From Acidobacteria bacterium RIFCSPLOWO2_12_FULL_54_10 (lineage in GTDB: Bacteria > Acidobacteriota > Terriglobia > 2-12-FULL-54-10), in contig MEKX01000115.1 in the NCBI GenBank assembly GCA_001767075.1, forward strand, positions 1-35,314: DNA of 35,314 nt, written 5' to 3'. The translations under genes and the position numbers were made by a program. The notes under the pieces were generated by a model that was given only the letters and a program-made list of their open reading frames with translations, ran no database searches and was not told where the DNA came from. Below are positions 1 to 35,314 of the stretch, piece by piece; the stretch's first letter is position 1, and each line of letters opens with the position of its first letter.

Positions 1-675
1 TTACCCCTCGAACTCGACGAAACTCCCCCGATCCAAGGCTGGAAGACGTTGCCTGCTTTCTTAGGAATGCCCGTGGAGTATGAAAGCCACGCATTGCAGC
101 GCCTTCCCTGGGCGACCTGGGGGCTGGCGGCGGCGGTTAGCTTGGTCAGCCTTCTGGCGTTCCTGAACATGGAGAAAGCGGTCCGGGACTTCGCTTTGAT
201 CCCAGCCGAGGTGGGGCGGTACTGGGGACTGACCTTGCTGACGGCGTTTTTCCTCCACGGCAGCTGGCTTCAGCTACTCGGCAACATCTATTTTCTTTTG
301 ATCTTCGGGGACGATGTGGAAGACTACCTGGGCAAGGGGCGTTTTTTAATGGTGTTGCTGCTGGCTGCCGTGACGGGCGGCGTGCTGCACACCTTGGGGC
401 ATCCAGACTCCACAATCCCTGTCGTCGGGGCCAGCGCCGGGGTTTCCGGCATCCTGTTTCTTTACGGTTTGCAATATCCGCGAGCGCGATTGGGGTTCCT
501 GATCCGGTATTTCTTTCTCTTTCGCTGGATTCGTTTGCGTGCATGGATGTACGTGCTTCTTTGGATTCTTATCCAATCCATCGGAGCCTCGCAGCAAATT
601 CCCGGTGTTACGCAGGTTTCCTTCTTGGGTCACCTAGGGGGTGCCACAATCGGGTTTTTATTTTGGCTGTTATAG
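1..675 (+). CDS. Rhomboid family intramembrane serine protease, 5' end truncated by window edge
   Basis: Frame 1 is open from base 1. Multiple TM segments, GASAGVSG (GxSG Ser motif) and a C-terminal FLGHLGG His motif are typical of rhomboids. Confidence 0.9.
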   Translation, partial: LPLELDETPPIQGWKTLPAFLGMPVEYESHALQRLPWATWGLAAAVSLVSLLAFLNMEKAVRDFALIPAEVGRYWGLTLLTAFFLHGSWLQLLGNIYFLLIFGDDVEDYLGKGRFLMVLLLAAVTGGVLHTLGHPDSTIPVVGASAGVSGILFLYGLQYPRARLGFLIRYFFLFRWIRLRAWMYVLLWILIQSIGASQQIPGVTQVSFLGHLGGATIGFLFWLL

Positions 676-912
676 AGATGTAGCCTTCCCGCCCCTGCGA
701 AGAGCTGATCGTCAAGGCTGTATTTTCCCTTTGCTATGCTGTAGTGTGGACTTATAGCAATTGGCAATGGAGACGAATGATTGGCCAGCGATCTGACACC
801 CCGTTCGTGCCGATTCTTGCAACCATTCCAGTAAACGCTGCATCGATAAAGTTATACTAGAACCGATCCAATCGCAGGGTTCTCCGGGGCGAACTTTCAA
901 AAAACAACGGGG

Positions 913-1323
913 ATGTGTATGAATCAGCTTGCTCTTTTTTCCAATATTCTCAGGGCTTTTTGCTTCCTCGCTGCATTGAACTTGCCCGCATGGGCCGGTT
1001 CCGCAGCCGCGCAAGGACAATCGGGAACTCCGGTGCACGATATCCGCATGACGCTGAAAAAGTATGAATATCAGCCCAATGAAATTCGAGTGAAGCAAGG
1101 GGAACGTGTGCGAATCGTCTTGACAGCGCTCGACCGCAAGCACGGTTTCCAAATCAAGGAAATGGGCATCAACACCGAAGTAGAAAAAGGGAAGGAAACC
1201 GTTGTAGAGTTTGTGGCCTCGCAAGCCGGGGAGTTTCAATTTGGATGCTCGGTGTTCTGCGGGTTGGGTCACCGGCGCGTGAAAGGCACGCTCATTGTCG
1301 AGCCTGCCAGTAGTTCCCCCTAG
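913..1323 (+). CDS. Secreted cupredoxin-domain protein, CuA/COX2-like
   Basis: Signal peptide, KHGFQI and C-terminal CSVFCGLGHRRVKGTLIVEP resembling the CuA loop CxxxCxxxHxxM. Confidence 0.8.
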   Translation: MCMNQLALFSNILRAFCFLAALNLPAWAGSAAAQGQSGTPVHDIRMTLKKYEYQPNEIRVKQGERVRIVLTALDRKHGFQIKEMGINTEVEKGKETVVEFVASQAGEFQFGCSVFCGLGHRRVKGTLIVEPASSSP

Positions 1324-1393
1324 GGGCATAAACTGCCTCCAACAAGGCTGTTCAAGATGAAGGTGGAACCATAGAGGAACCGAAAGGGGGCGG

Positions 1394-2428
1394 ATGGAAA
1401 ATCCAGAGCCACGCATCCTGTCGTTGGCGACGGCTGTTCCGCCACAGCGCTTCACGCAGGAGGAGACGCTACAATTGGCGGGCTACACCAGCCCCGCCGC
1501 CCGCAGAATCTTTCTAAACAGTGACATTGATTATCGCCACCTTTACATCCGCCCATCTGACCGGGTGCCCCACGAAGACCCTGACGAACTACACCATCGC
1601 TACAAAGAAGGAGCTGTCTTGCTGGCGCGGCAGGCAGCGGAAAATTGTTTGGCGAAAGCTGGGATGGCCGCGTCGGAAATAGATTGTATCCTCGTCTGCT
1701 CCTCCACGGGGTATCTTTGTCCCGACCTCGCTACCATCCTGTTCAAGGAAATGCAACTGTCCCCGCGAATCCAGCGGGGAACGCTTTTGGGATTAGGCTG
1801 CGCCGGAGCGTTGCCCTTATTGCAGCGCGGGGTGGACCACGCCTTGGCCTATCCGGATCACCGGGTCTTGCTGATTGCCATAGAGATTTGCTCCGCAGCC
1901 TATTTCCTGGACGACACCCTGGAGACTGTGGTTGGCAACGCTATCTGCTCCGATGGAGCAGGCGCTTGCTTGCTCACTGGCACAGCCAATGCAGGTCCCC
2001 GCATCACCGGCTTTGCCACGGTGTTGGACTGCAACTGCCAAAGCTCGGTGGGCTTTGCCCAACGACAGGGCAAGTTGCGCATCATCTTGTCCCCACACAT
2101 CCGAGAGCTGGCGCCCCCGATGATAGACCGCGTCCTCGACGAACTGCTGCTGCCGCGCGGCCTGCGGCGCTCGGACATCCGTTTCTGGTGCCTGCACCCC
2201 GGAGGCCGGAAGGTCATTGACCACGTTCAGCAAGCGCTCGGTCTGAGCGATGAAGACGTCTCCGTCTCCCGCCATGTCCTGAGGAACTACGGAAACATGT
2301 CCTCCGCCACGGTTCTCTTTGTGTTGGAGGAAATGGCGCGAAGCGGATGCCCGCGCTCTGGGGATCGAGGGGTCTTAATCGCTCTAGGCCCAGGCTTCGC
2401 CGCCGAGGCCGCTTTGCTGGAATGGTAA
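1394..2428 (+). CDS. Type III polyketide synthase (chalcone/stilbene synthase-like)
   Basis: Thiolase fold with GLGCAGALP (Cys), CLHPGGRKVIDHV (His) and NYGNMSSATVLFVLEE (Asn) motifs. Confidence 0.9.
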   Translation: MENPEPRILSLATAVPPQRFTQEETLQLAGYTSPAARRIFLNSDIDYRHLYIRPSDRVPHEDPDELHHRYKEGAVLLARQAAENCLAKAGMAASEIDCILVCSSTGYLCPDLATILFKEMQLSPRIQRGTLLGLGCAGALPLLQRGVDHALAYPDHRVLLIAIEICSAAYFLDDTLETVVGNAICSDGAGACLLTGTANAGPRITGFATVLDCNCQSSVGFAQRQGKLRIILSPHIRELAPPMIDRVLDELLLPRGLRRSDIRFWCLHPGGRKVIDHVQQALGLSDEDVSVSRHVLRNYGNMSSATVLFVLEEMARSGCPRSGDRGVLIALGPGFAAEAALLEW

Positions 2429-2506
2429 GCAGGCGCCGACGCACTCTATCGGCAAAACCGACGAAACCGAAAAAACCGATAAAACCGAATTTAGCCCATC
2501 ACGGCA

Positions 2507-3232
2507 GTGCCCAATTTTTCTTCGCGAAAACTCGTCTCGGAACTGATTGATGGGGGCCATATGCCCGAGGACAAGGTACGGCGCAATCTATTGGACCTCC
2601 GCCGCATCAACCGGCTTTTCGGGAGCCGGCGACTTTTATTGGAAGCCATCCAAAATCAGGTCACACGTCGCGGACTCACCCGATTCACCGTCCTGGACCT
2701 TGCCAGCGGGTCGTGCGACATGCCGCTTGCCATTCTGCATTGGGCGGAGCAACAAGGGCTGGAAGCTCAAATCGTTGCCCTGGAATACTGGCACCGCTAC
2801 CTGGCGATGTTTCAACGGGAACTGACATCCTATCCCCGGTTGCATCCCATCGTAGCTGATGTTTTCTGTGCGCCGGTCGCGGACCATGCTTTTGACTTCG
2901 TCGTCTGCAATCACTTCTTTCATCATCTGACGGAAGAGCGTGCCATCGAGCTTTTGCGGGCAATGACCCGCTGGGCGCGCACCGCCGTCATCGTCAACGA
3001 TCTGGACCGGCAGGCAATTCCCTATTATTTCTTCCGACTGTTCCACCTCTTTTTCACCACTAGCTCGATGAGCCGCGTCGACGGCCTGGCTTCGTTTCAA
3101 CAAGCGTTCCGCATGGAAGAACTGGAGCGAGTAGCAAGGCAGGCTGGTCTTGAAAATGTCCGCATCGAGCGACGTTGGCCGTTCCGCCTGCTTTTGGTAT
3201 CTGAGCTTTCACCAACACCAGAGTCCCGCTGA
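2507..3232 (+). CDS. Class I SAM-dependent methyltransferase
   Basis: VLDLASGSCDMPLAIL motif I; FDFVVCNHFFHHL; directly downstream of the PKS. GTG start at 2507 or ATG at 2561. Confidence 0.8.
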   Translation: MPNFSSRKLVSELIDGGHMPEDKVRRNLLDLRRINRLFGSRRLLLEAIQNQVTRRGLTRFTVLDLASGSCDMPLAILHWAEQQGLEAQIVALEYWHRYLAMFQRELTSYPRLHPIVADVFCAPVADHAFDFVVCNHFFHHLTEERAIELLRAMTRWARTAVIVNDLDRQAIPYYFFRLFHLFFTTSSMSRVDGLASFQQAFRMEELERVARQAGLENVRIERRWPFRLLLVSELSPTPESR

Positions 3233-3559
3233 GAAATACCGCCCGTGTGCGGGCCAGTAATGCAGGTGACGGTAAAGCCTTTGACAGACCGCCAGTATTT
3301 AATCGATTGGCAAGTTTCATCGTCTCATCATTAACTCTGGTCTTAATCTTCTTTGCCTTCTGTTCATTATCGCTGCAGCTTGCTCGTTAGGTGAAAACTC
3401 TCAGCGATTGGGCTAAACTTCCCAATGTTTTTTTTGGCTTGCGATCATTTGCTGTAATATATTCAAAAGGAAAGAGTTCCGTAACCATTTCCACTGGGAT
3501 TTGGAACGGCAATTGCCTATCTTAAGAGTTAGGAAGGCTGCAAGAAAGGAGGTGGTCCT

Positions 3560-4480
3560 ATGCTCCCACATCGTAGCCATTTCCCACATCGTCATTCTGT
3601 CCATTCCCACTGGAAGCGATGGTTCTTCATTCTAATGCTGCTCTTGTTGTACCTATTTTTTCTGGTCAGCCATGTAAGTGGCCAGCATGGGGCTCCGTGG
3701 CATTGGATGCACATGCACAGGACTCTTGTTTCCTGGACGTCGGTGACGGTGGGTACTCCGCCAGCGGCAGAAACCAAAATGCTGGCTTTAGGGAAGGAGA
3801 TTTACCGCAACAACTGCACAGTTTGCCACGGCGATACTGGCAAGGGGGATGGAAGATGGGCCAACTATCTGACACCCCGGCCGCGTAACTTCACCCGCGG
3901 AATCTTTCGCTTCAAGAGCACCCCGAGCAGCACGTTGCCTACCGATAAAGACCTGTTTCGGACGGTCTCCGCAGGCGTCAATGGCACGGCCATGCCGTCC
4001 TGGCAGTTTGTTCTTCCTGAAAAAGAACGCTGGGCGGTGGCATCCTACTTGAAGACTCTTTCCAAGGACTTTGCAGAGGAGGCATCTGGCAAGCCAATTG
4101 TTCTGGCTCCCGAGCCTGACATCACCCCGGAGCGAGTAGCTCGTGGGGAGCAGATTTTCCGGAAGAATTGTGTGGAGTGCCACGGACCGGAAGGATACGG
4201 CGACGGCCCCTCCGCCTGGAATATGGAAGACTCCTTTGGCGATCCGATTGAACCGCGCAACTTCCACCGAGTGGCAGAATTCAAACGAGGCCATCCGTTA
4301 GGCGATATTGCCTTGGCCGTGGCCACCGGCAGCGATGGCACTCCCATGTCCTCTTTCAGTCCCTTGGGAAAAGAGGCCATCTGGAACGTGGCCATCTCTG
4401 TCATTTACTTGGCGGAGAATGAGGAAGAAGGATCAGAGCCTGGCGGCTGCTGCTCGATGGGGATGGGAATGAGAATGTAG
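3560..4480 (+). CDS. Membrane-anchored diheme cytochrome c
   Basis: Two heme motifs (CTVCHG, CVECHG), N-terminal TM, His-rich N terminus, GGCCSMGMGMRM tail. Ribosome-binding-like aaaggaggt just upstream. Confidence 0.9.
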   Translation: MLPHRSHFPHRHSVHSHWKRWFFILMLLLLYLFFLVSHVSGQHGAPWHWMHMHRTLVSWTSVTVGTPPAAETKMLALGKEIYRNNCTVCHGDTGKGDGRWANYLTPRPRNFTRGIFRFKSTPSSTLPTDKDLFRTVSAGVNGTAMPSWQFVLPEKERWAVASYLKTLSKDFAEEASGKPIVLAPEPDITPERVARGEQIFRKNCVECHGPEGYGDGPSAWNMEDSFGDPIEPRNFHRVAEFKRGHPLGDIALAVATGSDGTPMSSFSPLGKEAIWNVAISVIYLAENEEEGSEPGGCCSMGMGMRM

Positions 4481-4515
4481 TAGGACCTGGCAGGCTAATA
4501 CAGTTTTTCTTTCCT

Positions 4516-4537
4516 GGCGCAAAGGGTAGCGCCTTTT
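4516..4537 (+). terminator. Putative intrinsic terminator after the diheme cytochrome c gene
   Basis: GGCGC-aaagggta-GCGCC stem-loop followed by TTTT. Confidence 0.5.
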
Positions 4538-4766
4538 CTTGCTTCTAAGGCGGGCGAAACAAATGCTGCCATATAAGTCCTGGCGGTGAGAAGGAAGTCC
4601 AACTGAGGCGCGAGAGCAACGGGACCCCAAAATCAAAGTAGTGGACCACTCGTCGTGCGACAGCCCCGGCCTGTGCGGAGTGCAAGCGCCGAATCGCTAG
4701 GGAGGGTAGAGAGGCCCTATATTGACCATGTCTTTGACCAGGGTCTATGGATCGAGGGCGTGGAAT

Positions 4767-4979
4767 ATGGAGCAAATAGCGATTTCCAAGTTCAAAGCCA
4801 CCTGCCGGGCAGTCCTGGAAAGGGTTCGACGCACGCGGAAGTCCGTCCTGGGCACCCGATTCGGGAAGCCGGTGGCGGAAGTGGTGTCTCCGCCTCCACC
4901 GACGCGACCGGCGCGCTGGCGTCTGGAGTGCAAAAAAAATTTAAATTGCGGTTGTGAACGAGCCGGTTGGATGTTATAG
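4767..4979 (+). pseudogene. Phd/YefM-type antitoxin-like ORF, probably degraded or orphan
   Basis: MEQIAISKFKATCRAVLERVRRTRKSVLGTRFGKPVAEVVSPPPP matches the Phd-type N-terminal pattern. The C terminus is atypical and no toxin ORF follows. Confidence 0.6.
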
Positions 4980-5040
4980 TGTTGTCGCTTTGGACGTCAA
5001 AATGGACGTCAATATTGAAATCCTGGTTGAGGTGTTCACA

Positions 5041-7425
5041 ATGAAAAAATTAAGCATGTTTCTATTCTTCGCAGTTATGGCGGTTGTCCTCGTGGAAGGG
5101 CAGATGTATGCTGCCCCCCAAGCGGCTCAAGGACAGGAAATCCAGACAGGAGTGTTCTATCTCGTCGAAGGACTCTCGTATCGGACCCCAACGCTGAATG
5201 GCATAACCAACAGCAAGGGAGAGTTCCGGTATCGTCCGGGCGAGACCGTCACCTTTGCAATTGGTGATTTTGTAATCGGCTCTAATCCCGGAGCCAAGCG
5301 GCTGTCGACCAACAACCTGGTTTTCGGCACCAATGGGGACTTCGGCGAAAAATACGGCAAGAAGCTCAAAAAACCAGAGGCTACCAATCTGGCCAGATTC
5401 GTGCAGAGCCTCGACGAGGACAACAATGTCGAAAACGGCATAACCATCTCCGCCCAAACCAGGGAGGTGGTCTCGCAATACAAGCGCAGGATTCAATTCG
5501 CCGTAAGTGAAACAGCTTTCACCGAACCCAACCTCAACGCTCTCTTCACAAGACTCAACAAGACGCTCCGGAGCCCGGCCCAGGCCAGGAACTACGAGCG
5601 CTGGACGCTGCTCGGGGTCCAGGCTGCGTCCTATGTCAAAATCCCCATGCGGGACGGCAACTATGTGATGGCCTATATTTACCGTCCGATAGACGACGGC
5701 AAGTATCCAGCTATTGTGACCATAGGAACTTACGGAATGTCTACGTACAGGCGCTGCGCTTGCAACCCAAAAGAAGAGATGGAGAAAGCGGCCGAGCTGG
5801 ACGCATTCTTCGAAGGGAACTACGCCAATCTGCCCTCTGAGAGATTTGAGATTGCAGACGCGTGGTATTGGGCTCCCAAGGGGTACGTCATTGTCCATAT
5901 CGATGGCCGTGGTGTCTGCCACACTCCTGGCGTTCTCAGTAATTATAGCGTGCAAGAAGAAGAAGACTTTTACGACTCCATCGAGTGGGCCGGGGTACAG
6001 CCTTGGTCCAACGGCAACGTCGGCACATTGGGTGCCTCGATGTACGGGATCAATCAGGTCGCTGCTGCCTCACTGCAACCGCCGCACCTGAAAGCGATGA
6101 TCACCATCGTTGGGGACGTGAGTCATTACCGCGATATTGTGTATGCCGGCGGTATCCTCAACACGGCGCAGCACCGTAGCAACACTAGCAAAACAACAGG
6201 CTGGTATTTTAACTCGGTGAAATATAATCGGTGTCTCGGCCAGAAGACTTATGAGGACACCTACAGCGACAAGGAGACGTATTGGCTCGCCCATCCATTC
6301 AACGAAGCGCCCTGGTATGGCACTCATGACATTGCATCTCCAGATAAGAAATACGACGTCAACCCTCCCTTGGAAGTTGACGCGGAGATCAGCAAGGTCG
6401 TCGTGCCCATACGAGTCGTACAGGCCATAGAACACGCGAACCATCAGCACACGAAGGGCATGTTTGAAGTCTATCTGGGGGCCGCCTCCAAAGACAAACA
6501 ATTGATGATGATTAATGGAAACGATATAGATGGCTGGATGTTCACCAGTCTTGCCCTGGAGGGCCCTGATGGCGACCTGGCTTGGCTCGATCACTGGCTC
6601 AAAGGCATAGACAACGGCGTGGAAAAGGGAGCAAAGTTTCGATTTATGGTGCGCACGGGTGACGGCGGGTGGTATTGGCGGAACGAAAGCGATTATCCAG
6701 TTCCTAACACCGAATACAGGAAGTACTACCTGGACGCTGGGCCTTCTAGCTGGGCAGGCGATGGCATGAGAAACGATTTCATGAAGCTCTCGACCTCCGC
6801 ACCCGCAGCAAAAACGAGCAAATCGTATTCTGCGGACTATACATCCTATGTATTGGCCCCAGGCATCGTTAAGCCCGGCGGCGCTCAGCCGTGCTGGGCT
6901 CCTGGTGTGTCGTTTGTAACCGAACCGCTGCCCGCGGATGTGGTGATCGCGGGTTATGTCAAGCTGCAACTGTGGGTATCCTCGACGTCATCCGACATGG
7001 ATATTTTCGCCTCCGTGCGGGCGATGGACAAAAACAACCAGGAGATCCCGTATGAACTGATGCCAAGAGGTGGGTACTATCCCATAGGGATAGGGTGGCA
7101 AAAGGTATCCCACCGGGTATTGGACAAAGCCAAATCAACTATCTACCGTTCGTGGACCACGGATAAGTCGGCGGATTATGCTCCACTGAAGTCTCCCAAT
7201 GATATTGTACAAGTCGACGTTACGATCGAGCCGACGACTGCGCACTTCCATCAAGGAGACCGGATCCGATTGGATGTCCAGCCCGTTGACGGCTGTGACT
7301 ACGGGAGTCCGCAGGGGTTTCCTTACGCTTACGATTCCGAATACCATCGGGATGCGGCGAACGTGATCCACACGGGTCCTGACCATCCGTCGTATCTGCA
7401 ACTTCCGGTCCTCCCGGCAAAGTAA
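5041..7425 (+). CDS. Secreted CocE/NonD family hydrolase (X-Pro dipeptidyl-peptidase-like)
   Basis: Signal peptide MKKLSMFLFFAVMAVVLVEG; DGRGVCHTPG; GASMYGINQ nucleophile region; C-terminal jelly-roll-like region. Start at 5041 preferred over 4954. Confidence 0.8.
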   Translation: MKKLSMFLFFAVMAVVLVEGQMYAAPQAAQGQEIQTGVFYLVEGLSYRTPTLNGITNSKGEFRYRPGETVTFAIGDFVIGSNPGAKRLSTNNLVFGTNGDFGEKYGKKLKKPEATNLARFVQSLDEDNNVENGITISAQTREVVSQYKRRIQFAVSETAFTEPNLNALFTRLNKTLRSPAQARNYERWTLLGVQAASYVKIPMRDGNYVMAYIYRPIDDGKYPAIVTIGTYGMSTYRRCACNPKEEMEKAAELDAFFEGNYANLPSERFEIADAWYWAPKGYVIVHIDGRGVCHTPGVLSNYSVQEEEDFYDSIEWAGVQPWSNGNVGTLGASMYGINQVAAASLQPPHLKAMITIVGDVSHYRDIVYAGGILNTAQHRSNTSKTTGWYFNSVKYNRCLGQKTYEDTYSDKETYWLAHPFNEAPWYGTHDIASPDKKYDVNPPLEVDAEISKVVVPIRVVQAIEHANHQHTKGMFEVYLGAASKDKQLMMINGNDIDGWMFTSLALEGPDGDLAWLDHWLKGIDNGVEKGAKFRFMVRTGDGGWYWRNESDYPVPNTEYRKYYLDAGPSSWAGDGMRNDFMKLSTSAPAAKTSKSYSADYTSYVLAPGIVKPGGAQPCWAPGVSFVTEPLPADVVIAGYVKLQLWVSSTSSDMDIFASVRAMDKNNQEIPYELMPRGGYYPIGIGWQKVSHRVLDKAKSTIYRSWTTDKSADYAPLKSPNDIVQVDVTIEPTTAHFHQGDRIRLDVQPVDGCDYGSPQGFPYAYDSEYHRDAANVIHTGPDHPSYLQLPVLPAK

Positions 7426-7861
7426 GCGGGGCGCGGACCGGTGCAGTATCCGGCAAATAAGTGAAGGACCGGCGGCGGCCAGTTCGCAAATTGCGTGCAA
7501 GGACACGCGGATGCAAACTGGCCGCCGTTACTACCTAGCTATCCTCGCTCTACTCCGGCTTGGTTTAGCGATGAGACGGAACCATGTTTTGGCTCTTACA
7601 GTTTCTCATTCAGAATAGAAGCTAGGTACAGAAACTCTCCCGCCCCGTGGTTTCTCGGTTTCATTACCCGCCAGGTGTAGTTGCCCCATCGGGACCCCAC
7701 AGATCGGTTTCTGGTCGTTACGGCCAGGGTCTTCGGTTCGACGCTGGTCACCGTTGACGAGCGGCTCCTAAACACAAGGGGCCTCTCCATTCTGGCAAAT
7801 CGCTAAAAGCTACCATTGATTATTACATAATATAGTGACAGTTTCAACGGTTTGAGCCATC

Positions 7862-8650
7862 ATGTCCGGCATGGGAAACTTAGCCGGAGTGAAACGAGAT
7901 TTTGCCGCGTTAGAGCGGCGGCGGATGAGGGCCGCTCGGTTATTAGAGCGCGGGTGGAAGGAAGCGGCGGTAGCCCGGCGAGTGGGTGTGCATCGGCAAT
8001 CGGTCAACCGGTGGGCCAAGCAGTTGGCGTCCGGAGGCCGGGAGGCGTTACGGAAATCCCCTCGCGATGGACGCAAGCCCCAACTGAGCGCGGCAGACCT
8101 CCGACGAATCGTGGAGGGGCTGCAACGGGGCCCGGAAGCTCTGGGATACGAAACCGGACTGTGGACCAGTTGGCGGGTGGCCGATCTAATCGAACGAGAA
8201 TGTGGGGTTCGATATACCCGCGTCCACGTCTGGCGCATTCTCCGGGAGTTGGGCTGGAGTTGACTGTGGCCCGTCGGGCGCGCCTTGGAACAGGATGAGA
8301 AAGCGATTCGCCGCTGGAAGCAGGTGCGCTGGCCGGAAGTAAAAAAAAACTCCCAAAGACCAGAGCGCACGATCGTCTTTGTCGACGAGACGGGGCTGAG
8401 CGAGCGGGACTTGCGGGAGGGAGCTCAGGCTGCCGGATTCCCAACGGATCTGTGGACCTGTCCGCGAGTCGCTCCATTCATTTGGGCGCGCTGCGGAGTC
8501 CACTACGAAGTCTCCCGGGTCTGGCGTCTGCTGCGCTCCCTGGGTTGGACTCCCCAGAAACCAGAGCGCCGGGCTGTGGAGCGCAACGAACGGGAAATCC
8601 AGCGCTGGATCAAGAAGCAGCAGCCCCGCATTCAAAAAAGCCCGCCGGCA
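7862..8650 (+). pseudogene. IS630-family transposase remnant, mosaic of two N-terminal regions
   Basis: HTH region MSGMGNLAGVKRDFAALERRR...ILRELGWS, in-frame TGA, then QDEKAIRRWKQVRWPEVKKN...FVDETGLSER, which switches abruptly to a second HTH-type segment AAGFPTDLWTCPRVAPFIWARCGVHYEVSRVWRLLRSLGWTPQKPERRAVERNE. Confidence 0.85.
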
Positions 8651-8782
8651 ATAAGTAGCGAGCAATCCGCCGCCAACCCACAGAAAGCGTGCTATACTGA
8701 GCAGCTATTGCGGCGGGGTCCCGCGTCCAGTGACTTGTATCTGCCGGTACGAGAACGGGATGTGATCGAAAAGGGGCTCGAA

Positions 8783-9844
8783 ATGAAGTGGGCGCGTTCG
8801 ACGTGGTTCTTGTTGCTGTGCAGTCTCGTAGCGGTTCTTCCCTCGACAGCGGCCAAGCAGTCGGACCCGCAGGAAGTGGAGACCTGCCTCGCCTGCCACG
8901 GTGACAGTACTCTAGAAATCTCCTTGCCCAGCGGTGAGGTGCGCTCTCTTTACGTGGAGCCAACGGCATTTGCGGCTTCCATCCACGGCAACAAGCTTGC
9001 CTGCACAGATTGCCACGCAGACATTACGGAAATACCCCATTCGTCCAAGCCATTCCGAACGCTCCGGGAGTTTTCCGTCGCCTATTACGAGGCCTGCAAA
9101 AGCTGCCATTTTGCTAACTACACCAAGCTCCTGGACAGCGCCCACTATGCACGCCTCGCGCAGGGGGACCAGCGGGCTCCGCTGTGCGTAGACTGCCACG
9201 GCGCTCACTCCATTACCCCTCTCAACAAGCCGCGCTCCCAGCTTTCCAAGACCTGCGCGAAATGCCACCAGGAGATATCCGGCGTTTATAGCCAGAGCGT
9301 CCATGGGCGCGCTCTTCTGGGAGGGAACAGTCAAGACGTACCGGTGTGCACCGACTGCCACCGTTCTCATGACATCGCTGACCCGAGAACCTGGAATTGG
9401 CGTCGCAACATTCCGCAGCTTTGCGGCGGCTGCCATGGGAATCGGGAGTTGATGGTGAAATATGGCATTTCCAGAGACGTTTTCCAAAGCTATTTGGACG
9501 ATTTTCACGGAATGACCAGTTCCCTGTACCGTGAGGAGAAGGCTGCGCCTCCCACGATTACGGCGCTCTGTACGGATTGCCACGGGGTCCATGACATCAC
9601 GAAGGTTCAAGAACCGAACTCCCGGGTAGTGAAAGCAAACTTGGTGAAGGTGTGCCAGCAATGCCACCCGGACGCGTCCGAGAACTTTCCTTCGGCCTGG
9701 CTCTCCCATTACGAGGCGAGTTGGAAACAAGCCCCCTTGGTCTATATGGTAGAACTGTTTTACAAGATTTTCATTCCCTTCATAGTGGGTGGGCTGATCC
9801 TTCAGATCGGCCTGAATCTCTGGCGAGTGGTGGCCAATCGATGA
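8783..9844 (+). CDS. Multiheme cytochrome c with nine CxxCH motifs and a C-terminal TM anchor
   Basis: CLACH, CTDCH, CKSCH, CVDCH, CAKCH, CTDCH, CGGCH, CTDCH, CQQCH. Signal peptide from MKWARSTWFLLLCSL; the 8285-8782 extension is IS remnant. Confidence 0.92.
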   Translation: MKWARSTWFLLLCSLVAVLPSTAAKQSDPQEVETCLACHGDSTLEISLPSGEVRSLYVEPTAFAASIHGNKLACTDCHADITEIPHSSKPFRTLREFSVAYYEACKSCHFANYTKLLDSAHYARLAQGDQRAPLCVDCHGAHSITPLNKPRSQLSKTCAKCHQEISGVYSQSVHGRALLGGNSQDVPVCTDCHRSHDIADPRTWNWRRNIPQLCGGCHGNRELMVKYGISRDVFQSYLDDFHGMTSSLYREEKAAPPTITALCTDCHGVHDITKVQEPNSRVVKANLVKVCQQCHPDASENFPSAWLSHYEASWKQAPLVYMVELFYKIFIPFIVGGLILQIGLNLWRVVANR

Positions 9845-10539
9845 GCGATTACGTCCGGCGTTTTACTCTTCGGCAGATTATCCAACACTTCTGTGTCATG
9901 GTTCTTTTCATCCTCTTGGCTCTGACGGGGTTCCCGCAAAAATTCTCCGAGGGGGACTGGGCCCGATGGATCATCCAGACCTTGGGGGGAATTGACCAGA
10001 CCCGATGGCTGCATCGGTACAGCGGGATTCTCTTCGCCGCGCTGGTGGCGGTTCATATACAGAGCGAGATATTCCGGCTGGTGCTGCGCCGGGCGTCTCC
10101 GGCGATGGTCCCGACGGGGAAGGACTTCCAGGATGCGGTGAAGATGCTGCGGTACTATCTGGGTCTCTCGGACGAGCAGGCGCGATTCGGCCGGTATGAT
10201 TACCGGCAGAAGTTTGAATACTGGGGGCTGGTGCTGGGATCGGTGATCATGATCGCCACAGGCTTTATCCTGTATTTCCCCATCGCCGTCACTCGTTTCC
10301 TGCCGGGGGAACTCATCCCGGTTGCCAAGATCGCGCACAGCAATGAGGGGCTCCTGGCATTTCTGGTGGTCATCACCTGGCATATCTTCAACGCCCACTT
10401 ATCTCCCGACTCCTTTCCTTTCGATGCGAGTATCTTCACCGGAAAGATCAGCCGGGAGAAGATGGAGAAGGAGCACCCGCTGGAGTATGAGCGGATGCAA
10501 GAGTTAACCCGACCCGCAGAATCGAGCCAAGATGACTGA
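9841..10539 (+). CDS. Cytochrome b561 / formate dehydrogenase gamma-like membrane subunit
   Basis: ATGA overlap with the multiheme cytochrome stop; four TM-like segments with His residues (IIQHFCV, RWLHRYSG, VHIQSE, ITWHIFNAH). Confidence 0.85.
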   Translation: MSDYVRRFTLRQIIQHFCVMVLFILLALTGFPQKFSEGDWARWIIQTLGGIDQTRWLHRYSGILFAALVAVHIQSEIFRLVLRRASPAMVPTGKDFQDAVKMLRYYLGLSDEQARFGRYDYRQKFEYWGLVLGSVIMIATGFILYFPIAVTRFLPGELIPVAKIAHSNEGLLAFLVVITWHIFNAHLSPDSFPFDASIFTGKISREKMEKEHPLEYERMQELTRPAESSQDD

Positions 10540-10640
10540 TTCGCTGTTCCGCCCGACTGTCCGGCTTGATTTCGCACTCGCCTTTTTACGAGTTTCCTGA
10601 AACACGACGTGCAGCCGGGATTCCCAAACGGAGGCAGTCC

Positions 10641-12518
10641 ATGAAGAGATTCTCCTTACGACAGGCTTGGAGCCGTCGAGGGCTTCGTGTTCGGATCATC
10701 CTTCTGGTGGGGGTCGGCACGCTGGCTCCCGTCCTGGCTCTCGGCTGGGCCAGTTGGGCCAGATTTGGGGATATGAGGGAGCAACTGCTGGCGGAGCGGC
10801 GGCTTCTGGCGGAGAGCATTGCCCGCCACGTGGAATATGTTCTCCAGTCGAACCTGGAAATCTTGCAGGGAACATCCTCCAAGCTTGGCGTGGATTTTGA
10901 AAATCTGGATATAGTCCAAGGGCAGGCTGCCGTTAAAGAGGCATACCTCCGCTCTCGGTTGCTGGGGCGAGTCTTTCTGCTGGCGCCGAATGGGGAGGTT
11001 TTGTGCGAGGAGCCTGTCGGCAGCGGTGAAATCACGGCGGTCTTGGCCGGCCTTCCGGTCGCTGCAGAGGCGCTTCGCACGGGCCGACCGACCGTTTCGG
11101 AACTGGTCTGGGATTCCAGCCGCGGCCGACGCCTCTATCTGCTGGTGCCGATGAGGAACTGGCAAGGGAAGGTGGTGGGACTGGTCGCCGGCCAAATTGA
11201 TCCGGCGAATCCCCAGCTTCACTCGCTCCTCCAACCATTTCTGTTTAGCCGCAACAGTTCGGCGGACTTGGTGGATGGGCAGGGAATCGTCCTTGCGTCC
11301 ACAGACCCGAGTCGGCTCTATCAGCAGCGGGACCATCGCCAGTTTTTACAGGGACTCATCCGACAGCGGAAGTCTGCGACGGGCGCCTGCCACAGTTGCC
11401 ATCCGGGCAGTATGCTGCGCGGGCAAGTTCAGGAGGTCATCACCTTTGTTCCCCTCTCGTTGGCTCCTTGGGGAATCTTGCTTCGGCAACCGGAGGCGGA
11501 GGCCTTCGCCACCGTGATCTCACTCCGCCGCCAAGTCCTTGGGTTGGGGCCTGTCCTCCTGGCGGTGGCCGTGCTCTTTGCCTGGGGAGCGGCCCGGAGT
11601 GTAACAAAGCCTCTCGGCGTGCTGACCGGGGCTTCCGAGCGAATCGCTGCCGGGGATCTGGCAGAGCCGATTGCCTCGTTGGGCGAAGATGAGGTGGGTC
11701 GGCTGAGCCGCTCGCTGGAAAAGATGCGGGCGGCCTTACAAGAGTCTCTAGAGAGCGTGGCGCAGGCCAACCAGCAATTGGAGCGCAGAGTGGAAGAACG
11801 AACGAGGGAATTGGAGCGCTTGTACCAGCAGCTCCGCGAGCGGGAAGAGTCGCGCAGGCAGTTGCTCCGTAAAGTGATTTCTGCCCAGGAGGAGGAGCGG
11901 AAACGGATCGCCCGCGAACTCCACGATGAAACGAGCCAGGCCCTGACCGCCCTGCTCATGAGGCTCGAAACAGTCTTAGTCGCTCTCCCCTCGGAGGAGC
12001 CGCGAAGGCGGTTGGAGGAAGCCAAGGTTTTGGCAGGGCGAACGGTGGATGGGTTGCACCGGCTCATCCTGGATCTGCGTCCCGCGGTGCTGGACGACCT
12101 GGGCCTGCTTTCCGCCATCCGCTGGTGCGCCGAACGACACCTAAAGCCTTTGGGGACCGTCGTTCGGTGTGAGTTCAGCGGACTCGACCGGCGCCTGCCG
12201 ACGGAAATCGAGACGGCTCTTTTCCGCGCAGTCCAGGAGGCCGTAAGCAACATTGCCAAGCATGCCCAAGCCGAAACGGTGTTGATCCAATGCGCCCTGC
12301 GTGGCGGCGTCCTTACGGTAGAGATCGAGGATGACGGCAAGGGCTTTGACCCCTCGAAGATGGGCACGCCCGGGGCCGCCATTCGCGGGGTGGGTCTGCT
12401 GGGGATTCAGGAACGCATGGAATTGCTGGGAGGATCGGTTCAGATCGAGTCCGAGCCGGGCCAGGGCTGCCGCCTCGTCCTGACCGTGTCCGTCGCCTCG
12501 GAGGGAAGCGATGCCTAA
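10641..12518 (+). CDS. NarL-type sensor histidine kinase with a CxxCH motif in the extracytoplasmic sensor region, HAMP, HisKA_3 and HATPase domains
   Basis: QEEERKRIARELHDETSQALTALLMRLE (HisKA_3 H-box), DDGKGFDP and GLLGIQERMELLGG (ATPase), GACHSCHPGS between two TM regions. Purine-rich gacGGAGGcag before ATG 10641. Confidence 0.92.
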   Translation: MKRFSLRQAWSRRGLRVRIILLVGVGTLAPVLALGWASWARFGDMREQLLAERRLLAESIARHVEYVLQSNLEILQGTSSKLGVDFENLDIVQGQAAVKEAYLRSRLLGRVFLLAPNGEVLCEEPVGSGEITAVLAGLPVAAEALRTGRPTVSELVWDSSRGRRLYLLVPMRNWQGKVVGLVAGQIDPANPQLHSLLQPFLFSRNSSADLVDGQGIVLASTDPSRLYQQRDHRQFLQGLIRQRKSATGACHSCHPGSMLRGQVQEVITFVPLSLAPWGILLRQPEAEAFATVISLRRQVLGLGPVLLAVAVLFAWGAARSVTKPLGVLTGASERIAAGDLAEPIASLGEDEVGRLSRSLEKMRAALQESLESVAQANQQLERRVEERTRELERLYQQLREREESRRQLLRKVISAQEEERKRIARELHDETSQALTALLMRLETVLVALPSEEPRRRLEEAKVLAGRTVDGLHRLILDLRPAVLDDLGLLSAIRWCAERHLKPLGTVVRCEFSGLDRRLPTEIETALFRAVQEAVSNIAKHAQAETVLIQCALRGGVLTVEIEDDGKGFDPSKMGTPGAAIRGVGLLGIQERMELLGGSVQIESEPGQGCRLVLTVSVASEGSDA

Positions 12519-13170
12519 AATCCGGGTCCTGATTGCAGACGACCACGCCATTCTCCGAGAGGGAATTCGCGCACTGCTGGCGTTCCAAGCAGATATGGAG
12601 GTGGTGGGGGAAGCTGCCGACGGCAGCGAAGCGATCGAACAGTGTCGTCGGCTCCACCCGGACATCGTGTTGATGGACATCGCCATGCCCGGGTTGGGAG
12701 GACTGGAAGCGACGCTGGAGATCAAGAAAGAAGATCCCCGCATCAAGATTCTGGTTCTCACCCAGTATGAGGAACGCGAGTACATTCGGAGATTTCTGAA
12801 GGCCGGGATGGCCGGCTATGTCCTGAAAAAGGCCGTCAGCTCCGAACTGGCCACGGCCATTCGCGCCGCCTACCGCGGGGGCCTCGTCTTGGCGCCCGAA
12901 GTGGCCCGGGAAGCTCTGGAGGAATTCCAGGAGCGATCCGCACTCGAAGAAAGCGCTGATCCTTACGAGATGCTCACCGACCGCGAGAAGGAGGTGCTCA
13001 AGCTGGTAGCGGAAGGCCACAGCAACAAAGAGGTGGCGGAGACCCTCGGCATCAGCGTGAAGACGGCCATGTCTCACCGGGAGCATCTCATGGACAAATT
13101 GCAGCTCCACAACCGGACGGATCTGATCCGGTTCGCGCTGCGCCAAGGAGTCATCCGCGCCGAACCCTGA
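12511..13170 (+). CDS. NarL/FixJ-family response regulator (REC + LuxR HTH)
   Basis: RVLIADDHAILREGIRALL, DIVLMDIAMPG, LTDREKEVLKLVAEGHSNKEVAETLGISVKTAMSHREHLMDKL. Overlaps the kinase stop by 8 nt. Confidence 0.95.
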   Translation: MPKIRVLIADDHAILREGIRALLAFQADMEVVGEAADGSEAIEQCRRLHPDIVLMDIAMPGLGGLEATLEIKKEDPRIKILVLTQYEEREYIRRFLKAGMAGYVLKKAVSSELATAIRAAYRGGLVLAPEVAREALEEFQERSALEESADPYEMLTDREKEVLKLVAEGHSNKEVAETLGISVKTAMSHREHLMDKLQLHNRTDLIRFALRQGVIRAEP

Positions 13171-13280
13171 CGCCAAATTCTTCGGGCTGGACGGGAACTG
13201 GCTCCGCCGCAATCCGAAGCCGATTTGGCTTGCTCCACGATCCATCCGAAAAGGCCGGTGCGGGTCGCGGCGCATGCCGT

Positions 13281-13586
13281 TCAGGCCCGGAGGGTGGCAC
13301 GGACCAGCGCCCTCAGCTCTGTGATCGCCTTGCCGAGAAACTGCATGATCTTCCGCGCCACCAACCAGAAAACCATGGCAAACCCAATGAAGGGCAGGAA
13401 GACCACGTAAAGGAGACCCAGGAAAGGTGCGCTGCACATAAACAAGAGCACCGGCAACTTGATGTAGCGGTCTGTTTCGCTCCCCGGCAGCAGTCCGGCG
13501 CCTTTTTCAATAGTGACAATCTCCCACCTCTTGAAGTTCCAGTAAAAACCGCTCTTAACGCTTTGTCCACCTTGGTAGTTCAGCAT
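13281..13586 (-). CDS. Small membrane protein of unknown function
   Basis: AAGGAGGAAAATGCAATG start context at 13586; two hydrophobic segments (LPVLLFMCSAPFLGLLYVVFLPFIGFAMVFWLV). Confidence 0.65.
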   Translation of the reverse strand: MLNYQGGQSVKSGFYWNFKRWEIVTIEKGAGLLPGSETDRYIKLPVLLFMCSAPFLGLLYVVFLPFIGFAMVFWLVARKIMQFLGKAITELRALVRATLRA

Positions 13587-13623
13587 TGCATTTTCCTCCT
13601 TCTGTATAACACTCTTATCATTC

Positions 13624-13642
13624 CACCTGTACGATACAGGTG
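13624..13642. promoter_or_regulatory. Candidate operator palindrome CACCTGTA-CGA-TACAGGTG
   Basis: Perfect 8-bp inverted repeat with 3-nt spacer, 38 bp upstream of the 13586 start codon. Confidence 0.4.
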
Positions 13643-13871
13643 AACGCCGTGCGTAACAATACGGAGACCACCCGATTCGCCTAGGGAAAAAGAACCTACC
13701 TCCGAGAGAAAAACTTCTCAGGAGGAGGATCAATTCACCGGAGTTCGCGGGGGGTAAATCCCCTAGAAGATGTTTCAAAACCTGGTACAAGCCACTGATT
13801 CTGCTTTGAATCGGTAGCGGTTATCCCGGATAACGTGGTTGCCAGGAGACTCGATGCCATGATCCGGACCG

Positions 13872-14050
13872 TTGTTGCGTGAGCTGCCATGTGAAAAAAT
13901 CGCGCCTCTGCTGTCCCGACCCCGAAAGAATCCTCGCGGAGGGCGACCGCGTGCCGACGACCGCAAAGTGCTGGAAGGTATCCTGTGGATATTGGGCAGC
14001 GGCGATCACTGGTATGACTCGCCGGATCAGGACCCGCCGCCCTCGACCTG
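13872..14050 (+). pseudogene. IS5-family transposase N-terminal remnant
   Basis: PCEKIAPLLSRPRKNPRGGRPRADDRKVLEGILWILGSGDHWYDSPDQ resembles the IS5 N-terminal domain (GGRPRxDxRxVLxGILW). Confidence 0.75.
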
Positions 14051-14310
14051 CTGGCGTCTGCTGCGCTCCCTGGTTGGACTCCCCAGAAACCAGAGCGCCG
14101 GGCTGTGGAGCGCAACGAACGGGAAATCCAGCGCTGGATCAAGAAGCAGTGGCCCCGCATTCCCAAAAAGCCCGCCGGCTGAGGGCGCCCCTGATTTCCC
14201 TCGACGAAACCGGCTTTCTGATGGCCCCTTTGATCTGCCGAAGCTGGTTTCCCCGGAGCCAAACCCCCATCTTCTATCAACGCGGCGGCTCCTATCAGAA
14301 GGTCTCTTGA
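14050..14310 (+). pseudogene. IS630-family transposase remnant
   Basis: Near-identical to 8521-8649, then LISLDETGFLMAPLICRSWFPRSQTPIFYQRGGSYQKVS (IS630 DDE start). Confidence 0.8.
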
Positions 14311-14321
14311 ATTGGCGCACT

Positions 14322-14523
14322 GGCCATGCACGACCTCGCCGAACCCAGTGCCGAACTCCAACCCGGCATGGTCATCACGGTGGAACCAGGAATCTACCTG
14401 CCGGAGGAAAACCTTGGCGTCCGCATTGAAGACATGTTGCAGGTTACTAAAACAGGTGGCGTGGTTCTTACGGAAAAGTTGCCCCGCGAAGTGGAGGAAA
14501 CTGAAAGCTGGATGGGGCGGTAG
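14322..14523 (+). pseudogene. C-terminal fragment of an M24 metallopeptidase (Xaa-Pro aminopeptidase-like)
   Basis: [64 protein letters not shown]. The N-terminal domain is absent and IS debris lies directly upstream. Confidence 0.8.
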
Positions 14524-14584
14524 GAGAAGCCCACGCCGAAATATAGCCTTCGCCGCGGCTGCCCCGCTTTAGTGGCAATCCTCT

Positions 14585-15457
14585 TCAAAACTGCTGTTGG
14601 GAGGCGATGAAGGCTTTCAACTCCGACACTGCAATCGCCTCTCCTATCATGACCTGCACTGTATCGTAGAATTCTTCGAGAACAAGTGCAACGGCCTCTT
14701 CGTTCGACACCGGTCTGACGGTCCCATCCGGCATGGCGAAGGAGAACGTCCCAAAAGATAACCCAGTAGTATGTTGCATCCCTGTAATGACCGTTGGTAC
14801 GAGCTGGCTGAACAACCGCTGTTTCCAAACCACCACACCGACGACCTTGTTACTATTCGCCATAAACACCGGCCCCCCTGAGTTGCCCGGATTAAAAGCA
14901 CCGTTGACGACGATGTGCTTGACAGTTCTGGCACCAATCTTCACATCGTTGTACCCGGCCACATACCCAACGCTTAAAAGAGGTGCAGGGCCGCTATAGA
15001 CCAACGGGAAGCCCCAAGTGGAAACGGCAGTTCCGAGCACAGGACTCACGTCTGCCCCAAGCTCCAGTCCGCCTATCAGTTTCTCTGCGGGGCGGAGCAG
15101 TGCTAAATCGCGGTCAGAATCGGTAGCAAGCTTGGTGAAACGAATAGTCTTTCCAAGCGGCGACACCGCCTCCATCTCGTTGTGTACACAGCCCCTGACG
15201 ACGTGCTCGTTCGTGACAATGATGCCAGTCTTCAGAAGGAAACCGGTTCCCTTCTTCTGCGTTTTCGGGCAAAGCATCAGATAAACCGACGTGATAGAAT
15301 TCCGCTGGACTTCCCCAGCAGCATCCAGTACCCAACGGGTTGCTACCGGGACGCTTTCCGTGGCAGTTGGCTGTTCCACGGTTTGCCCCAGCAAAGCGAC
15401 AGAGGCGACGAACAGGAGGCAACAGCGGGCGATCAAACGTTGCACTCTGATACTCAT
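14585..15457 (-). CDS. Secreted trypsin-like serine protease (S1/HtrA-type fold)
   Basis: GTGFLLKTGIIVTNEHVVRG, DLALLRP, GAFNPGNSGGPVF triad motifs; signal peptide. Confidence 0.85.
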   Translation of the reverse strand: MSIRVQRLIARCCLLFVASVALLGQTVEQPTATESVPVATRWVLDAAGEVQRNSITSVYLMLCPKTQKKGTGFLLKTGIIVTNEHVVRGCVHNEMEAVSPLGKTIRFTKLATDSDRDLALLRPAEKLIGGLELGADVSPVLGTAVSTWGFPLVYSGPAPLLSVGYVAGYNDVKIGARTVKHIVVNGAFNPGNSGGPVFMANSNKVVGVVVWKQRLFSQLVPTVITGMQHTTGLSFGTFSFAMPDGTVRPVSNEEAVALVLEEFYDTVQVMIGEAIAVSELKAFIASQQQF

Positions 15458-15668
15458 AGCTTCTCCTCAAAATAAGAATGTCCACTCGTGGGATTCCCTT
15501 TCAACTTCGGTGGACTACACACCGCACAAATTATCCAGCTAATCGATTTGGGTTGCAATTCAACGTAACGCGCAAGTCAGTAGCCACGGCGAGCGCTTTT
15601 TCTCGCCTTGGGTCTTTCTCGCAAGCAGGAGACGAAACTATCGCTCGGGTAATGATACCGGATCGGGG

Positions 15669-15822
15669 GTAGTGTCTCATTTTCCGGTAAAACATACTTG
15701 TCCCACGCTGTCATCCCGAGCGCAGCGAGGGATCTGCTCTTGTTCTTCTCATAGTTTTCACTTGCAGATCCCTCGTCGCTACGCTCCTCGGGATGACATC
15801 GAAAAGCAAAGTGAGACACTAC
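15669..15822. mobile_element. MITE-like element with terminal and internal inverted repeats
   Basis: Ends GTAGTGTCTCATTTT and AAAGTGAGACACTAC (14/15 inverted match); internal TGTCATCCCGAG...AGGGATCTGC inverted pair; GGATCGGG direct repeats at 15660-15667 and 15824-15831. Confidence 0.65.
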
Positions 15823-15834
15823 TGGATCGGGACA

Positions 15835-17769
15835 TTACAGCAAGATGCGCTCGTCGCCGAGGCGGCGGGTGACACGCTCCCGATCTAAATATTCTAACAG
15901 CGGGATGGCGTACTTGCGGCTGACCTGCGTCAGGTCTTTGAACGTCCCGATGGTGATGCGGTCGCTCTTGGTTTTGTATTCCGCAAGCAAACGGCGGAGC
16001 TTGGCGAGGGCTTCGGCGTGAAATACTAAATCGTCGGAGAGTTTTACCAAAACCTTTTCCTGCACCAAAATCCGAAGTATTTTCTCCACCCGCTGGCGCT
16101 CGATGGGGAGTTTGCCGAGCACTTCTTTTACAGAGGGCACCGCGAGACCAGCCTGCTCAAAGGCTTTGGCAATTTGCTGTTTAGCCTGCTCCTCTTCTTC
16201 CTTGAGCACAATTTGATGGGTCTGCAAACGGACGATCTCCCCGGCGAGGGCGATCTGTTTCTTTTCTTCCAGTTTTTTCAGGACAGCTTCGATGAGGAAA
16301 GGGTGCGCGCTGGGAAAAAGTTTGCTCCGCAGCACTTCTTTCGAGAGGCCGGGAATAAGCGGGTTTTTCTTGTGAAACTCCTCCAGGGTACGCACAGCGG
16401 CGGCCCTCATCCGATCAACAAGCGCCGATTCAGCCATCAACAGAGGGGTCTCTCGAAGGATCGTCAGTTTGCCAGCCGCTTGTAGTGAATTGGCCGCCTG
16501 GCGGCATTCTTCCGGCAGCCAGCCGGTGTGAGCGATCAGGTCATTTTCCTCCACGCAGCCGCCCGGACTGCGGCGGAGCAGATGGAGCAGAATCTCTTCG
16601 CGGTTCCCTTTGTCCAAGACCTGCAAGAATTTCTTGGCTTCTTCCCGCGAAGAGGACCGTGTTGGAACCAAGCGTCGCGGCACCCAATTGTCCAGAATGC
16701 GTCCGCCGCCAATGGTCGTAACCGGGGAAAGCTGCCGGAGGATGAAACGATCCTCCGGCAACAGCAGCGCCGTGCTGCGGAGCCTAAACCGCACATAAGC
16801 GACCTGGCCAGACTCTAGCTTGCGTTCCGTATCATCGGCAGCAGGCTCCTCCAACAGGACGACCTTAGCCACCAACTCTGCCGTTCCGGAGTGGAAATGG
16901 ACCAGGGTACCGTTCTTGAGAGGCGGCGCGGAAGGAAGCAAGTGGAGAAGGCAATCCACCTGTTTGGTGGGCTGGAAGCGGTCAGGCTCGGTGAGCGTCA
17001 TCCCGCGAGCCAGTTCTCCCACCTCCACACCCGCCAGATTCAGCGCCGTGCGCTGCCCGGCGCTGGCTACTTCGACCGGCTGGTTGTGCACCTGAATTCC
17101 CCGAACCCGGAACCGCTTGCCCAGCGGATGCACTTCTACTTCCGCCTCCTTGCGGATCATCCCGGAAACCAGCGTGCCGGTGACAACCGGCCCAAATCCC
17201 TTCATTACAAAGGACCGGTCAATCGGGAGGCGAAAATGATGAGAAGAGTCCTTCGCGGGAACTTGCTCGGCTACTTTTCGCAGTTCCTCTTTCAGTTGCT
17301 CGATTCCCTCCCCCGTCCGCGAACTGACGGCTACGATAGGCGCTCCTTGCAGGAAGGACCCGGCGACAAATTCCTCGATCTCCAGCTTCACCAGTCCCAA
17401 CAGTTCCGGCTCCACCAGGTCCGCCTTCGTAACCGCCACAATTCCGCGCGGCACTTCCAGCAGGCGGCAAATGTCAAAGTGCTCCCGCGTCTGCGGCTGG
17501 ATGGATTCGTCGGCGGCCACCACAAACAAGACAAGGTCTATGCCCCCAATGCCCGCCAGCATGTTCTTCACAAAACGCTCATGGCCGGGTACATCCACAA
17601 AACCCAGGCGATAGGAGGGCAAATCCAGGGTGGCAAAACCGATGTCAATCGTGATCCCCCGCCGCTTCTCCTCCTCCAGGCGGTCGGGGTCCGTCCCCGT
17701 CAAAGCCCGCACCAGGGCGCTCTTGCCGTGGTCAATGTGCCCGGCTGTCCCTACGATGACGTTTTTCAT
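15835..17769 (-). CDS. selB: Selenocysteine-specific translation elongation factor SelB
   Basis: [63 protein letters not shown], plus C-terminal winged-helix region. Confidence 0.93.
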
Positions 17770-17784
17770 ATAAATAGAAAGAGA

Positions 17785-18015
17785 TCAAGAAGCAGGAGCC
17801 TGGCGAAAAGACTCCAAACTCCATTCCTCCGCCACGGAATCATACTTCAGAATGTACACGTTCTGGTCATTGGCCCGCACCTTGAAATAGATTGCCTCCG
17901 GTCCATACCACTGGTCCAGAATCTCCTCCACCTGGTAGGAGTGATCGCCCAGTACAAAGCTCGTCGGCCTTTCATTGGCCTTGTACCCGCTATAGGCGCT
18001 GACCCTGACCTTCAT
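17785..18015 (-). CDS. Small hypothetical protein
   Basis: MKVRVSAYSGYKANERPTSFVLGDHSYQVEEILDQWYGPEAIYFKVRANDQNVYILKYD; co-directional with and immediately upstream of selB. Confidence 0.65.
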   Translation of the reverse strand: MKVRVSAYSGYKANERPTSFVLGDHSYQVEEILDQWYGPEAIYFKVRANDQNVYILKYDSVAEEWSLESFRQAPAS

Positions 18016-18292
18016 CGGCTGTTTTTACCCTCTTACAATTATCGCTCGGAAAAGTCTTGGGGGGAACCGGAAGGCTAGTTTCGCAAAATCCACCCCCCCC
18101 CCGGCAAACACCATCTTGACAAATCGCTTGCGGCCTCTTAATAATTTACCCAGGTTACAGCGGTCAAAACAGCCGTTCAGAAACTATGCTGGCTATAGCG
18201 GGGAGTGCCCGAAACCTTCCTTCTGAGACGAGCGCCCTTCCATTCACGTGGCAGTGGAGACAGAGAATCCCATCTAACTGAGAGATGCATCC

Positions 18293-18439
18293 ATGAACCA
18301 AATTTGTGCCCATGCTCGCGTCCGGGTGATTGCTCACGACGAAAATGGCGAATTTGTGGAGTGCCTGGACTGCAAGGAAATCTTTGAATCGAGCGAGCTA
18401 GAGGAATCTGAACCCAAAGAAGATCTCTCGGACGCCTGA
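18293..18439 (+). CDS. Small 48-aa Cys-containing protein
   Basis: Own translation: MNQICAHARVRVIAHDENGEFVECLDCKEIFESSELEESEPKEDLSDA, with a C-x3-H / CxxC-like pattern. Confidence 0.4.
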   Translation: MNQICAHARVRVIAHDENGEFVECLDCKEIFESSELEESEPKEDLSDA

Positions 18440-18620
18440 GCAAACCCGGCCCCCCGGAAGCTGGATGCGTGGCCTGGCGGGATTGCCGCGAGAGCGCAGG
18501 CCTGTTCTTCCTCCGCAAATATTTTCCCCAACCACACCGCGCTGCGAGAAAATGTGAAAAGGACGTGGGGTGGTTTTGGCTGGGCCGGTTTCGGCGGCGA
18601 TTCTCACCCGGCGCGATTTT

Positions 18621-19616
18621 ATGGATAGAAACCGAATGCAAAAAGCAAAACAACGGCTGGCCATGGGGGGGGGCCTTGCGCTTGTGGGAGTCATCCTTGT
18701 CCTGACACCCTGGGCCGTGCGGGGACAATCCGCAGGCCAATCCCTTCCAGCAGAGGAGCGTTCCGCAGAGGGCAAAGAAGCTCGTTTTACGGCGGAAGTG
18801 GATTTGGTGGCCCTGTCTGCTGCCGTCCTGGACCAGAACCAGCAATTGGTGACGGGCCTGCCGCGAGAAGCCTTCCAAGTCTTGCAAGACGGGAAGGAAC
18901 AAACGATTACGCAGTTTTCCAACCGGGACATTCCCGTTTCGATGGGCATCCTGGTGGACAGCAGCGCCAGTATGGTGGACAAGCGGGCCGCCGTGAACGC
19001 CGCCGCATTGGCGCTGGTACGGGCCAGCAATCCGGAGGACGAGGTATTTATTCTGAACTTCAAGGACACTCCGGAGGTAACGCAGGATTACACCAACGAC
19101 ATCGCCTTGCTGTCCCAAGGGCTTTCCGACGTCCGGATGTGGGGAGGCACGGCTGTTCTGGACGCCGTGCGGGCAGGCGCAGAACATGCGCTGCAGGGGA
19201 CGAGGGACAAAAAGGTCCTACTCGTCATCACGGATGGGGAAGATGAGTCCAGCAAGCTCTCTCTGAAAGAATTATTAGGCGTTTTGCAAAAGGCAGAGGT
19301 GACCATCTACACGATCGGGATTTTAAGCCGGGAATCATCGCGCAGCCGCAGAAACGCGGAGAAAATGCTGAAAGCGATTGCGAATGTCTCCGGCGGCGCC
19401 GCGTATTTCCCGAACGGACTGGAGGAAGTGGAGGCCCTGGCCACCCGCATCGCCCACGACATTCGGAATCAATATGTGCTGGGTTATCCAGTCCCGGTGG
19501 GGACCAAACCCGGTTTCCACTCGATTCGGGTCCAGGTAAAGGCTCCCCGGCGCGGGAAATTTACCGTCCGCACCCGTCCTGGCTTTTTTTACGAACCACC
19601 CTCCAGCAAACGCTAA
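18621..19616 (+). CDS. Secreted von Willebrand factor type A domain protein (VWFA-related)
   Basis: SMGILVDSSASMVDKRAAVN (MIDAS DxSxS), LLVITDGEDESSKLSL; signal peptide ending near AVRGQ. Confidence 0.88.
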   Translation: MDRNRMQKAKQRLAMGGGLALVGVILVLTPWAVRGQSAGQSLPAEERSAEGKEARFTAEVDLVALSAAVLDQNQQLVTGLPREAFQVLQDGKEQTITQFSNRDIPVSMGILVDSSASMVDKRAAVNAAALALVRASNPEDEVFILNFKDTPEVTQDYTNDIALLSQGLSDVRMWGGTAVLDAVRAGAEHALQGTRDKKVLLVITDGEDESSKLSLKELLGVLQKAEVTIYTIGILSRESSRSRRNAEKMLKAIANVSGGAAYFPNGLEEVEALATRIAHDIRNQYVLGYPVPVGTKPGFHSIRVQVKAPRRGKFTVRTRPGFFYEPPSSKR

Positions 19617-19901
19617 ACTTTTCCGCCTCGCAGACGGGTCAGACCCGTTCTGCGAAAGGTGCGAGGACGAATACAGTGAATAGATTTTATTGTCTTGACC
19701 GAGGCGGAGGGCTATCACCAGCACAAACAATCGCTTTCCGCTGACCCGATTGGAGTAAGCTGCAAGAGAAGGTTGCTATGCCTTTTTTGCTCTACTTGTG
19801 GACCTGAGTTGAGTGCGAGTGTGTCCTTCTGTCCAAAATGTGGCAAGGCCGTTGGATCGGTCTTGGCTAAGGCTTGTTACCACTAATTACAATTTTGCGG
19901 T

Positions 19902-20240
19902 ATGCTTCGGTTCCTGGAAATCACCGAGGCCCAGTATTTTCGGATCGAGCACAGCCTTCCGCGCCAATGAAGCCATGTCAGCCTTTCCAACCGGTAAGTG
20001 TGCAACGGTTGTTGTCCGTAGCCGGGCAGGAGTGCCAGTGGCGCGGACTGCCGCAGCGATTTTGGCAACGGGCACACCATCTACGCTCGCAGGAATCGCT
20101 GGTCCAGGAACGGCGTGTTGGATCGCGTCTTGGAGCGGTTGCAGCGGGAGCAGATCGTGCGCCTCCAGGTCGAGGCCGTAAAACGGGACTCGACCATCGT
20201 CCAGGTGCATCCGGACGGCGCCGGCTTACGATCGGGATGT
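19902..20240 (+). pseudogene. IS5-family transposase remnant, frameshifted with internal stops
   Basis: MLRFLEITEAQYFRIEHSLPRQ*, then QECQWRGLPQRF, then GNGHTIYARRNRWSRNGVLDRVLERLQREQIVRLQVEAVKRDSTIVQVHPDGAG in different frames. Confidence 0.8.
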
Positions 20241-20283
20241 GTCGTGTTTCACCATTGTCCGGCAGCGTTGTTCACCAGCTTCA

Positions 20284-21082
20284 TTAGGCAACTTCACCCG
20301 GGTTGCCGCAACAGGTCCCGCTGCATGCGTCGGCTGCCGAGCGGTTTCGAATCATGAATGGGTTATAGCAAGGCGATCTCCACGGGTCGTAGTAGATAAC
20401 GAACTTGAAAACTTCCTCCGGATTTCCCTCTCGCTGAACGAAATCCGTTGATAGGAGGAAGCGCTTTAAGCACGCCTCATCAACCGCAAAGGCGGTATTC
20501 CCCTTGGTTTCTTCCATGTGAATTTCGGCAAACTTGGCCCCGGTGCCTGGCAAGAACTTCAGATCCGGGAACTGGCTTTCCAGCATTTGTCCCTTTTCTT
20601 CGATCGAAGGTCTTAGCCAGTCAATCCGCCTGGCGAGGGCGTTCCATAGCCGCCCCGTTCCGCGCGACCGGTAGGCGGTTACTACCGCGCCCGAAACCTG
20701 CATCACTCCTTCGGCTTCTGCGTAGAAGGGCTCCAGATCGTCGTATGAGAGGGGCCAGTCCGCCCCAACCCCATAAGTGGAAGCCGTCTCTTGAAGTCCT
20801 GAGGAAGCATCCGCAGCGTACTTCCGAACCAACAATTCTACCCGCCACCGAATCCGATCGAAAAGATCCACGGCTTTGCAGGGTTCTCGTTCAGAATATG
20901 CGAGGCAGATTCTCGATGAAGGAATTTCCGTTCCCTGACTCTTTCCCGGTGCGGTTCGTAGGCGCCGGCCTCGACAACTAAGACTCTTCGCGGCAGCTTC
21001 TTCGCTTGTAACAACCCATATATATAAAACTTGATGCAAAACCAGTGCCTACAACAATCAGATCATAGTGAGTATCGGCCAT
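20284..21082 (-). pseudogene. GMC-type oxidoreductase remnant with frameshifts and an amber stop
   Basis: Own translation from 21082: MADTHYDLIVVGTGFASSF (FAD-binding), frameshift, LLQAKKLPRRVLVVEAGAYEPHRERV...FSIGFGGG*NCW, then frameshift to STYGVGADWPLSYDDLEPFYAEAEGVMQVSG. Confidence 0.8.
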
Positions 21083-21292
21083 TTACTTCCCCGAGACAGA
21101 CGAACGGTTGAATCCGCTCGCTTTGGCAGTCCCCAGTGTAACGCACGAAAGTATAGCAAACCTGCTCATCCAATGCGTCGGGATTTCCATTTTGAGCTCC
21201 CGAACAGAGCTCTTGTACACCCAATCGGGCTGTCAAAAAGGACTTCCGGAAGAGCGACTCAACGGTCGCCCTCTCCACGCGCCCGATTCCCC

Positions 21293-21499
21293 TTGCAGTT
21301 TATGCCTCCGTGGCTGGCCACCCTGGCGCGGCTGAACCCCGTCACCCACGCCATCGAGCCGATGCGCACACTCATGATCCGAGGATGGCTGTGGGGCAGC
21401 ATCGGCGCCGATCTACTAGTGGTTGTCCTCTTTTCATTCCTGGTCGCCACCATCTCCACCACAATCTTTGTGCGGCGCGTTGAAATCTCCACGCTGTGA
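21293..21499 (+). pseudogene. C-terminal fragment of an ABC-2 type transporter permease
   Basis: LQFMPPWLATLARLNPVTHAIEPMRTLMIRGWLWGSIGADLLVVVLFSFLVATISTTIFVRRVE; no N-terminal domain present. Confidence 0.7.
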
Positions 21500-21674
21500 C
21501 CTCAGAAATCTACTGCCCCTCGCTATACCCTTCCCGTTCCAAGTCCGGAACATCACAAGAAGATGCGCCAACCTAGTTCCCAGGGAAAGCAAGCCAGCCC
21601 ACGCAGCAAGGACAACTTGTCACAGCCGCTGATTTTCCCTACACTTTACAGGAGATGCATTTCGCCATCCGCGT

Positions 21675-21750
<76 letters not shown>

Positions 21751-21909
21751 TTCTTTTCAGCAGGGGGGAAGCGGAATATCTCATTGGGAAAGACCAGCCC
21801 TAATTTATTGCACTAGAAGATAAATTAGTAGGGGTGCATAATACCGGAGGGTGTGCAGACTCTCGCGGGTGTTTTTTGCCGAGCTCCTGCATTACGGAGG
21901 TGGAACGGA

Positions 21910-22461
21910 ATGTATAGCAAAGTTCGTGGCTTCTCCCTCATCGAGCTCCTGATTGTGGTAGCAATCATGCTTATAATCGCCGCTATCGCTGTCCCGCGAT
22001 TTCTGCGGGTCAAGAACTCTGCCAATGAAACTTCTGCTGCCAACTCGCTCCGGCAAATGGCTTCCGCCAGCACTAACTACTACTCCCGCTTTAACCAGGG
22101 CTACGCAGGGTCGCTAGGGCAGTTGGGGCCTCCCGGTCCCTCCTGTGCCAGTTTGGGCTCTGACTGCGCCGACTTGATCGACAGTGTGCTCTCGGGGGTG
22201 CTACCCGCCATGGCGACACCCGTTAAAAGCGGGTACACGTTCACTTACTTTGCTCCCAATGCCACCCCCAGTCCGCCCTCGCCCAACAACTCCTACGCTA
22301 TTGTAGCCGCGCCGGTGATTCCAAACAGCACCGGGGTTAGCACCTTCTGCGTGGACAACCGTGGCGTAATATTGCGGGACAGATCTGGCATGGTCACCAC
22401 TGCTGCCCCCTCGGGCTGTGCTGCCAGTTGGCCAGTAGGTGGCAGTATCGGACCGCTTTAA
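21910..22461 (+). CDS. Type IV pilin-like / prepilin protein
   Basis: MYSKVRGFSLIELLIVVAIMLIIAAIAVPRF class III signal peptide and N-methylation motif. Confidence 0.9.
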   Translation: MYSKVRGFSLIELLIVVAIMLIIAAIAVPRFLRVKNSANETSAANSLRQMASASTNYYSRFNQGYAGSLGQLGPPGPSCASLGSDCADLIDSVLSGVLPAMATPVKSGYTFTYFAPNATPSPPSPNNSYAIVAAPVIPNSTGVSTFCVDNRGVILRDRSGMVTTAAPSGCAASWPVGGSIGPL

Positions 22462-22819
22462 GAAATTGGAGCATCCGTCGGGCGCTCCCACTTGCCTGAT
22501 TTCCCACTGAACTTGCCGGGAATCCTAAAAATATAGTAGGCGATGAACCTGCTGATTTCACTTATTTTCAATGGTTAGCATTTGCCGGGGCGACCATCGA
22601 TCAACAGGGTCACCTGGCAGAAGGAGTGCGGGGGTTAAGGCAGCAGACAAACCACGGCAGTCGGGGAAATGCCCCAGCAAGCCGTGATGCTAGTTAAAGA
22701 GGCCATCGTTTTAGATCCGAGGCGCAAGCAAGAGGGAAATCGGAAATTAGGCTGGTAGATTTCTTTCTATGAGAAGAGGAAACAGGGCGAGCCAGGAACT
22801 CATGGTGGAGCCGCCCCTT

Positions 22820-23038
22820 CTAATTAGCTAATTCCTGCGCCAAACGCTGTGCTTTCCCGAAAAGAGGAACGAACTGCAGGATCTCTTGCATCGTTCTCTT
22901 CTGGTTTCGCACCATGATCAGGCTGCAGAATAATATGAGGTACTCGAGATTCTCTTTGCTCGTCACTTGATTCTCCCTATGGGATTCAATGTTTTGTTCC
23001 ATCATCACGAATCCATTTTGCTGGGAGGACCGCCTCAT
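22820..23038 (-). CDS. Small hypothetical protein (weak)
   Basis: MMEQNIESHRENQVTSKENLEYLILFCSLIMVRNQKRTMQEILQFVPLFGKAQRLAQELAN; plausible composition, no recognised family. Confidence 0.35.
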   Translation of the reverse strand: MRRSSQQNGFVMMEQNIESHRENQVTSKENLEYLILFCSLIMVRNQKRTMQEILQFVPLFGKAQRLAQELAN

Positions 23039-23495
23039 GTCTATCCACCAAAAGGCTCAATTGGGGGGGGATTAAAGGCATAGGCCCCTTTTAGGCCCAA
23101 AGTACTGGCGAACCTTGCGAGTAAGGTTGTATTGAAAATGGGGGCCCGGGAAAACGATTCCGGGATTCGGCGGAGTTCCTCACGCTGGGTCACGCCTGAA
23201 TTTACCGAGCGGGCCGCGCGATTCATGCGTTCCCTTGACTGGTTGTCGCGCTGTCCGCTGCTATCGTTCGGTGGCAAATGGCCGCTCTTCTACGCATCTT
23301 GTTTGGCTCGACATATTTTTCCCGTTCCTACCTTGCTTTTCGCTTGCGACAACAATTTTTGGTGCTGGTCCAACAATATCCAAAAACAGCAAGCGAGTAG
23401 GCTTTGCCGTTTCCCTTCTTCGTTGACAGCCCTTAAAACGTGTGCTAGATTGAGAAGTTTGAATTTCCCTCACATCGAGTGATTGGGCTGGGTTT

Positions 23496-23984
23496 ATGGG
23501 ACCGCTTCTCGCGTTGGGAAGGATTCTGCTGGCGGCAATTCCAACCTTTTTTCTGGTGTGGATTTTGTATTTCTATACGACCCGCGTCTTCCTTCGCCCT
23601 CTAGAAAAAACGCTGCACGAGCGCTATCAGATCACCGGGGGCAGGCGGGAAATCGCCGAAAGGAACCTGGCGATCACGGAGCAAAAAGCCGCGGAATATA
23701 AAGAAGCTTTAAGAGCAGCCCGGACGGAACTGTACCGCCAGCAAGAGCAAGAACGGCAGCAAGCCTTGGAACGCCGCGCAGAGATTGTCCGCCAGGCCCG
23801 CCAACAAGCCGAAGAAACGGTCGCTCGATCCAGGCGGGAACTCGGGGAAGAAGTGGAGGAAGCCAAGAAGCGGCTGGCGGCAGAGAGCGAGGCGCTCGCC
23901 CAGTCCATACTGCAAGCAATTCTGGAACCGGCTCCGGGGCTGGCTCCCCCCCCTCCAGCCCGTGGATCGGAGGGTCCACTCTAG
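23496..23984 (+). CDS. F-type ATP synthase b/b'-like subunit
   Basis: N-terminal TM followed by a long charged helix (RPLEKTLHERYQITGGRREIAERNLAITEQKAAEYKEAL...); first gene of the atp block. Confidence 0.8.
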   Translation: MGPLLALGRILLAAIPTFFLVWILYFYTTRVFLRPLEKTLHERYQITGGRREIAERNLAITEQKAAEYKEALRAARTELYRQQEQERQQALERRAEIVRQARQQAEETVARSRRELGEEVEEAKKRLAAESEALAQSILQAILEPAPGLAPPPPARGSEGPL

Positions 23985-23986
23985 CC

Positions 23987-24559
23987 ATGGCCAAGCGTTT
24001 CTCTCTCCGCTCAAACACCATCGCCTCCTTAGTAGCACTCGCCCTGGTGTGGAGTCTCGGTGCCCAACTCAAGTCCTACTGGGAATCCAGTGCTGCGCTC
24101 GCGCAGGAGCATCCGCCAACGGTCTCGGAGGTAGCCCCGCCAGCCCAGCCGGAAGCCACCCCCGCCGAGCAGAGCGCCACAGAGGAACACGGCCAACCGG
24201 AAGAGGAAGGGGCGCTGGGGATCGTTTTCCATTGGTTTAATTTTGCCCTGATCCTGGGGGGCATTGGATACCTGGGGAAAAAATACATGGCTCCGTTCTT
24301 CGACCAGCGCGGCAAGGCGATTCGAGAAGAGATGGAACATTCGGCTCAGGCTATGGCCGAAGCCACTCAACGGCTGTCCAGCATTGAAGACAAACTGCAA
24401 CGGTTGGATGAAGAAATTCAGGAACTCCGCCGCACCGCCTTGGAAGAAGCGGCGTCGGAGCAGGCCCGCATCGCAGAGGCGACCAAAGCGGAGGCCGACA
24501 AAATCGTAAGGGCAGCCGGGCAAGAGATTGATTCCGCCGCCAAGGCGGCGCGCCGGTAG
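23987..24559 (+). CDS. atpF: F-type ATP synthase subunit b, interrupted by TAG at 24557-24559
   Basis: NFALILGGIGYLGKKYMAPFFDQRGKAIREEMEHSAQAMAEATQRLSSIEDKLQRLDEEIQELRRTA...; same frame continues 24560-24763 with b-like C-terminal sequence. Confidence 0.85.
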   Translation: MAKRFSLRSNTIASLVALALVWSLGAQLKSYWESSAALAQEHPPTVSEVAPPAQPEATPAEQSATEEHGQPEEEGALGIVFHWFNFALILGGIGYLGKKYMAPFFDQRGKAIREEMEHSAQAMAEATQRLSSIEDKLQRLDEEIQELRRTALEEAASEQARIAEATKAEADKIVRAAGQEIDSAAKAARR

Positions 24560-24763
24560 TTGCGAATTTACATGGCGGACCTCGCCGTCGGATTAGCCGG
24601 GAGGCGAATCCAGGAGACCATCACGCCGGCGGCGGAAAAGCGAATCTTCCGCTCGTTCCTGGTAGGTCTTCACGACGACTCGAAGCGGCGCTCGGAGAAC
24701 TCCTCCGGCCCCTCCGCAGCTTCGCCCGGCAACCCTTCATCGCACTCGCCGGGAGGAGCCTAG
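24560..24763 (+). other. In-frame continuation of atpF after the TAG codon
   Basis: LRIYMADLAVGLAGRRIQETITPAAEKRIFRSFLVGL resembles the usual C-terminal segment of subunit b. Confidence 0.7.
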
Positions 24764-24766
24764 CTC

Positions 24767-25324
24767 ATGCCATCTGCCGTAGCGTTCCGCTATGCTCGGG
24801 CTTTGGTGGATGTCGTTACCGGGCCCAACGCAGCCCAGGCGGGGCAAGAACCGCGAGCGATCGCAGTTCAGTTGGCCAAATTCAGCGACCTGCACCAGGA
24901 AAACCGGGAACTGCGCGTTCTGTTTTCCACTCCGGCAGTTTCTACGTCCAAAAAGAAGGCGATCTTGTCAGAGTTAGCCGCTAATCTGGGTCTGGCTCCG
25001 CTGACGAAAAATTTCCTAAATGTGGTCATCCAACACGAGCGGATGAATTGGCTGCCCGATTTTACCGAGGCTTTCACGGTGTTGTTGGATGAGCATCTGG
25101 GAGTCGTTGTCGCGGAGGTGACAACGGCTCGTCCCCTCCCCGAAGAAGAAAGGCAAGGATTGGCGGCGGCGCTGGAAAGTAAAACGGGCAAGCAGGTGCG
25201 GATGAATCTTTCTCTCGATCCGACCCTGATGGGGGGAGTGGTGGCCCGGATCGGCAGCACCATCTATGATGGATCGGTTCGCGGACAGCTCGAGCGCCTC
25301 CGCACCGACCTGGTGAGCGGGTGA
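24767..25324 (+). CDS. atpH: F-type ATP synthase delta subunit
   Basis: [10 protein letters not shown]...[50 protein letters not shown]...[25 protein letters not shown]. Confidence 0.93.
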
Positions 25325-25346
25325 AATCACAGATTCCCTGCAAGGA

Positions 25347-26909
25347 GTGAACATGGCACAGATCAAAGCGGATGAAATCAGCAAAATCATCCGCCAGCAG
25401 ATTGAGAACTTCGAAACCGTCATGAACGTGGCCGAAGTCGGCTCGGTGATCTCCGTCGGAGACGGGATCGCGCGCGTTTACGGTTTGGAAAAGGTCATGG
25501 CGGGCGAGTTGCTGGAGCTTCCCCACGGAGTCACTGGAATCGCCATGAACCTGGAGGAGGACCAAGTGGGCACGGTGCTGCTTGGGGAGTACACCTCCAT
25601 CAAAGAGGGCGATCTGGTGAAGCGAACCGGCAAGATCATGTCGGTCCCGGTGGGAGACGCCTTGGTTGGGCGGGTGGTGGATTCGCTGGGCCGCCCGTTG
25701 GATGAAAAAGGCCCCATTTTGACCGACCGCTCCAACCCCGTGGAGCGCATCGCCCCGGGAGTCATAGACCGCAGGCCGGTCCGAGAACCGCTGCAAACCG
25801 GCTTGAAAGCGATTGACGCCATGATCCCGATCGGACGAGGGCAGCGCGAGCTGATCATCGGCGACCGGCAAACGGGTAAGACGGCTGTGGCGCTCGATGC
25901 CATCCTCAACCAAAAGGGGCAGGACGTCATTGCGATCTACGTGGCGATCGGCCAGAAACGCTCGACGGTTGCTCAGGTGGTGAAGACCTTAGAGGATTAC
26001 GGGGCCATGGAGTACACCATCGTCGTGGTGGCCTCGGCCAGCGATCCGGCCCCGATGCAATACCTGGCTCCCTATTCTGGCTGCGCAATCGGGGAGTACT
26101 TCCGCGATACCGGAAAGCACGCCTTGTGCATCTATGACGACCTGTCGAAACACGCGGCGGCTTATCGTGAAATTTCCCTCCTGCTGCGGCGGCCACCGGG
26201 CCGCGAGGCTTACCCGGGCGATGTTTTTTATCTGCACTCGCGGCTTCTGGAACGAGCCGCCAAACTGAGCGACGATAACGGCGCGGGGTCGCTGACCGCA
26301 CTGCCGATTATTGAAACGCAGGCGGGAGACGTTTCCGCTTACATTCCTACGAACGTCATCTCGATCACGGACGGACAAATTTATCTGGAAACCGACCTGT
26401 TCAACTCCGGCATCCGCCCGGCAATCAACGTGGGGCTCTCTGTTTCCCGCGTCGGCGGCAATGCCCAAATCAAGGCCATGAAACAGATCGCCGGCACGCT
26501 CCGTCTGGAATTGGCGCAGTACCGCGAACTGGCTGCTTTTGCCCAGTTTGGTTCTGACCTGGACAAGGCGACGCAGGCCCTGCTGTCGCGAGGGGAACGT
26601 CTGACAGAGCTACTGAAACAAGACCAATACAGCCCCCTGCCCGTTGCCAAACAGGTCCTGGCCGTTTATGCCGGCACTCGTGGTTACGTGGACGACCTGC
26701 CCGTGGAAGAAGTGCGGCGGTTTGAGAGCGAGCTTTACCAGTTTGTGGATACCCATCATCCATCGCTGCTGCAAAAATTGATGGAGAAAAAGCAATTGGA
26801 TGACGCCATGCGCCAGGAGTTCGATGGGGTCCTAAAGGAATTCAAAGAACGGTTCATGACCGAACGCATGCCGGTGAAACCCGTGCCCGCCGGGACGGCG
26901 GCTCGCTGA
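25347..26909 (+). CDS. atpA: F-type ATP synthase alpha subunit
   Basis: [21 protein letters not shown]-loop; [23 protein letters not shown]; full length. Confidence 0.98.
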
Positions 26910-26946
26910 ACCGATTGTTGTCACCAATAAAACCGGAACAGAAGCC

Positions 26947-27813
26947 ATGCCAAGCTTGATTGATATGCGCCGGCGGATTCGCTCGGTGCGCAGCACACAA
27001 CAAATCACCAAGGCCATGAAAATGATCTCCGCGGCCCGCCTGCGCCGGGCGCAGGAACGCGCCTTTGAGGCTCGTCCGTACGCCAACTTGCTGCAGGAAG
27101 TGCTGGAAAGCTTGGTGGCGCGGGTGGAATCCCCCCGGCATCCTTTATTAGTGCGCCGTACGGAGGAAAGGATTCGGGTTTTGGTTCTTTCCGGCGACCG
27201 GGGGCTGTGCGGCGCTTTTAACACCAACGTCATCCGAGCCACGGAACGGTTCCTGGAAGAGCACCGCAGCCAGCAGATGGAACTGGCCCTCATTGGCCGC
27301 AAAGCGCGGGACTATTTCCGGCGGCGAACCACGAGCATCCATCAGGAGTTTGTGAACATTTTCTCACATTTGGATTTCCACCACGCCCGCGAAATCAGCG
27401 CCGACGTCATCTCTTCTTATGCAGAGAGCAATACCGACGCGGTCTATCTCATTTACAACGAGTTCAAAAGTATGCTTTCCCAGCGGGTTGTGGTGAAGCG
27501 CTTACTGCCGCTGGCAGGGTTTCAACCACCGCCGGAGCGCGCCGCCGCTTTCCTGAAAGTGGATTATATTTATGAGCAACCACCCCAGGAGATTTATGAC
27601 AGCCTGTTGCCCAAGTATGTGGAGATCCTGACCTTCCGGGCCCTGCTGGAGTCTGCCGCCGCCGAGCACGCCGCCCGCATGACAGCGATGGATTCTGCTA
27701 CCAACAACGCCGGCGAGATGATTGAATCCCTCACCCTAACCATGAACCGCGTTCGCCAGGCCACCATCACCAAGGAACTCATCGAAGTGGTCAGCGGCGC
27801 CGCGGTGCAGTGA
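26947..27813 (+). CDS. atpG: F-type ATP synthase gamma subunit
   Basis: MPSLIDMRRRIRSVRSTQQITKAMKMISAARLRRAQ; C-terminal MTAMDSATNNAGEMIESLTLTMNRVRQATITKELIEVVSGA. Confidence 0.98.
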   Translation: MPSLIDMRRRIRSVRSTQQITKAMKMISAARLRRAQERAFEARPYANLLQEVLESLVARVESPRHPLLVRRTEERIRVLVLSGDRGLCGAFNTNVIRATERFLEEHRSQQMELALIGRKARDYFRRRTTSIHQEFVNIFSHLDFHHAREISADVISSYAESNTDAVYLIYNEFKSMLSQRVVVKRLLPLAGFQPPPERAAAFLKVDYIYEQPPQEIYDSLLPKYVEILTFRALLESAAAEHAARMTAMDSATNNAGEMIESLTLTMNRVRQATITKELIEVVSGAAVQ

Positions 27814-27860
27814 ACTGTCGCACCTTGTTCCCATCCGGCGGTACTTCTATTTTTCTTTTC

Positions 27861-28523
27861 TTACTCGCCCAGAAATTCCCGCAGTTCATCTTCCGCGATG
27901 GCCCCCTCGCGGATGAGTCTCCATTTGGGAATGGTTACGTCCACGGTGGTAGCGGTCCGATGATCCAGGATGGGGCTGTCCAGGATCAAGGAGAGGTGTT
28001 CGCCGAGCGCGCCGAGCACCTCACGGGCCTCCGAGCAGGTGGGATGGCCGGAAACATTGGCGCTTGTGGCAATCAGGGGCATCCCAAATTGGGCCAGTAA
28101 ACGGACGGCGATGGTGGAGACTGGTTGCCGGACGGCTAGCCGCCTGGCATTCCCCGTTACTTTCAGAGGCACACAGGCGGAGGCTTCGATAATGATGGTA
28201 AGCGGACCCGGCCAATAGCGGTGTGCCAGAAGGTAGAAGCGGGAGGGAAGGCCCTTGGCCAGATCAACCACCTGTTCCACTGACTCGACAAACAAAGGCA
28301 AAGAACGGTCCCACGCACGGCTTTTGGCTTGGAACACCTTTTCGACAGCCGACAAATTGAAGGGGTCGGCCACCAGGCAGTACAGCGTGTCGGTGGGAAT
28401 GGCAACCAAATCCCCCCGGCGGATGGCGTTCACGGCGTAGTCAATCTTGTCCTCTTCCGGCTCAGCGGGTTGAATGGGGATGATTTCAGCCATTCTTCCT
28501 CCTGCCCGAAGCGAGACTAACAC
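27861..28523 (-). CDS. L-threonylcarbamoyladenylate synthase (TsaC/Sua5/YrdC family)
   Basis: GDLVAIPTDTLYCLVADPFN...WPGPLTIIIEAS...GMPLIATSANVSGHPTC. Confidence 0.92.
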   Translation of the reverse strand: MLVSLRAGGRMAEIIPIQPAEPEEDKIDYAVNAIRRGDLVAIPTDTLYCLVADPFNLSAVEKVFQAKSRAWDRSLPLFVESVEQVVDLAKGLPSRFYLLAHRYWPGPLTIIIEASACVPLKVTGNARRLAVRQPVSTIAVRLLAQFGMPLIATSANVSGHPTCSEAREVLGALGEHLSLILDSPILDHRTATTVDVTIPKWRLIREGAIAEDELREFLGE

Positions 28524-28715
28524 GGCTGGGCGGGAGGGTCAACCAAGCTCTTCCCAAAGGAAATGATTCGACACGCGGGCCTCTTGGCTCGCATCTGGGT
28601 TGACGGGTTGTCCTGGGATTTGTCTGGCAAAACGAACCGTTCAAAGCAGCCTGACCAGCGAGATAGCGGTGTTTTTCCACGGGCTGTCGGCAACGCTGGA
28701 GTAAAAATTCTAAAC

Positions 28716-29240
28716 TTACCCTCCATGTTCGCCGACTTGCCCTCCCCGGCTAATCTCCAAATCGGATTCCTTGGGGGCGGCGGCAGTCGGTCTTTGCTCG
28801 ACCGCTGTGCGTCGGGAGAGACGGTTGCTTTCCTCCAGGGCCGCCTCATAGCCTCGGCTCGTGTAATAGACCCTCTTCTGAAAAAATTCCGTGACTGCCT
28901 GCTGTACATTTTCCTCCAGAGTGATTGCGGAACTCCTCAAATATCTCCAGAGGTGCTTTTCCGCCAAGATCAACGCCAGAACAGTCTGTCCTAGCGGGAT
29001 GCCTTCGGCAAAACGCTGTTTGCCGGAGTCTTCCCCGGCGTTTTGGAGGGCAGGCTCGTCTTTGGAATCTAGCCACCGGACCAGATCCCGATAAATCATT
29101 TCCACGCGCTGGAACATCTCCATATCCGTTAGACGGCGGTAGTGACTGGTGCCCAGATTGCTCTTCAATTCTGGCACCAACATGCTGACCAGTTGCCGAG
29201 AGTCTTTCTCTATCAATTGAATCACCTTCGTGGCGTTCAT
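28716..29240 (-). CDS. Hypothetical helical protein
   Basis: MNATKVIQLIEKDSRQLVSMLVPELKSNLGTSHYRRLTDMEMFQRVEMIYRDLVRWLDSKDE; ATG at 29240 preceded by gaGGGAGca. Confidence 0.7.
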   Translation of the reverse strand: MNATKVIQLIEKDSRQLVSMLVPELKSNLGTSHYRRLTDMEMFQRVEMIYRDLVRWLDSKDEPALQNAGEDSGKQRFAEGIPLGQTVLALILAEKHLWRYLRSSAITLEENVQQAVTEFFQKRVYYTSRGYEAALEESNRLSRRTAVEQRPTAAAPKESDLEISRGGQVGEHGG

Positions 29241-29349
29241 TGCATGCTCCCTTCCTCGACTCTGGTCGTCCTGGAGCCGGTTCCATTTGAGTCCACTATA
29301 CTCCCCCCCTTCTCTTCTGTAAACCTGGGGCGGCGCGGGGCTGGGGAGG

Positions 29350-29859
29350 TTATTCCGGGTGTGCTGTTTTTCCGGCAACCAAGTCTACAGCATGCGGCAG
29401 CACGGTGTGGATGGCCTTCAAAGAATCTAGTGCCCCTTGCGGGCTTCCCGGAAGATTGACGATGAGGGAAGCGCCGCAGAGACCCGCCACAGACCGGGAA
29501 AGGACCGCCGTGGGGGTGGTCTTAGAACCTTCGCGACGCATTTGCTCTGTTAGACCGGGAATCTCGCGGGTGATGACTTTTTTCGTCGCTTCGGGGGTGA
29601 CATCGCGAGGGGAAAGTCCCGTGCCGCCGACCGTGAAGACCACGGCCACCCCATGGGAGCAAAATTCCCGTAAGGTAGCAGCGATCACAGCCAGATCGTC
29701 GGCGACAATCCGGCTTTCCAAGATCGTCCAGCCGTTTTGCTCCAGGAATTCCGCCACGGCGGGGCCGGAACGATCCGCTCGCCGTCCTGCGAATGCGGAG
29801 TCGCTGACAGTAAGAATGGCAGCCCGCAATGGTGGCGATGTCTGATTCTCACGCATCAC
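29350..29859 (-). CDS. Molybdopterin adenylyltransferase / MogA-MoaB family
   Basis: AAILTVSDSAFAGRRADRSGPAVAEFL, VVFTVGGTGLSPRDVTPEAT, LIVNLPGSPQGALDSL. Confidence 0.92.
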   Translation of the reverse strand: MMRENQTSPPLRAAILTVSDSAFAGRRADRSGPAVAEFLEQNGWTILESRIVADDLAVIAATLREFCSHGVAVVFTVGGTGLSPRDVTPEATKKVITREIPGLTEQMRREGSKTTPTAVLSRSVAGLCGASLIVNLPGSPQGALDSLKAIHTVLPHAVDLVAGKTAHPE

Positions 29860-30580
29860 GGTTTTGTTCGTCCAGAAGCCGGAGGGCTTCCATTAATAGC
29901 CCTTGCGTGGAATGCGTCGTCGTCTGCCGATCCGACCGGGAGTTGAAATCAATTTCAAAGGAGCCGTCCGACCAGCCCGCCACCCGGTATACAGCCTCGT
30001 CTCCTACAACGGAACCGAGTTCCGCGTGACGGATTTGGCCTTCGGAGAAAAACATCCGGCAACTTTCTCCGCCTCGGGTTAGCATTAGCAAGCAAGTTTT
30101 TTGGCCCAGTTCCATTGACTGTAGAAGATCAATCAGATTCATTTCGGACAACCGTCCGCGGATCACCCCTTCGGCGGGAGCCTGCTTCTGCATTTTTTCC
30201 CAGGCAATCTTTTCGAGGACCTTCTTGGTTCTGGAGGCCATCTCCTTTACGTAAAAAGGCTTGACGAAGAACTCTTCCACCACATCCGCCATTGGACGCA
30301 GTTTCTCGTCAATGTCCGATTTTGCCGCCATCAGGATCACCCGCACTCCCTGAGTTGCCGGATGCTCTTTTAATTTCTGAATCAACTGGCTTCCGTCCAG
30401 GCCCGGCATCCGGTAGTCGCAGATCACCAAGTCCGGCGGTGTTTGCAGGCACTGGAGCAAGGCTTCCGTCGAGTCCGTACTGGTAGCGATTTCGGCCAGT
30501 GGTTCCACCCCGCGTCGCATCAGGTCCACAATGAGGGGATTATCATCCACCAGCAGCACTCTAGCCTCGCTTTTGGCCAC
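29849..30580 (-). CDS. Response regulator receiver protein with C-terminal DUF4388-like domain
   Basis: RVLLVDDNPLIVDLM, LVICDYRMPGLDG (REC); GRLSEMNLIDLLQSMELGQKTCLLMLTRGGESCRMFFSEGQIRHAELGSVVGDEAVYRVAGWSDGSFEID. Confidence 0.88.
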   Translation of the reverse strand: MAKSEARVLLVDDNPLIVDLMRRGVEPLAEIATSTDSTEALLQCLQTPPDLVICDYRMPGLDGSQLIQKLKEHPATQGVRVILMAAKSDIDEKLRPMADVVEEFFVKPFYVKEMASRTKKVLEKIAWEKMQKQAPAEGVIRGRLSEMNLIDLLQSMELGQKTCLLMLTRGGESCRMFFSEGQIRHAELGSVVGDEAVYRVAGWSDGSFEIDFNSRSDRQTTTHSTQGLLMEALRLLDEQNRDA

Positions 30581-31094
30581 GCCCGCTCCTTTCTCTTGGT
30601 TTCCTCGGTTTTATCGGCTCCCTCGGTGTTTGCGACCGGAGAAAGGTCCCGCTCTTGCCGCCCCTTTTTTCCAAGAGACAAATATCGGTAATCACCATCG
30701 CCTTGTCAACGGCCTTGCACATATCGTAGATGGTCAGGGCCGCCACGCTGATTGCCGCCAGCGCTTCCATTTCGACACCGGTAACGGCGCGGGTAGCCAC
30801 GCTGGATTCGATTTCGACGCCCCCTGGCACCAGTCGGACCCGGACATCCACGTGGGTTAAAGGAAGCGGATGACAAAGCGGGATCAGGCTAGCCGTTTGT
30901 TTGGCCGCCGCAATCCCAGCAATGCGGGCAATCTCCAGCGGGTTCCCTTTCGGATTTTGGGGCAGCGAGCGGAGAAGTTCCGGTGACATTTTGACAAACC
31001 CGCGGGCGCGCGCCCGCCGCGCTGTGACCCGCTTCGCGCTGACATCCACCATGCGCACAGAGCCGTCTGGGTTGAAGTGGGAAAGTTTGGTCAT
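30561..31094 (-). CDS. moaC: Cyclic pyranopterin monophosphate synthase MoaC, with C-terminal tail
   Basis: VDVSAKRVTARRARA, IPLCHPLPLTHVDV, TGVEMEALAAISVAALTIYDMCKAVDK; non-canonical KP/R-rich tail. N terminus MTKLSHFNPDG. Confidence 0.93.
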   Translation of the reverse strand: MTKLSHFNPDGSVRMVDVSAKRVTARRARARGFVKMSPELLRSLPQNPKGNPLEIARIAGIAAAKQTASLIPLCHPLPLTHVDVRVRLVPGGVEIESSVATRAVTGVEMEALAAISVAALTIYDMCKAVDKAMVITDICLLEKRGGKSGTFLRSQTPREPIKPRKPRERSGRGQKRG

Positions 31095-31121
31095 TTGATT
31101 TTCCTGACCCCGCATACGGGC

Positions 31122-32333
31122 TCAGCGCGGAAGCACGGAAACCCACTCCCCCGCGGGGATTTCTGCGGTCTCCTCCGGAACGACCAGATAGCAATTGGCC
31201 CGGTTCAGACTGGGCAGGTCCCCGGAACCTTTCCATTCTACCGGAGAAACCACAGGATTGTGGTAACCGCCTTCCAGAAATCCCGGCAAAAAAGCGGTCA
31301 GTCCGGCCTTTCGCCGCAACTGGTTCGTCAATCGCGCTCGCAAAAAAATCAGAGGAGCTGCCGGTTCCCCAGCCAAGAGCGCCAGGGTGGGCCGAACAAA
31401 AAGCTCAAAAGTAACCATCGTGGAGAGGGGGTTCCCCGGCAATCCAAAGAAGAAGGTTCCCCTGGCCCGCCCAAAGACCAGCGGTCGGCCGGGTTGGATG
31501 GCCACCCCATCAAAGAAAAACTCCGCTTCCAACTGCGCCAGCACCTTTTCCACGAGGTCGAACTTGCCCATCGAGACGCCGCCGCTTAACAAGAGCAAGT
31601 CAGCCTGGAGTCCCTGGGCAATCATTTCGCGGAGCCGGTCCTCACGATCCGGGGCAATTCCCAACGGCAATGGAATCGCGTGCAGAGAAGCGACTTGGGC
31701 CTGGAGGGAATAGCTGTTGCTGTTGCGGATTTGGTACGGCCCCGGCGCAACGCCCAACTCGACGACCTCATCTCCGGTGGGAAGGATAGCGACCCGCGGC
31801 TGGCGGCAGACCGTAACCATCTGCTGGCCCACGGCAGCCATCATCGCGATTTCCCCGTAGCCAATCCTGCGCCCCGCTGGCAGGAGCAGGCCGCTCTGCA
31901 GGGATTCACTCCCCTGCCACACCACGTTTTCACCCGGAGCCACCCCTCGTTGGACCTCGATCAGCCCTTCGTGTTCGCGGGTATATTCGATCATGACAAC
32001 GGCGTCCGCGCCTTCCGGGACCGGAGCGCCCGTCATAATCTCCACACATTCCATCGCCCCCACGCTGCCGGAAAATGCACACCCGGCCCTGACCTGCCCA
32101 ATCAAACGCAACTGCGCAGGTAACCCCGCCAAGTCAGCGGATCGAACAGCAAAACCATCCCGAGTGGCGCGTGAGAAGGGAGGGAAATCGCGGTCCGCAC
32201 GGACCGGCTCCGCCAGGACCCGCCCTAGGCTGTCCAGCAAAGGGACTGTTTCTGGTTTTGGTGGTGAAATCCTGCGGAGCAGGATTTGTTCGATGACCGT
32301 CTCCCGCGCGGATTGGAATTTCAAGATCGCCAT
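31122..32333 (-). CDS. moeA: Molybdopterin molybdenumtransferase MoeA
   Basis: EIMTGAPVPEGADAVVMIE, ILPTGDEVVELG, IRNSNSYSLQAQ, LLLSGGVSMGKFDLV, GLPGNPLSTMVTFELFVRP. Confidence 0.95.
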   Translation of the reverse strand: MAILKFQSARETVIEQILLRRISPPKPETVPLLDSLGRVLAEPVRADRDFPPFSRATRDGFAVRSADLAGLPAQLRLIGQVRAGCAFSGSVGAMECVEIMTGAPVPEGADAVVMIEYTREHEGLIEVQRGVAPGENVVWQGSESLQSGLLLPAGRRIGYGEIAMMAAVGQQMVTVCRQPRVAILPTGDEVVELGVAPGPYQIRNSNSYSLQAQVASLHAIPLPLGIAPDREDRLREMIAQGLQADLLLLSGGVSMGKFDLVEKVLAQLEAEFFFDGVAIQPGRPLVFGRARGTFFFGLPGNPLSTMVTFELFVRPTLALLAGEPAAPLIFLRARLTNQLRRKAGLTAFLPGFLEGGYHNPVVSPVEWKGSGDLPSLNRANCYLVVPEETAEIPAGEWVSVLPR

Positions 32334-32349
32334 TCTCTACCCACAGCAC

Positions 32350-33018
32350 GAGTCCCGAAGGGACGTTTGAAAGTAGCCCAGCACGGTTTGGCGCTTCGCC
32401 AAACCCAATGCTGGGTTGTGAGTCAACCAAAGGTGCCAGTCCCGTCAGGGACGGCTGAATCATTCCTCCTGCATTCCGTGGCTCTCCAAAAATTTCCTGT
32501 ATTCCTCCGCAAAGCTCACCCGCTTGTGATGCTCGGCCTGGGCTTGGATATACGCCACCGTCCGCTCATTTTGCGCCACACCGATGGAAAAGGCTCCAAA
32601 TCCTTCTTGCCACGAAAATCTTCCTATGCGGGGAAAATTTTCATTCACCCACTTCGAAGACCCAGCTTTCAACAATTGAACCGCCTTGGAAACCGAAGCC
32701 GTCCGCGATAACGAGAGCAACACATGAACATGGTCGGCCACGCCCCCGACCGCAAGCGCTGCCATGCCGTTCTCCCGCGCGATACCGCCCAGGTAGGCGT
32801 GAAGGCGTTCGCGCATTCCCTCCCGGATCAAAGGTCGCCGCTCGGCGGTGGTGAACACGACGTGAACTAAACAGCAGATATGACTGTGAGACATGATTTC
32901 AGCCGTCCCTGACGGGACTCACCTCTATGGTTGGCAATTCTTACCCAGCACTGGGTTCGGCGCAAGAACCCCCACGCCGAACCGTGCTGGGCTAATTTCA
33001 AACGTCCCTCTGGGACTC
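32350..33018. mobile_element. RAYT/REP element: Y1 transposase gene flanked by ~110-120 bp inverted repeats
   Basis: Left arm 32350-32459 and right arm 32898-33018 are imperfect reverse complements; both contain GTCCC-N-GGGAC and CCCAGCAC/GTGCTGGG hairpin units. Confidence 0.85.
32460..32894 (-). CDS. REP-associated tyrosine transposase (Y1_Tnp / IS200-like)
   Basis: CLVHVVFTTAERRPLI, GGVADHVHVLLSLS (HUH), QEGFGAFSIGVAQNERTVAYIQAQAEHHKRVSFAEEYRKFLE. Confidence 0.93.
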   Translation of the reverse strand: MSHSHICCLVHVVFTTAERRPLIREGMRERLHAYLGGIARENGMAALAVGGVADHVHVLLSLSRTASVSKAVQLLKAGSSKWVNENFPRIGRFSWQEGFGAFSIGVAQNERTVAYIQAQAEHHKRVSFAEEYRKFLESHGMQEE

Positions 33019-33107
33019 CTTACTGCTACCCCAATGTAGACAAACACACGGCACAGAAATCGTGCCGCGGCTACGGGGCTATCTATCCACACCTGGCCTC
33101 TGGCCCC

Positions 33108-33596
33108 CTATCTTACCGCCTCCGCGTAGGTCCACCAGCGTTCCGTTTTTCCGGGTCGCCGCACCTGGACCAGCCCAGAGAAAATCGCGGTGTCGGATAG
33201 GTAAACCTCTTCTCCTTGCTCGAACGGCACGCATTCGCCGTCGCGGTAGGCGCGGCCCACCGAGCCTATAAATGCCGCGCGGTCTTGGTCGTGAAGATAG
33301 CCGTTCAACTCCTCAAACTTGGCGCGGTTCAGACACCCAAACCACGACGGGCCGGCAATCCGGCGCAGACCGGACGAATCCGCGTGCGTGGCCTGGGTTT
33401 TAGTGGCGGGCTTGGTGGTTTGCGACGGGGATGGCGTTGTGGTCAGGGGTGAGGGTCTGTTGGCCGTTACTTGCCGGTAAGCGTTGGCCAGTCGCGCATA
33501 TTTATCCTGCTCAGCATGGTAGCGGGAACGAAAAACCAGCGTCGAGATGGCTAAAATCAGCGTTGATAAGACCAAGAATCCGGTTATGGTTTTCAT
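33108..33596 (-). CDS. Hypothetical secreted or membrane-anchored protein
   Basis: N-terminal TM MKTITGFLVLSTLILAISTLVF; strong AAGGAGGACAAGCCATG start context. Confidence 0.7.
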   Translation of the reverse strand: MKTITGFLVLSTLILAISTLVFRSRYHAEQDKYARLANAYRQVTANRPSPLTTTPSPSQTTKPATKTQATHADSSGLRRIAGPSWFGCLNRAKFEELNGYLHDQDRAAFIGSVGRAYRDGECVPFEQGEEVYLSDTAIFSGLVQVRRPGKTERWWTYAEAVR

Positions 33597-33642
33597 GGCT
33601 TGTCCTCCTTGGGGAGACCATAAATGCCGCCGAAGTGTTCAA

Positions 33643-33963
33643 TCATCTTAAGCCTGGGAAGCCTTCGGCTATTCCGGGTGGATGTCCTACAGTCCCATCG
33701 TCTTTAATTATGAAGAGCGATAGGCGTTTACCATCTTGCAATTCGAGCACGAACTTTTTCCCAAGGGACCTGTGTGTAAAGAATGGATCGGTCAGATTCC
33801 AAACGCGGCCAGTAAACCACGAACTGAATGGATGACCATCCTGGAATTCTCGCCAGAGGGAAATATCGTAGGAGACCAGAATGCGAGAGTCATCCTGAAA
33901 CACGGCAACGCCACAGTCGGCACCCCTATAGATGAGGCGCGTTTCTGAGCCTGGAGGTTTCAT
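33643..33963 (-). CDS. Small hypothetical protein
   Basis: MKPPGSETRLIYRGADCGVAVFQDDSRILVSYDISLWREFQDGHPFSSWFTGRVWNLTDPFFTHRSLGKKFVLELQDG; no recognised family. Confidence 0.5.
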   Translation of the reverse strand: MKPPGSETRLIYRGADCGVAVFQDDSRILVSYDISLWREFQDGHPFSSWFTGRVWNLTDPFFTHRSLGKKFVLELQDGKRLSLFIIKDDGTVGHPPGIAEGFPGLR

Positions 33964-34174
33964 AGAAATGACCCTCGATGAACGCAAGGAGCCAGCCAGA
34001 AAGTTATACCACGAACGGACCTGTCCACGATGTGGAAGAAAATCAGCAACGCAGAATTAGCGCACTACCCAGGCTCTCCGGGGCTTACTGGATTGCGCTA
34101 TACACTAACTGTGAAAGTGCTCTAAAGCCGTGCCCTGACGAACTCCATGAAATCACGCATTTATGCGATGACTT

Positions 34175-35314
<1,140 letters not shown>

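Follow-up and report, generated by a model that had tools for sequence, protein, structure and literature searches.

Gene Organization of the Locus

We analyzed a stretch of 35,314 nucleotides from Acidobacteria bacterium RIFCSPLOWO2_12_FULL_54_10 (contig MEKX01000115.1), which is referred to below as the window. The four-gene module and the features around it are as follows.

7862-8263, + strand: remnant of a transposase-like helix-turn-helix gene upstream of the module, with HTH_32, HTH_29, HTH_23 and HTH_33 matches; IS630-like by reading
8521-8649, + strand: left copy of the 130-bp direct repeat, which consists of IS630-like transposase debris and shares 96% identity with the right copy
8783-9844, + strand: nine-heme c-type cytochrome, 353 aa, with nine CxxCH motifs and nine further histidines
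9841-10539, + strand: di-heme cytochrome b of the FdnI / Ni-hydrogenase type, 232 aa (PF01292 and 1kqf_C matches)
10641-12518, + strand: sensor histidine kinase with the Pfam-based order TM, double Cache (one CxxCH), TM, HAMP, HisKA_3, HATPase_c
10683-11543, + strand: double-Cache sensor region (dCache_1 match), used for alignment A1
11334-11336, + strand: candidate distal heme ligand His232, 18 residues before CHSCH, based on His/Cys counts in relatives
11388-11402, + strand: putative heme-c attachment motif CHSCH, kinase residues 250-254, based on the sequence and the sensor model
12511-13170, + strand: NarL/LuxR-type response regulator, 219 aa (Response_reg and GerE)
14051-14179, + strand: right copy of the 130-bp direct repeat, in the same orientation, so that the two copies flank the four-gene module

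An earlier note on this DNA had described four tightly packed genes on the + strand. We checked the order and found all four genes, namely the nine-CxxCH cytochrome c, the cytochrome b, the HisKA_3 kinase and the NarL-type regulator. Both reported overlaps were also observed, an ATGA shared by the two cytochrome genes at 9841-9844 and 8 nt shared by the kinase and regulator genes at 12511-12518. The description as tightly packed was correct within each of the two gene pairs and incorrect between them, where a gap of 101 nt separates the end of the cytochrome b gene (10539) from the start of the kinase gene (10641). The best start of the kinase was the ATG at 10641, which is preceded by GGAGG. 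For the cytochrome c, the ATG at 8783 was chosen over the automatic start at 8285, because the ORF from 8285 crosses the transposase debris. The HisKA_3 and HATPase_c domains of the kinase and the Response_reg and GerE domains of the regulator all scored over their Pfam cut-offs. Scans of positions 8600-13700 for sigma-70 promoters and terminators gave no excess over shuffled sequences.

Composition of the Cytochrome Pair

The cytochrome c has a signal-peptide-like N-terminus and a C-terminal hydrophobic transmembrane anchor. Its CxxCH motifs were located at residues 35, 74, 105, 135, 158, 189, 214, 263 and 291, and exactly nine histidines were found outside the motifs (H68, 86, 121, 142, 174, 196, 242, 270 and 309). 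These numbers give the count required for nine bis-His hemes, with the ligation itself being predicted. The nine motifs and eight of the nine additional histidines were invariant among 37 orthologues, and the remaining one, H86, was kept in 31 of the 37. The cytochrome b matched PF01292 with 52 bits, which was over the cut-off, and it matched 1kqf_C, the gamma subunit of formate dehydrogenase N (FdnI), with an E-value of 6.8e-13. Four histidines of the cytochrome b (H16, H58, H166 and H181) were invariant among 34-35 relatives and were aligned with the histidines of FdnI that serve as ligands of its two hemes b. Both proteins are diheme membrane cytochromes b with four aligned ligand histidines; they differ in the partner, which is a multiheme cytochrome c here and a dehydrogenase in the case of FdnI.

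The nine CxxCH motifs with nine further histidines, together with the four FdnI-type heme-b histidines, indicated that the pair resembles a split CbcL-type quinol oxidoreductase. CbcL, an inner-membrane quinol oxidoreductase of Geobacter sulfurreducens, consists of nine c-type hemes and a diheme b domain (PMC9129911). The likeness is one of composition: nine c-hemes, expected to be bis-His here from the motif and histidine counts, and a diheme b-type membrane domain, indicated here by the PF01292 match, the FdnI alignment and the four invariant histidines. CbcL is, however, one fused protein, whereas the c and b parts at this locus are two ORFs with an ATGA overlap, and no kinase has been described as part of CbcL. 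Long single ORFs that span both parts exist in the same class (L013 and L016). Since the composition of the pair is that of CbcL, split in two, its most likely job is quinol oxidation with transfer of electrons to the periplasm. By this analogy, the pair probably passes quinol electrons into the periplasm, and the same analogy suggests the direction of flow.

Fold and Family of the Kinase Sensor

The sensor of the kinase matched dCache_1 (PF02743) with 50.6 bits against a cut-off of 45, over the whole double-Cache region, and this profile was matched by all 17 sensors in alignment A1. The AlphaFold2 model of the sensor (pLDDT 86.4, pTM 0.82) was a double Cache with two modules. When the PDB was searched with Foldseek, the top matches were almost all dCache sensor domains, including PctA, PctC and Mlp24. 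Sequence searches for PDB relatives yielded nothing useful with the single sequence and matched dCache chains with the sensor profile. In the second, membrane-proximal module of the model, a short helix that lies between b3 and b4 holds the CxxCH (residues 236-240 in the model numbering, flanked by strands 232-235 and 251-257).

Previous work has reported that DUF3365 domains carry a CxxCH in the helix between b3 and b4 of a single Cache, and this single-Cache domain was, according to that 2026 paper, the first of the Caches to be described with a covalently bound cofactor (PMC12889525). Membership of our sensor in that family (PF11845, DUF3365/Tll0287 sCache_heme) was considered and rejected, because there was no profile match and the sensor has two Cache modules instead of one. 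None of the 17 sensors matched PF11845 at E <= 10, in a search whose HMMER filters could have missed very weak matches, and hhalign detected no relation between the sensor profile and DUF3365 (probability 3%). Like the sCache_heme proteins, such as GSU0582 and GSU0935 of Geobacter, the sensor is an extracytoplasmic Cache with a CxxCH between b3 and b4 and fused signalling domains. Unlike them, it is a double Cache, it matches dCache_1 and not PF11845, and it has a candidate distal residue 17-18 residues before the CxxCH. It shares its fold with the dCache_1 receptors PctA, PctC and Mlp24, whereas those receptors bind amino acids and have no known covalent cofactor. The combination of a HisKA_3 kinase and a NarL-type regulator is shared with NarX/NarQ-NarL, but NarX-type sensors are helical bundles and not dCache domains with a CxxCH, and the NarQ and NarX models matched the kinase far below their NCBIfam cut-offs (87 bits versus 553 and 71 versus 578, respectively). 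The earlier note did not recognize that the sensor is a double Cache, nor that it differs from the heme-Cache family already known. No double-Cache domain with covalent heme was found among the papers searched; a heme-bearing double-Cache sensor beside such cytochromes appears to be previously undescribed.

The Heme Motif and Its Candidate Distal Ligand

The CHSCH is the only CxxCH of the kinase and lies in the extracytoplasmic sensor. Its position is conserved across phyla, indicating that the motif is not a chance match, and from the sequence we infer that heme would be attached to it. The motif was present in 53 of the 89 sensor relatives found. The residue 17-18 positions before it was His in 31, Cys in 21 and Tyr in 1 of the 53, so that 52 had His or Cys; at the other positions in the 30 residues before the motif, His and Cys together reached at most 9 of 53. 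The form of the motif was associated with the type of this residue: CHxCH was found in 29 of the 31 His-type sensors and in none of the 21 Cys-type sensors, a split that rests on few evolutionary events. In a tree from which the heme segment was left out, the Cys type fell within one Myxococcota clade with a support of 99/99. The only other member of this clade, L044 (7235-9217), carried the decayed motif VECPSPP and, judging by its sequence, is a probable case of recent heme loss. Heme-less sensors were scattered over the tree, and several losses or gains are required.

Motif and distal residue were both kept over large divergence and tended to be lost together. Such co-variation is the behavior expected of a sixth ligand, suggesting that the distal His or Cys is a probable ligand of the iron. 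The double-Cache fold, the place of the motif within it and the co-variation with a His/Cys partner strengthen the earlier note's claim of a heme-motif sensor. Sensors without the CxxCH were found in the same cassette (L045, L051, L055 and L093-L098), indicating that the cassette can do without the heme. The sole CxxCH sensor with Tyr at the distal position, L140:1809-4547, adjoins another heme sensor and a pair of seven-heme cytochrome c and cytochrome b.

Linkage across Phyla and Related Sensors

We scanned bacterial genomes with the cytochrome c and obtained 27 loci, most of them at 46-63% identity. The phyla represented were Acidobacteriota, Myxococcota, Chloroflexota, Dadabacteria and Tectomicrobia, and the Myxococcota loci included some from named Anaeromyxobacter species. 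The kinase and regulator were on the same strand in most of the 27 loci where the contig was long enough; a scan based on the cytochrome c is enriched for linked loci, and the Acidobacteriota and Myxococcota genome samples are less biased. Among 396 Acidobacteriota genomes, 10 encoded the cytochrome c at an identity of at least 48% and 26 encoded the sensor. The sensor was present in nine of the ten genomes with the cytochrome c, with the kinase adjacent in 9/9, and it was missing from the remaining one (G431, to which L050 belongs). Among 193 Myxococcota genomes, the sensor was found in 25 and adjoined the cytochrome c in most of them; the others were mainly at contig ends, and L231 was without the cytochrome c. 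The pairwise distances of the four proteins were correlated, with r = 0.82-0.90 compared with a permutation maximum of 0.29 (44 loci, a few represented twice). The linkage across genomes and the correlation of distances indicated that the block travels together. Co-occurrence in relatives had been put forward with the original reading as its own test, and the cytochrome pair and the two-component system were found together in many loci of several phyla. These results supported a quinone-linked cytochrome b / multiheme c module with a dedicated two-component system, and the earlier interpretation is supported overall.

In most relatives, the kinase is separated from the cytochromes by two extra genes, a feature that went unseen in the first reading of this DNA. 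Examples of these genes, which follow the cytochrome b in many relatives, are at L038:9937-11566, L058:7449-9077, L046 and L088. The first encodes a BlaR1-like M56 membrane protease. The product of the second is an anchored protein about 190 residues long, which contains the motif YFPxxLxWPP and could not be assigned securely to a Pfam family; its model (pLDDT 92) bore only a weak resemblance to PsbP-like folds. Both genes were absent from this locus and its three nearest relatives (L090-L092), indicating that neither is required.

Some Chloroflexota genomes (L129-L141 and L238-L244) encoded up to seven paralogous double-Cache kinases, many of them with a CxxCH. The heme-bearing paralogues adjoin 5- to 11-heme cytochromes, NrfC/NrfD-like genes or a molybdopterin oxidoreductase. 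A gene with at least five CxxCH was found near 8 of 16 heme sensors and 2 of 19 heme-less sensors in Chloroflexota (p ~0.02, uncorrected for relatedness). We lean slightly towards the view that these proteins form a second, independently arisen heme-Cache family in several phyla. In this view, double-Cache kinases would have gained a membrane-proximal c-heme, one clade would have exchanged the distal His (CHxCH) for Cys, heme would have been lost repeatedly, and each kinase would be wired to a dedicated respiratory module. The His, Cys and heme-less variants of the double-Cache heme sensors would offer a natural series on what decides between redox and gas sensing.

Proposed Mechanism and Alternative Explanations

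We consider it likely that the four genes constitute a self-regulated respiratory cassette, consisting of a split CbcL-type pair, a heme double-Cache kinase and a NarL-type regulator. The cytochrome b would contribute two hemes b and a quinol site, and its partner would be the nine-heme cytochrome c, held by a TM anchor; together they would form a split CbcL-type oxidoreductase through which the quinol pool supplies electrons to acceptors in the periplasm. The double-Cache sensor of the kinase would read the periplasm through a c-type heme attached at the CHSCH of the membrane-proximal module. The sixth ligand of this heme is probably His232, with Cys in its place in the Myxococcota branch. 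A redox change of the heme, or a ligand exchange involving NO, would move the HAMP/HisKA_3 output, and the NarL-type regulator would then tune the expression of the cytochrome pair. Control of the cytochrome genes by the regulator is suggested by their linkage. A shared palindromic operator was sought upstream of the cytochrome c and none was found, so the DNA lends no support to this regulatory target. The 101 nt between the two gene pairs also weigh against the self-regulated cassette. Sigma-54-like -24/-12 sites (TGGCA..TTGCT) were present upstream of the cytochrome c in six Acidobacteriota orthologues (L034, L035, L045, L055, L088 and L089), whereas the window has no such motif.

In DUF3365 proteins, the Cys/His form is a redox protein and the form without Cys binds NO (PMC12889525). 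Given this behavior, and because His and Cys are both strong sixth ligands, the sensor heme most likely reports the periplasmic redox state, and redox is favored over NO as the signal. It seems unlikely that nitric oxide (gas) sensing is the primary role of the sensor and that the cytochrome pair feeds a nitrogen-oxide or NO-detoxifying reductase. This explanation draws on the tight NO binding of signalling sCache_heme domains (PMC12889525), on the NarX/NarL style of the kinase and regulator, and on Chloroflexota paralogue loci with an NrfH/NapC-like pentaheme protein (L135) and an NrfC/NrfD-like pair (L141). However, the sCache_heme NO sensor lacks the axial Cys (PMC12889525), whereas the double-Cache sensors nearly always keep the His/Cys candidate, like the redox-type members. 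In addition, the cassette has no conserved NO-related gene, and a search of the paralogue loci for NO-specific neighbors revealed mixed respiratory genes only.

The joint conservation of the motif and the distal His/Cys over large divergence, and their tendency to vanish jointly, also argue against a double Cache whose membrane-distal module is the site of a soluble ligand and whose heme is structural or vestigial. Among loci of at least 6 kb, a multiheme gene lay alongside 37 of 50 heme sensors compared with 13 of 30 heme-less ones, which argues in the same direction. We regard a soluble ligand as quite improbable, even though the closest folds are ligand-binding dCache domains and the cassette persists without the CxxCH in several relatives. 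A CxxCH that is not heme-loaded and serves instead as a metal or disulfide site would fit the degenerate motif of at least one close relative (L044), but it is very unlikely given the periplasmic location, the exact CxxCH, the constant distal His/Cys and the two PF01578 cytochrome c assembly proteins that the genome encodes. That the two gene pairs are chance neighbors brought together by transposition, as the transposase debris that flanks the four genes as a direct repeat (96% identity) could suggest, is extremely improbable and, on the sequences compared, largely refuted by a linkage that recurs in many phyla with correlated distances. The repeat pair may be a trace of recent (composite) movement, and since the linkage is conserved in distant relatives, the grouping is older than any movement associated with the repeats.

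In the self-regulated cassette that we favor, a sensor would be tied directly to a CbcL-like quinol oxidoreductase. This would open the choice among parallel quinol-oxidising cytochromes to tests in culturable Anaeromyxobacter.

Other Genes in the Window

A cytochrome c of the class I type, with two Cytochrom_C stretches, was found at 3560-4480 (+), about 4 kb upstream of the four-gene module. A type III polyketide synthase (chalcone synthase-like) is encoded at 1394-2428 (+) and is followed by a methyltransferase at 2507-3232 (+). The selenocysteine-specific elongation factor SelB is encoded at 15835-17769 (-); tRNA-Sec was not found in the window, where the only tRNA was tRNA-Lys at 21675. 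Genes for ATP synthase subunits (two b-type, delta, alpha and gamma) occupy 23496-27813 (+).
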